Source: Acidimicrobiaceae bacterium (GTDB taxonomy: Bacteria > Actinomycetota > Acidimicrobiia > Acidimicrobiales > Poriferisodalaceae). Taken from it: DNA of 51,779 bases. Shown here piece after piece: positions 1-51,779 of this stretch. The notes beneath the pieces were generated by a model, which ran no database searches, was not told the DNA's origin, and saw only the letters and a program-made list of their open reading frames with translations. Positions within the stretch are counted from its first letter, which is position 1, and each line of letters opens with the position of its first letter. The position numbers and the translations under genes are program-made. Location of the stretch: positions 284,322 to 336,100 of the forward strand of contig PAPO01000024.1 of NCBI GenBank assembly GCA_002708935.1, in the 5' to 3' direction.

Positions 1-665
1 CCAGCGGCTGCCAAGATTGCCACGTCAGGCTTAAGTTCACTCATGATCCCGTCGTATCTACCCGATGTGTCCTGGAACAGAACGCTTCCTTCCGGTGTTT
101 CAATCATGTAGATCAGGGCTCCCCCGTCGCCGCGATCGCTATGCCCGGGTTGCGACTCTTGGAGGTGCGCCCGAGTTGCTTCAGAGGTTTCGGTAGTCAG
201 GTATTTCATCAGATCGACAAAGCGGTCTTGCTGCTCATGCCAGTGAACGCCAAGGTCCCCTAAACACACGACATCCGGCTCGTCCATCTGAGCATGCGAC
301 CAAACACAGGAGTGTTGGCTTGGATGCACCGAAACCGTCACGCCTGGCCCAAGGTCAATGGTTTCGCCACCGGCGACACAGATCATACGATCGAGAGGCA
401 CTCCGAGTGTTTCCATCACCCGAACAGATTCATATGAACCAATGAGAGTTGCATCGGTATTCTCAATTATCCGCTCAGCACCCCACAGGTGGTCAAAATG
501 ACTGTGACCGATAAGTATGTAGTCAGCTTCGGTAATGTCGGAAGCCGTTAGGCCGGTTCCTTGTGCTCCCTCCGGCCGGTCGATATAAGCGTCTAGAAAG
601 ATTGTCATCCCAGAAGTGCGCAGTGAGAATGTTGCGCAGCCGTACCAGTCTAAATATGTGGCCAT
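1..665 (-). CDS. MBL-fold metal-dependent hydrolase (partial, C-terminus beyond window)
   Basis: Reading the minus strand from the ATG at 663-665 gives an open frame through the left edge of the window, so the C-terminus is missing. The protein begins MATYLDWYGCATFSLRT and carries the metallo-beta-lactamase-fold motif HSHFDH near residue 53. Further likely metal ligands lie in HPSQHS and in GDLG. This resembles the UlaG/YhfI-like class of cytoplasmic MBL hydrolases. Metal-dependent hydrolysis is expected from the family, but the substrate is unknown. It is transcribed divergently from the molybdate transporter operon. The gap between the two genes is very short, so their promoters must be compressed or lie inside coding sequence. 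Confidence 0.85.
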   Translation of the reverse strand, partial: MATYLDWYGCATFSLRTSGMTIFLDAYIDRPEGAQGTGLTASDITEADYILIGHSHFDHLWGAERIIENTDATLIGSYESVRVMETLGVPLDRMICVAGGETIDLGPGVTVSVHPSQHSCVWSHAQMDEPDVVCLGDLGVHWHEQQDRFVDLMKYLTTETSEATRAHLQESQPGHSDRGDGGALIYMIETPEGSVLFQDTSGRYDGIMSELKPDVAILAAA

Positions 666-708
666 AGATGAAAACTAGACGAACGTGAATCCAGAAGTGA
701 AGGCGTCA

Positions 709-1476
709 ATGTTTAAGACCGCTATCCAAGCGAAGAAGTTCAGCAAATCTGTGGCCATCGTGCTGATCCTTCCGTGCTTGTTGGCAAGCGGATGCACTTC
801 ACAAGAGAATGTTTTACGCCTGTTCGTTGCGTCGTCAATGACCGACTTCATTGGACAGATTTCTTCCGATCACAGCACTAGTCAGCCCGCAACCGTGACT
901 GCGATAAATATCGCGGGGAGCGGAACCCTCCTTACCCAACTCGACGAAGGTGCTGAAGCGGACGTGGTCATTTTGGCCGGGCGAGACCACATGCGTCGTC
1001 TTCAGGAGATGGGCTCCTTCTTGCCACCTGTCCAATTTGCTAGCACTTCCCTATCGGTCGTCGTGTCTCCTGAGCTAGCTAGTGCAACTCTTTCGATACG
1101 GGACCTAAAGGCCGGTGAGCTACAGGGCGCCGCGTGTGTTATCTCCGCTCCATGTGGTCAACTAGCAGAGCAGTTCGCCGCAGCAAATGGCCTTGAGCTG
1201 CGCTCCTGGAGTCGGGAACCAAATGTGAGATCCGTGCTTGCCAAGGTCGAAAGAGGCGAGGTGGACTTTGGTTTCGTGTACCGAACCGATTTCCTGGCGA
1301 CGGAGACCGACATTGCGGAACTTGCCGACAGCGGCGCCGAAGCATTTACCACCTTCTATTCTCTCGCCGTGGCTCGTGATGCACCAAACATGACTCAGGC
1401 AGTCGCATTGGTTGAGCTGATTACGTCCCAGTATGGTCAAAGCCAACTGAGACAACTCGGGTTCGAACTTCCATGA
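709..1476 (+). CDS. modA: Molybdate ABC transporter substrate-binding lipoprotein ModA
   Basis: Extracytoplasmic binding protein that should capture molybdate (or tungstate) for ModBC. The N-terminus is basic, then hydrophobic, then LLASGC, a lipobox giving a lipid-anchored Cys at residue 29. The mature part shows the ModA pattern of FVASSMTDF, AGSGTLLTQL and ADVVI, which are anion-binding loops. I chose ATG 709 because GAAGG lies about 5 bases upstream and the signal peptide then has normal length. A GTG at 685 would add eight residues. The stop overlaps the modB start (ATGA), so translation is probably coupled. No ModE-type regulator is present in the window. Confidence 0.9.
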   Translation: MFKTAIQAKKFSKSVAIVLILPCLLASGCTSQENVLRLFVASSMTDFIGQISSDHSTSQPATVTAINIAGSGTLLTQLDEGAEADVVILAGRDHMRRLQEMGSFLPPVQFASTSLSVVVSPELASATLSIRDLKAGELQGAACVISAPCGQLAEQFAAANGLELRSWSREPNVRSVLAKVERGEVDFGFVYRTDFLATETDIAELADSGAEAFTTFYSLAVARDAPNMTQAVALVELITSQYGQSQLRQLGFELP

Positions 1477-2255
1477 GGGCTCGCCTACCGGTCAGAATCC
1501 GAGCAGTAGCTCTTGGCGCGTTGGTGTTTATTGCAACGCCTCTTTTGTCTCTGCTGTGGCGGGTTCCATGGTCGCGACTCGTCGATCTCCTGACTCGTGA
1601 TGTCGTCACCGATGCTCTGTTGCTTTCGCTCATCAGTAGTGTCGCGGCCGCCTTAGCCGCCCTAGCTTTGGGAATACCACTGGCTTTGCAGTTAGCGCGC
1701 ATGAACGGGTTCGTAGCCTCAGTCGTTCGGGCAGTTGTAGTTCTACCCATGATCTTGCCGCCGGTCGTGGGAGGCGCGGCTCTTCTTTTTGCGTTCGGAC
1801 GAAAGGGCCTCGTCGGCTCGGTGGTTTCTGATGTGACTGGCTTCGTTGTGCCCTACACGCTGACAGGCGTCATCGTGGCAAACACGTTCGTCGCCCTTCC
1901 TTTCGTGGTGCTTACCGTCGAAGGAGCTTTAAGGGCTCTAGATCCCAGATTCGAATTGGCGGCCGCCACGCTTGGAGCCAATGAAACTCGAGTGACCTTC
2001 AGAGTTGTTCTGCCCATGGTCCGACCCGCACTTATAGCGGGCGGGTTTTTGGCTTGGGCTCGCGCTCTTGGAGAGTTTGGTGCGACGATCACATTCGCCG
2101 GCAACATTCAGGGCAAAACCCAGACCTTGCCCCTCGCAGTTTTCGTAGCTTTGGAGACAGATCGAGAGGCTGCCTTAGCAATGAGCGTCGTCCTGATTGC
2201 TGTGTCTCTCCTGATATTGGTATCGCTTCGGGATAGGTGGTGGCCGGTTCGATGA
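1473..2255 (+). CDS. modB: Molybdate ABC transporter permease ModB
   Basis: Inner-membrane permease of the molybdate importer, about 260 residues with five or six hydrophobic segments. The ABC-permease EAA-type cytoplasmic loop is visible as ELAAATLGANETRVTFRVVLP, followed by the ModB-typical stretch ARALGEFGATITFAGN. The first half contains VVLPMILPPVVGGAALL, also typical of ModB/CysT-type permeases. It overlaps modA at its start and modC at its end (ATGA at both junctions), which indicates a single operon. Identification rests on motif similarity and on position between modA and modC. Confidence 0.93.
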   Translation: MRARLPVRIRAVALGALVFIATPLLSLLWRVPWSRLVDLLTRDVVTDALLLSLISSVAAALAALALGIPLALQLARMNGFVASVVRAVVVLPMILPPVVGGAALLFAFGRKGLVGSVVSDVTGFVVPYTLTGVIVANTFVALPFVVLTVEGALRALDPRFELAAATLGANETRVTFRVVLPMVRPALIAGGFLAWARALGEFGATITFAGNIQGKTQTLPLAVFVALETDREAALAMSVVLIAVSLLILVSLRDRWWPVR

Positions 2256-3313
2256 CCAATACTCCTGAGTTTCTTTTAGATGCCAGGGTCGTCCTCGATC
2301 GAGGAGACCTTCGCTTGGATGCCGAATTGCAGGTCCATCATGGCGAGGTAGTAGCGATAATGGGACCAAACGGCGCCGGGAAGACGACCCTTCTAAACGC
2401 TTTACTCGGATGGCTGCCCCTTCGATCTGGGTGGATATTGGTTGACGGCAAAGCCTTTGAAACACCGGATGACGACAGGGTGACGCCAATTCATCGCCGC
2501 GGCCTCGGAATGATTTTTCAGGACGGCCTTCTTTTCCCCCACTTAAAGGTGGCTGGCAATATTCAGTTTGGGGCGGCTTCCGATAAAGATTTATCGGCCC
2601 TGATAGAAACACTGGAGCTTTCAAACTTGCTCGAGAGATATCCTTCCGAGCTGTCCGCCGGGCAGACTCAAAGAGTGGCTTTGGCTCGAACACTTGCCGC
2701 TGAACCCAAAATGGTGTTGTTAGATGAACCACTGGCATCACTCGATGTCACCGGACGGTCTAGGGCCCGAGAGTTGATCGGAGCTGCCCTCTCGGAGAAT
2801 CTATCTGGAGCCCTGATCGTGACCCATGACCCTGTCGACGCGTTCGCGTTGGCACAACGAGTCGTGGTTATGGAGAATGGCCACATCACTCAGTTTGACT
2901 CACCAGCGGCCATACAGTCACGACCTCAATCTCGTTGGGTGGCGGATCTTATGGGCTGGAACATTTTCCGAGGCGTCGGCAGAGGAGTGTCAGTAGTGAC
3001 GGCCAATGGGACAGAGATAACTACTACCGGTCTCGAATCCGACGGTGAGGTGGCCGTCATGATCAACCCGGCATCGGTTGCGCTGTTCCCCGAGAGGCCC
3101 GTGGGTAGTCCGAGAAATAGCTGGCTGTGTCAGGTTCGAGGAGTTCAACTTCTCGGTGACGTTGCACGGGTGTCCTTGTCGGGTCCATTGGACATTTATG
3201 CAGATATCACGGCGGGTGCCGCTGCAGAACTAGGACTTAACGAGGGAACCGAAATATGGGTGACCGTCAAAGCCACCGAGGTCCATGTCGAGGCTCAGCC
3301 AATTGGTGAGTGA
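2252..3313 (+). CDS. modC: Molybdate ABC transporter ATP-binding protein ModC
   Basis: Cytoplasmic ATPase that energises molybdate import. Walker A is GPNGAGKT (about residues 38-45), the Q-loop lies in MIFQD, the signature is LSAGQ (about 134), Walker B is VLLDEP (about 155), and the H-loop is VTHD. A C-terminal region of about 120 residues fits a TOBE/Mop-like oxyanion-sensing domain, so feedback inhibition by molybdate is plausible. I chose ATG 2252, which overlaps the modB stop as ATGA. A GTG at 2237 would add five residues. Molybdate import implies molybdoenzymes elsewhere in the genome, since none is encoded here. Confidence 0.93.
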   Translation: MTNTPEFLLDARVVLDRGDLRLDAELQVHHGEVVAIMGPNGAGKTTLLNALLGWLPLRSGWILVDGKAFETPDDDRVTPIHRRGLGMIFQDGLLFPHLKVAGNIQFGAASDKDLSALIETLELSNLLERYPSELSAGQTQRVALARTLAAEPKMVLLDEPLASLDVTGRSRARELIGAALSENLSGALIVTHDPVDAFALAQRVVVMENGHITQFDSPAAIQSRPQSRWVADLMGWNIFRGVGRGVSVVTANGTEITTTGLESDGEVAVMINPASVALFPERPVGSPRNSWLCQVRGVQLLGDVARVSLSGPLDIYADITAGAAAELGLNEGTEIWVTVKATEVHVEAQPIGE

Positions 3314-3382
3314 CCCTGTTCACCGAAAACGGCAGAAAACCGAAAGAGCGGGGGCCTGCGAAGTTTGACTACGGTCCTAGCC

Positions 3383-4165
3383 ATGAAGATTTCGGACCTT
3401 TTCGACGTGCAGGGCAAAGTAGCGATTGTTACCGGAGGTAGCCGAGGAATCGGATACATGATCAGCGAAGGCCTCCTTCGCAACGGAGTTCGCGTCTACA
3501 TCACATCGCGCAAGAGCCAAGACTGTCTCCAAGCAGCGGAGACCTTAAGCGAGTACGGCCAATGCACCGCGTTGCCCGCCGATTTGAGCGACGATCACAG
3601 TCGGAGTCAATTCGTGGAGGCCTTTCGCGCTAAAGAACAGCACCTTGATCTGTTGGTTAACAACGCTGGGGCCGCGTGGGGCGCACCTCTTGGAGACTTT
3701 CCGTCAAGTGGATTCGACAAGGTCCTAAACGTCAATCTGAAGGCGCCATTCATGTTGACGCAAGATCTGCTGCCCGAACTGCGAGCTACCGCAAATGCGG
3801 ATGATCCATCTCGCGTGATCATGATCGGTTCGATAGACGGCGTCCGGGTGCCTTTTGGCGACAACTACTCCTATTCAGCATCGAAGGCCGGGGTCCATAT
3901 GCTTACCCGCCATCTAGCGCATGACCTCGTCCGAGACCAGATAAACGTGAACTGCATAGCACCAGGACCCTTCGAATCAAAGATGATGAGCTACGTGCTT
4001 GACGACCCCGAACGCCGCGCCGGTGTTATCGCCTCGACCCCCTTGGGCAGAATAGGCACACCAGAAGACATCGTCGGAGCGGTCATCTTCTTTTCTAGCC
4101 GAGCGGGGGCTTGGTTGACGGGCGTGACATTGCCGGTAGACGGAGGAATCTCTACCCATGGCTGA
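3383..4165 (+). CDS. SDR family oxidoreductase (RhlG/3-oxoacyl reductase-like)
   Basis: Classical short-chain dehydrogenase/reductase of about 260 residues. The NAD(P)-binding TGGSRGIG lies near the N-terminus, NNAGA follows, the catalytic Ser is in MIGSIDG, and the catalytic Tyr and Lys are in YSASK. The C-terminal sequence WLTGVTLPVDGG is typical of FabG/RhlG-like members. It should interconvert a hydroxyl and a keto group on a small or acyl substrate, which cannot be specified. ATG 3383 is preferred, and a TTG at 3365 is also open. Its last bases overlap the start of the flavin reductase gene, so the two are probably co-translated. No obvious terminator separates it from modC, 69 bases upstream. 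Confidence 0.88.
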   Translation: MKISDLFDVQGKVAIVTGGSRGIGYMISEGLLRNGVRVYITSRKSQDCLQAAETLSEYGQCTALPADLSDDHSRSQFVEAFRAKEQHLDLLVNNAGAAWGAPLGDFPSSGFDKVLNVNLKAPFMLTQDLLPELRATANADDPSRVIMIGSIDGVRVPFGDNYSYSASKAGVHMLTRHLAHDLVRDQINVNCIAPGPFESKMMSYVLDDPERRAGVIASTPLGRIGTPEDIVGAVIFFSSRAGAWLTGVTLPVDGGISTHG

Positions 4166-4718
4166 AACGCCAAGTTGCACGATATTGGTAGGCAGCCTGA
4201 GAAAGGACTCAATAAACAAAGCTGCTGCGGATTGCGCTAGTGAATACCTCAAAGGTCGCTTCACTCTTTATCGACCGGATCTTTCTGGACTGCCTCCCTT
4301 CAACCAGGACGTTGAGGATGCAGGTGACCCACCAGCGGTCGCTGATCTAAAGGCCGCCGTCTTAGATAGTGAGTTGATTCTGATCTTTTCACCGGAGTAC
4401 AACTACGGGATTCCCGGAGTGCTAAAGAATGCCGTCGACTGGCTATCGCGTCCGTTCCGAGCGGGAAGCCTCGTCGGAAAGGCTGTTGGCATCACGAGTG
4501 TTACACCGGGGTCTCGTGGGGGCGAAAACACACGAGAACAACTCCTTCAAACTTGTGGCGTTCTTACTGAGCGGCTTTACCAAGTCACTTTAGGGATTCC
4601 CAATGTTCTCGAACTAGACGATGGCGCCATTCCCGAGCTAGCCCGATCGGCACTACGAGATTGGCTCGGTGAGGTCATCGAATTCAGCCAGAACGCCCCC
4701 GAGACCAACGACTTCTAA
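4158..4718 (+). CDS. NAD(P)H-dependent FMN reductase (ChrR/azoreductase-like)
   Basis: Flavodoxin-fold reductase of 186 residues. The FMN phosphate-binding motif GSLRKDSINK occurs near residue 12, and SPEYNYGIPGVLKNAVDW is the strongly conserved central signature of NADPH-dependent FMN reductases and quinone/chromate reductases. The expected role is two-electron reduction of FMN or quinones, either for detoxification or to supply reduced flavin to a monooxygenase. The ATG at 4158 overlaps the end of the upstream SDR gene by eight bases, so they form a two-gene unit. Two-component flavin monooxygenases need such reductases, and an HsaA-like enzyme lies at 40.1 kb, but no link can be shown. Confidence 0.9.
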   Translation: MAETPSCTILVGSLRKDSINKAAADCASEYLKGRFTLYRPDLSGLPPFNQDVEDAGDPPAVADLKAAVLDSELILIFSPEYNYGIPGVLKNAVDWLSRPFRAGSLVGKAVGITSVTPGSRGGENTREQLLQTCGVLTERLYQVTLGIPNVLELDDGAIPELARSALRDWLGEVIEFSQNAPETNDF

Positions 4719-4755
4719 TTTGTCGCGAAACTCTTGCGACGGTCGTTGTGGGACC

Positions 4756-5880
4756 TTACCTCCGGATGGTGGTCCACCCAGTCCGTTTACTGTCATCAAA
4801 GGCAGCCGAATAGCGGTCAGTCAGTCCCGCATCCACCTCACCAGCCACCACTCCAACACGGCCCATCGCTTCTTTCCAAACATCGATCAAGCGATCCTCG
4901 CCTGCATAGTTGAAGATGTCGGAAAGCGACCGCTCAGCTGACCCACCGGGTTCAAGGGGATTCTCCGCCAAGTAACGAGCGGTGGCTGATAGCCCATCAA
5001 TGGGATCCACTGCATCCTTGTATCCCAAATCAAACATTGCTTTTTCGCTTGAGGTGACGCGGTGGTGAGGTGTTCCGCGAAGGGTCAACCGTTGCGCGAG
5101 AGTGGCGTATTCCCATGGGATGCTGACAATCTCGAACTCGTGGCCCAAAGCGGTCGCGATAATTTCAGTCCATTGCAATAAGGTCGGCGTCCACTCATCC
5201 GAAGCGTTGTAGACCTCGCCGGCTGCTATATCCGGCTTGTCAACAATCGTTAAGAGCATTTCGGCGGCGTTAATCGAGTAAGCCCTTGACTGAAGAGTCA
5301 TTCCTCCATCTGGCAAAATTAGGTGCTTTCGCCCGTCTAACACTCGGCGCACGATCGACCATTCGGTACTCGCTACCTGTCCCGGACCGTAAATCCATGG
5401 GTACCTGAGGTGCGTTGCCGTTGGATGGCTATCAAATACCGTCACCTCTGTCCGGCCAATATTTGCGACTTTTCGGTTAACGGCGAACTCGGGGCCTTCA
5501 TCGACGACCAAACGCGCCGTTTCTCGAGTGGGTACTCTCATCCCAGCCGGCCATAACGCGTCCGCGTCGCCCCATCCGGTGTAGGCAGGGACTCCGCCCA
5601 CACTTATGAACTTCTCTACCTGTCCTTTGAACAACTCTGCTAGCTCTCGAAGCCGCCCGTACATAACTATTACAAGATCAAACGTTCGACCATCGAGGGA
5701 CGTTCGCGTCTTCCCTATATCGAAAGGGTCGGTATGGATATGTTCTACCGTCTCGGGAATTTCAGGCGATTCATGTGCCCCGGTATGAAGAATGGAGACA
5801 TCGAATCCCCGATGTATCAAACCGTTGACGATATGGGGGCCAGTTGGTCCTGTTCCGCCTACGACCAGCGCTCGTGGCAT
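4756..5880 (-). CDS. NAD-dependent epimerase/dehydratase family protein
   Basis: Extended SDR-type protein of about 374 residues. The N-terminus reads MPRALVVGGTGPTGPHIV, a Rossmann nucleotide-binding motif of the GGTGxxG type. Middle and C-terminal sequences such as YPWIYGPGQ and VYNASDEWTP match the substrate-domain pattern of isoflavone-reductase-like or epimerase-like NAD(P) enzymes. The substrate is unknown. The start is taken as the ATG at 5878-5880. An upstream in-frame start at 5895 is possible, with a TTTCCTCCC segment (GGGAGGAAA on the coding strand) just upstream. It converges with the FMN reductase gene and is divergent from the KOW-like gene. Confidence 0.85.
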   Translation of the reverse strand: MPRALVVGGTGPTGPHIVNGLIHRGFDVSILHTGAHESPEIPETVEHIHTDPFDIGKTRTSLDGRTFDLVIVMYGRLRELAELFKGQVEKFISVGGVPAYTGWGDADALWPAGMRVPTRETARLVVDEGPEFAVNRKVANIGRTEVTVFDSHPTATHLRYPWIYGPGQVASTEWSIVRRVLDGRKHLILPDGGMTLQSRAYSINAAEMLLTIVDKPDIAAGEVYNASDEWTPTLLQWTEIIATALGHEFEIVSIPWEYATLAQRLTLRGTPHHRVTSSEKAMFDLGYKDAVDPIDGLSATARYLAENPLEPGGSAERSLSDIFNYAGEDRLIDVWKEAMGRVGVVAGEVDAGLTDRYSAAFDDSKRTGWTTIRR

Positions 5881-6055
5881 CAAATTTCCTCCCAAGTCTG
5901 GAGGGCATCTTAGAGTTCGTCGCGTGCCTCCGCGTTGACGCGTCTAACTACGTTGCATAACCGAACTGATAGAGCCGGGACACCTTCTCGTGGCTCTAGC
6001 GTTAAATCCGTCCTTTGACTGTGTTGCGAGGCTCATCGCGGTCTACGATTTGGGC

Positions 6056-6715
6056 ATGGCACCTGAAAGCTCCACCCTCAAGAAGGGTGCGCGCGTTGTT
6101 GTTATTGCAGACCTACCAGGAGTCGCTGCAGGCACAGCTGGAAGAGTTGGTCGCTCGATAGGAATTAAGACGGTCAGGTATCGAGTTCAGTTCGAAAACG
6201 GTGTCAATACTTTGTCTGTCGCCGAAAGCAAACTGGTGTCCCCGGCAGCTTGGGAATTCATCAAAGAAAATCGTGAATCGGTAACGGAGACAGAGAATGG
6301 CGGCCCGCCAGCTGTAGCCGCCGCCGTTCCAGTCGCCGCTAGCCAATCCGTGGTCGATCCCGCACCACAGCCTCCCGCAGTGAAGGAAGCCCCTGCAGCG
6401 AAAAGCACACCTGCGCCCCAGCCCGAACCCTCCTCAGGGGCACCTGCTGATGATCCGCGGTTGGCAGCCCTCACCGCAAAGTCGCGTGAAGCTCGCAAAG
6501 ATGCAGGCATTGACGTAGATGCCGAAGTTGCGTCCAACGAAGCTGCCACTGAAGCCGAAGCAACCAGCCAAGAAGAACCTGTTGCCGAAACTCCGGCAGC
6601 GGCCACTGCCTCGGAGCCCGCATCGTCCTCGGAGCCCTCAGTGGAACTGCCCGATGGCTACTTCCCCACAGATAACCGAATTGCTGACCTGTTAGCGTCC
6701 ATCAAAAAGGGTTAG
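6056..6715 (+). CDS. Conserved hypothetical protein with KOW/SH3-like N-terminal domain
   Basis: About 219 residues in three parts. Residues 1-70 form a small beta-rich, KOW-like module (KKGARVVVIADLPGV, then GRVGRSIGIKTVRYRVQFENG). Residues 80-195 are a low-complexity Ala/Pro/Glu/Ser linker. The last 20 or so residues are again ordered-looking and charged (GYFPTDNRIADLLASIKKG). No signal peptide or membrane segment is visible. I do not recognise a function; KOW-like folds often bind nucleic acid or protein. The ATG at 6056 is chosen because the domain begins right after it, although a GTG at 5990 is also in frame. The stop overlaps the 3' end of the convergent DMFase-like gene by four bases. 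Confidence 0.7.
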   Translation: MAPESSTLKKGARVVVIADLPGVAAGTAGRVGRSIGIKTVRYRVQFENGVNTLSVAESKLVSPAAWEFIKENRESVTETENGGPPAVAAAVPVAASQSVVDPAPQPPAVKEAPAAKSTPAPQPEPSSGAPADDPRLAALTAKSREARKDAGIDVDAEVASNEAATEAEATSQEEPVAETPAAATASEPASSSEPSVELPDGYFPTDNRIADLLASIKKG

Positions 6716-8889
6716 CTGCCGATTTGAGTCGGGTTCTCAAACGGAGCTGGGTCCACAAACCGCTCCAAAACATTTCGGGTCATCTGCGCGATGTCGTTGT
6801 CGTAGCCGTTACGGGCTAACGCACCGAACCAAGAAATTGAACCAACACTGAACACGGCGCCACCTGCAGGAGTTTCGTAGAAGACGATGTCCGCACGGAC
6901 GAAAGGGTCTGGCGTAGGGAAGGCGACCGTACCCTCGAACTCTTCTTTAGTTCGCAACATGTCAGGACCGAAATCGGAAGCCGTGGCAACTATGACTGCA
7001 TGGCCCGGAGAACCGAGCTTTTGGTCATACCTGTCTACTTCTTGGCCAGCGGCTCCTCCGCCAAGCCCGGATGTTCCAATCAACTCATCATCTATCCCAT
7101 TGAGAATCCAAGACGCTCGTGAGTCATACACGCCTGGATCCACTCGATAAAAGGTGGCCTTCTCAAATCCTTGGGCTGCGAATCCGATACCCACGAGCTG
7201 ATTAGGAGCACGGCCGTTCCGGCGCCACAGGCCGCCGTACTCGCCGCCCCACGCGTGATAGTTCTCGCCATCACCAGTCTGCCAATTCCGAACCCCGTCT
7301 TCGGCGCGACGCAACTCGATAGCCCCAGGCCATGAATCGCTGAAAGAGACCCGCCAGTAGAAGCCATTTCCGCCGAGATACATAAGACGGCCACCACTGC
7401 GTTGCCACTGATCTAGGGCATCTAACATCGCAGTCGACCAATACTCAGGATGGGACCCGGTGACGATCACCCGGTAAGGAGCAAGTGCGGAGTAGCCATC
7501 GTTGTGAAGGTCCTCATCACTAACGATGTCGTGTCCTACCTCTGTTTGAAGTAAGAACGCGTGGATGTCTGTATCAGGTGTGAAATTCCAACCATCAGCT
7601 CCTGGTCGGAGTTGAAGTACAGGCCGACGCCTCGAACTGAACATCACACCACTGCCATCAGGATGCTTTTCGTAATGACTTAATCCAACCTCCCGATGAT
7701 CGACTAAATACTGATGTTCTGGGCGAAGATTCGAACGCGCGCCAACGAAGTCGGCCCCCTCGATCAACATCCGATGGTTGGCATAAGCCATATAGGTACA
7801 CGTTGGGACCAAGAGGGCGACATCGGCGCACTCGGTTCCTATGGCCGGCCTCACAAAGAAGGGAACTCGGTCAATGCCCAAATCAGATTCAAATCGGAAG
7901 CAGTAGATGCCACTGTCGAGACTTTCGGGAAGACGAATGTTGTGGCTGGGATCCCAGCCAGCGTCGTACAAATCATCATGGTGGAAATGAATGGCGTTCC
8001 ACTCAGCGGGATCATCACTCCAACGTTGGTGTCGACCAGTCCATGTTGGGCCTGTGACGCCCCGAGCCGGTAATTGATTGAGCTCGAGATCGATACCGCC
8101 GACTAGTGGTTGAACTACTGAACCATCCATGCTGTCGTCAAACGCCCATTCGTATGTCCGGTCGTCAGTAACAACCGTAGGCCCAGCTATGCGACCGTCC
8201 CATCTGCTGTTACCTGGCCCCGCCGCCAAACGGAACAGAAGATCGGTAAATGAGAGTGCGGGAATCTCGAATTTTAAGGTGTCTTCGCCCACCTGGAGGA
8301 GATCTCGCCCTGGCGAGAACGTTTCCGGAGACATAATATTTATCTCGATTGAGTTGATATCTAGGTCAACATCGAGTTGCAGGAAATACCAGCGATGTCG
8401 TTCAAGTGGTCGTTCGCGTATCCGCTCTTCGGACTCACCGAACCTGCCCATTAAGACATCACCGCGATTTGAAACCTCGATGATGTCGTTACCAGAGCTC
8501 AGGGACACCAAAACACCATCGCGTTTCAGAAGTGTTGGTTGGAACCAAAGGCTCACTTGCAAGGAAGTAACGGGACCTGGCAGTCGCGCCTCAGCATACG
8601 ATCCGGGAATAACCGGTTGCTCGACGAGGTCGACAGCGAAAGCGTCGATGTCCCCTACTCGCTCTTCGGCGAATCCCGGGCCACTCCGGGTTGGATCACC
8701 ACAGTCCAGACGCACGACCTCCAAGACACCAGAAGTTGGCGTGTGGCTCGACCCGAACCACTGGATCTCTTCGCCAGCGCGTAGTGACCACGGCTCGCAG
8801 TAGCCGGTTATGAGTTTTTGGAGAGCGGGTTCTTTGCCTGTGGGCATTTGATGAAGATCGAAGAGGTGACTGAGTATCTCTCGGGTCAC
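6712..8889 (-). CDS. N,N-dimethylformamidase beta-subunit-like protein
   Basis: Protein of 725 residues resembling the large subunit of dimethylformamidase, which hydrolyses formamides to an amine and formate. Residues of about 100-245 look like a concanavalin/LamG-type beta sandwich. The C-terminal half has the family hallmarks TCTYMAYANHRM (363-374), GLSHYEKHPDGSG (402-414) and VTGSHPEYW (476-484). The published Paracoccus enzyme has mononuclear iron held by two Tyr and one Glu. By spacing I infer Tyr366 (or Tyr369), Tyr406 and Glu482 here. It starts with GTG overlapping the rhodanese stop (GTGA). No gene for the usual small alpha subunit is adjacent, so the true substrate may differ. Confidence 0.82.
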   Translation of the reverse strand: MTREILSHLFDLHQMPTGKEPALQKLITGYCEPWSLRAGEEIQWFGSSHTPTSGVLEVVRLDCGDPTRSGPGFAEERVGDIDAFAVDLVEQPVIPGSYAEARLPGPVTSLQVSLWFQPTLLKRDGVLVSLSSGNDIIEVSNRGDVLMGRFGESEERIRERPLERHRWYFLQLDVDLDINSIEINIMSPETFSPGRDLLQVGEDTLKFEIPALSFTDLLFRLAAGPGNSRWDGRIAGPTVVTDDRTYEWAFDDSMDGSVVQPLVGGIDLELNQLPARGVTGPTWTGRHQRWSDDPAEWNAIHFHHDDLYDAGWDPSHNIRLPESLDSGIYCFRFESDLGIDRVPFFVRPAIGTECADVALLVPTCTYMAYANHRMLIEGADFVGARSNLRPEHQYLVDHREVGLSHYEKHPDGSGVMFSSRRRPVLQLRPGADGWNFTPDTDIHAFLLQTEVGHDIVSDEDLHNDGYSALAPYRVIVTGSHPEYWSTAMLDALDQWQRSGGRLMYLGGNGFYWRVSFSDSWPGAIELRRAEDGVRNWQTGDGENYHAWGGEYGGLWRRNGRAPNQLVGIGFAAQGFEKATFYRVDPGVYDSRASWILNGIDDELIGTSGLGGGAAGQEVDRYDQKLGSPGHAVIVATASDFGPDMLRTKEEFEGTVAFPTPDPFVRADIVFYETPAGGAVFSVGSISWFGALARNGYDNDIAQMTRNVLERFVDPAPFENPTQIGS

Positions 8890-9299
8890 CTTACGCGGTT
8901 AGCTTTCCATTCTTCATATGATTCGATTGGCATATCGTCGGCCTGCCATCCACCAAAGCCTGTCTCGATGTGACTGATTTTCTCCATGCCCATGTCTTTC
9001 AGGGTCTTGGCAGAAAGCGCCGACCTCATGCCGCCTGCGCAGCACAGAACGAACTCCCTGTCTTCGCCAAATATTTCTTTTGTGTACGGGGAATCTGGCG
9101 ACACCCAGAATTCCAGCATCCCTCGGGGGGCGTGCATGGCTCCAGGTATGGCTCCATCGCGTTGCATTTCGCGTACATCGCGAATATCAACAATTAGAGC
9201 GCCTTCCTCAGTAGCCCTCCTGGATGCTTCTTCCGGTGAGATGTTGTCTATTTCTGACTTTGCGGCTTCGACCATTTCCTTTACTGAGGCAATCCCCAT
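8886..9299 (-). CDS. Rhodanese-like domain protein
   Basis: Single-domain rhodanese of 137 residues. The active-site loop is CCAGGMRS with Cys in the expected position, and other family features are ALIVDIRDVREM and the C-terminal GFGGWQADDMP. Such proteins carry sulfane sulfur as a Cys persulfide. The ATG at 9299 has a GGGAGAG Shine-Dalgarno element on the minus strand (9305-9311). Its stop overlaps the GTG of the DMFase-like gene, so the two products are made in a coupled way. Its size is close to that of the DMFase alpha subunit, yet it is clearly a rhodanese by sequence. Confidence 0.9.
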   Translation of the reverse strand: MGIASVKEMVEAAKSEIDNISPEEASRRATEEGALIVDIRDVREMQRDGAIPGAMHAPRGMLEFWVSPDSPYTKEIFGEDREFVLCCAGGMRSALSAKTLKDMGMEKISHIETGFGGWQADDMPIESYEEWKANRVR

Positions 9300-9370
9300 T
9301 GTTAGCTCTCCCTGCGGTAAGTGGGTTCGTCCCTGCTTTGGGGCCCATCATGATCATTACTCATCAGACG

Positions 9371-10603
9371 CTAGGTGTCATTTCGCTCTGGATATCCGTC
9401 AACCTGAGAAAGCAATATTCGACGCTGTTCTAATTCTGATATTGCTGACTCCGACATCCCGAGAAGCTCCGATAAAACCTCGCCATTGTGTTCCCCGAGG
9501 AAAGGTGGCAGCGGTTCGTTATCAGGAATTTCGACCGAACTGAATTTGGCGGGTAGCCCAGTAACCGTAATTTCCCCAAAAGCTGGGTCGACTACTTGGC
9601 GGACCATGCCCCTTTCGGTGAAATGCGGATGCACCATGGCCTCTTCGGGGCTCAGGACCGGAGCAGCCGGAATACGCTGCTCCTCAAGATAAGACAGGAG
9701 GTCAGCATCGCTGTTAAATCCCTGCATCCACGCTTCAACCAAACTGAGTAGCTCTGCCGCATTTGTTATTCGTGCCTCGGCGGTAGCGAAGCGACTGTCA
9801 CTGGCTAAAGAACTGTCACCCATCGCTTCGCACAACCTTTGCCACTGGGGTGCGAGGACCTGCAACACGACCCATCCTTCAGGCCCTTTGTAGGTACCCG
9901 AAGGCACCACAATGCTGAACTGTCGACCCGAGCGTTCTTGGCTCCAATCGCCACCGGTTGCACTATGACCTTGGACCGCTATCGAATGCATCGCGAAAAG
10001 GGGATCCACCAACGTCACTTCTACGTACTGCCCCTCGCCTGTTCGTTCTCGATGGAACAAGGCATGACCAATGGCACCAAAAAGCATTTGACCCGCGGCG
10101 CAATCTGATATCGGCGAACCAGTGAACTGAGGTGCACCATCGGCTTCGCCCGTGAGATGCATCATCCCGGAGAGCGCTTGGCCCATCAAATCGAATCCCT
10201 GAAGGTGAGCGAGAGGACCCGACTTACCGAAGGCCGATATGGACGCCATTACTAAATCGGGCTTTAGGGCCTGCAGGTGGTCCCATCCCAAACCGCGGCG
10301 TTCCAAAACGCCCGGACCGAAGTTTTCGACTACCACGTGACACTGGGCAGCTAGATTTCGTGCCAGATCACAGGCATCCTCCGATCCAAGATCGAGGCAA
10401 ATAGATCGCTTACCGCGATTCTGTTGGCTGTAGTAGGAGGACGACCCACTGTCCGACACAAACGGAAGTGTGCGACTGGGATCTCCATGTGGCCCATATT
10501 CAACTTTTATTACATCAGCGCCCAGTTCAGCAAGCATCCGAGTCGCGCTTGGTCCGGACAAATATTGGGTGAAATCAAGGACGCGGACACCTTCTAAGAG
10601 CAT
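9371..10603 (-). CDS. CaiB/BaiF family (class III) CoA-transferase
   Basis: Protein of 410 residues with the class III CoA-transferase pattern. It has GVRVLDFTQYLSGPSATRMLAELGADVIKVE at the N-terminus, the NRGKRSICLDL segment, VVENFGPGVLERRGLG, and RTGEGQYVEVTLVD (about residues 187-200). Asp200 occupies one of the two positions where family members carry the acidic nucleophile. It should move CoA between carboxylic acids without ATP, or act as a racemase. It is co-directional with the rhodanese and DMFase-like genes 71 bases downstream and may share their operon. It is divergent from the lone HyuA gene. Confidence 0.92.
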   Translation of the reverse strand: MLLEGVRVLDFTQYLSGPSATRMLAELGADVIKVEYGPHGDPSRTLPFVSDSGSSSYYSQQNRGKRSICLDLGSEDACDLARNLAAQCHVVVENFGPGVLERRGLGWDHLQALKPDLVMASISAFGKSGPLAHLQGFDLMGQALSGMMHLTGEADGAPQFTGSPISDCAAGQMLFGAIGHALFHRERTGEGQYVEVTLVDPLFAMHSIAVQGHSATGGDWSQERSGRQFSIVVPSGTYKGPEGWVVLQVLAPQWQRLCEAMGDSSLASDSRFATAEARITNAAELLSLVEAWMQGFNSDADLLSYLEEQRIPAAPVLSPEEAMVHPHFTERGMVRQVVDPAFGEITVTGLPAKFSSVEIPDNEPLPPFLGEHNGEVLSELLGMSESAISELEQRRILLSQVDGYPERNDT

Positions 10604-10652
10604 CTGAAGACATTAGGCCGGGGACGCGTGAACTGCAGGATTACTGGCCTTT

Positions 10653-12683
10653 ATGGTTAGTACGGTGGCAAAATCTTCAGGAATGCCAGGGAACGGCCAA
10701 TTTAAGATCGGAATTGACACAGGCGGCACCTACACCGACGCGGTCGTCTACTGCCCGACAACGGAAACGGTTGTAGCCAAAGCGAAAGTTTCAACGACCC
10801 ACGGAGACCTAGGTATTTGCGTAACACACGCACTGACCGAAATATTGACCAACGGTGCCGTCCCCCCAGAGCACATATGTTTGGTTTCAGTCTCTACTAC
10901 CTTGGCAACGAATGCCCTCGTTGAAGGCGGTGGTCGACCCGCAGGCCTCGTAGCAATTGGTCTCGAAGAAACCGTCACGGCACGAAGAGGCTTGGATCAC
11001 CTACTCCCAGCTAATCCGATTCTGCGTGTAGCCGGAGGGCACTCCCCTCACGGCTTGGAGGTAGACTCGCTCGACCTCGCGCTGCTAAACGATTGGCTGC
11101 TCCTACACGACTCGAGAGTAGAGGCCTATGCAGTCGTCGGGTCGTTCAGCGTGCGCAACCCCGAACATGAGATCATCACCGCTGAGGCGATTGCTGAGTG
11201 GACAGGAAAGTCGGTGACTCTCAGCCACGAGTTGTCGGGTCAGCTTGATGCTCCAAAACGTGCTGTAACAGCTTTGCTGAATGCTCGGCTGGTGCCTCTA
11301 ATTCACGAATTGATCGCAGCAGTCGAAAGGTCAATGGTTGGTCTAAAAATCGCTTGTCCCCTGATGGTCATGCGAGGAGATGGATCCCTCGTTTCTTCCG
11401 ATTTTGTCAAGGCAAAACCAATTGAGACCATCTTGTCCGGTCCAGCTGCGAGTGCTACCGGTGCCGCTGCACTTAACTCCATTACGGAAGGAGTGGTAGT
11501 GGATATAGGCGGCACCACAACTGACGTAGCGACAATCACTGGTGGATTGCCGGCGTCAGCGCCATCTGGGGCAAGAATCGGTGGGCATGAAACCATGGTG
11601 AATGCTGTGCGTGTCCACACTGAAGGCATCGGTGGTGATAGCCACATTCAGCCGACGCCCCTCGACGACAAAGCGATCTCGATCGGCCCAAGACGAGTCA
11701 CCCCACTGGTTATCGCATGCTCCGAGCGACCTGAGGTCCAAGTCATGCTGGAAGACCAGATCAACAGATCGGTAGCAAGAGAGAGCGACGGAATTTACCT
11801 TTGGCTCCTTGAACACGATTGGGCTACTCAATCGACAGGCGAAGCCACCATTATCGCAGCGTTACAGGCAAGCAGCGTTGGTCGCGCCTATGAGGACGTG
11901 GTCAGCTCGGGATTGGAACGCAACGCCCTCAACCGCTTAATCGGTCTAGGGATCGTAGGCATGACAGCATTCACTCCGACAGACGCTGCGCATGTTCTTG
12001 GAGTGGATAAGCGATACCCAGCGGAGCCAGCCGGCCTTGGCTCAATTCTTCTTGCCCGGCAGTTGGATCGGTTCGGTAAACCATTGGCCAGTGACGGTTC
12101 ATTGTTCGCTGAACTGGTCCTCAAACTCGTAAGTGCAGGAATAGCCGAAACGATCCTTACAGCGGCCGCTGATCACGACGGGTTGCCGGTCGCCCATCTC
12201 AACTCCGCTTTGAAGGCTCAAACACATGCCGCTACCCGTCCTGGCAGCAGGAAATTTCTGGACGTCACAGCTGAGATCTCGGGGGCGGTGACTGCAGTTG
12301 GGGCACCCGCGGTGCTACATCAGGATCAACTGGGTTTGAAGCTCGGTACCGAGTGCATCGTCCCGGAACATTCCGAAGTGGCGAACGCCTATGGTGCTGC
12401 CACTGGGGTGATCCGACTCGTCAAAGAGACCGTTGTGAGTGCCCCTAGGAGAGGTCTTTTTCGGGTACACGCCGGAGAACCATCTAACTACTACGACCTG
12501 AAGCAAGCACAGGCATTCGCTGAACAAGACGCCGCGGCGGCGCTAGGCCTGGGAATGGCAGCCGCGGGCTCAGGGGAGTTTGTTATATCCCATGACTGGG
12601 AAATAAATGAAGCACTCGTGGAGACACGGCAGTTGTTTGTAGAGGCGGTTCTCAAATCGGTGGCTGTGGGTTCCCCCGTTTAG
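10653..12683 (+). CDS. Hydantoinase/oxoprolinase family protein, HyuA-type only
   Basis: Protein of 676 residues of the HyuA/5-oxoprolinase alpha family. The ATP-binding ASKHA-type motifs are IGIDTGGTYTDAVV near residue 20 and VVDIGGTTTDVATI near 278. Family members use ATP to phosphorylate and open lactam or hydantoin rings or to drive carboxylation, normally together with a HyuB subunit. No HyuB gene is adjacent, which is unusual. The protein ends after the HyuA-type C-terminal region with no fused B domain. It stands alone on the plus strand between a divergent CoA-transferase and a convergent amidase gene. A different or lost partner is possible. Confidence 0.85.
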   Translation: MVSTVAKSSGMPGNGQFKIGIDTGGTYTDAVVYCPTTETVVAKAKVSTTHGDLGICVTHALTEILTNGAVPPEHICLVSVSTTLATNALVEGGGRPAGLVAIGLEETVTARRGLDHLLPANPILRVAGGHSPHGLEVDSLDLALLNDWLLLHDSRVEAYAVVGSFSVRNPEHEIITAEAIAEWTGKSVTLSHELSGQLDAPKRAVTALLNARLVPLIHELIAAVERSMVGLKIACPLMVMRGDGSLVSSDFVKAKPIETILSGPAASATGAAALNSITEGVVVDIGGTTTDVATITGGLPASAPSGARIGGHETMVNAVRVHTEGIGGDSHIQPTPLDDKAISIGPRRVTPLVIACSERPEVQVMLEDQINRSVARESDGIYLWLLEHDWATQSTGEATIIAALQASSVGRAYEDVVSSGLERNALNRLIGLGIVGMTAFTPTDAAHVLGVDKRYPAEPAGLGSILLARQLDRFGKPLASDGSLFAELVLKLVSAGIAETILTAAADHDGLPVAHLNSALKAQTHAATRPGSRKFLDVTAEISGAVTAVGAPAVLHQDQLGLKLGTECIVPEHSEVANAYGAATGVIRLVKETVVSAPRRGLFRVHAGEPSNYYDLKQAQAFAEQDAAAALGLGMAAAGSGEFVISHDWEINEALVETRQLFVEAVLKSVAVGSPV

Positions 12684-12685
12684 AT

Positions 12686-14182
12686 TTAACGCGCCGCCGC
12701 TATCGCCGCAGCCTTTCCCAGTTCTTGACAGTGCGGATCAGACAGTCCTATCGCCCCACGATCGGGCCTCGGAGCTACATATCGGTCTGATTCTGCGAAG
12801 CCGTTCTCAAGGGCCTTCGCCATAGTCAACAGGGTCGCGTCCTGGTACATCGGGGCGATGCATTGGATACCAAAAGGGAGGCCATCGCTATCCAAACCGG
12901 CCGGCAAAGCTGTTACTGGATGGCCCACAACGGTCAAGCAACTCGTCAAACCTAACCATGCCATGTAGTTCTCGACCTTCTCACCGTCGATTTCGGTGGG
13001 ATGAAGCGAGGACCATGGGAAAGGCGGAACACTAACTCCAGGGCATATAACAAGGTCCACGCCGTCAAATACTTCGTCGAACCTCCGAAACAGATCCACC
13101 TGCTTTCTCCGCGCGCGAGCGATTTCGAGAACCGTGGTCGAGAGGGCAGTCTCGTAAGTCCGGAATACGTTGGGATTAAAGCTTTCATCAAAGCCACCAA
13201 TATCCCTGTGGTACTGGGTGGCAAAAATATCGGCCCTCAATTGCCAATCAACTTCAACGGCTTCGGTCAGATCCACAGACAGTTCAATTATCTCGGCACC
13301 GCGCTCCCCCAAATAACCAACGCGCTCTTCGAACTGTCCCCGAACATGATTGGAAACCAGAAGACCTCCGAAATCGGCTGTCACACCAATCCGCAGACCC
13401 TCAACGGATGGTGGCACCAGATCAAGAAAGCTAAAACTGTCAAGCGGAAAACTCATTGGGTCCTGTCGACTTGCTCGATCTCGAGTTGAAATGACCGCCA
13501 GGAGCAACGCGACGTCATCCACGGTTCTTCCCATCGGCCCCTGAAGGCTGTAATTGGTTTGGGTAATTGTCCGGCTCTCGTGTGGGACTGTTCCCGGCGT
13601 TGCCCTATGCCCAACCACTCCACTGAAACAAGCCGGAATTCGAAGGCTCCCCCCGTGATCAGAACCGGTCGCCAGTGGCGCCATACCGGTAGCAACAGCG
13701 ACGGCGGAACCACCCGATGAACCGCCGCATGTCAACTCGGGCGCGTAGGGATTACCGGTCGCCCCGAATAGCCGGTTAATGGTGTTAGCACCGATACTCA
13801 TCTCCGGAATGTTGGTCTTGCCAATCACGATGCCTCCGGCTGCGCGTATCCGAGCCACAATTCCGGCATCCTCAGTAGGCACATGGTCGCTATAGAACGA
13901 GGTCCCGTAGGTCGTGACTATGCCCTTAGTGGCCTGTAAGTCTTTGATGGCTACGGGCAGGCCGTGGAGCAACCCTTCTTCGCGGCCATTCGCTATGGCT
14001 TCTTCCGCTGTGCGAGCATCCTCGAGGGCCGATTCCCCGGAAACAGTTACCATCGCATTCACCGTCGGATTCAATTCATCGATTCTTTCGAGACAGGATT
14101 TAGTCAGCTCGACTGGGGAAAGCTGCCGAGCGGAGATGGCCACACGGGCATCAACCGCGCTTAGATCGCAAGGTTCGGTCAC
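12686..14182 (-). CDS. Amidase signature family hydrolase
   Basis: Protein of 498 residues with the complete amidase-signature catalytic set. The Lys is in LPVAIKD, the cis-Ser in GGSSGGSA, and the nucleophilic Ser in GSDHGGSLRIPA. The fold is about the usual length for aryl-acylamidases and GatA-like bacterial amidases. No gatB or gatC is nearby, so a catabolic amidase is more likely than the tRNA amidotransferase. It starts with GTG overlapping the stop of the upstream crotonase gene (GTGA). The pair suggests coupled synthesis of an amide hydrolase and a CoA-ester enzyme. Confidence 0.92.
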   Translation of the reverse strand: MTEPCDLSAVDARVAISARQLSPVELTKSCLERIDELNPTVNAMVTVSGESALEDARTAEEAIANGREEGLLHGLPVAIKDLQATKGIVTTYGTSFYSDHVPTEDAGIVARIRAAGGIVIGKTNIPEMSIGANTINRLFGATGNPYAPELTCGGSSGGSAVAVATGMAPLATGSDHGGSLRIPACFSGVVGHRATPGTVPHESRTITQTNYSLQGPMGRTVDDVALLLAVISTRDRASRQDPMSFPLDSFSFLDLVPPSVEGLRIGVTADFGGLLVSNHVRGQFEERVGYLGERGAEIIELSVDLTEAVEVDWQLRADIFATQYHRDIGGFDESFNPNVFRTYETALSTTVLEIARARRKQVDLFRRFDEVFDGVDLVICPGVSVPPFPWSSLHPTEIDGEKVENYMAWLGLTSCLTVVGHPVTALPAGLDSDGLPFGIQCIAPMYQDATLLTMAKALENGFAESDRYVAPRPDRGAIGLSDPHCQELGKAAAIAAAR

Positions 14183-15009
14183 GCCTCCGACCTAATGACA
14201 TCAATACCCGATGGGTCAACCCGCATCCCGTGGACCTCCATGTTGTGGCTATGTCCAACGTGGTGCAGGCTGAAAGCTGCCTGCAGCGCGCTGTACATGC
14301 CCATGGCGTCGACAGTCTGATTGACGGCTTGTTTCGCCAGGGTCAGCCCAAACATAGGTCGCTTAGCTATGTGAGTCGCTAACTCTAATGTTGCTTGTTC
14401 TAATTCAACTAAGGGAACAACTTTGTTCACCATGCCGCGGTCCATAAGCTCTTCCGCCGTCAAGGACCTACCAGTAAACAGCATCTCTTTCGCTAGTCGC
14501 GTACCGGCTTCGAACGGGTGAGCGAAATATTCGACACCATTCACATTGAACGCCACAACAGGATCACTAAATGTTGCGTCTTCTGATGCAACGATGAGGT
14601 CCATCGGCCAAACAAGCATGAGGCCGCCCGCGATGACCTTCCCTTGGACTTGGGCGATCGTCGGTTTAGCCAAATTTCTCCATCGCCAACACAAACCCAA
14701 GTACATTTCCGCTTCGCGGGCCATATAGCCCTCAGTCCCGGGGGCGTCGAAATGGCACTGTGTACCTACGGTCGGGAAATCTTCCATATTTGGTTCGGGC
14801 GCAGCGAGATCATGCCCCGAGGAGAAATGCTTACCCTCAGCGGCTAGAACGATGACACGGATGGCTTCATCTCCGGCTGCCTCATCGAATGCTGCGTTAA
14901 GTTCGGACAACATCAAATAGTCTTGGGCGTTGGCCGCCTCAGGTCTGGTGAGGGTTATCCGTGCCACACCGTTGGCTGGCGTTTCGTATTTAACTCTCTC
15001 GTACGTCAC
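14179..15009 (-). CDS. Enoyl-CoA hydratase/isomerase (crotonase) family protein lacking the usual catalytic Glu pair
   Basis: Crotonase-fold protein of about 277 residues. It has the GVARITLTRPEAANAQ start, the oxyanion-hole segment HFSSGHDLA, and AKPTIAQVQGKVIAGGL. Where hydratases carry Glu in GGGCEL, the sequence reads AGGLML (Met). Where they carry Glu in QPE, it reads DPV (Val). The fold and CoA site look intact, but simple hydration is doubtful, and hydrolase, isomerase or decarboxylase activity is possible. I chose the GTG at 15007-15009 because GGAG lies five bases upstream (15015-15018 on the plus strand). An ATG at 15081 would add 24 residues. It is translationally coupled to the downstream amidase. 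Confidence 0.82.
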   Translation of the reverse strand: MTYERVKYETPANGVARITLTRPEAANAQDYLMLSELNAAFDEAAGDEAIRVIVLAAEGKHFSSGHDLAAPEPNMEDFPTVGTQCHFDAPGTEGYMAREAEMYLGLCWRWRNLAKPTIAQVQGKVIAGGLMLVWPMDLIVASEDATFSDPVVAFNVNGVEYFAHPFEAGTRLAKEMLFTGRSLTAEELMDRGMVNKVVPLVELEQATLELATHIAKRPMFGLTLAKQAVNQTVDAMGMYSALQAAFSLHHVGHSHNMEVHGMRVDPSGIDVIRSEA

Positions 15010-15152
15010 TTTGTCTCCAAACGAATCAAACCAGGATGCTAGATCCCACCTGCGGGCCAGTGGGGAACAACCGATAGACATGCATGATCCGAAGAGGGCG
15101 ACCTAGCACCTCAAGACGGGCTATTTTCAAGAGATCAAGAGGGAGTTTGATA

Positions 15153-16748
15153 ATGGGCTCGATTGAAGAATGTGACGTTGTTGTTGTTGGGGCTGGTTTC
15201 GGAGGCCTCTACTCGCTCTATTTGTTGAGGCAGGAAGGCTTCAACGTTAAAGGCCTCGAGAGAGGCACGGGGGTCGGCGGTACCTGGTATTGGAATCGGT
15301 ATCCAGGCGCACGATGTGATGTCGAAAGCCTGCAATATTCCTACTCATTCGATCCCGAACTTGAGCAAGAGTGGGAGTGGACCGAGCGCTATGCGGGTCA
15401 ACCTGAGATCCTGAAATACGCGGAACACGTTTCGGACAGATTCGATCTTGAATCTCTCATAGAGTTCAACACCACCGTCGAGGCTGCCGACTACGACGAG
15501 ATCACAAGCACTTGGACTGTCTCCACTAATCGCGACACTTACCAGGCACGTTTCCTCGTAGCAGCCACCGGTTGTTTGTCGACTACTAACCTCCCAGACT
15601 TCGAAGGATTAGCCAATTTCAAAGGCGACGTTTACCACACCGGTCGGTGGCCCCACGAGACCGTTGACTTTTCGGGGCAGAGAGTCGCTGTGGTAGGAAC
15701 CGGTTCGTCCGCTGTCCAAGCGATTCCAGTCATCGCCGAACAAGCGTCGGAACTGACCGTGTTTCAGAGGACCCCCAACTATTCAGTTCCTGCACGAAAC
15801 GAACCGTTGGACGCTGCGATTCAAGCAGAAACCAAGGAAAACTATGCTGAGCTGCGGCAAGCGGCCAGGGTTGAACGTTCCGGAATTATCTCGATCTTCC
15901 CGCCCAACGAAGATTCGGCTAAGCAAGCAGATGACTCGGAATTTGATGCCCGCATGGACGAAAGATGGGAGCACGGAGGATTTGGCTTTTACCGTGCCTA
16001 CGCCGATATTGGAATTGATCAGACTTCAAATGAACGCATCGCTGAATACGTTCGCGGTCAAATCACAAAGATAGTTGATGATCCGGAGACCGCCCGGCTG
16101 TTAGCGCCAACAAACACCATCGCTTGTAAACGCCCCTGCTTAGACACGCATTATTACGAGACTTTCAACTCGGAACACGTCAACTTGGTTGATATTTCAG
16201 AGGGAGGCATCGAGGAAATAACAGTGACCGGATTAAGGGCTGCTGCCCAAGATTTCGAGTTTGACGCGTTGGTGTTCGCCACCGGATTTGATGCCATGAC
16301 CGGTGCCTTGCTGAACATGAATATCACCGGCAAAGGGGGACATACGCTCGCAGAGGCCTGGTCCGCAGGTCCTCGAACGTACCTCGGTCTGGGTGTTCCG
16401 GAATTTCCGAACCTGTTTACTGTCACGGGACCCGGCAGTCCTTCCGTGTTGACCAACATGATCATGGCTATTGAACAGCACGTCGAGTGGATTCGGGATT
16501 GTCTTGTGGCGATGCGACAGCAGGACTTCACCACTATTGAGGCCACGGCGACCGCAGCGGACAACTGGGTAGATCACGTGAACTCGGTCGCCGATCAGAC
16601 TCTGTATCCGACATGCAATTCGTGGTATTTGGGTGCAAACATCCCCGGGAAGACCCGTGTATTCATGCCCCTTATCGGCTACCCCCCGTATGCCGAAAAA
16701 TGCCAACAGGTTGCTGACAACAACTATGAAGGGTTTTGCCTTGGCTGA
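15153..16748 (+). CDS. Flavin-containing Baeyer-Villiger-type monooxygenase
   Basis: Cytoplasmic FAD- and NADPH-dependent monooxygenase of 531 residues. The FAD Rossmann motif is GAGFGG (13-18), then GGTWYWNRYPGARCD. The Baeyer-Villiger fingerprint reads FKGDVYHTGRWP (156-167), and the NADPH motif is GTGSSAVQ (182-189). These match cyclohexanone/phenylacetone monooxygenase-type enzymes, which convert ketones to esters or lactones. ATG 15153 is chosen because AGGGAG lies seven bases upstream; an earlier in-frame start at 15084 would add 23 residues. The gene end is adjacent to or overlaps the macro-domain gene. The neighbouring amidase and crotonase suggest degradation of cyclic or aliphatic carbonyl compounds. 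Confidence 0.93.
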   Translation: MGSIEECDVVVVGAGFGGLYSLYLLRQEGFNVKGLERGTGVGGTWYWNRYPGARCDVESLQYSYSFDPELEQEWEWTERYAGQPEILKYAEHVSDRFDLESLIEFNTTVEAADYDEITSTWTVSTNRDTYQARFLVAATGCLSTTNLPDFEGLANFKGDVYHTGRWPHETVDFSGQRVAVVGTGSSAVQAIPVIAEQASELTVFQRTPNYSVPARNEPLDAAIQAETKENYAELRQAARVERSGIISIFPPNEDSAKQADDSEFDARMDERWEHGGFGFYRAYADIGIDQTSNERIAEYVRGQITKIVDDPETARLLAPTNTIACKRPCLDTHYYETFNSEHVNLVDISEGGIEEITVTGLRAAAQDFEFDALVFATGFDAMTGALLNMNITGKGGHTLAEAWSAGPRTYLGLGVPEFPNLFTVTGPGSPSVLTNMIMAIEQHVEWIRDCLVAMRQQDFTTIEATATAADNWVDHVNSVADQTLYPTCNSWYLGANIPGKTRVFMPLIGYPPYAEKCQQVADNNYEGFCLG

Positions 16749-16758
16749 GGCCCCCGAA

Positions 16759-17304
16759 ATGGCCCATCTTGAGGTCATACAGGGTGACATCACAACGCTG
16801 AACGTTGACGTAATTGTCAATGCTGCGAATAGTGCACTTGCTGGAGGAGGGGGCGTTGACGGAGCCATACACGCGGCGGCGGGGCCAACCGTTCTTGGGG
16901 AGTGTCGAGTGATCATTGATCAGGAAGGTCCCTGTGCTACTGGCTCAGCTGTGGTCACGTCCGCAGGCAACCTTCCTGCCAAGTTGATTATTCACACAGT
17001 GGGACCCATTTGGGAGCAGCATGGACCCGCTGACAGCGCGACCCTCCTCGCCAAATGCTACACATCCTCCCTAGACGCAGCCGCCGATGTTGGTGCTACG
17101 TCGATCGCGTTTTCTGCGATCAGCACCGGCGTTTACGGCTTTCCAAAAGAGTTGGCCGCTCCGATAGCGGTGTCAACGATCGCGACGTGGCTCGAGAACA
17201 ACCTTGGCCACACGACACTGCAGGATGTCATTCTCGTTTGCTTCGATGACGACAACTTTCGGGTGATCCGACGGGCTGTCAACGACCTCAGACACCCCAA
17301 CTAG
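16759..17304 (+). CDS. Macro domain protein (ADP-ribose / O-acetyl-ADP-ribose hydrolase type)
   Basis: Single macro domain of about 181 residues. The ADP-ribose-binding motifs are VIQGDIT, VDVIVNAANSAL with GGGGVDGAIHAAAG, and the glycine-rich loop ISTGVYGFPKE. This is the MacroD/YmdB-like pattern, so removal of ADP-ribose from proteins or hydrolysis of O-acetyl-ADP-ribose is the likely role. The start is uncertain. ATG 16759 lies just before the domain, and ATG 16726 would overlap the monooxygenase gene by 23 bases. Both genes lie on the same strand with little or no gap, so they are probably co-transcribed. Confidence 0.88.
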   Translation: MAHLEVIQGDITTLNVDVIVNAANSALAGGGGVDGAIHAAAGPTVLGECRVIIDQEGPCATGSAVVTSAGNLPAKLIIHTVGPIWEQHGPADSATLLAKCYTSSLDAAADVGATSIAFSAISTGVYGFPKELAAPIAVSTIATWLENNLGHTTLQDVILVCFDDDNFRVIRRAVNDLRHPN

Positions 17305-17476
17305 TGGCACTACACAACCCCGACAATGCCCTTCCCAGGTTGATTGAATCCAGCTTTTCCCTGCATTGAGATCGCTGGGAATGACCCTTCGAGGCCGCGA
17401 CCGCTGTTATGTTGGCCATGCCTCTATGCGGTCCTTGAACGCTGGAGACGCCCGACAGAAAGGCCATGTGACCCCA

Positions 17477-18697
17477 ATGCCGGAAAATGATGAGATCATC
17501 CGACTCGAAGAAGTATTCAAGATTTTTGGGCCACAACCACGTGGCCGGGCCTTCGACCTCGCTAAAGCGGGGGTGCACAAAAACGATGTTCAAAAGCAGT
17601 CAGGACATGTTGTGGGGCTCAGCGATGTTTCCTTTTCCATCGGAAAAGGCGAAATATTCGTCGTCATGGGTCTTTCGGGCTCCGGCAAATCAACAGCTAT
17701 CAGAACTGTGAACAAACTGCACGATGTCACCTCGGGACAAGTTTGGGTCGACGGGGTGGATGTTCAAAAGCTTCAGGGGAAAGATCTTCAGGCATTCCGG
17801 CGAGAGAAAATGGGAATGGTGTTCCAGCATTTCGCCCTATTCCCCCACCGGAACGTAATTGACAACGTCTCCTATGGGCTGAAGGTGCAGAAGGTGGATA
17901 GAAGCGAACGAGAGACAGCGGCCCTCGGAGCTCTAAGGTTGGTCGGGCTGGAACCCTATGCATATAACGCCACTAGTGAATTATCGGGCGGCATGCAGCA
18001 ACGCGTAGGACTCGCTCGTGCGTTGGCTTCAGATCCTGACATCTTGCTAATGGACGAAGCGTTCAGCGCATTGGATCCGTTAATTCGACGTCAAATGCAA
18101 GACGAGCTGATGGCCATTCAGGACGAAGTCCATAAAACAATACTTTTCATCACCCACGACTTAAACGAAGCGCTGCGGATCGGCGATCGAGTATGCATCA
18201 TGAAAGATGGGGTCATCGTTCAAATCGGGACACCGGAAGAAATACTTACCGAGCCTGCAACCGGATATGTCGCTGAATTTGTTCAAGACGTTGATCAAGG
18301 CCGTGTCATCAAGGTCGAGGAAATCATGACGCCGGCTGATCCGATCCTCGACAGCGCCGGATTTGAAGAAGTGGTGCGTGCCGTTACTGCCTCCGGGGAC
18401 TGCCTTGTGGTGACAAGCGCCGGAATGTGCACCGGGGTCGTAACGCGGGAAGATGTTGAGCGGGTTCAATCGCAAGGCACCCCCAGCCTCGCAAGTGCTA
18501 TGCGCACGGATGTCCCTGTAGCCGATAAAGAGCAGACACTTAACGAGCTCTACGCTGACGCGGGTCGAGGACTTCCAATCGCCTGCTGTGACTCTGACGG
18601 GCGTCTCATCGGGCGGATCGAGCCGACCGCGGTGTTAGAGGAACTCGGGCGGGTTGAAGCCTTAACAGATGCCTTTGAGCGGGAGGTCTACATGTGA
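17477..18697 (+). CDS. proV: Glycine betaine/proline ABC transporter ATP-binding protein (ProV/OpuAA-like)
   Basis: ATPase of about 406 residues for osmolyte import. The N-terminal ProV-specific lead (VFKIFGPQPRGRAFDLAKAG) precedes Walker A GLSGSGKS (65-72). The Q-loop is VFQHFALFPH, the signature LSGGMQQR (about 168), Walker B ILLMDEAFSALD, and the H-loop FITHDLNEALRIGD. The last 120 residues, with EEIMTPADPILDSAG, form a CBS-domain pair, which in this family senses ionic strength or nucleotides. ATG 17477 is chosen to fit the ProV N-terminus; GTG 17468 with GAAAGG upstream is a close rival. The stop overlaps the permease start (GTGA). Confidence 0.92.
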   Translation: MPENDEIIRLEEVFKIFGPQPRGRAFDLAKAGVHKNDVQKQSGHVVGLSDVSFSIGKGEIFVVMGLSGSGKSTAIRTVNKLHDVTSGQVWVDGVDVQKLQGKDLQAFRREKMGMVFQHFALFPHRNVIDNVSYGLKVQKVDRSERETAALGALRLVGLEPYAYNATSELSGGMQQRVGLARALASDPDILLMDEAFSALDPLIRRQMQDELMAIQDEVHKTILFITHDLNEALRIGDRVCIMKDGVIVQIGTPEEILTEPATGYVAEFVQDVDQGRVIKVEEIMTPADPILDSAGFEEVVRAVTASGDCLVVTSAGMCTGVVTREDVERVQSQGTPSLASAMRTDVPVADKEQTLNELYADAGRGLPIACCDSDGRLIGRIEPTAVLEELGRVEALTDAFEREVYM

Positions 18698-20988
18698 GAC
18701 ACCTTTACGCAGCCACTAGCGACGGCCATTTTGTTGACCGTTCCGTTGGCAAAATCACCGATCTAGAAAAGGGCGACCAAGTAGCTGACGCTGTCGCTAC
18801 GGCGATTGAGTTCCTTGCCGTGCTAGGGGTTTTTGCTATCCCAATCTTCATGCTGTTCGGAGCCCTCAGAAATCGCAAGGTGACAACCATTGCAGGAGGA
18901 GTGGTGGCACTTGCCGGCGTCCTTTGGTATCGCAGCATCGGTGACTGGGACCAACGACAGAACTCGATCTTAAATAAGTGGCAGATCCCTGTTGGTGACT
19001 GGGTCGAACAGATCACCATATGGGTAGACCTCAATATGAAGGAAACACTCGCTGCCATTAAGTGGCCATTTCAGACGATGCTCGAAATCATTGTTGATGA
19101 TTGGCTCCTTGGTTTGTCGTGGATGACAGTGTGTCTGGCGGCTCTTTTCGCTGGATGGGCATTCCGTGGCCTGCAGGTCGGAATTGGATCCTTCTTAGGC
19201 CTCACAGTCTGTGGACTATTGGGTGACGACTATTGGAAGGAAACGGCACGGACTATTGGATTCATTGCAGTGGCAGTGATTCTCTGTGTGATCATTGGCA
19301 TTCCAACAGGCGTCGCTTGCGGACGCGTTGACGGCGTTTGGCGCATCGTTCGTCCAGTACTCGATGCCATGCAGGTCGTACACTCGTTCGTCTACATGCT
19401 CCCGTTTGTGTTCTTTTTCGGGGTGGGTTTCGTCTCCGCGACGATGGTAACCATGGTCTTCGCACTACCTCCGTTGATTCGATTAACCAACCTAGGTATC
19501 AGACAAGTGCCGGAAGATGTCGTCGAGGCCGCGCGCGCGTACGGGGCGTCAGAGCGACGCGTCCTGACAGATGTCCAGTTGCCTCTCGCAAGGGCGGCAC
19601 TTATGACAGGGATCAACCAGACGCTGCTCCTTGCTATCTCGATGCTTGGTATCGCCGCGATTATGGGAGCTGGCGGGTTGGGAAGATTGTTGTATCGGGC
19701 GATCGCCAATCAGGACATCGCCCTGGCAGGCTCTGGCGGGCTTGCCTTCTTTATCGTTGCCGTGGTCTTGGACCGCCTCACTCAACCAGACGACGGGGAC
19801 CGAGCGGGCCTGTTGGGCCGTATCGCAGCAGCTTGGAAAAATACCAAAACACCCGAACTACTGTTACCCGACCCCGAGTCCTCGTCTCAGGTAACGCCCG
19901 ACCAGGACGAAGAAGAACCTAACTACCAGCCGCTGCAGCCCCGAGAGCAACTCGGAATGGGTGGTGCTTTATTAGGGGTAATAGTCGCTATTGGTGGATT
20001 ACTCCTGCCGTGGAATGAAGGTGCAGGCTTTGTATCTTCATACGCCCGAAATCTCGACCAAGACCTCCTCGGGTCTACCTTCAATGGCTTTGCCGCTTCC
20101 GGGGGTTCGTGGTTCGGCTTCATGATTCTCCTATGCACCGCAGTGGTCGGCGCAGCTGTTTATGCCACGGCACGCACTCCAGGACAGAGAAACAGATGGT
20201 TGGGTCCAGATGGAGCAGTTGTGTTTAGTGTTTCCGCCCTAGTTGTCGCACTTGCGGCTCTGTTGACTGCTGTACCAGACAGCGTTACCGCCTTCTCACG
20301 TTCTTATGGCGTCTACGTCACGACTTTTGGATGTCTACTATCAACGGTATCTGCTCTTTTGTGGGTGTGGAATGCACCAATGGGAGCTAGGCGACCCCTA
20401 GCTTCGGGCGTGAGGTGGGGTCGACTCGTCGGTCTCGGTTTCGCTCTTCTTCTCATCGTGATCTCCGGCTATTCCGGTTGGACCTTTGACACCAGGGCGG
20501 AGTCTGTGATTAGCCCCGAACTTCAAGTACAGCTCGACGCTATCGAAGCGCAAAGTGATGAAGCTTCTGCGGCTGGTGACGACGCTAAAGTCGGAAGCTT
20601 GGCCGCCGAATATACCGCTTTGATTGCTAAGGCCCAGCGGACCGGTGACGTTATTTATGACGGCTACACCAACAAAGGCGCAGGCCTTGGTTGGGTCGGC
20701 CTCGCAGTAGGCCTATTAGCACTAGTGGTTGCCATTCCTGCGAGCGGCTTTATCTCCCAAGACGAGGAGTTTTTGTATCGATGGTGCTCAATTATCTGCG
20801 GGTTAGGAATCGGGCTGGTCGCGATGGGCATAGCGTGGGTGGCGAGCATTGCGCGAGTCGCAGATCCGAACCTTGTTTCGGGCGTAGGAGCTTTATTCAT
20901 GGTCTTTGCTGGCGTCACAGGTGGAGCCAGCGTGCGCGCCACGTTGTCCGAATTTGACCGAAAACAGGTCTACGCCAAGACGGTGTGA
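18694..20988 (+). CDS. proW: Glycine betaine/proline ABC transporter permease with extra C-terminal membrane domain
   Basis: Membrane protein of 764 residues. About residues 30-360 are a ProW/OpuAB-like permease, with the EAA loop at VVEAARAYGASERRVLTDVQLPLARAAL and an additional N-terminal pair of hydrophobic segments. After an acidic linker (about 385-415, PDPESSSQVTPDQDEEEPN) comes a second hydrophobic region of about 340 residues with some six to seven membrane segments. A charged, helical hydrophilic segment (about 605-655) interrupts it. Usual ProW proteins are 300-400 residues, so this half is an addition. Start GTG overlaps the proV stop. The binding-protein gene follows 107 bases later. 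Confidence 0.88.
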   Translation: MRHLYAATSDGHFVDRSVGKITDLEKGDQVADAVATAIEFLAVLGVFAIPIFMLFGALRNRKVTTIAGGVVALAGVLWYRSIGDWDQRQNSILNKWQIPVGDWVEQITIWVDLNMKETLAAIKWPFQTMLEIIVDDWLLGLSWMTVCLAALFAGWAFRGLQVGIGSFLGLTVCGLLGDDYWKETARTIGFIAVAVILCVIIGIPTGVACGRVDGVWRIVRPVLDAMQVVHSFVYMLPFVFFFGVGFVSATMVTMVFALPPLIRLTNLGIRQVPEDVVEAARAYGASERRVLTDVQLPLARAALMTGINQTLLLAISMLGIAAIMGAGGLGRLLYRAIANQDIALAGSGGLAFFIVAVVLDRLTQPDDGDRAGLLGRIAAAWKNTKTPELLLPDPESSSQVTPDQDEEEPNYQPLQPREQLGMGGALLGVIVAIGGLLLPWNEGAGFVSSYARNLDQDLLGSTFNGFAASGGSWFGFMILLCTAVVGAAVYATARTPGQRNRWLGPDGAVVFSVSALVVALAALLTAVPDSVTAFSRSYGVYVTTFGCLLSTVSALLWVWNAPMGARRPLASGVRWGRLVGLGFALLLIVISGYSGWTFDTRAESVISPELQVQLDAIEAQSDEASAAGDDAKVGSLAAEYTALIAKAQRTGDVIYDGYTNKGAGLGWVGLAVGLLALVVAIPASGFISQDEEFLYRWCSIICGLGIGLVAMGIAWVASIARVADPNLVSGVGALFMVFAGVTGGASVRATLSEFDRKQVYAKTV

Positions 20989-21095
20989 GGCTCAGATGTA
21001 CGGGTTTACCTAATTCTTCTACTAGCCTGCAGCATGCCGTCTCGAGTCGATTACTCGCGGGCGCAGACCTTGGGACTCTAGGGAGGGCCCCCTCT

Positions 21096-22265
21096 ATGAA
21101 GAAGACAACATTAACGCGAGCGGTTGCCGTAGCGGCCGCAGCGCTCTTATTGCTAGCCGCGTGCGGCAGTGACGACGATTCAAGCTCCGGTAGCTCCTCG
21201 GAAGCTTCGGCTTCCGCTCCTGCTACAACCGAAGCGGCAGCTGCAGTGAACATGACCCCCGGTGAGGGCGTCAGCGTGACCTCAGGCCGAGCAAGCTGGA
21301 GCACCGGCTACGTGCAGGCCGAGATCTACACCGCTCTGCTTCGCGAACTCGGTTACACGGTCTCTGAGTCTGCTGATATGGAACTCGGCCCACAAAACGC
21401 CTTCATGGCAATGGCTGAGGGCGATATGGACTTCTGGGCCAACACCTGGATGCCAGGTCACCAAAGCTGGCTTGATGCGGAACGTACAGACGGCAGTTTG
21501 GTTGGCGAAGTTGTAACCGTACTCGGTGAAGAGATGATGTCGGGTGGCCTCCAGGGTTACTTGATCACCAAATCATTTGCCGACGAATACGGCATCTGGA
21601 CACTTGAGGACCTCGACAACAATGCCGACGCAATAGCGGCCTATGACGCCACCGATGCCAATCCTGGCAACGGAATGGTTGACATCATGGGCTGCCCTGA
21701 AGACTGGACTTGCGACAACATCATCAACTCCCAGCTCGCCTTCGGTGGTTACAAGAACCTGCAACAGGTGAAGGCTGGCTACGACCCGATGTGGGCACAA
21801 GCTGTCGACATGGTCAACGAAGGACTCCCAGTGGTTGCATATACCTGGACACCGTCTGCATACATCACGCAGATTCGTCCTGGCGACAACGCTTACTGGT
21901 TGGGAATGGAAGCTATCTTGGATAACTCCAACCCAATGGGCCAAGATGGCGGCGACGGATGGGATCAACGACCAGGTACAGCAGCTATCGGCGAGGACCA
22001 GTGCCCTGCCCGTAGTGCCGACGGTCTCTGCCCAATCGGTTGGAAAGCCGCTGACATTCGTGCAGCCGCAAACAACCAGTTCCTTGCTGACAACCCAGCA
22101 GCCGAAGAACTCCTTCTGCAGATCAAGCTATCTGTAATGGACATCTCGCTTGCAAACGTGGCCCAAGGTGAGGGTGCAGATCCCAAGGATCTTGCCGCTG
22201 ACTGGATCGCCGGCAACCGCTCCACGGTTGACGGTTGGCTCGACGCTGCTCGCGCAGCTGGTTAA
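21096..22265 (+). CDS. proX: Glycine betaine/proline ABC transporter substrate-binding lipoprotein (ProX/OpuAC-like)
   Basis: Lipoprotein of 389 residues. The signal peptide starts MKKTTLTRAV and ends in LLAACGS with the lipidated Cys. It is followed by an Asp/Ser/Ala/Thr-rich linker of about 30 residues, then an OpuAC-type domain. The sequences GRASWSTGYVQAEIY and DFWANTWMPGHQSW supply tryptophans of the kind that form the aromatic box for quaternary amines. The ATG at 21096 has GGAGG nine bases upstream. The gene ends before a strong intrinsic terminator. By eye it uses more C-ending codons than its neighbours, which fits high expression of a binding protein. Confidence 0.92.
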   Translation: MKKTTLTRAVAVAAAALLLLAACGSDDDSSSGSSSEASASAPATTEAAAAVNMTPGEGVSVTSGRASWSTGYVQAEIYTALLRELGYTVSESADMELGPQNAFMAMAEGDMDFWANTWMPGHQSWLDAERTDGSLVGEVVTVLGEEMMSGGLQGYLITKSFADEYGIWTLEDLDNNADAIAAYDATDANPGNGMVDIMGCPEDWTCDNIINSQLAFGGYKNLQQVKAGYDPMWAQAVDMVNEGLPVVAYTWTPSAYITQIRPGDNAYWLGMEAILDNSNPMGQDGGDGWDQRPGTAAIGEDQCPARSADGLCPIGWKAADIRAAANNQFLADNPAAEELLLQIKLSVMDISLANVAQGEGADPKDLAADWIAGNRSTVDGWLDAARAAG

Positions 22266-22313
22266 TCCGGCTTCTAGCTACTCTCAGTAGAGAGCAGCTA
22301 CAGCACGCCTGAC

Positions 22314-22346
22314 GGGCGGGGCTACGGCCCCGCCCTCTGCGTTTTT
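22314..22346 (+). terminator. Rho-independent terminator after the osmolyte ABC operon
   Basis: A perfect nine-base-pair GC stem (GGGCGGGGC at 22314-22322, GCCCCGCCC at 22327-22335) encloses a four-base loop, TACG. A run of five T (22342-22346) follows after a short CTCTGCG-type spacer. It lies 48 bases after the stop of the ProX-like gene and is correctly oriented to end that operon. It also separates it from the convergent minus-strand operon. Confidence 0.85.
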
Positions 22347-22479
22347 CCGACTCGACCACTGATGTTGCTAAGCGCAGAGTTTCACCACCCAACATCCAGA
22401 TGGGGAGGCAGGAACCTGGTCGACCTGTTCCCGACGACAGACCTAAGGGCGTTGAGTCCTATGGCGTGAACTCGTAGCT

Positions 22480-23508
22480 CTAGCCACGCATCACTGCATC
22501 GCTGAATAACTCCAGCGAAGTGCGGGCTTCGGTAGCTGTGATATTCCCGAACGCAGGACACAATGTGACGTGCGTGAGTCCCGACTCTTGTTCAAACCGT
22601 TCGAAATACTCCACCATCTGCGAGGGTGTTCCAGCGAGTAACGACTCAGTAGCAAACGCTTGCTCAGTGTCCCCCAAAAAACTGGGCACCATAGTAGGGG
22701 GCCACAAATCGTACTCCCGGAACAACTTGGTGAGATTCGCGTCGAACGTCGCCCACGCTCGTTCTGCGATCTCTACCGCTTCAGCCTCTGTCGGAGCCAC
22801 CACAATTCGCCGTAACGTCGAAAGCGTCGGCGTGTGACCACCGGCTCCCTCTGCCTTCTGCTGTTCACGGTACGCCTCAACGCGTTCAGGAATCGACTTC
22901 ATCGGCCCGGGGATGATGGTACTGACTCCCATTTCCGCAGCCGTCGCCAACGTACCTGGTCGCCACAAAGGCGGGTGTGGATCTTGATACGGCGAAATTT
23001 CCAATGGATGGTCTGTTGCTGACCAATACGTTCCTTCGTAGTTGAACAAACATCCGAGTCCTTCTTTGGCGGCGAGCTCCATAGCAGCAAGGATGTAATC
23101 CAAAGCCTCTTCGGTTCGGGAACTTGCCTCGTCTCGCGGCACACCCCAAAGGATTTGCTCGGGTGGGCTAATACCTTTACCGAATCCAACATCTAACCGA
23201 CCTTCGCTCAGATGGTCCAGCATGCATAGTTCTTCGTAAAGGCGCATTGGGTCATAAAACGGAAGAAGGTGCACAAGCGAAGAGATCCGCATGTTGGATG
23301 TTTCCTGAATCACCGCACTGAGAAACACGTTGATGCTAGGCGCTATGTCCAACGGCACATGGTGGTGCTCGGACTTGAACCAATGGCTAAACCCAGCCTG
23401 ATCGGCCATGCGGGCCAACTCCAGGTGCTCCCGATACTGAGTTCCTATTGGAGTGCTGCCATCGTTCTCAAGTTGATCAAACAACCCGAACTGAAGATGA
23501 CAACTCAC
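22480..23508 (-). CDS. LLM class (luciferase-like) flavin-dependent oxidoreductase
   Basis: Bacterial luciferase-like TIM-barrel protein of 342 residues. Typical features are LQFGLFDQLENDG at the N-terminus, FSHWFKSEHH, LDHLSEGRLDVGFGKG (the conserved S-x-GR segment of FMN/F420 LLM enzymes), and a C-terminal SQMVEYFERFEQ. It could be an FMNH2-dependent monooxygenase or an F420-dependent enzyme; sequence alone does not decide. It begins with GTG overlapping the stop of the SDR gene (GTGA). It forms a minus-strand unit of hydrolase, SDR and LLM enzyme. Confidence 0.9.
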   Translation of the reverse strand: MSCHLQFGLFDQLENDGSTPIGTQYREHLELARMADQAGFSHWFKSEHHHVPLDIAPSINVFLSAVIQETSNMRISSLVHLLPFYDPMRLYEELCMLDHLSEGRLDVGFGKGISPPEQILWGVPRDEASSRTEEALDYILAAMELAAKEGLGCLFNYEGTYWSATDHPLEISPYQDPHPPLWRPGTLATAAEMGVSTIIPGPMKSIPERVEAYREQQKAEGAGGHTPTLSTLRRIVVAPTEAEAVEIAERAWATFDANLTKLFREYDLWPPTMVPSFLGDTEQAFATESLLAGTPSQMVEYFERFEQESGLTHVTLCPAFGNITATEARTSLELFSDAVMRG

Positions 23509-24293
23509 TCGAGGAGTTCCGGCAACACTTGAGGCTGTGCCGAGGCAGTGACACGGGCCAAGCCTCCATCAACAACCAAGGTCTCACCGGTGACGTATCT
23601 AGAACTGTCAGACGCGAAGAATGCGACCACGTCGGCGATGTCATCGCCAAACCCCCAACGCTTTAACGCAATTTGGCCCTCCATGTCTTCGATCAAGCCG
23701 GGGACTGTATTCCGGCTTTCCTCCCAAATAGCCGTCGCGATAAGCCCCGGAGCAATCGAATTCACCCTGATCCCATCCGGTCCCCAGTCAGACGCAAGCG
23801 CGCGCGTCATCGCGTCAACAGCGCCCTTAGTGCCCGCATAGGCCACACGGGCACCAGGCCCACGGATCCCGGCAACCGAACTGACGTTAATAATTGAACC
23901 GCCCCCTCGTGCCTTCATCGATGGAGCAAGAGCAATCGACAACGTTAAAAGGGACCGCACGTTAATAGCGAAGACCAAGTCGATATCTTCCTCAGTCAAT
24001 TTCTCGGGCATCCTCCGCATCGGAATACCTGCATTGTTCACCAACACATCCACACCTGCGACCTCGTCAAGAATCAGTTCTGCGAGCTGCGAGCCGGACT
24101 CCGGTGCAGAAAGATCAGCCGGCACCACTATCGGCGAATTCGACAAATCGGCTGCCACGCGCTCTAAATCTGAAACAGTTCGACCGCTCAGAACCACCTG
24201 CGCTCCGAGATCATCGAGAGCTCGCGCGCTCGCTTCGCCAATCCCACGGCTCGCTCCCGTCACCACTGCCGTCTTGCCAGCAAGGTCACCCAT
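23505..24293 (-). CDS. SDR family oxidoreductase (FabG-like)
   Basis: Classical short-chain dehydrogenase of about 262 residues. The cofactor motif is TGASRGIGEAS, NNAG is at about residue 90, the catalytic Ser is in NVSSVAG, and Tyr and Lys are in VAYAGTKGAV. The C-terminal VTGETLVVDGG fits the FabG-like subgroup. The start is ATG 24291-24293 because GGAGG (24299-24303, minus strand) sits five bases upstream; a TTG further upstream (24311) is less likely. Overlap with the downstream LLM gene and a 36-base gap to the upstream hydrolase gene indicate one operon. The substrate is unknown. Confidence 0.9.
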   Translation of the reverse strand: MGDLAGKTAVVTGASRGIGEASARALDDLGAQVVLSGRTVSDLERVAADLSNSPIVVPADLSAPESGSQLAELILDEVAGVDVLVNNAGIPMRRMPEKLTEEDIDLVFAINVRSLLTLSIALAPSMKARGGGSIINVSSVAGIRGPGARVAYAGTKGAVDAMTRALASDWGPDGIRVNSIAPGLIATAIWEESRNTVPGLIEDMEGQIALKRWGFGDDIADVVAFFASDSSRYVTGETLVVDGGLARVTASAQPQVLPELLE

Positions 24294-24329
24294 CACATCC
24301 TCCAAGATCAATCGTCCTGGACACGGTAG

Positions 24330-25061
24330 TCAAGAACTGTGATTCGCCAAAAATTCTGCGAATTGTTGAGCCGCGCTTTCCATCGCCGCACCGCTCATCC
24401 ACTCGCGAATCAATGTTGTGTTTTGTGCAAGATCGTTGACCACCAACGAAGACGCCGATGGGTGGTACAGGTCGTTGCCTTCTAGGACCAAAAGGGGTGT
24501 CGTGACCGTCTTGAGGAATGCCTCATCGACGTTGAACAAGACATTGTCCGAGCCATACATATTCATCTTGAACTGATCCCACGCCTCTGCTGGCACCTCT
24601 GGACGAGTTGGACGTAGCTCTGTTGCCCATCCGTCAAACATGTCAAAGAAGGCCCCTCGATTGTCGCTGAGCCCAATTGTTTGAAACAAAACGCCTGACG
24701 CTACCCGCTCCGGGGCCTGCTCAATTAGTCCCATCACGTAGGGTCCACCAATACACATTCCAACAACATGAAACCGATCAACGTTTAGGTGATCGAGCAG
24801 TAGCAACTGGTCGCGCGTATAGGTGTCCCAACTGTCCGTTGCGCTAACGGGTCCGCTAGAGCGGCCCGCATTGCGTTGGTCCATAGCGATCACACGAAAC
24901 TGTCCACTGAGTTGGGTTATCGGATTCCACGGTGTCGATTCCCAAAACGACGCTTCTGATTTCATCCCGCCCGGAGCTATCAGCAGAACGGGGAAACCCT
25001 CACCATATTCGTCGTAGTGAATGTCAACGTCACCGGATTTAAAGCTTGCCATGCTGATCAT
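24330..25061 (-). CDS. Alpha/beta hydrolase with Cys in the nucleophile elbow
   Basis: Alpha/beta-hydrolase-fold protein of about 243 residues. The oxyanion-hole region is LLIAPGG, then MDQRNAGRSSG. The nucleophile elbow reads VVGMCIGGPY, so Cys103 replaces the usual Ser. The acid is probably Asp in LEGNDLYHP (about residue 200). I see no standard GH near the C-terminus for the catalytic His, so the mechanism may differ from ordinary esterases. Dienelactone hydrolase also uses Cys. ATG 25061 or ATG 25052 could be the start, and neither has a clear Shine-Dalgarno. It is divergent from another hydrolase gene, with only about 27 bases between the starts. Confidence 0.85.
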   Translation of the reverse strand: MISMASFKSGDVDIHYDEYGEGFPVLLIAPGGMKSEASFWESTPWNPITQLSGQFRVIAMDQRNAGRSSGPVSATDSWDTYTRDQLLLLDHLNVDRFHVVGMCIGGPYVMGLIEQAPERVASGVLFQTIGLSDNRGAFFDMFDGWATELRPTRPEVPAEAWDQFKMNMYGSDNVLFNVDEAFLKTVTTPLLVLEGNDLYHPSASSLVVNDLAQNTTLIREWMSGAAMESAAQQFAEFLANHSS

Positions 25062-25088
25062 TGTTACACGTCGCTAGCCTCAACGGAG

Positions 25089-25925
25089 ATGTTGATCCTT
25101 GATGGCGATGACGGTGAGCATTGCGTAGTCCATGACTACGGTGGAGAGGGACCTCCGGTTTTGTTAACCCACGGCAACGGTCTCAACGCCGGCATGTGGG
25201 CCACAGTCGTTCCTTTCCTGCGCAGGCAGCGTCGGTGTTTCGGCCTCGATTTTCGGGGACATGGAGCATCGCGGGTACTGAATCCGCCACTTGATGTCGA
25301 AAGATCTCGATTAGTTGCCGAGGTCCTCAACGCTGTCGCTGCCATCGGTGAAGGAACTATTGATGCCGTCGGGCACTCACTGGGGGGCGCCACACTGCTT
25401 CGAACTGAGGTTGAAAACCCTCAAACATTCAGGAAGCTCTGGTTATTTGAGCCGGTCATGGTCCCCGAAGGACAGCCACGTCCGGATGGAGATCACCCGC
25501 TCGTAATCGCAGCACGGCGTCGGAGGTCAGAGTTCGCGTCGTTGGATGAATTCATCGAGCGTCTCATGAGCAAACCGCCCTATTCGCAGTGCGAGGAGGC
25601 CGCCGTGCGCGCCTACGCGGAACTCGGAAGCCAACCCGCGACTGCGGGGATCGTCCTAACTTGCTCGGGCGAAACTGAAGCGGAAATATTTAGCTCAGGG
25701 ACGCCCACTGACTTTTCCACCCTGGCGGCGGTGAAATCTCCCGTTGTTGTCGCACGCGGGGAGGCCGTAGCTGCGGGTAACGAATTGCCGCCTGCCATGG
25801 CCGAACCGATCGCGACCCACCTCGGCAACGGGGAGCTACTAACTATGGACGGGCTCACCCACTTCGGTCCGATGGAGGACGGGGAACGGGTTGCACAAGC
25901 TGTACTAGCTCACCTTATGCAATGA
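25089..25925 (+). CDS. Alpha/beta hydrolase (serine type)
   Basis: Alpha/beta hydrolase of about 278 residues. The oxyanion loop is LLTHGNGLNAGMW, then FRGHGAS, and the nucleophile elbow GHSLGG with Ser at about residue 97. The C-terminal GLTHFGPMED supplies a plausible catalytic His. The family includes esterases, C-C hydrolases and haloperoxidase-like enzymes, and the substrate is unknown. I chose ATG 25089 at the start of the fold. The longer frame from 25017 would overlap the divergent hydrolase gene and is unlikely. It converges on the amidohydrolase gene, whose end is two bases away. Confidence 0.87.
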   Translation: MLILDGDDGEHCVVHDYGGEGPPVLLTHGNGLNAGMWATVVPFLRRQRRCFGLDFRGHGASRVLNPPLDVERSRLVAEVLNAVAAIGEGTIDAVGHSLGGATLLRTEVENPQTFRKLWLFEPVMVPEGQPRPDGDHPLVIAARRRRSEFASLDEFIERLMSKPPYSQCEEAAVRAYAELGSQPATAGIVLTCSGETEAEIFSSGTPTDFSTLAAVKSPVVVARGEAVAAGNELPPAMAEPIATHLGNGELLTMDGLTHFGPMEDGERVAQAVLAHLMQ

Positions 25926-25927
25926 TC

Positions 25928-27070
25928 TCAAGCGGGCGATGGCAGTAAATCTTGGTCGATCTCATAAAGGTCCATGACATTGCCCCAGACCATCGCTTCA
26001 CGTTCGTCACCCGGAACTCCAGCCAAAATATCGTCCAAGATCGGGCGAGAATTTGGCCAAATTGAGTCGTGGTGGGGATAGTCGTTGCCCCAAAGCAAGT
26101 TACTTACCCCAATTTCGTGCCGAGTAGCAATACCTTCGGTGTCGTCTTCAAAGGTCACCCAGAAGTTTCGATCGAAATACTCTGAGGGCTTCATCGTCAA
26201 TCCATCAGCAAGTTCCCACGGCGTTCTGTAAGCAGCGTGATCTAATCGTTGCAAGGTGTGAGCAACCCACCCAGTTTCGTACTCACTAATCACGAATTTC
26301 AACTGTGGAAACCGCTCGACCACTCCCCCACAGATGATGTCGATCATCGTATTAACAGCTGTTGTATGCGCAAGGGTGTAACCCTTTAAGTTGCCACCAG
26401 GTGTGCCCCAGTGGGCTGGTAGTCCTCCATCAAGCGTTTGTCCTGTGAAGATATGCATCGTCAGAGGCACCCCATGCTCCTGTGCCCTCGCCCAGAACGG
26501 GTCGAAAGCCGGATCGTTGTAGGGCAATGCCGGATCGACGTGCGCAGGAATAGCGAACCCCTTAACACCGCGGCTTGCTGAGCGGTCCATCTCTGCGATT
26601 GCTCGGTCCACGTCCGGCAGGGGAAGACACCCGACACCGATCAGGCGGTTACGGTCCACTGAACAATAATCAAGGACCCAGTCATTGTGTTGTTGGAACG
26701 CAGCGTCGCGCACCTCTGCGTCAGGAATAGCAAACGTAAACATACTGAGGCTGGGATACATGACCTCGCCAACTATTCCGTCGGTAATTTGCTCATCCAA
26801 ACGGGCCACGGGATCCATTACACCTGGGTTGAAACCGTCATAACCCATCGCAATTCGTTCGTGCGTAGCAGGGTCGTCTAGTCGCGCTCCGGCTATACCG
26901 AGACGCCCCACAGGCAAGGTCTGCATGCCGCCGGGCAAAACAAGCCAAGTTCCAGGTTTGCCGTTGTAATCCTTTTCGATGAAAGGTGCGCGATCACCGA
27001 AACGATCGGTCAACCCATCATAAATTTCGGCTGCTTCGACGACGTGCGAGTCACATGAGTAATACCGCAT
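25928..27070 (-). CDS. Amidohydrolase family protein (amidohydrolase 2 type)
   Basis: TIM-barrel metal-dependent hydrolase of 380 residues. The N-terminus has CDSHVVE, a metal-binding start with His and Glu instead of the HxH pair. Further expected ligands or catalytic residues lie in PLTMHIF, VISEYETGWVAH and LLWGNDYPHHDS. This matches the ACMSD-like amidohydrolase 2 group, which includes decarboxylases and hydrolases of aromatic-ring products. The ATG at 27070 has GAGGGG six bases upstream on the minus strand. It is 126 bases downstream of the ATG of nothing else on its strand except lumazine synthase, whose gene lies further left-to-right upstream at 27.2-27.7 kb. Confidence 0.88.
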   Translation of the reverse strand: MRYYSCDSHVVEAAEIYDGLTDRFGDRAPFIEKDYNGKPGTWLVLPGGMQTLPVGRLGIAGARLDDPATHERIAMGYDGFNPGVMDPVARLDEQITDGIVGEVMYPSLSMFTFAIPDAEVRDAAFQQHNDWVLDYCSVDRNRLIGVGCLPLPDVDRAIAEMDRSASRGVKGFAIPAHVDPALPYNDPAFDPFWARAQEHGVPLTMHIFTGQTLDGGLPAHWGTPGGNLKGYTLAHTTAVNTMIDIICGGVVERFPQLKFVISEYETGWVAHTLQRLDHAAYRTPWELADGLTMKPSEYFDRNFWVTFEDDTEGIATRHEIGVSNLLWGNDYPHHDSIWPNSRPILDDILAGVPGDEREAMVWGNVMDLYEIDQDLLPSPA

Positions 27071-27196
27071 AAGTTCCCCTCTTCAGCGGCCGCTTCTTTG
27101 AACTTCCTGAAGAAACCGTAGCAGCACCGGAAAGATGACTCTCTTTAATCACCATTTCCCTCAACAAAACTCCCAGGCACGCCATATTTGCGAGAA

Positions 27197-27676
27197 TCAT
27201 TCGTACTGTTGGACCAGGCGAGCCATTTCTACTGCAACCGCAGATGCCTCCGCACCGACATTGTGTTGCCCTGCTCCTTGAGACCGTTCTAAAGCCTGAT
27301 CAACAGATTCGACAGTTAGGACCCCAAAGGCTATTGGAATACCGGTTTCGAGCTGGACCGCCTGGATACCCGAAGCCGCACCCTCTGAAACAATTTCGTA
27401 GTGGGTTGTCTCGCCTCTAATCACGGCACCTGTAGCGACGATCGCATCAACATTCCCCGATTTGGCGACTGTCCGGCAAGCCAAAGGCAACTCGAAACAC
27501 CCGGGAACTGAAATCGGACCCACAACTGTCGCATTGAGATCCTGCAGAGCAGCTACTGCCCCATCAACCAGTCGATCGACGATGGACGTGTTCCATTCAG
27601 CCCTAATAATCGCTATGCGAAGACCCTGACCGTCTAGTCCTGCAGGCAGTGTTGGTCGATTTTCGCCGGAAGCCAT
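27197..27676 (-). CDS. ribH: 6,7-dimethyl-8-ribityllumazine synthase
   Basis: Lumazine synthase of about 159 residues, which makes the riboflavin precursor from 5-amino-6-ribitylaminouracil and dihydroxybutanone phosphate. Family motifs are visible. IIRAEWNTSIVDRL holds the aromatic substrate-stacking Trp, VPGCFELP follows, ATGAVIRGETTHYE carries the catalytic His, and GVLTVESVDQALERS is near the C-terminus. The start is taken as ATG 27676; a frame from 27703 would add nine residues. No other rib genes are nearby, and I see no FMN riboswitch in the short upstream gap. Flavin supply fits a region rich in flavoenzymes, but this gene is housekeeping. Confidence 0.95.
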   Translation of the reverse strand: MASGENRPTLPAGLDGQGLRIAIIRAEWNTSIVDRLVDGAVAALQDLNATVVGPISVPGCFELPLACRTVAKSGNVDAIVATGAVIRGETTHYEIVSEGAASGIQAVQLETGIPIAFGVLTVESVDQALERSQGAGQHNVGAEASAVAVEMARLVQQYE

Positions 27677-27733
27677 GCACCAAACGCTACAGAACGCCGA
27701 CATAGGTTGCTATCAGCGATCTAACGTCACGGT

Positions 27734-28876
27734 GTGATTTTAACTAATGACCAGGAAGCTATCCGACACCTCGTCCGGGATTTCGCGAACGCGAGAATTG
27801 CTCCACACGTCCGCGAATGGGAACTGCACGGTGGACCCCCCAGGTCCCTATACGAAGAGATGGGATCAATCGGACTGATGGGAATGACAGTGGATCCTAG
27901 TTACGGTGGGTCCGGACTTGGTTTCATTTCATATGCCTTAGCCATGGAAGAAATATCGGCCGTAGACGGCGGCATCAGCAACATGATGTCCGGGAACAAT
28001 TCTCCCGTGGCTGCCGCGATAGCTGCACACGGCTCAGCAGAGCAGAAGGAGCGGATTCTGCCCCAGCTCTGCTCTGGTCAGTGGCTCGGATCTTTTCATT
28101 TGACCGAACCTCATACCGGTTCCGACGCATCAGCCATCACAACAAGAGCTACCCGAGATGGAAACCAATTCATCCTCAACGGACACAAAGCGTTCATCAC
28201 CGGAGGCGGGACCTCCGACATCGCAATGATCGTCGCCGTCACCAACCCCGAAGCCGGCAAATCAGGAATCAGTACCTTTGTCACATCGACCGCCAATCCC
28301 GGCTACCAAGTCATAGGCAAAGAACAGAAGCTGGGACATCGAACGAACGACCTCTGCCAAGTTCAGTTTGACGCTATGCAAGTACCTGAGTCAGACCTTC
28401 TCGGACCCGAAGGCCGTGGTTTAGCCATCGCGCTGAGCAACTTATCGATTGGCCGCATTGCTGTTGCAGCCCAGGCAGTAGGAGGGGCGCGTCAGGCACT
28501 CCGCCTCGCAAAGGAATACGCAGAAGTTCGCGAAACCTTTGGCAAACCAATCATCGAACACCAAACCATCTCCTTCCTCCTTGCCGAAATGGCGACAAAG
28601 ATCGAAGTTGCCCGGCAGATGTACCTACACGCAGCCGCTCTGCATGATGCGGAACAAGATTCTGCTGCTGCGGCGTCGATGGCAAAACTTTTCGCTTCCG
28701 AAATGGCGGAGTGGGTTGCCTCCAAAGCGATACAGATCCATGGAGGAGCAGGATTCCTCGAAGACCATCTTGTAGAAAAGATCTACAGAGACGTTCGGGT
28801 GTACCAACTGTATGAAGGTACCTCGGAAATTCAGAAACTCGTCATTTCACGGCATCTCGACTCCCTCGAAATGTGA
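27734..28876 (+). CDS. Acyl-CoA dehydrogenase
   Basis: FAD-dependent acyl-CoA dehydrogenase of 380 residues. The mid-domain has FHLTEPHTGSDASAITTRA and FITGGGTSDIAMIV. The C-terminal helical domain has FGKPIIEHQTISFLLAEMAT and IQIHGGAGFLEDH. The catalytic Glu lies in LYEGTSEIQKLVI at the usual C-terminal position. It should introduce the alpha-beta double bond of a short or branched acyl-CoA, passing electrons to ETF. Start GTG at 27734. The fused oxoprolinase gene follows after 28 bases, then two CoA-transferases, all on the same strand, so these four probably form one operon. Confidence 0.95.
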   Translation: MILTNDQEAIRHLVRDFANARIAPHVREWELHGGPPRSLYEEMGSIGLMGMTVDPSYGGSGLGFISYALAMEEISAVDGGISNMMSGNNSPVAAAIAAHGSAEQKERILPQLCSGQWLGSFHLTEPHTGSDASAITTRATRDGNQFILNGHKAFITGGGTSDIAMIVAVTNPEAGKSGISTFVTSTANPGYQVIGKEQKLGHRTNDLCQVQFDAMQVPESDLLGPEGRGLAIALSNLSIGRIAVAAQAVGGARQALRLAKEYAEVRETFGKPIIEHQTISFLLAEMATKIEVARQMYLHAAALHDAEQDSAAAASMAKLFASEMAEWVASKAIQIHGGAGFLEDHLVEKIYRDVRVYQLYEGTSEIQKLVISRHLDSLEM

Positions 28877-28904
28877 ACCCCGTACTCTGCCCTAGGCTCA
28901 CTTC

Positions 28905-31900
28905 ATGACTTCTATTCGGCTTGCAGCAGATATCGGTGGAACATTCACCGATATAGCCCTTGAAGCACCTGGAGGCCTCTACACAACGAAGGTTCTCACT
29001 ACTTCACTTGAACCAGCAACTGCCGTCCTCGATGGAGTAGCAAGAGTCTTGGCGGATGCAGCGCTAACTCCCGAAGATGTTGACGTCTTCGTCCACGGAA
29101 CAACCCTCGCCACGAACGCCCTTATCGAACGTAAAGGTGCGCGCACTGCTCTACTCACCACAGCTGGCATGCGCGATTCAATTGAAATGGCACATGAAAA
29201 CAGGTTCGAACAATATGACCTCGCAATGGTTCGCCCTGACCCCCTCGTACCACGAGACTTACGGATCGGCATCCCGGGACGACTCGCTTCAAACGGCGCC
29301 GTCCTGCAAGACCTTGACACCGACGCCGTTCTCCACTCCGTGCATCAGTTGCAAAAGCTGGACGTTGAGAGCATCGCTATCGGCTTCCTTCACAGTTACC
29401 TCAACCCAAGCCAAGAAATTCAAGCCGCAGAAATAGTGCAGTCACATTGGCCAGAAGTGACCCTGTCCCTCTCAAGCGAGGTATGCCCCGAAATTCGCGA
29501 ATATGAACGATTCTCAACTACTTGCGCTAACGCGTACATCCAACCACTGCTGACCAAATACCTGACAGACCTTGAAGCTCGACGACGGCTCTTGGGTATG
29601 GACTGCCCAATGCTATTAATGCAGTCCGGCGGAGGGCTGGGCACACTCGAAGATGCACTCCAGTTCCCGGTCCGATTAGTCGAAAGTGGACCAGCAGGAG
29701 GGGCTCTGCTCTCTGCTGAGCTGACAAAAAGCTTCCAAATTGACAAAGCGTTGAGCTTCGACATGGGTGGAACGACAGCCAAACTGTGCATTATCAACAA
29801 CGGACAGCCCAGAACTTCTCGGGAGTTTGAGGTTGGACGCGAATACCGCTTCTTAGCCGGCAGTGGATTACCGCTTCGCTTGCCTGTCATCGAAATGGTG
29901 GAGATCGGCGCCGGTGGTTCCTCGGTCGCAAAACTAGACGAGTTGGGCCGCATCGCCGTTGGGCCGCACAGTGCGGGCAGCGAACCCGGACCAGCCTGCT
30001 ATGGACGTGGTGGAACCCAAGCAACCGTCACCGATGCCGACGTGGCCCTTGGTCGAATTCTGTCTGAAGGTTTTTCGACCGGAGATTTAAACTTTTCAAA
30101 AGCAGCAGCAGTCACAGCGATCAACGACACCATTGTAAAGACAGGTGGGTTCGACCCGGAGACCGCGGCTTTCGGTATCTGTGAAACGGTTGATGAGAAC
30201 ATGGCCAGCGCTGGCCGCGTCCACGCCATCGAACAGGGCTGCGACATTACTGACGGTACACTCATCGCATTCGGAGGGGCAGCGCCGTTACATGCGGTCA
30301 GAGTCGCTGAAAAGCTCGGCATGAGCGAAGTTCTGATTCCTAGTGGCGCCGGCGTCGGTTCCGCTATCGGGTTTTTGCATGCCCCAGCCTCACATGAGAA
30401 TGTTCGTACCCGTTACATCCGACTCGATGACCTCGTCGTGGATGATCTCTCCAGGATGCTGCAGGAAATGTTCGACGAAGCCGAACAGATCGTACGTCGT
30501 GCCTCAAATGATGAGGCCTTGATCAAAAGCGCCAAAGCGTTCATGCGATACGAAGGCCAAGGTCACGAAATCACTGTCGACCTCGGGCTCGACGAAATCT
30601 TTACCTCCCCGCCGCCCGATGCAGCACATCTGCGAAAGGTTCTAGAAGAAGCGTTTGTAGACGAATACAGACGTCTCTATGGACGGGAAATCACGGGCCT
30701 CGGAGTTGAAACACTCAGTTGGGTCGCCACCGTCAGCTCCATACCCGCGACGCCAAAGTTGGAACGATGGAAACTCCCTACAAAGACACTGACAGATTTA
30801 CCGACTACCACGACCACCGACCCTGAAACCGGGACGATGCTCGACACAGCAGTGGTTGCCCGCCAAGACCTCGTGGGCTACCGCATCGATGGACCCGCAC
30901 TGATCACCGAGGAACAAACAACTACATTCCTCCCCCGGGCTTACAGTGCGTCATTAACTGAAAGTGGGCACCTCAGAATCAGGCATCGTGAAATAACAGC
31001 CGTACGCGACGAGGACAAGACCTCCGACAGTCTGAGAACACTCCAAAGAAACATCATGTGGAATCGGCTTATTGCCGTGGTCCAAGAACAGGCCACCACG
31101 TTGGTCAGGTCTGCGTTCTCAACATCAACACGCGAAGCCGGTGACCTATCTGCTGGCGTTTTCGATCCACAAGGAAGGATGCTGGCCCAATCGATAACAG
31201 GTACACCGGGCCACGTGAATTCGATGGCTGCTTCGGTAGGCCATTTCCTTGATGAATTTCCGGTTCACACGATGCGTCCAGGCGACATTTATCTGACGAA
31301 TGACCCCTGGAAGGGCACAGGCCACCTTTTCGACGTCGTAGTTGTCACGCCCGTTTTTTACAAGGATCAACCGGTTGCACTGTTTGCGTGCACCAGCCAT
31401 GTCGTCGATATCGGCGGCGTCGGTTTCAGCTCAACTTCGCGCGAAATTTTTCACGAAGGACTGCAACTCCCGATCATGCGTTTCGCTACAGAGGAAGTGT
31501 TCGACCCAAATGTGGTCCGAATAATCGAATCCAACGTTCGAGACAGCGTCCAAGTCATGGGAGACATCTACTCATTGGCAGCCTGTAACAGGGTCGGTGC
31601 CTTACGTCTGATCGAAATGATGGCCGAATACCAGCTGGAAGACCTCAGCGAACTCGGGGAATACATAATCGAAACCTCCAGGCAGGCGATGCTGACAGAA
31701 ATCGGTCGTCTTCCTGCCGGAACATGGCATTCAACGATGCGCGTAGACGGCGTCGACGAACCACTCGACATCGTCACTGAACTGAACATCGATGCCCAAG
31801 GAGTTTCTGTCAAGTTTGACGGAACAAGTCCCGTTCAACCCCACGGGATTAACGTCCCGATGTCCTACACCGATGCTTACACATCTTTCGGGGTTCGCTG

Positions 31901-32633
31901 CATCATCGGCCCAAACATCCCCAATAACGCAGGCTCGCTTCAAGTCGTTCAGGTATCCGCCCCAGTTGGCTGCATTCTGAACGCTCCTCGCCCGGCAGCT
32001 GTCAATATCCGCCACGTCATGGGCCAAATGCTTCCCGATGCCGTATACGGATGTTTAAGTCAGGTGATACCAGATCAAGTGCCCGCAGAAGGGACCAGTT
32101 CCCTTTGGAACCTGTTGGCCAGCGGAAATTGGGACGGATCGACTGGGCGGCAGTTCATGATGATGAGCTTCAACTCTGGGGGCGCGGGCGCCCGACCGGG
32201 CCAAGATGGACTGTCGGCAACAGCTTTTCCAAGTGGTGTGAAGAACATGCCCGTCGAGATCAACGAAGTGGTTTCACCCCTCGTCTTTTGGCGAAAGGAA
32301 TTTCGCCCAGACTCCGGAGGTGACGGTGAGTTCCGCGGCGGGTTGGGGCAAGTCGTCGAACTCGGCCATCGCAGTGATGGCGAATTTGTTTTCAGCGCAA
32401 CCTTTGAACGAGTAACACACCCGGCGAGGGGACGACACGGTGGCGGTAACGGTCTCACGGGCAATTTGAAGCTTGACGATGGGACACCTGTGCCCGCCAA
32501 AGGCAACACGGTGGTGCCATCGGGTCGTCACCTAATCATCGAGTTTCCCGGTGGTGGAGGACTTGGCGACCCCCTAGATCGAGAAGAGGGAGCCCGCCTA
32601 CGAGATCAGAGGTTAGGGTACGTATCGACGTAG
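28905..32633 (+). CDS. Fused HyuA-HyuB hydantoinase/5-oxoprolinase family protein
   Basis: Protein of 1242 residues joining both subunits of the ATP-dependent hydantoinase/oxoprolinase family in one chain, as in eukaryotic 5-oxoprolinase. The A half has LAADIGGTFTDIALE (6-20), HGTTLATNALIERKGA and SFDMGGTTAKLCI (about 285). The B half starts near residue 709 with LQRNIMWNRLIAVVQEQ and contains STREAGDLSAGVFD, TNDPWKGTGHLFDVVV and a Gly-rich C-terminus. Relatives open 5-oxoproline, hydantoins or caprolactam, or carboxylate ketones. Neighbouring acyl-CoA dehydrogenase and CoA-transferases suggest a catabolic substrate whose acid product is CoA-activated, rather than the glutathione cycle. Confidence 0.93.
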   Translation: MTSIRLAADIGGTFTDIALEAPGGLYTTKVLTTSLEPATAVLDGVARVLADAALTPEDVDVFVHGTTLATNALIERKGARTALLTTAGMRDSIEMAHENRFEQYDLAMVRPDPLVPRDLRIGIPGRLASNGAVLQDLDTDAVLHSVHQLQKLDVESIAIGFLHSYLNPSQEIQAAEIVQSHWPEVTLSLSSEVCPEIREYERFSTTCANAYIQPLLTKYLTDLEARRRLLGMDCPMLLMQSGGGLGTLEDALQFPVRLVESGPAGGALLSAELTKSFQIDKALSFDMGGTTAKLCIINNGQPRTSREFEVGREYRFLAGSGLPLRLPVIEMVEIGAGGSSVAKLDELGRIAVGPHSAGSEPGPACYGRGGTQATVTDADVALGRILSEGFSTGDLNFSKAAAVTAINDTIVKTGGFDPETAAFGICETVDENMASAGRVHAIEQGCDITDGTLIAFGGAAPLHAVRVAEKLGMSEVLIPSGAGVGSAIGFLHAPASHENVRTRYIRLDDLVVDDLSRMLQEMFDEAEQIVRRASNDEALIKSAKAFMRYEGQGHEITVDLGLDEIFTSPPPDAAHLRKVLEEAFVDEYRRLYGREITGLGVETLSWVATVSSIPATPKLERWKLPTKTLTDLPTTTTTDPETGTMLDTAVVARQDLVGYRIDGPALITEEQTTTFLPRAYSASLTESGHLRIRHREITAVRDEDKTSDSLRTLQRNIMWNRLIAVVQEQATTLVRSAFSTSTREAGDLSAGVFDPQGRMLAQSITGTPGHVNSMAASVGHFLDEFPVHTMRPGDIYLTNDPWKGTGHLFDVVVVTPVFYKDQPVALFACTSHVVDIGGVGFSSTSREIFHEGLQLPIMRFATEEVFDPNVVRIIESNVRDSVQVMGDIYSLAACNRVGALRLIEMMAEYQLEDLSELGEYIIETSRQAMLTEIGRLPAGTWHSTMRVDGVDEPLDIVTELNIDAQGVSVKFDGTSPVQPHGINVPMSYTDAYTSFGVRCIIGPNIPNNAGSLQVVQVSAPVGCILNAPRPAAVNIRHVMGQMLPDAVYGCLSQVIPDQVPAEGTSSLWNLLASGNWDGSTGRQFMMMSFNSGGAGARPGQDGLSATAFPSGVKNMPVEINEVVSPLVFWRKEFRPDSGGDGEFRGGLGQVVELGHRSDGEFVFSATFERVTHPARGRHGGGNGLTGNLKLDDGTPVPAKGNTVVPSGRHLIIEFPGGGGLGDPLDREEGARLRDQRLGYVST

Positions 32634-32649
32634 CCTCGGGGGGAGCTAA

Positions 32650-33981
32650 GTGACAGACACCGACGACCTTCCGCTCAAGGGCGTACGCGTTTTTGAATTA
32701 GGGATAGCGATAGCTTCACCCTTTTGTGGCAAATTGATGGCCCACTTCGGGGCCGATGTTCTCAAGATCGAATCTCGAATGAGCCCAGATGTCGTCCGAA
32801 TACTTGGTTCAGCTTGGCTCAAAGATCGAGAGGACCTGGCTCCAATATCATCTGACACGAGCCCTTACGTATCAGAAATGAACGCTTCCAAGCGAAGTGT
32901 CGGCCTAGAACTAAAGACCGAAGAAGGTAAGGCGGCTGCTCTGCAACTACTTGCAGAGTGTGACGTTTTCCTTGCTAATTTCGGCGCGCGAGCATTAGCC
33001 GAATTGGGTTTCGATTATGACTCCGTTGCAGCGGTGAATCCCAACATCGTCTATGTGCAGCTACCTGGCTTTGGCAGCGATGAGACCATGCCTTATTACC
33101 CGTTTGTAGCTTGGGGCCCTAATCAGGCCCCCCTAGTTGGGATGGATGATTTCACAGGTCACGCTGATGACCCACCAGCTGGCATAGCAACCATTGCTCC
33201 ACCCGATTACATGTCGGCTTTACACGCAGCCATCGCGACAATCACGGGACTAGAACAAAGGGAGACCACGGGCGAAGGCGTACACGTCGATATCAGCCAG
33301 TTCGAGACAACTTTGGCGTTACTTGGACCTTTCGTTATGGACTATGACTTGACCGGCACTGTGTATAGCCGCATCGGTAACCGCTCAATATGGGGTGCTC
33401 CTCAAGGTGTCTATCCATGCACAGGTAACGAACGTTGGATAGCGATTAGTGCCACCGAGGCAGAAGATTGGACGACGCTGCGCTCCCTCGTCGGACAAGC
33501 CGTCGACCCTGAATTTGATGATGCCTCTATCCGGAACGCAGACCAGGACCGTCTGGACGAACAGATCGCTGCGTGGACCTCCAGTTTTGAGGTTGAAGAT
33601 CTGGCCCACCGACTTCAAGCTGCAGGCATTGCAGCTCATGTGGTTTCCACGAACGAAGACCTCTTGCATGACACCCACGTGACTAGCCGAGAGTGGTATC
33701 AGGTCGCCCCTTCGAACCGCTTAGGCCGTGATGTGTTTAGTGGCTGTGCTGTGAAGCTCAGCGCGACGCCTGGGCGTTGGACCGAAGCAGGCCCCTCCAT
33801 GGGTCAGCACACCCGAGAGATTCTCTCCGATGTTGTTGGGCTGTCTGATGAAGCCATCGACCATTTGATTTCAGCCGGGGGTGCTTTCGAGCAAATCGAA
33901 CCGGGTATGGTCGCAACACGACCGTGGAATGACTGGATTCACCTTTTAGTACCTGGCACTGAAGATGCCCGAGATCTCTGA
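32650..33981 (+). CDS. CaiB/BaiF family (class III) CoA-transferase, first of a pair
   Basis: Protein of 443 residues with the family start GVRVFELGIAIASPFCGKLMAHFGADVLKIE, then SKRSVGLELKTEEG and VFLANFGARALAELG. In the active-site segment TGEGVHVDISQFE, Asp214 and Glu219 fill the two positions where acidic catalytic residues occur in the family. The start is a GTG with GGGGGAG a few bases upstream. The stop overlaps the ATG of the second CoA-transferase by one base, so stoichiometric synthesis and a heteromer are likely. It is probably the catalytically complete partner. The CoA donor and acid acceptor are unknown. Confidence 0.92.
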   Translation: MTDTDDLPLKGVRVFELGIAIASPFCGKLMAHFGADVLKIESRMSPDVVRILGSAWLKDREDLAPISSDTSPYVSEMNASKRSVGLELKTEEGKAAALQLLAECDVFLANFGARALAELGFDYDSVAAVNPNIVYVQLPGFGSDETMPYYPFVAWGPNQAPLVGMDDFTGHADDPPAGIATIAPPDYMSALHAAIATITGLEQRETTGEGVHVDISQFETTLALLGPFVMDYDLTGTVYSRIGNRSIWGAPQGVYPCTGNERWIAISATEAEDWTTLRSLVGQAVDPEFDDASIRNADQDRLDEQIAAWTSSFEVEDLAHRLQAAGIAAHVVSTNEDLLHDTHVTSREWYQVAPSNRLGRDVFSGCAVKLSATPGRWTEAGPSMGQHTREILSDVVGLSDEAIDHLISAGGAFEQIEPGMVATRPWNDWIHLLVPGTEDARDL

Positions 33982-35108
33982 TGGCGGGCCCTTACAGCGG
34001 AATTAGAGTCGTTGACACCACGGGCCTTTCAGGCGCCTACGCAACAAGACTTTTAGCAGGATTAGGTGCCGAAGTAATCCGTCTTGAATCGCCTGACGGG
34101 TCGCCGCTCAGGCGCCTCAGTCCCTTCGCCGAAAACATCGAAGCTCCCGAAAACAGCCTGTGGTGGAGTTATCTAGCGATGGGGACCCGCAGTGTGGTCA
34201 TCGACCCTCAAGACACCGAGTCGTTGATGCAACTTCTGGCTACAGCAGACGTTGTGTTTGAAGATCAACTGCCAGAAAAGTCGGTACTACCCGCTGGAGA
34301 AATTAGTCCGACAACAATTCGGACCAAGATTTTGCCGTTTGGGTCGTCCGGCCCCAAGAGGAACTGGCACACCTCCAACCTGGTCGCTTGGGCCGCATCT
34401 GGCATTCTGTACACGACCGGCTTCACAAACCGCGCTCCAGTGGCTCCAGCAGCGCCCTTGCAGCTCGCCTACCACGCTTCCGCTGCGTCGGCTCTAGTTG
34501 GCACCCTCCTAGCGTTGCGGTCGCGACGGATGACAGGACGTGGTCAAGAGGTAGAAATATCAATGCAGGAAGTGACGCTTTCCATCGCCCCAGAAACGGG
34601 GGTTCCCATGTTCATGGACGACCGCGTGCACCGTGAGCGGACCGGCAACCGTCGAGACCTTGGACGCCCATTTGGCTTATACCCCTGCAAGGACGGTTTC
34701 GTCTCGATCATCGTGCTCATGCCCAGGCACTGGACTGCAATGGCCCAATGGGTTTCAGAGGCCACAGGCAACGAAAGCATTACCGAAGAAGTTTTTGTCG
34801 ACAATGCTGTTCGAGTCGAGGCAAAAGACCTCATTGACGATTGGGTAGAAGAGCTCACAACACAGGGCACGCGACTTGAACTGTTTGAAGAGGGCCAACG
34901 TCGAGGAATACCGATAACGCCAGTCAACACCATCGACGCCCTGGTAGGTAACCCCCATTTAGAAGCTGCCGACTTCTGGACAAAAACCCACTTACAAGAT
35001 GACACCGAAGTGACAATCCCCGGAGCTCCGTTCAGAAGCAGTTCTCCTTGGTGGTCAATGGCACCGGCTCCCCGATTAGGCGAACACACCCACATGTATC
35101 TGAGCTAG
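33981..35108 (+). CDS. CaiB/BaiF family (class III) CoA-transferase, second of a pair, no Asp at candidate catalytic positions
   Basis: Protein of 375 residues, shorter than its partner. It has GIRVVDTTGLSGAYATRLLAGLGAEVIRLE at the N-terminus and TGRGQEVEISMQE at the active-site segment. Glu192 and Glu197 occupy both positions where other members carry Asp, so the usual aspartyl nucleophile is absent unless Glu can serve. A structural partner of the preceding protein is the simplest reading, as known for heteromeric class III transferases such as benzylsuccinate CoA-transferase. It follows the first gene with a one-base overlap and ends four bases before the convergent VOC gene. Confidence 0.9.
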   Translation: MAGPYSGIRVVDTTGLSGAYATRLLAGLGAEVIRLESPDGSPLRRLSPFAENIEAPENSLWWSYLAMGTRSVVIDPQDTESLMQLLATADVVFEDQLPEKSVLPAGEISPTTIRTKILPFGSSGPKRNWHTSNLVAWAASGILYTTGFTNRAPVAPAAPLQLAYHASAASALVGTLLALRSRRMTGRGQEVEISMQEVTLSIAPETGVPMFMDDRVHRERTGNRRDLGRPFGLYPCKDGFVSIIVLMPRHWTAMAQWVSEATGNESITEEVFVDNAVRVEAKDLIDDWVEELTTQGTRLELFEEGQRRGIPITPVNTIDALVGNPHLEAADFWTKTHLQDDTEVTIPGAPFRSSSPWWSMAPAPRLGEHTHMYLS

Positions 35109-35112
35109 GGCT

Positions 35113-35916
35113 CTATTTCAGATAGAAACGCAAACCTGAAATTTCGACCATATTTTCGCCAACTGGGAGGCCGAAATCGTCGGCGTGTTGAAGGACACTT
35201 CCCGGGTCACGGACCTTGACATCGATTCCTCCGAGACCCTCTGGGCGACCATCTGACGGCTCCACAAACCGGACAGGTCCATCCGCAGTCGAAAGTGACG
35301 GAACATCACCCTCCGTTAGAACATCCTGCTGAAGGACCTCACCCCATCGTTGCGCTAGTTGCAGGGGTTCAGGTGTCTGAACTTCCGCTCCGACGATGGC
35401 CTCCGCTACTTCTGTGTTGCTGTGATCGCGCCAATCCCTTTCAACTGGCCACCAGTCTCCATCCTCTTTTTCTTCATTTTCGCACCATCGAAGTTCAACC
35501 AAACATCCAGGCAAATCCTTTGGATGAATGTGAACTGCGTCGCTGCCTGTTTCGCTGATATCTCCGCCCGCAACTACCCGCACTCCTAATTGTTCTAAAT
35601 ATCTCGTATGAAGTTCATAATCGGAACGGGTCACCTGGAAAAGGAGCATGTATCCGCCTGGCCCGTCCCGACGCTCGATGTAACGACCCCCTGCAGAAGA
35701 CGGGCCGGGCATCAAGGGTGTGACAAGTTCAAGAAATTGGTTGCCGATCGGCATCACAAAATTCTTTAGCCCAAAGATGCTGACGCCCGCTTCACGTCCT
35801 GGGCGGTTCCCTGGATCGCGATAAGCGACATCAAGGCGAAACACTTCGCGAAGGGCGCTCTCAGTTTCTTCATATTGGTCGCCAACCATCGCTACTTGCC
35901 GAAGTCGTAATGTCAT
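35113..35916 (-). CDS. VOC (glyoxalase-like) superfamily protein
   Basis: Protein of 267 residues with two vicinal-oxygen-chelate-like repeats. The first module, about residues 1-125, starts LRLRQVAMVGDQYEETESALREVF and includes FGLKNFVMPIGNQFLELVTP, then VHIHPKDLPGCLVELRW. A second, weaker module runs from about 165 to the end, with GLGGIDVKVRDPGSVLQHA. Metal ligands (His/Glu) are plausible in the first module (FLELV, VHIHP). VOC proteins include glyoxalases, dioxygenases and resistance proteins; this one resembles glyoxalase-like domain proteins of actinobacteria with unknown substrate. It may be co-transcribed with the upstream LLM gene, 74 bases away. Confidence 0.78.
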   Translation of the reverse strand: MTLRLRQVAMVGDQYEETESALREVFRLDVAYRDPGNRPGREAGVSIFGLKNFVMPIGNQFLELVTPLMPGPSSAGGRYIERRDGPGGYMLLFQVTRSDYELHTRYLEQLGVRVVAGGDISETGSDAVHIHPKDLPGCLVELRWCENEEKEDGDWWPVERDWRDHSNTEVAEAIVGAEVQTPEPLQLAQRWGEVLQQDVLTEGDVPSLSTADGPVRFVEPSDGRPEGLGGIDVKVRDPGSVLQHADDFGLPVGENMVEISGLRFYLK

Positions 35917-35990
35917 CTAGGTACCTGCATTCTCTGTCTGCTCGACCTTTGTTCTGAATCAGGTTAGAACGACGACGAAATAGATGTCGG

Positions 35991-36878
35991 TTAGGTCCGG
36001 AGCGGGCCCATCACCTTGGTAATGAACGGATCAACTTCGTCCGCAGTTTCCGGGTTACCGAAGTCCAAGACAAAATGTTCCATTCCGACCTCGATTAACT
36101 CGGTCAACATCGTGCCAAACTCATCTATTTCACCAGTTGTGTGGGGCAGCCCTCGTTCAATGGTGAGTGAAAACTGGACATCTTCCCGAGCTCGACCTGA
36201 CCGCTCAAGTTCATGGAACATGATGTCCCGTTTTTTGATTAACGAATCGAGATCGCCTCGCCAGACCGTGTTCCAGATATCAGCATGTCGAGCCGCTAAA
36301 GGTATGCCAATTTGTTCTCCTGACGTCCCGATACAAACGGGTGGTGCCACATCGGGAATCGGCGGCGCGTCTGCTCCTTCAATGTGAAAAAATTCACCAG
36401 CAAACCGCGGGTCTTGTTCTGTCCACATGAGTCGACACACCTTGATGGCTTCCTCTAACTGGCGAAAACGTATGCTGGGCTTGGGAAAGTCGTAGCCATA
36501 CGCGAGGTACTCGGCTTCTCGCCACCCTGCTCCAATCCCAAGAATAAATCGGTTGCCACTAAGAAATTGGAGAGTGCTAGCCATCTTTGCGGTCAACGCT
36601 GGTGGCCGATATCCCACCCCTAAAACATGATGGCAAAGATCAATGTTCTCAAATTTTGCTGCGCACCAAGTAAGGGTTGTCCAGGCTTCAAGGAATGGGT
36701 CAGATTTTTGATCAAATCCGTAGAAGTGGTCTGCGATCCACAAACTGTCGAAGTGTTGGTCCACGGTCGGCAAGATATGTTCACATTGATATTGCACGAT
36801 CGGTTTGTAATCACTCCATTGATTACCAATTACCGGTGACAACCAACCGAAACTTAGGCCTTGAGAGCTATTCGCCAC
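35991..36878 (-). CDS. LLM class (F420- or FMN-dependent) oxidoreductase
   Basis: Luciferase-like TIM-barrel protein of 295 residues. Recognisable parts are LSFGWLSPVIGNQW, DSLWIADHFYGFDQ, the conserved LGIGAGWREAEYLAYGYDFP segment typical of F420-dependent LLM enzymes, and PPVCIGTSGEQIGIPLAARHADIWN near the flavin site. F420 dependence is an inference from this pattern. It starts with GTG at 36878. It is on the minus strand between ilvE and the VOC gene, with a 29-base gap to ilvE. The second LLM enzyme at 22.5 kb is a different, longer subgroup. Confidence 0.9.
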   Translation of the reverse strand: MANSSQGLSFGWLSPVIGNQWSDYKPIVQYQCEHILPTVDQHFDSLWIADHFYGFDQKSDPFLEAWTTLTWCAAKFENIDLCHHVLGVGYRPPALTAKMASTLQFLSGNRFILGIGAGWREAEYLAYGYDFPKPSIRFRQLEEAIKVCRLMWTEQDPRFAGEFFHIEGADAPPIPDVAPPVCIGTSGEQIGIPLAARHADIWNTVWRGDLDSLIKKRDIMFHELERSGRAREDVQFSLTIERGLPHTTGEIDEFGTMLTELIEVGMEHFVLDFGNPETADEVDPFITKVMGPLRT

Positions 36879-36907
36879 GGGACAACCTTTCGACGACTAC
36901 GACTACC

Positions 36908-37933
36908 TCAACTTCGAACAGCGGTGCGCCAGCCATGATCGTCGTCACCGCTACCATTTTGAATCGCTACCAAGCTTTCCCTCAGTCGCAGTGTGTTGGC
37001 TCCCGGTTGGCCGTCGCCGAAGATGATTTCCTCGCCACCGCGAAGCATCGTTCCAACAGGTGAAAGGACCGCAGCGGTGCCTGATAGAAAGGCTTCGCCG
37101 TTATCGGCCCACTCTTGCAATTCACTCAACTCAATGGGCCGTTCTTCAACCTCGTACCCCAGGTCGGCAGCGAGTGCTAATACCGAAGCGCGGGTCACCC
37201 CGTGCAGAAACGAGCTGTCAAGCTGTCGGGTTACTACGCGTTCATCATTCGCCAAGAAGAAATTGGCTGCTCCGGTTTCGGTGATATCTCCACCTGTGGC
37301 GAAGAGAATCTGGTCAACCGCTTCATTTCGAGCCATCGCATCCAATGTTGGCGCTAATGCCATGGCATAGTTTGCGCCAGATTTCACCATTCCGAATTGA
37401 GGCGTTGTTCTCGGTATCTCTTCTTCGACTAACAGAGTGAGAGGCCTGACCCCGCCTTTAAAGTAATCACCTACCGGGCAATTAACGATGTAAAGCAGGG
37501 CCTCTGACGTAGGTGTCGCTGCAGCCCCAATATTTGGCTCGGTGCCGATGAGTGTGGGCCTTATGTAAAGCGAGCCTGGAGGCGGCGGGACTTCCTCAAC
37601 ATTCGCTTCGACACTGTCGATGATCATTTGGCGAAGAAGTGTCTCCTCAGGCACAGGTAGCCGCAACTGAGCAGCGCTTTGACACATTCGGGCAACATGA
37701 TCGTCTAAACGAAAGATCGCTAGGGAGCCGTCGATCTGCCGGTGAGCCTTCAGACCTTCGAATATTGCGCTCCCGTAGTGGAGTGCATGAGCCGCTGGAC
37801 TCATGGAAAAGTCACCGTACGGTTCTACTTTTCCGGCGTATTGGTATACGCCATCGTCCGATGGCGCTGTCGCCATCCAATCGCAAAAAACCGTGCCAAA
37901 GGGCACCGTCATCGGGTCAGGTTTCTCACTCAC
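36908..37933 (-). CDS. ilvE: Branched-chain amino acid aminotransferase
   Basis: PLP fold-type IV aminotransferase of 341 residues, which transfers the amino group in the last step of Val/Leu/Ile synthesis or the first step of their breakdown. Signatures are ALHYGSAIFEGLKAH, YIRPTLIG, the PLP Lys184 in FGMVKSGANYAMA, and ITETGAANFFL. The length and motif set fit the actinobacterial IlvE group. It starts with GTG preceded by GGGAG five bases upstream. It is divergent from the FadJ-like gene; the 115-base space between them holds an inverted repeat. Confidence 0.93.
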   Translation of the reverse strand: MSEKPDPMTVPFGTVFCDWMATAPSDDGVYQYAGKVEPYGDFSMSPAAHALHYGSAIFEGLKAHRQIDGSLAIFRLDDHVARMCQSAAQLRLPVPEETLLRQMIIDSVEANVEEVPPPPGSLYIRPTLIGTEPNIGAAATPTSEALLYIVNCPVGDYFKGGVRPLTLLVEEEIPRTTPQFGMVKSGANYAMALAPTLDAMARNEAVDQILFATGGDITETGAANFFLANDERVVTRQLDSSFLHGVTRASVLALAADLGYEVEERPIELSELQEWADNGEAFLSGTAAVLSPVGTMLRGGEEIIFGDGQPGANTLRLRESLVAIQNGSGDDDHGWRTAVRS

Positions 37934-37973
37934 TGGAGCTCCCTTCGAGTGTGTGACTCTAGCTCAATGTAGA

Positions 37974-38026
37974 GAGCCTGAGATTAGATTTCGGTCAGAT
38001 CTCTAACTCGATAAGACTTCAGGCTC
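37974..38026. promoter_or_regulatory. Inverted repeat in the ilvE/fadJ-like divergent promoter region
   Basis: The arms GAGCCTGA (37974-37981) and TCAGGCTC (38019-38026) are perfect eight-base inverted repeats, 37 bases apart. The match extends imperfectly by an outer AGAG/CTCT. The inner sequence contains repeated AGAT elements. The position between two divergent starts makes an operator or a long-loop hairpin in the fadJ leader possible. No regulator gene is adjacent, and I could not test the chance expectation. Confidence 0.35.
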
Positions 38027-38048
38027 CTCTGTCCCCTACCTTGTGCAT

Positions 38049-40124
38049 ATGACTCAACTATCTCAGTCCGTTCGTCTTGAATTCGATGACGATGTAGCGC
38101 TCATCCTCATAGACAACCCGCCCGTCAACGCCTTGAGCTTCCACGTTCGACAAGGACTCCTCGACGGAATGGCCCAAGCCGAAAGTAGTGATGCCGCGGC
38201 GATCGTCGTCATTTGTGACGGGCGGACATTCATTGCTGGTGCCGATATAACAGAATTTTCGGGTCCCCCGAAGCCTCCAAGTCTCCAAGCGGCGCAGGAC
38301 GCTATGGAAAATTGCTCAAAACCGGTGATAGCCGCTGTACATGGCACTGCTCTTGGCGGAGGCCTCGAAGTGGCACTATGTGCGCATTACCGTGTCGGTG
38401 TTGACAGCAGCCAATATGGGCTCCCCGAAGTGAAACTAGGCCTTTTACCAGGGGCAGGTGGGACTCAACGGCTGCCACGAATCACAGGCGCTGCTAAGGC
38501 CTTGGAAATGATGACCAGCGGTGACCCCATCACAGCTCAGGACGCACTCGACTGCGGACTGATCGATGAAATTGTCGAAGATCTACGGTCGGGCGCTATC
38601 GCCTTCGCTCGACGAGCAGTCGCAGAGAATATGCCGTTGCTCCGTATTCGCGACCGTAACGAAAAGCTTGCCGACACGCCTCCATCGCTGTTCGAGGAGT
38701 TTCGAGCTGGTATTGCGAGAAAGACCCGGGGGTTCCTAGCCCCTGAATACAACGTTCGCTGCGTTGAAGCCGCAGTCAATCTTGACTTTGATGCTGGCTT
38801 AGAACGCGAACAAGAACTGTTTCGAGACTTGATGAAGGGCACTCAGTCAAAGGCCCAGCAGTACTACTTCTTCGCTGAACGCGCCGCTCTCAAGATTCCA
38901 GGTCTTCCGAAAGACACCAAGCCGGCGGACGTCAACCGGTGCGGGGTGCTCGGAGCCGGCACCATGGGCGGCGGAATCGCCATGAACTTCGCGAATGTCG
39001 GTATCCCGGTCACAATCGTTGAAAGAGATGAAGAGGCCCTTGAACGCGGGCTGGCGGTAGTTCGGTCCAACTACGAACGAACCGCTGCTCGCGGAGGTAT
39101 CTCAAGTGACGACGTCGAAACCCGGATGGGACTGATTAGCGGCTCCGTCGATATGGGTGACTTTGCTGAATGTGACCTCATCATCGAAGCCGTGTTTGAA
39201 AACATGGAACTGAAAAAATCTATCTTCGAGGAACTCGACCAAATTTGTCGGCCCGGAGCCATCCTGGCTTCAAATACCTCCGCTTTAGATATCAACGAGA
39301 TCGCATCCGCCACCAGTCGGCCCGAGGCAGTTATCGGGATGCATTTCTTCTCACCAGCCAACGTTATGAAAATGCTCGAAGTGGTTCGAGGTGACGAGAC
39401 CTCAGATATCGCTATTGCAACTGCAATGGGCATCGGACGCACTATCGGTAAAACACCGGTCCTATGCGGTGTCTGCCATGGGTTCGTCGGCAACCGGATG
39501 CTATTTATGCGCGGTATTGAAGCTGAAAAAATGATTCTGGAGGGCGCCGCTCCCTCACGAGTCGATCAGGTTTTGTTCGACTTCGGCTTGCCTATGGGCC
39601 CATTCGCAATGAGTGACCTTGCAGGGCTTGATATCGGCTGGGACGAAGCGACTTCATCTGGATCTACCGTTCGTGAATTACTTTGCGAAAGTGGTCGACG
39701 CGGGCAGAAGAACGGCAGTGGCTACTACACCTATGACCCAGAAACACGAGCTGCGACACCGGATCCTGACGTTGAAGAAATCATTCGAGGGTTTGCTGAA
39801 CGACAGGGAATCACTCAACGCGACGTTTCTGATCAAGAGATTCTCGAACGGTGTCTATACCCAATGGTCAACGAAGGCGCCAAAATTTTGTCCGAAGGTA
39901 TCGCTATCCGCGGTAGCGACGTCGATGTTGTTTGGATTAACGGCTACGGATGGCCCATGTACACCGGAGGACCAATGTTTTGGGCCGACACAGTTGGTCT
40001 CAGCGACGTTGCAGACCGCATCAAGCATTATGCCTCTACCCTCGGTGGTGACCACTGGTCGATTTCACCTTTGATCGAGCAGTTAGCCGCTGATGGCGGC
40101 TCCTTAAGCAGTTACACGAATTAG
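38049..40124 (+). CDS. Bifunctional enoyl-CoA hydratase/3-hydroxyacyl-CoA dehydrogenase (FadJ-like)
   Basis: Protein of about 691 residues with two beta-oxidation activities. The N-terminal crotonase domain (1-190) keeps the oxyanion loop RTFIAGADITEF and both catalytic Glu positions, in ALGGGLEVALC and GLPEVKLGLLPGAGGTQRLP. From about 295 there is the NAD-binding VLGAGTMGGGIA, SNTSALDI, and the catalytic His in GMHFFSPANVMKMLEVVRG, followed by two C-terminal dehydrogenase domains. ATG 38049 is preferred over GTG 38043. It heads a plus-strand operon with an HsaA-like monooxygenase (gap 9), an aldolase (gap 33) and a flavoprotein (gap 18-21). Confidence 0.95.
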   Translation: MTQLSQSVRLEFDDDVALILIDNPPVNALSFHVRQGLLDGMAQAESSDAAAIVVICDGRTFIAGADITEFSGPPKPPSLQAAQDAMENCSKPVIAAVHGTALGGGLEVALCAHYRVGVDSSQYGLPEVKLGLLPGAGGTQRLPRITGAAKALEMMTSGDPITAQDALDCGLIDEIVEDLRSGAIAFARRAVAENMPLLRIRDRNEKLADTPPSLFEEFRAGIARKTRGFLAPEYNVRCVEAAVNLDFDAGLEREQELFRDLMKGTQSKAQQYYFFAERAALKIPGLPKDTKPADVNRCGVLGAGTMGGGIAMNFANVGIPVTIVERDEEALERGLAVVRSNYERTAARGGISSDDVETRMGLISGSVDMGDFAECDLIIEAVFENMELKKSIFEELDQICRPGAILASNTSALDINEIASATSRPEAVIGMHFFSPANVMKMLEVVRGDETSDIAIATAMGIGRTIGKTPVLCGVCHGFVGNRMLFMRGIEAEKMILEGAAPSRVDQVLFDFGLPMGPFAMSDLAGLDIGWDEATSSGSTVRELLCESGRRGQKNGSGYYTYDPETRAATPDPDVEEIIRGFAERQGITQRDVSDQEILERCLYPMVNEGAKILSEGIAIRGSDVDVVWINGYGWPMYTGGPMFWADTVGLSDVADRIKHYASTLGGDHWSISPLIEQLAADGGSLSSYTN

Positions 40125-40133
40125 CACTACCCC

Positions 40134-41303
40134 ATGACGAGCGACTTTTCTCAAATAGCTTCCAGCTACGTCGAAGAGTTGCGCGCCCGCGGAACAGAAA
40201 TAGACGCTCAACGTGCCTTGCCGCAAGACATCGCAGATCGCCTTGCTCAGGAGGGCTTTTATCGCTTGTGCACCCCCAACGAGCTTGGTGGAATGGGCGC
40301 CGAGCCACGAGTGTTGGCGGAAGTTTGTGAAATTCTTGCTACCGGTAATGCGTCGACTGCGTGGTGTGTTTTCATCGGAGCTACATCTCAGTACATGTTT
40401 CCTGCTGTCACATCGCAGCTACTTAAGGAACTCTTAGAGCAGCCAAACGTCATCACCAGTGGCGTGTTCGCATACTCCGGTACCGCCACTCGATCTTCAG
40501 ATAATCCAGGACATTGGGTTATCGATGGTCGTTGGGATTGGGGTTCTGGTTGCCATAATGCCGCCTGGATATCGGGCGGGGTTATCCTCTGTGACGAAAC
40601 CGGAGACCCGATCCTGGACACAAAGGACCGTCCGACCGAAGCGCGCGCGTTCTTTCGACCAGAGGAGATCGAAATTCTGGACAATTGGCATACGGTCGGC
40701 CTTCGCGGGTCGGGTTCAAGTTCTTTTACAGCCCACGCCCTCGAACTTCCTGACTATCGAGTCGCCACGGTCGAAGCACTACGTTCGTCACCATTCGCCA
40801 AGATGCCCATTTATCGGTTTCCGCGTTTCGGTTATTTGGCTCTTCCCATAGGTGCTATCGCACTTGGTATGGCTAGGGACGCAATTGATGAGGCGCTCGA
40901 TGTCGCTAAATCAAAGACCCCTACAGGTTCAGGGCGAACATTATCGTCACGCCCCGCCTTCCACCGAGACGTCGCCCTAGCCGATTCGTCTCTACGGGCA
41001 GCCCGTGCATCGTTTTACGCAGACATAGCCACGGCCTGGGAAGAGGCGCAGAATGGAGTCGGATCTCTCGAAACCCGCCGGCTTCTTCGCACCTCAACAG
41101 TTCATGCCGTGACCACCGCCATCAGCATTGTCGACAGCATGTACACGACAGTCGGGGGCTCTTCGGTCTACGAAGACTCTGCTCTGCAACGACACTTCCG
41201 TGATGTTCATGTGGCTTCCCAACACATGATGGTTGCTGAACCGGTAATGGAATTAGCCGGCCGAGTCATTAGCGGCACCGATGACGACGCCCCCGGGTTG
41301 TAA
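40134..41303 (+). CDS. Acyl-CoA dehydrogenase-fold flavin monooxygenase (HsaA/HpaH-like)
   Basis: Protein of 389 residues of the acyl-CoA dehydrogenase superfamily, closest in pattern to two-component reduced-flavin monooxygenases such as HsaA and group D hydroxylases. It has FYRLCTPNELGGMGAEPRVLAEVCEILATGNASTAWCVFIGA, then WVIDGRWDWGSGCHNAAWISGG and NWHTVGLRGSGSSSF. It lacks the YEGTSE-type catalytic Glu segment of true acyl-CoA dehydrogenases; the matching region reads GGSSVYEDSALQRHFRDVHVASQH, as in HsaA. It would need FMNH2 or FADH2 from a separate reductase, and none is in this operon. The substrate is likely aromatic or steroid-like, but this is not provable here. Confidence 0.85.
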   Translation: MTSDFSQIASSYVEELRARGTEIDAQRALPQDIADRLAQEGFYRLCTPNELGGMGAEPRVLAEVCEILATGNASTAWCVFIGATSQYMFPAVTSQLLKELLEQPNVITSGVFAYSGTATRSSDNPGHWVIDGRWDWGSGCHNAAWISGGVILCDETGDPILDTKDRPTEARAFFRPEEIEILDNWHTVGLRGSGSSSFTAHALELPDYRVATVEALRSSPFAKMPIYRFPRFGYLALPIGAIALGMARDAIDEALDVAKSKTPTGSGRTLSSRPAFHRDVALADSSLRAARASFYADIATAWEEAQNGVGSLETRRLLRTSTVHAVTTAISIVDSMYTTVGGSSVYEDSALQRHFRDVHVASQHMMVAEPVMELAGRVISGTDDDAPGL

Positions 41304-41336
41304 GTACTTCAGTATGTTTGAACGTAGGAATATGCA

Positions 41337-42113
41337 GTGACCGCAAACCACACTTTGGCAAATGACAGCTTCTCTTTAGGTTCAAGACCTAGGGCGGACG
41401 CGACCGTTGATGCCGAGCGCCTTATCCGCAAACAAGAAACCGCATTGGGATACCGAATCATGGCGTCCTGGGGATGGGGAGCTGACGGCTCAGGACACAT
41501 AACAGCACGCGATCCCGAACTCACTGATTGTTTCTGGTCGCTGAAATATGGTGTTCCCTTCGGTGAAGCAAATGTCGCTGATTTGGTACTGGTCAACCAC
41601 CTTGGCGAAGTAGTTGACGGGTCAGGCGAAATCAACCCGGCGGCGTTCTACATACACGCACCAATACACGCAAGTCGACCCGACGTTGTTGGTGCTATCC
41701 ACACCCACACTCCATACGGCACACCGTTCTCGGCAATGGCGATACCACTTCCCATGAGTAGCCAAGAGGCTGTTGCTTTTCACGGCTTACAGGGCGTCTA
41801 CGTTGGTGAAGAGGTGAACGTTACCGACCTTGCTACTGGCCAGCGTATAGCGGACGCCTTGGGTCAGGGTCGCCTAGTAATTATGGCCAATCACGGCCTG
41901 CTGACCGTAGGTACCTCGGTTGCCTCCGCGATCGGTTTCTATCTAAACGCTGAGCGCGCCGCGGAAGTGTGCGTCAAAGTTCCTGATGGTCGAGTCATCA
42001 GCTCAAGTTCTGCTACTCAAGTCCACCCCTCACTTGGTGACGAGACCAACGGGTGGCATATCTTCCAGTGGCTTGTTCGGTCTCGCGTGGGTGACTCCAC
42101 GGTCGTCAACTAG
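41337..42113 (+). CDS. Class II aldolase/adducin family protein
   Basis: Protein of 258 residues with a class II aldolase head domain. Zinc-binding His candidates are His122 and His124 in IHTHTPYGTPFSAM and His186 in ANHGLLTVG; GSGEINPAAFYIHAPIH precedes them. Family members cleave or decarboxylate sugar phosphates or related hydroxy-acids, but many actinobacterial homologues have unknown substrates. Start GTG at 41337. It sits in the plus-strand operon between the HsaA-like monooxygenase and the TcuA-like flavoprotein, which suggests a retro-aldol or decarboxylation step on a non-sugar acid. Confidence 0.9.
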   Translation: MTANHTLANDSFSLGSRPRADATVDAERLIRKQETALGYRIMASWGWGADGSGHITARDPELTDCFWSLKYGVPFGEANVADLVLVNHLGEVVDGSGEINPAAFYIHAPIHASRPDVVGAIHTHTPYGTPFSAMAIPLPMSSQEAVAFHGLQGVYVGEEVNVTDLATGQRIADALGQGRLVIMANHGLLTVGTSVASAIGFYLNAERAAEVCVKVPDGRVISSSSATQVHPSLGDETNGWHIFQWLVRSRVGDSTVVN

Positions 42114-42134
42114 TTGAAACGGGCAGGATTTTAG

Positions 42135-43616
42135 GTGTCAGATTTCGATGTTGTAGTGGTGGGCGCTGGTAACGCTGCATGCTGCGCGGCGCTGTCAGCA
42201 GCTGAACAAGGGGCCAAAGTCTTGGTGCTCGAAAGAGCCCCCAAAGTGGAGTCCGGAGGAAACAGTAGGTTCACAGCCGGTGCTATTCGTTTCGCCTATG
42301 ACGGTGTCGACGACTTGGTGGATCTCATGCCCGATTTGACTCAAAGCGAAATCGAGAACACCGATTTTGGCACCTACACTGAAGACGAGTTTTACGCGGA
42401 CATGGGGCGCGTCACCGACTACAGAACAGATCCCGAACTTGCCAACTTCCTGGTGTCGAACAGCAAGAAAACCGTTATGTGGATGCAACGCAACGGTGTG
42501 CGTTTCGCCCCTATCTGGGGACGCCAAGCGTTCAAAGTAGATGGAAAATTTAAGTTTTGGGGCGGCTTGACCGTTGAAGCATGGGGAGGCGGTGAAGGCC
42601 TGGTCGATGCCCTCCACGGCGCTCTCGGCAAGAGCGGTGTCGAACTCCGGTATGGAGCAATAGCTAAGGAACTGATTTTCGACGGATCGGTGGTCGAAGG
42701 GGTCCGGGTTCGGCAAGGCGGATCAATGGTCGACATACGGGCCAAAGCAGTGATCCTCGCCGCCGGAGGATTTCAGGCCAACTCAGAATGGCGAACACGC
42801 TACCTGGGTCCGGGTTGGGACCTAGCGAAGGTTAGGGGTACACGCTTCAACACCGGTGATGGGATCAGAATGGCCCTCGACATTGGCGCGATGCCATATG
42901 GAAACTGGAGTGGCGCCCACGCGGTGGCATGGGAATACAACGCACCAGAATTCGGTGATTTGGCTGTTGGTGATGCCTTCCAGAAACACAGCTACCCGTT
43001 TGGCGTAGTGATCAACAACGAAGGTCAACGGTTTCTTGACGAGGGCGCAGACTTTCGCAACTACACCTATGCCAAATACGGACGTGAAATCCTTAATCAG
43101 CCGGGGCATTCCGCATGGCAACTCTTTGATGCAAAGGTTGACCACTTACTCCGTGATGAATATCGAATCAAAGAAGTCACCAAAGTCCAAGCTGACTCGT
43201 TGGAGGAATTGTGCGCTCGTATGGAGGGCGTGGACACGAGGAAAGCATTCGACACAATTACCAACTACAACGCTGCGGTAAATACGGCGACCCCATTTGA
43301 TCCAAATGTTAAAGATGGTCGGTCAACTTCAGGGCTCACTGTAAATAAGTCAAACTGGGCAAATACCTTGGATGAACCTCCCTTTCAGGCCTACAACGTG
43401 ACCTGTGGGCTGACTTTCACCTTCGGCGGTCTCCGCATCAACGACAAAGGACAGGTCTTAGATAGCGGTCTCGACACCATCCCAGGGTTGTACGCCGCTG
43501 GAGAGTTAGTGGGCGGCCTTTTCTACGGAAATTATCCGGGTGGTACCGGACTAATGGCAGGAGCAGTTTTTGGGCGACTAGCTGGGGAAAGTGCTGGCTC
43601 CGAGACAGCTAGTTGA
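42135..43616 (+). CDS. FAD-dependent tricarballylate dehydrogenase-like flavoprotein (TcuA/fumarate reductase type)
   Basis: Flavoprotein of 493 residues. The FAD Rossmann motif is VVGAGNAACCAALSA (8-22), followed by ERAPKVESGGNSRFTAGAIRF, which closely resembles the TcuA group. The C-terminus holds LTFTFGGLRINDKGQVLD and LYAAGELVGGLFYGNYPGGTGLMAGAVFGRLAG, typical of the fumarate reductase/3-ketosteroid dehydrogenase superfamily. It should introduce or reduce a C=C bond next to a carbonyl or carboxylate. TcuB, which reoxidises TcuA in Salmonella, is not encoded here. It starts with GTG and ends with an eight-base overlap with the convergent acyl-CoA ligase gene. Confidence 0.88.
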   Translation: MSDFDVVVVGAGNAACCAALSAAEQGAKVLVLERAPKVESGGNSRFTAGAIRFAYDGVDDLVDLMPDLTQSEIENTDFGTYTEDEFYADMGRVTDYRTDPELANFLVSNSKKTVMWMQRNGVRFAPIWGRQAFKVDGKFKFWGGLTVEAWGGGEGLVDALHGALGKSGVELRYGAIAKELIFDGSVVEGVRVRQGGSMVDIRAKAVILAAGGFQANSEWRTRYLGPGWDLAKVRGTRFNTGDGIRMALDIGAMPYGNWSGAHAVAWEYNAPEFGDLAVGDAFQKHSYPFGVVINNEGQRFLDEGADFRNYTYAKYGREILNQPGHSAWQLFDAKVDHLLRDEYRIKEVTKVQADSLEELCARMEGVDTRKAFDTITNYNAAVNTATPFDPNVKDGRSTSGLTVNKSNWANTLDEPPFQAYNVTCGLTFTFGGLRINDKGQVLDSGLDTIPGLYAAGELVGGLFYGNYPGGTGLMAGAVFGRLAGESAGSETAS

Positions 43617-45183
43617 CATGCCGCTCTTTACCCTCCCAATAAGGCTTACGAAGCTCAGTCTTGAGAATCTTCCCTGACGGATTACGTGGAATCATGTCCA
43701 TACGATCGACCGACGTTGGGCACTTGTAGTGCGCAAGCCGCTCCCGGCAATACTCAATAAGGACTTCTTCAGACGGATCAGTGTCTGGAGCTGCCGTGAT
43801 GATCGCCTTAACAGTTTCACCCCATTTGTCGTGTGGAACACCTATGACAGCGACATCGGCCACTTCAGGATGGCTCATCAATGCATTTTCGACTTCGGCC
43901 GGGTAGATATTCTCCGCTCCTGAAATGATCATGTCCTTGACACGGTCATGGATAAACAAGAAACCCTCAGCAAGATATCCGGCATCCCCGGTGCGAAACC
44001 AACCTCGCCCTTCGTCGTCACGACCTTCAGGATAAACCTCCGCTGTCGCAGCCGGATCTTTCCAATAACCCTTCAAAGTCACCACTGATTTAAGCCAAAT
44101 TTCTCCGACCTCGCCTTCGCCTAAATCCTCAAGTGTTTCTGGGTCGACAATTCGAAGCTCGATATCAGCCCACGGTTGCCCCGCAGACCTAAGTAAATGG
44201 GCTTTAGCGCCACCCGGGTCGTGATGCTCAGCTCGCAGGATGGTTCCACCACCAGTGGTTTCGGTAAGCCCATAAGCACCCACAAAATCGCATCCCATCA
44301 TCTGCATACTTCCAGCAAGCACCTCTTCGGTGATCGGTGACGCTCCATAAACCATGCAGCGCAAGCTAGAAAAATCCGTCTCTTGCGCTTCAGGCGTTAT
44401 TAGGAGGAACTGCAAAATCGCTGGCACTAATAATGCGTTCGTAACCGAATAAGCCTCCATCAAGCGAAGTAGCTCCACTAAGTCAGCTTCCCTCAACAAA
44501 ACGTTGGTGCCACCGTTAAACAGCCCTACAACACCCCAACCACTTCCTGCTATATGGAATAGCGGCATAGCCACGAGATTCACGCTGTCCGAGTCAAAGG
44601 ACCATTCCTCACTGGCCACCGGCAAAAAAGAAAAGAAATTTCTGTTGGTAAGTTCGACCCCTTTGGGAAGCCCTGTGGTCCCAGAGGTATACAGCTGATA
44701 GCAAGTGTCAGTCCACCCGACTACAGCTTTAGGGTCATCATCTGCGTATCCCGACAGCCAGTCCTCGTATGAGTCATGTTCACCGCCGTCGCCGACGACA
44801 ACGATCTTCGTGACCGTCTCGAGGTTCATCTGCCCTAGCTGAACCAAAAATTCTTCACCGATGAGAAGAACTTTCACTTCTGCATGGTTCAGAACATATT
44901 CCATTTCCGGGGCGGCTAGACGCCAGTTCACCGACACGCTCACCGCATTAATCTTGCTTGCCCCAATCAGGTAGGTGAAGTACTCCGGTCCGTTCTTATC
45001 CAGATGAGCAACGCGATCTTGCGGACCAACACCAGCCGCTGATAAGGCATTTGCTACCTGGCTTGATTCAGAATGCAGCTGAGCATAAGTCCACTCTTGG
45101 CCCTGATAAATCAACGCGACCTTGTCGGGTTGACCCTCAGCGTGGACTCGAGAAATATCAGCAATGGACGTTACGGATGACAT
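43609..45183 (-). CDS. AMP-binding acyl-CoA synthetase (fatty-acid/aryl-CoA ligase type)
   Basis: Adenylate-forming enzyme of 524 residues that activates a carboxylic acid with ATP and CoA. The P-loop is YTSGTTGLPKG (165-175). Other core motifs are GAYGLTETTGGG, GWFRTGDAGYL, DRVKDMIISGAENIYPAEVE, and the C-terminal catalytic Lys in NPSGKILK. The start is ATG 45183, at the beginning of homology (MSSVTSIADISRVHA). A frame open to 45270 would add 29 atypical residues. It converges on the TcuA-like gene and may supply CoA esters to the beta-oxidation enzymes nearby. It is divergent from the isocitrate dehydrogenase gene. Confidence 0.94.
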   Translation of the reverse strand: MSSVTSIADISRVHAEGQPDKVALIYQGQEWTYAQLHSESSQVANALSAAGVGPQDRVAHLDKNGPEYFTYLIGASKINAVSVSVNWRLAAPEMEYVLNHAEVKVLLIGEEFLVQLGQMNLETVTKIVVVGDGGEHDSYEDWLSGYADDDPKAVVGWTDTCYQLYTSGTTGLPKGVELTNRNFFSFLPVASEEWSFDSDSVNLVAMPLFHIAGSGWGVVGLFNGGTNVLLREADLVELLRLMEAYSVTNALLVPAILQFLLITPEAQETDFSSLRCMVYGASPITEEVLAGSMQMMGCDFVGAYGLTETTGGGTILRAEHHDPGGAKAHLLRSAGQPWADIELRIVDPETLEDLGEGEVGEIWLKSVVTLKGYWKDPAATAEVYPEGRDDEGRGWFRTGDAGYLAEGFLFIHDRVKDMIISGAENIYPAEVENALMSHPEVADVAVIGVPHDKWGETVKAIITAAPDTDPSEEVLIEYCRERLAHYKCPTSVDRMDMIPRNPSGKILKTELRKPYWEGKERHVN

Positions 45184-45318
45184 ACGGAACCGGACCTCGT
45201 TTCTTGTTCGAAAACTTATCTCGAAACGATAGCTACTCAGAACAGCATCACGACTCGATGCACGGACCATTTAAAGATGTACCTTTAGACGGTCAATCAA
45301 CACGCTCAGTGGAGTGGC

Positions 45319-47535
45319 ATGCCCAAGATCATCTACACCCATACCGACGAAGCACCTGCTCTCGCTACGTACTCTTTCCTGCCGATCCTTCAGGCTTTTG
45401 CGAAGGCCGCTGGAGTCAGCGTCGAGACTCGAGATATTTCCCTGGCCGGACGGGTCATCGCCTCATTTCCAGAACATTTGAACGAAGAGCAACAAATTGG
45501 TGATGCTTTGGCGGAGCTGGGAGAAATGACCCTCCTCCCCGATGCAAACATCATCAAGTTGCCCAATATTTCCGCCTCAATCCCCCAACTCCAGGCCACT
45601 ATCGCCGAGCTACAAGAAGCTGGCTTGGCCGTCCCGGACTACCCCACTGATCCACAAACCCCAGATGAGGAAGATATCCGCGAGAGATACGACAAAATTA
45701 AAGGCTCCGCAGTTAACCCGGTTCTACGGGAAGGCAACTCGGATCGCCGGGCGCCAAAAGCCGTGAAGCAGTTCGCCCAGAAATTTCCACACTCCATGGG
45801 TGACTGGTCGTCGGCCTCGCAGACCCATGTAGCGACGATGGGTGACAATGACTTCAGGTCAAACGAAAAATCGATTACAGCCGAAACCGACACAACACTG
45901 CGAATTCAACACACCTCCGTCGAAGGAACAGTAAGCATCCTCAAAGAGGTTCAAGTCACCTCCGGCGAAATTGTTGACGCGACATTTATGTCGGTACGTC
46001 ACCTCCGCGCCTTCCTAGACGAACAACTCAGAGACAGCAAAGAACAGGGAGTGCTCTTCTCACTACACCTCAAAGCCACCATGATGAAGGTGTCCGATCC
46101 AATTATTTTCGGACACTGTGTTCGGAGCTATTTTTCGGACGTCTTCGCCGAATACGAACAGACCCTCAACCAGCTCGGCGTGAACGTCAATAACGGACTC
46201 GGAGATTTACTTGAAGCGGTTCAAGAACTCCCACCCAGTGACCGCCAAGCGATCGCAGACTCGATTGCACGCGCCTATGAGCAAGGTCCGGCACTCGCGA
46301 TGGTCGACTCAGATAAAGGAATCACGAACTTACACGTACCCAGCGACGTGATTGTGGACGCATCAATGCCTGCAATGATTCGGTCGTCGGGGCAGATGTG
46401 GAACTCACACGGTGAGCTACAAGACACCAAAGCAGTCATACCCGACAGCAGCTACGCAGGAATTTACCAAGCGGTCATCGATGATTGCATCGAGCATGGG
46501 GCCTATGACCCCACAACCATGGGTTCTGTACCAAACGTTGGTCTGATGGCCCAAAAAGCCGAAGAATACGGCAGCCACGACAAGACATTTGAAGTGAGCG
46601 CTGACGGCTTAATTGAAGTGCTTGACCAGGACAACAATGTTCTCATTTGGCATGAAGTAGAGCGCGGGGACATTTGGAGAATGTGTTCGGTGAAGGACGC
46701 CGCAGTAAAAGATTGGGTCAAACTTGCGGTCGCTCGAGGGAATGCCACTGGAGCGACGGTCGTCTTCTGGTTGGATGCCAATCGGTCTCACGATTCCCAA
46801 CTGATCACCAAAGTCAACCATTACCTCAGCGAACACGACACTGACCGACTCACGATCGAAATCCTCTCCCCGATTGAGGCGACGCGACTGTCACTTGATC
46901 GCATTCGCCGAGGGGAAGACACCATTTCGGTAACAGGCAATGTGTTGAGGGACTACAACACCGATCTTTTCCCTATTTTGGAAGTCGGCACGTCCGCGAA
47001 GATGCTGTCGATCGTCCCCTTGATGAATGGTGGGGGCCTATTTGAAACGGGGGCCGGCGGATCTGCACCGAAACACGTCCAACAGTTCGAAGCAGAAAAT
47101 CACTTACGGTGGGACAGCTTGGGCGAATTTTTAGCGCTAGCGGTCTCTTTCGAACATCTCGGCCAATCGACGGACAATAAGTCGGCCGAGATCCTCGGAA
47201 CCGCTCTCGATATTGCCACGAGTCGACTTCTTGACGAGGGCAAATCGCCCAGTCGCAAGGTCAACGAACTAGACAATCGCGGAAGCCATTTCTACATCGC
47301 CATGTGGTGGGCTCAAGCGATGGCCGAGCAAACCGAAGATCGTGAATTAGCTCAACTATTTGAACCACTCGCTAATGAACTCGCCGATGCACAGGAGACC
47401 ATCCTCCAGGATCTTCTTGACTGTCAGGGGCAGCCTATGGACATTGGTGGTTACTACTATCCAGACCCTGCGTTGGCCGCTTCTTCCATGCGACCAAGCG
47501 CCACTTTCAACAACATCATTAGCCAGTTCAGCTAA
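45319..47535 (+). CDS. icd: NADP-dependent isocitrate dehydrogenase, monomeric type
   Basis: Large monomeric isocitrate dehydrogenase of 738 residues, a TCA-cycle enzyme that oxidatively decarboxylates isocitrate and yields NADPH. It begins [22 protein letters not shown] and contains [13 protein letters not shown]-like ([14 protein letters not shown]) and [14 protein letters not shown] segments, the hallmark of this family, also common in actinobacteria. The length fits the usual 735-745. The start ATG has GGAG four bases upstream. It is a single gene, divergent from the acyl-CoA ligase, and followed by two possible stem-loops. Confidence 0.96.
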
Positions 47536-47558
47536 GAACTCGACAATACCCGAGTTCT
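47535..47558 (+). terminator. Stem-loop immediately after icd
   Basis: AGAACTCG (47535-47542) pairs perfectly with CGAGTTCT (47551-47558) around an eight-base loop, beginning at the last base of the stop codon. No T-run follows directly, so it may be a weak terminator or an mRNA 3'-end-stabilising hairpin rather than a strong intrinsic terminator. Confidence 0.5.
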
Positions 47559-47637
47559 CGCTTGGCGGAAGGTCCCAAAAGCCTTAAAAACTAGGCTCAA
47601 ACGCCCTAAAGAAAATGTTGCAGAATTGTCGTGCTTG

Positions 47638-47673
47638 ATTCTTGCTATTTCCAACAAGAATGGCTTAGTTTTT
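47638..47673 (+). terminator. Second possible terminator between icd and the peptide ABC operon
   Basis: ATTCTTG (47638-47644) and CAAGAAT (47655-47661) form a seven-base-pair stem with a ten-base loop. A T-run (47669-47673) follows after GGCTTAG. The stem is AT-rich and the spacer is long, so strength is doubtful. The promoter for the peptide ABC operon should lie in the remainder of this 179-base gap. Confidence 0.4.
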
Positions 47674-47714
47674 GGCCACTAAACGCACGTTAGGCTGCCT
47701 AGCAAAGACCCTCG

Positions 47715-48866
47715 ATGGGACTTTCGCTCGGGAAGGGGATCAGGGCATCAGTGACCGAAGCGATGACCTTTGCCCGCGACGAACCGCTACTAGCTGTTCG
47801 GGAGCTACGAACCCACTTCTCTATAAACGCGGGCCTTCTCCGAGCGGTAGACGGCGTCACCTTTGACCTTCGCTCTGGACAAACACTCGGCATAGTTGGG
47901 GAAAGTGGGTCAGGTAAGACCGTCCTGTCACGCACAATCATGCGTCTCAACCTGGGGAACAACGTTCACACCTCAGGAGAAGCCCGATTCGCAGGGCGAG
48001 ACCTTCTGAGGCTACCCATGAGTGAAATGACCGATGTTTGGGGTCAAGAAATCGCCATGGTCTTCCAAGATCCGATGACGTCACTCAATCCAGTTGTAAA
48101 AATCGGACGGCAAGTAACAGAACATGTAAGAAAACACCTTGGAGTTTCAAAAAAAGAAGCCAAGGCTCTCGCTGTCGAACTCCTCCAAAGTGTTCGGATC
48201 CCAGAAGCCGAAGTCACTATCAGTGCCTACCCGCACGAGCTTTCCGGCGGGATGCGGCAACGTGTATCGATTGCAATCGCTTTAGCGTGCAGCCCCAAGC
48301 TCCTATTCGCAGATGAGCCCACCACCGCGCTTGATGTAACCGTTCAACACCAAATTTTGAACCTCTTGGGCATACAGCAAAGCGAGCGTGACATGGCAAT
48401 GGTCTTGGTCACCCACGACCTAGGCGTTGTCGCCGGACGGACAGACGAAATCATCGTCATGTACGCCGGAAAAATCGTTGAGCAAGCCCGCACCAACCAG
48501 ATCTTCCAAGACACCTCTCACCCCTACACTGAAGCCCTTCTTAGGTCTATTCCCAAAACCGACCAACCAAGCCATACCCGCTTGGCTGCTATCGCAGGGC
48601 GACCACCCAATCTCATAACGATGCCAACCGGTTGCGCATTTAGCCCTCGCTGCCCATATGCCCAAGATCGCTGCTTCGAAGAGGAACCACCACTACAAAC
48701 CAACCAGGACGGTCATACAACAGCTTGCTGGTATCAGGTTGGTACTCCTGAAAATCAAGAAGCTTGGGACAAAAACCTGGCATCCGGCCGACTCTCAACG
48801 ATGGCCGTCGCTAAAGGACAAATCGTTGACGAAGTTGCACTTGACCTACCGACAGGCGCATCCTGA
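47715..48866 (+). CDS. Peptide/oligopeptide ABC transporter ATP-binding protein (DppD/OppD-like)
   Basis: ATPase of up to 383 residues for import of peptides or related solutes. Walker A is GESGSGKT, the Q-loop MVFQDPMTSLNP, the signature LSGGMRQRVSIA, Walker B LLFADEPTTALDV, and the H-loop VTHDLGVVAG. The C-terminal Cys-containing segment GCAFSPRCPYAQDRCFEEEP is the Opp-specific extension, which can hold an iron-sulfur cluster. The start is uncertain: ATG 47715, GTG 47751 and ATG 47763 are all in frame before the domain. The stop overlaps the ATG of the next ATPase (TGATG). Confidence 0.93.
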   Translation: MGLSLGKGIRASVTEAMTFARDEPLLAVRELRTHFSINAGLLRAVDGVTFDLRSGQTLGIVGESGSGKTVLSRTIMRLNLGNNVHTSGEARFAGRDLLRLPMSEMTDVWGQEIAMVFQDPMTSLNPVVKIGRQVTEHVRKHLGVSKKEAKALAVELLQSVRIPEAEVTISAYPHELSGGMRQRVSIAIALACSPKLLFADEPTTALDVTVQHQILNLLGIQQSERDMAMVLVTHDLGVVAGRTDEIIVMYAGKIVEQARTNQIFQDTSHPYTEALLRSIPKTDQPSHTRLAAIAGRPPNLITMPTGCAFSPRCPYAQDRCFEEEPPLQTNQDGHTTACWYQVGTPENQEAWDKNLASGRLSTMAVAKGQIVDEVALDLPTGAS

Positions 48867-49888
48867 TGGCCGGTGGCGGAAAGGCCCACCTGAGGGACCC
48901 AGAAGATGTCCTGATCCGGGCAGAAGACCTTGTTGTCGAATTTCCTATTTCCCAAGGTCGTGTCGTAAACGCAGTTAGCGGTGTGAGTCTTGATGTCAAG
49001 CAAGGTGAAACTCTCGGCCTTGTTGGAGAGTCTGGCTGCGGTAAATCGACCACGGCAAAGTCTCTGATCCAGCTCCCGCCTCCCACGTCAGGCACAGTTA
49101 GCTACCTCGGAACCGATTTGACTTCCCTTGACAATAAGGAGCTGCGCAAAGCTCGGACCGACCTCCAAATGATTTTCCAAGACCCGATTTCGTCTCTTAA
49201 CCCGCGCAGGAAGATCGGCGACGTAGTAGCCGAGCCGTTAAGAGTTTGGGGGCCTCACGACAGAGACGAGCAAAGTAGCCAGGTCGACGCAATGTTAGAG
49301 GCGGTAGGAATTGACCCTGCGATAGCACGGGACAAACGTCCTCACGAATTCTCTGGTGGGCAGTGCCAGCGAATTTCCATCGCCCGGGCACTGGTGCTCA
49401 ACCCCCAGGTCATTATCTGTGACGAACCTGTGTCAGCTCTTGATGTGTCGGTGCAAGCTCAAATTCTCAATATGCTTGAGGACCTCAAGGCTGATTACGG
49501 ATTGACGTTGGTGTTCATTGCTCACGATCTTGCAGTTGTTAAGAACATTTCAGACAGAATTGCCGTGATGTACCTCGGCAAACTTTGTGAGGTCTCTGAA
49601 TCAAACGTTCTATACGACTCGCCGGCTCATCCATACACAGAACTGCTGTTGGGTTCAAGTCCGGTACCTGACCCCACGGTCAACATTGACATCACTCTGG
49701 TTGAAGAAGAAGACCTTCCCTCACCGATCGACCCACCGTCCGGTTGCCGCTTCAGAACGCGATGCAGATATGCGACAGACCGCTGCGCTCAAGAAGAGCC
49801 GATAATGCGCCAAGTTTCCCAAGATCACTACGTTGCGTGTCACCACCCACTCGTCTCCGTTCCCGAAATGGCGGAGGTGAGCGCCTGA
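48866..49888 (+). CDS. Peptide/oligopeptide ABC transporter ATP-binding protein (DppF/OppF-like)
   Basis: ATPase of 340 residues, partner of the preceding DppD-like protein in the heterodimeric motor. Walker A is GESGCGKST, the Q-loop MIFQDPISSLNP, the signature FSGGQCQRISIA, Walker B VIICDEPVSALDVS, and the H-loop FIAHDLAVV. The Opp-type C-terminal Cys segment (GCRFRTRCRYATDRCAQEEP) is present. It overlaps the upstream gene by one base. The substrate-binding lipoprotein gene begins 89 bases further on. Permease genes are not in the window and may lie downstream. Confidence 0.94.
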   Translation: MAGGGKAHLRDPEDVLIRAEDLVVEFPISQGRVVNAVSGVSLDVKQGETLGLVGESGCGKSTTAKSLIQLPPPTSGTVSYLGTDLTSLDNKELRKARTDLQMIFQDPISSLNPRRKIGDVVAEPLRVWGPHDRDEQSSQVDAMLEAVGIDPAIARDKRPHEFSGGQCQRISIARALVLNPQVIICDEPVSALDVSVQAQILNMLEDLKADYGLTLVFIAHDLAVVKNISDRIAVMYLGKLCEVSESNVLYDSPAHPYTELLLGSSPVPDPTVNIDITLVEEEDLPSPIDPPSGCRFRTRCRYATDRCAQEEPIMRQVSQDHYVACHHPLVSVPEMAEVSA

Positions 49889-49897
49889 ATAACTTTC

Positions 49898-49916
49898 GCC
49901 CTTAAACCATAAGGGC
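49898..49916 (+). other. Intercistronic stem-loop between the ABC ATPase and binding-protein genes
   Basis: GCCCTTA (49898-49904) and TAAGGGC (49910-49916) make a perfect seven-base-pair stem with a five-base loop. No T-run follows. Such a hairpin before a binding-protein gene can raise its mRNA level relative to the ATPases by partial termination or 5'-end protection. This function is inferred, not shown. Confidence 0.4.
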
Positions 49917-49977
49917 TCTGCGGCGAGGCGCCCGCCTTCCGCTTTAGTACTTAAGTAAGAACTCAGGGAGGGTTCAA

Positions 49978-51779
49978 ATGAAATCAAGCTGGTTAAAAAT
50001 CATTGCATCGTTTTTTGCGATCGCTCTGATAGCCGCTGCCTGTGGAGGCAGCGACAGCGACTCCGGGTCATCAGACACCGCGAGCAGTTCAGAAACAGCG
50101 ACCACCGAAGCAGCTAAGGAAGATGTCATCGAATCCGGCACGGAAGCCGAAGGCGATGTTGACACCGAAGTTGAAGAAGTGGTCGAAGAGAGTAGCTACG
50201 GCGGAGACCTGATCATCGGTCTTGAAGCTGAAGCTACAGGCCTACGCCCATGGGAGGACCCGTGTTCATCACCGTGCCTCACCATGGTGGGCGCCATATA
50301 CGACACGGTGGTCATGCTTCGCACCGACGGCACAATCGGCCCTTGGTTAGCGACTGACTGGTCATCAAATGAGGACTTCACCGAGTGGACCTTCAATCTC
50401 GTAGAAGGGGTGACTTTCCATAACGGAAAACCGTTCACCGCTCAGACCTTGGTTGATATGTTCCCAATGCAACAGGTCGGTGCATCCGCTGCTGGAATCG
50501 TCACCGCTGCTGCACTTACTGAAGTTGTGGCAGTTGACGATACAACGGTCAAGTACGTACTGGGATCGGCTCACTCAGCATTCCCGTCTTTCTTGGTCCA
50601 AACACCTCTGGGTGCAGCTTTCGATGCCGAGGCAGCAACTGCAGATTTTGACGGGTACTCAATGAGCCCAGTTGGAACTGGCGCTTTCATGATCGATAAG
50701 CGTGACCTTGACAACGAGACCATCGTCGTTCGCAACCCCAACTACTGGATGAGCGACTCCGATGGCAATCAGCTGCCGTACCTTGACTCGGTCACATTCC
50801 GTCCTATCCCTGATGAGGGAACACGGTTGGATTCGCTGTTGTCAGGAACGACAAATGCCATGCAAACATTGCGTCAAGGCACAATTCGTGACGCCAGGTC
50901 CGCCAAAGAGGATGGCGCTGACATAGTGCTCCTTGAATTCCAAGGAAACAATGTCGGTGGCGGTATGTACAACTTGAATAACCCGCCGTTGGACGACGTA
51001 CGCGTTCGTAAAGGCCTGACCCACATGAACAACCAAGACGCCGTTATCGAAGCGCTTGGTGGTACCGGTATTTCACTTCCGGGCACACAATGGTTCAGTC
51101 CTGATAGCCCTTGGTATTCAGAGAAGGTTGCTGCCGCTTGGCCAGCTTTCGACTATGACGCCGGCAAGGGCCTCATCTACGACTACATCAACGACCCAGA
51201 GCGCTCCGATGGGCGAGCAGTAGGTGAAAATATTGAGGTGGAACTGTCATGCCCACCTGATCCAACGCTGATCGCAGCTATCCAAGTAGTCGAGCAGCTT
51301 TGGACATCGACTGGAATGATCGACGTCAACCTCACTAACTACGATCAACAAACACACATCGGTTATGCGTTGGGTGCTCCGCCGGACTTTATGGGCTCGC
51401 ACGGAGTGCACTGCTGGCGTTGGTCAAGTGATAATGACCCGTCAACGGAGCTCAATCGCCAGCTGGCACCGCACACCTTGGGTGTTGCTGCTGCTTACGG
51501 GCTTGACGGCATCTTCACGCCAACCAACTTCCCGAACTACTTCGATATCGAAGTATTTGGTTGGCTGGTTGCAGCAATCGGGACCGATGTCTTCGAAGAG
51601 CGTTACGCGCTTTACGAAATGGTCATGATGCGGTTTGCTCGCGACGTACCGGTGTACTACTCGGGTCATACAGCGACGATGCTTGCCGTCGAGTCAGGCA
51701 TAGCGGGAGTTAACGGCTGGGTGCTTCCTGATGGAACATTCGGCGGTCAAGGCTGGGCGATACCTCAGTTGAACCAGGC
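49978..51779 (+). CDS. Peptide/solute ABC transporter substrate-binding lipoprotein, family 5 (partial, runs off window)
   Basis: The frame from ATG 49978 stays open to the window edge, giving about 600 residues without a stop. A GGGAGGG Shine-Dalgarno lies five bases upstream (49966-49972). The signal peptide (MKSSWLKIIASFFAIALIAAAC) ends in a lipobox with Cys22, followed by a linker of about 50 residues rich in Ser, Thr, Glu and Asp. The mature part has family 5 features: WTFNLVEGVTFHNGKPFTAQ, SPVGTGAFMI, VVRNPNYWMSDSDGNQLPYLD, and PPLDDVRVRKGLTHMNNQDAV. It should deliver peptides or similar solutes to the transporter whose ATPases precede it. The C-terminus is missing. Confidence 0.93.
   Translation, partial: MKSSWLKIIASFFAIALIAAACGGSDSDSGSSDTASSSETATTEAAKEDVIESGTEAEGDVDTEVEEVVEESSYGGDLIIGLEAEATGLRPWEDPCSSPCLTMVGAIYDTVVMLRTDGTIGPWLATDWSSNEDFTEWTFNLVEGVTFHNGKPFTAQTLVDMFPMQQVGASAAGIVTAAALTEVVAVDDTTVKYVLGSAHSAFPSFLVQTPLGAAFDAEAATADFDGYSMSPVGTGAFMIDKRDLDNETIVVRNPNYWMSDSDGNQLPYLDSVTFRPIPDEGTRLDSLLSGTTNAMQTLRQGTIRDARSAKEDGADIVLLEFQGNNVGGGMYNLNNPPLDDVRVRKGLTHMNNQDAVIEALGGTGISLPGTQWFSPDSPWYSEKVAAAWPAFDYDAGKGLIYDYINDPERSDGRAVGENIEVELSCPPDPTLIAAIQVVEQLWTSTGMIDVNLTNYDQQTHIGYALGAPPDFMGSHGVHCWRWSSDNDPSTELNRQLAPHTLGVAAAYGLDGIFTPTNFPNYFDIEVFGWLVAAIGTDVFEERYALYEMVMMRFARDVPVYYSGHTATMLAVESGIAGVNGWVLPDGTFGGQGWAIPQLNQ

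Follow-up and report, generated by a model that had tools for sequence, protein, structure and literature searches.

In Paracoccus, the gene for the large subunit of N,N-dimethylformamidase (DMFase) lies downstream of a gene for a small α-subunit. In the stretch of 51,779 nucleotides from an Acidimicrobiaceae bacterium that was analysed here (the window), a gene for a DMFase-like large protein has an unrelated rhodanese gene at that position instead. This raises the question of whether the rhodanese has taken the place of the α-subunit, as the original prediction proposed, or whether the two proteins are neighbors for some other reason. None of the papers in the collection searched names both rhodanese and dimethylformamidase. 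The genes concerned are the following:

6712..8889, minus strand: DMFase-large-subunit-like protein, 725 aa, GTG start, without an α-subunit; PF20254 (DMFA2_C), 1.2e-86
8886..9299, minus strand: rhodanese, 137 aa, single-domain, RPA3614-like; PF00581, 6e-16; 2hhg (RPA3614), 2.3e-38
8886..8889, minus strand: GTGA stop/start overlap, formed by the rhodanese TGA and the DMFase-like GTG
9371..10603, minus strand: CoA-transferase family III (CaiB-like), a context gene that adjoins the rhodanese upstream and is missing in genus g6

The pair and its shared GTGA were recovered exactly as first described, in position, strand, and overlap. We infer that both genes are carried on one transcript, on which the GTGA overlap would probably couple translation of the rhodanese to that of the DMFase-like gene. 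The layout mimics that of dmfA1-dmfA2 in Paracoccus aminophilus, which also overlap by 4 nt.

The large protein contains an Ig-like domain, a pentraxin-like domain, and DMFase domain III (DMFA2_C), and the Pfam profile PF20254 covers residues 277-698 (profile positions 3-374 of 374; 1.2e-86). The best match in the sequence search is 8i5a (5.8e-119), followed by 6lvb (8.7e-89). The AlphaFold2 model, for which 45 aligned relatives were used as input, has a mean pLDDT of 91 and a pTM of 0.90, and a Foldseek search with this model placed 8huy first (TM 0.86, 34% identity) and 6lvb next (TM 0.88). According to the available part of PMC7686228, the iron in parDMFase is coordinated by Y399, Y440, and E521, while H519 is catalytic and N547 is also located around the iron. 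The equivalents in the window protein are Y366, Y406, E482, H480, and N508, as mapped by motif via the large subunit of Paracoccus aminophilus and not via the sequence of parDMFase itself. Their codons are located as follows:

7792..7794, minus strand: Y366, putative Fe ligand, corresponding to Y399 in parDMFase
7672..7674, minus strand: Y406, putative Fe ligand, corresponding to Y440 in parDMFase
7444..7452, minus strand: H480-P481-E482, the candidate catalytic His and the putative Fe ligand Glu, corresponding to H519 and E521 in parDMFase
7366..7368, minus strand: N508, corresponding to N547 in parDMFase

The three residues Tyr/Tyr/Glu that had been proposed to bind iron are thus all retained, together with the His and the Asn. 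In the alignment of 45 rows, Y406, E482, H480, and N508 are invariant, while Y366 is conserved in at least 90%. Judged from the sequence, the large protein has the 2-Tyr-1-Glu, His, and Asn set of a DMFase, and it may bind iron. Homology gives good support to the view that the large protein, like the acylase discussed below, hydrolyzes amides with the aid of Fe(III) and needs no partner to do so. Some of the DMFase-like matches were suspected of containing an in-frame TGA, which we discarded, as the alignments have no internal stop save one near the aligned end of L009 that was taken as the terminal stop.

No α-subunit gene adjoins the large gene in the window, as originally noted, and a whole-genome model search identified an α homolog in none of the 39 genomes of the window family (0/39); a canonical α gene elsewhere that restores ordinary DMFase activity had been named beforehand as evidence against the prediction. 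The same model recovered α in 3/3 genomes known to have it; the α homologs had been collected beside DMFase-like genes, on plasmids and elsewhere. In the PDB, the α chain occurs in only six entries, all of which are DMFase. It is missing from 8huy, 8i59, and 8i5a, and an α-less member of the family therefore already has a solved structure. The whole-length fold match of the model, obtained without α, suggests that the large protein belongs with the α-independent DMFase-fold acylase of the 8HUY type. As for the αβ-enzyme N,N-dimethylformamidase, the PF20254 domain and the iron ligands are present but the small α-subunit is not.

The distribution of the two partners was examined in the 80 closest DMFase-like loci, which are the best 80 of 277 confirmed relatives in the named genome collection. 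The rhodanese is present in 10 loci, α is found nearby in 30, neither is found in 40 (including L146, L174, and L212, which start at or near a contig end, and the first of which belongs to the linked lineage), and no locus has both. In one of the 30 loci with α, the α match and the large domain share a single reading frame (L197), and in another, α is located downstream of the large gene (L208). The genome of the α-less locus L150 contains α elsewhere, while a search of the whole genome of the α-less locus L153 found none.

In a tree of 84 rows, the 11 rhodanese-linked rows form one clade (SH-aLRT 99), which is nested in a clade of 22 rows (SH-aLRT 100) of which the other 11 contain neither α nor rhodanese. 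The large protein is placed in the α-less half of this tree (8HUY is not among the rows), which is midpoint-rooted and has support of only 83 for its deepest split. The fragments L146 and L212 were left out, while L204 and L217 were included with the full reading frame. Since both partners are missing from the nearest relatives, the loss or lack of α probably came earlier than the arrival of the rhodanese beside the large gene; most simply, it was already gone, or was never there, in the branch of the window. The upstream position in the α-less relatives is held by a carbonic anhydrase-like gene in two Binatia MAGs (L150, L151), by TauD in L149, L165, and L167, by an amidohydrolase in L157, L168, and L172, and by a GDSL hydrolase in L175; further loci hold others.

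The DMFase-like gene is present in 31 of the 39 genomes of the window family, and in 29 of the 31 the next gene upstream is the rhodanese (28 loci and G023). The two exceptions are a contig end (G035) and a genome in which the genes are unlinked, the rhodanese being 51% identical and placed on another contig (G006). Conserved adjacency in related genomes, the test set by the original prediction itself, holds within this one family but fails outside it. The GTGA overlap is exact in 14 of the 28 loci; four others have zero spacing, and 10, all from genus g6, have a gap of 27-53 nt, with the start sites called by rule. A rhodanese of 62-66% is retained in three genomes of the family (G003, G004, and G005) in which no DMFase-like gene was found at 1e-20.

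The sister family f18 has a close rhodanese in 11/39 genomes and a DMFase-like gene in 9/39, and the six genomes with both have them on different contigs. None of the flanking sequences examined shows the two side by side, though some of these flanks are short because the assemblies are fragmented; contig ends at 121 nt (L224) and 407 nt (L233) downstream of the rhodanese weaken this non-adjacency. In one f18 genome (G174), modCBA-like genes are preceded by a 69% rhodanese, an arrangement shared with the window family, but the gene adjoining the rhodanese is a CoA transferase, and the search of this genome found no DMFase-like gene. Since G003-G005 and G174 have the rhodanese but no DMFase-like match, the rhodanese locus probably predates the pairing.

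These results do not bear out the proposal that the rhodanese stands in for α. All rhodanese-linked proteins fall in one clade within an α-less group whose nearest members have neither partner, and α and rhodanese are unrelated (homology probability 0.1%). Furthermore, the genes were not seen adjacent in f18, the rhodanese persists without the DMFase-like gene, and other genes fill the upstream position. We therefore reject the rhodanese as a replacement subunit.

The rhodanese has the intact CCAGGMR loop that was pointed out in the original prediction. The second cysteine of the loop, C87, is aligned with Cys in 67 and with TGA in 11 of the 78 distinct relatives, and with no other residue, when only matches at 1e-20 are considered and identical stretches are counted once. 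Because all 78 relatives have Cys or TGA at this position, C87 and not C86 is taken as the catalytic residue:

9039..9041, minus strand: Cys87 codon, probable persulfide cysteine (loop C-AGGM-R), Cys/TGA in 78/78 relatives

The PF00581 domain and the putative catalytic Cys in a C-x4-R loop mark the protein as a rhodanese, which may be capable of sulfur transfer. No other protein of the block is as well conserved; in L141-L144, for example, the rhodanese reaches 90-92% and the DMFase-like protein 71-75%. Selenocysteine is indicated in close relatives of the rhodanese by the TGA at the catalytic position and a SECIS-like hairpin. These relatives show the UxxG of the rhodanese-like selenoproteins, a type listed in the available parts of PMC13188914 and PMC9312934, while the window protein itself has Cys.

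We estimate a probability of about two in three that the locus encodes an α-independent Fe(III) amidase or acylase and a rhodanese that is catalytically intact and independent of it, both in one lineage-specific operon, and that no exchange of α was involved. As the relatives show that the rhodanese replaced no missing subunit, the pair has the look of a local operon and not of a novel type of enzyme. In the large protein, Y366, Y406, and E482 would hold a mononuclear Fe(III), which, aided by H480, would polarize the amide carbonyl, and activated water would then hydrolyze an N-acyl or N-formyl compound at this site without α. The rhodanese would be a separate, competent single-domain sulfurtransferase that acts on its own account through a Cys87 persulfide. 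The distribution of the genes suggests that the two proteins are independent and form no stable complex. The pairing would have a single origin, inside a wholly syntenic block in one branch of an uncultured marine-type family of Acidimicrobiales.

It had also been suggested that a sulfur carrier serves the metal center. This idea was rejected and finds no support, because the known iron site is ligated by oxygen only, as stated in the available part of PMC7686228. Nor did any of the results give a pointer to a sulfur-containing substrate, which the original prediction had also considered.

It is unlikely, though worth keeping in mind, that the two enzymes work in a joint pathway, in which the amidase and then the rhodanese act on one compound, the amidase releasing, for example, a sulfur-containing fragment that yields thiocyanate/cyanide or sulfite and is next processed by the rhodanese, and that the genes share a transcript for this reason. 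The tight lineage-wide linkage and the catalytic Cys that is intact in the relatives are consistent with such a pathway. So are the sulfur-related genes near some of the RPA3614-like rhodaneses, namely hypotaurine-pyruvate aminotransferase and cystathionine beta-lyase in Paracoccus seriniphilus, and molybdopterin S/N-oxide reductase in Cereibacter and Paracoccus. However, the contexts of the rhodanese outside the window family are otherwise varied (8 records and Paracoccus seriniphilus), the genes are separate in f18, and the rhodanese occurs without the amidase. No sulfur-specific neighbor was found in the window block either. The genes around the pair encode a CoA transferase, an enoyl-CoA hydratase, an amidase, a hydantoinase-like protein, a monooxygenase, and a molybdate transporter; they matched no single known pathway and gave no clue to the substrate. 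ORF calling in high-GC loci is crude (longest or composition-scored ORFs) and the lists of neighbors are accordingly rough, while the key counts are tblastn or HMM matches.

Less probable is that the rhodanese is a physical partner, which binds an N-terminal helix or the old α site of the large protein and thereby stabilizes or regulates it. The helix is part of an extension at the start of the large protein:

8848..8886, minus strand: N-terminal extension, residues 2-14, predicted helix, motif-like (I/L)LxxxFxLHQ, in 18/18 tightly linked family loci

This extension, or a close variant of it, is present in 18/18 overlapping or abutting loci and in 0/10 of the loosely spaced loci of g6, and it was not seen in the sisters examined. 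In codons 2-14, most of the change falls on the third position, which accounts for 1238 of the 2109 pairwise differences. The residues are modeled as a helix (H2-14) with very low confidence (block pLDDT 41), and this helix is not packed on its own chain. The 4-nt overlap shared with dmfA1-dmfA2 also fits a partner, as does the finding that the large subunit of parDMFase is inactive alone and needs α for activity, as reported in the available part of PMC7686228. However, the ten linked g6 loci lack the extension, which is therefore a mark of a single subclade and cannot be told apart from an effect of common descent; moreover, the rhodanese is unrelated to α, and the α-less relatives manage without either. 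The helix in the 18 tight pairs is the only hint of contact between the two proteins. It is doubtful, and more so than a physical partnership in general, that an α-less DMFase-fold iron amidase recruited the rhodanese as a docking partner via a newly evolved N-terminal helix (ILxQxFxLHQ), physically tying sulfur transfer to or from Cys87 to amide hydrolysis. If the helix does bind the rhodanese, this would be a new way of coupling the two reactions.

Adjacency alone is weak evidence, because the surrounding block is syntenic too, and we rejected it as proof of function. The persistence of the pair in genus g6, where the CoA-transferase gene is lost, is somewhat stronger evidence of a tie, and the pairing conserved through g6 together with the high conservation of the rhodanese could reflect a real functional tie. 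That the adjacency has no functional meaning at all is very improbable: gene order is kept across the whole block, from modABC to the amidase and monooxygenase genes, but the two genes of the pair point the same way and overlap or abut in 18/28 loci, and they stay together where the CoA-transferase gene is gone.

Among known proteins, the rhodanese shares the loop and the RGMLEFW..SPY stretch with the RPA3614-type rhodanese (PDB 2HHG), which is annotated as hypothetical and offers no function that could be transferred. The best match to the large protein in both sequence and fold is the N-acetyl-(R)-beta-phenylalanine acylase (8HUY, 8I59, 8I5A), named so in the PDB titles, which has no α chain in these entries and is roughly one third identical to the window protein. 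The Paracoccus N,N-dimethylformamidase (DmfA1/DmfA2, 6LVB) has the same three-domain large subunit (TM 0.88) and the same residues at the iron site. The DMFase fold, of which one two-subunit enzyme and the structure of one acylase are the known examples, is thus widespread without α and has varied upstream partners, which argues against equating the position of a gene with the identity of a subunit.

The window gene for the DMFase-like large subunit meets, at its 3' end, the 3' end of a gene on the opposite strand, with which it shares 4 nt:

5990-6715, strand opposite to the DMFase-like gene, fast-changing acidic protein

The acidic protein has no match in Pfam and is retained in 17 of the 21 loci clustered. 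Among other DMFase-like loci that lack a homolog of the α-subunit (the small subunit of N,N-dimethylformamidase), two from Binatia MAGs have a gene of the β-carbonic anhydrase family (PF00484) that abuts or overlaps the DMFase-like gene:

L150 4414-4995, PF00484 gene, Binatia MAG
L151 4413-4994, PF00484 gene, Binatia MAG

At another locus, L197, a single open frame (4542-7217) spans both the match to the α-subunit and the large subunit, and it is possibly a natural α-β fusion.

The association of the rhodanese with molybdate transporter genes may be older than its pairing with the DMFase-like gene, because in a second family (genome G174, locus L082) modCBA-like genes are located downstream of the rhodanese. 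Among the 49 distinct close relatives of the window rhodanese (55% identity or more), the catalytic cysteine codon is replaced by TGA in 11. These selenocysteine rhodaneses, relatives of the protein encoded at 8886-9299, are at loci L039-L043, L230-L234 and L253. Of the 16 genomes tested, 13, including the window's own, contain a tRNA-Sec above the Rfam cut-off; in the other three (G212, G467 and G486), all with a selenocysteine rhodanese, it fell below. Rhodanese selenoproteins of the UxxG type are already on record in PMC13188914. Folding of 10 selenocysteine-rhodanese loci gave, a short distance 3' of the TGA, a hairpin around GGACAAGTTTGTC that is near-invariant and resembles a bacterial SECIS element.
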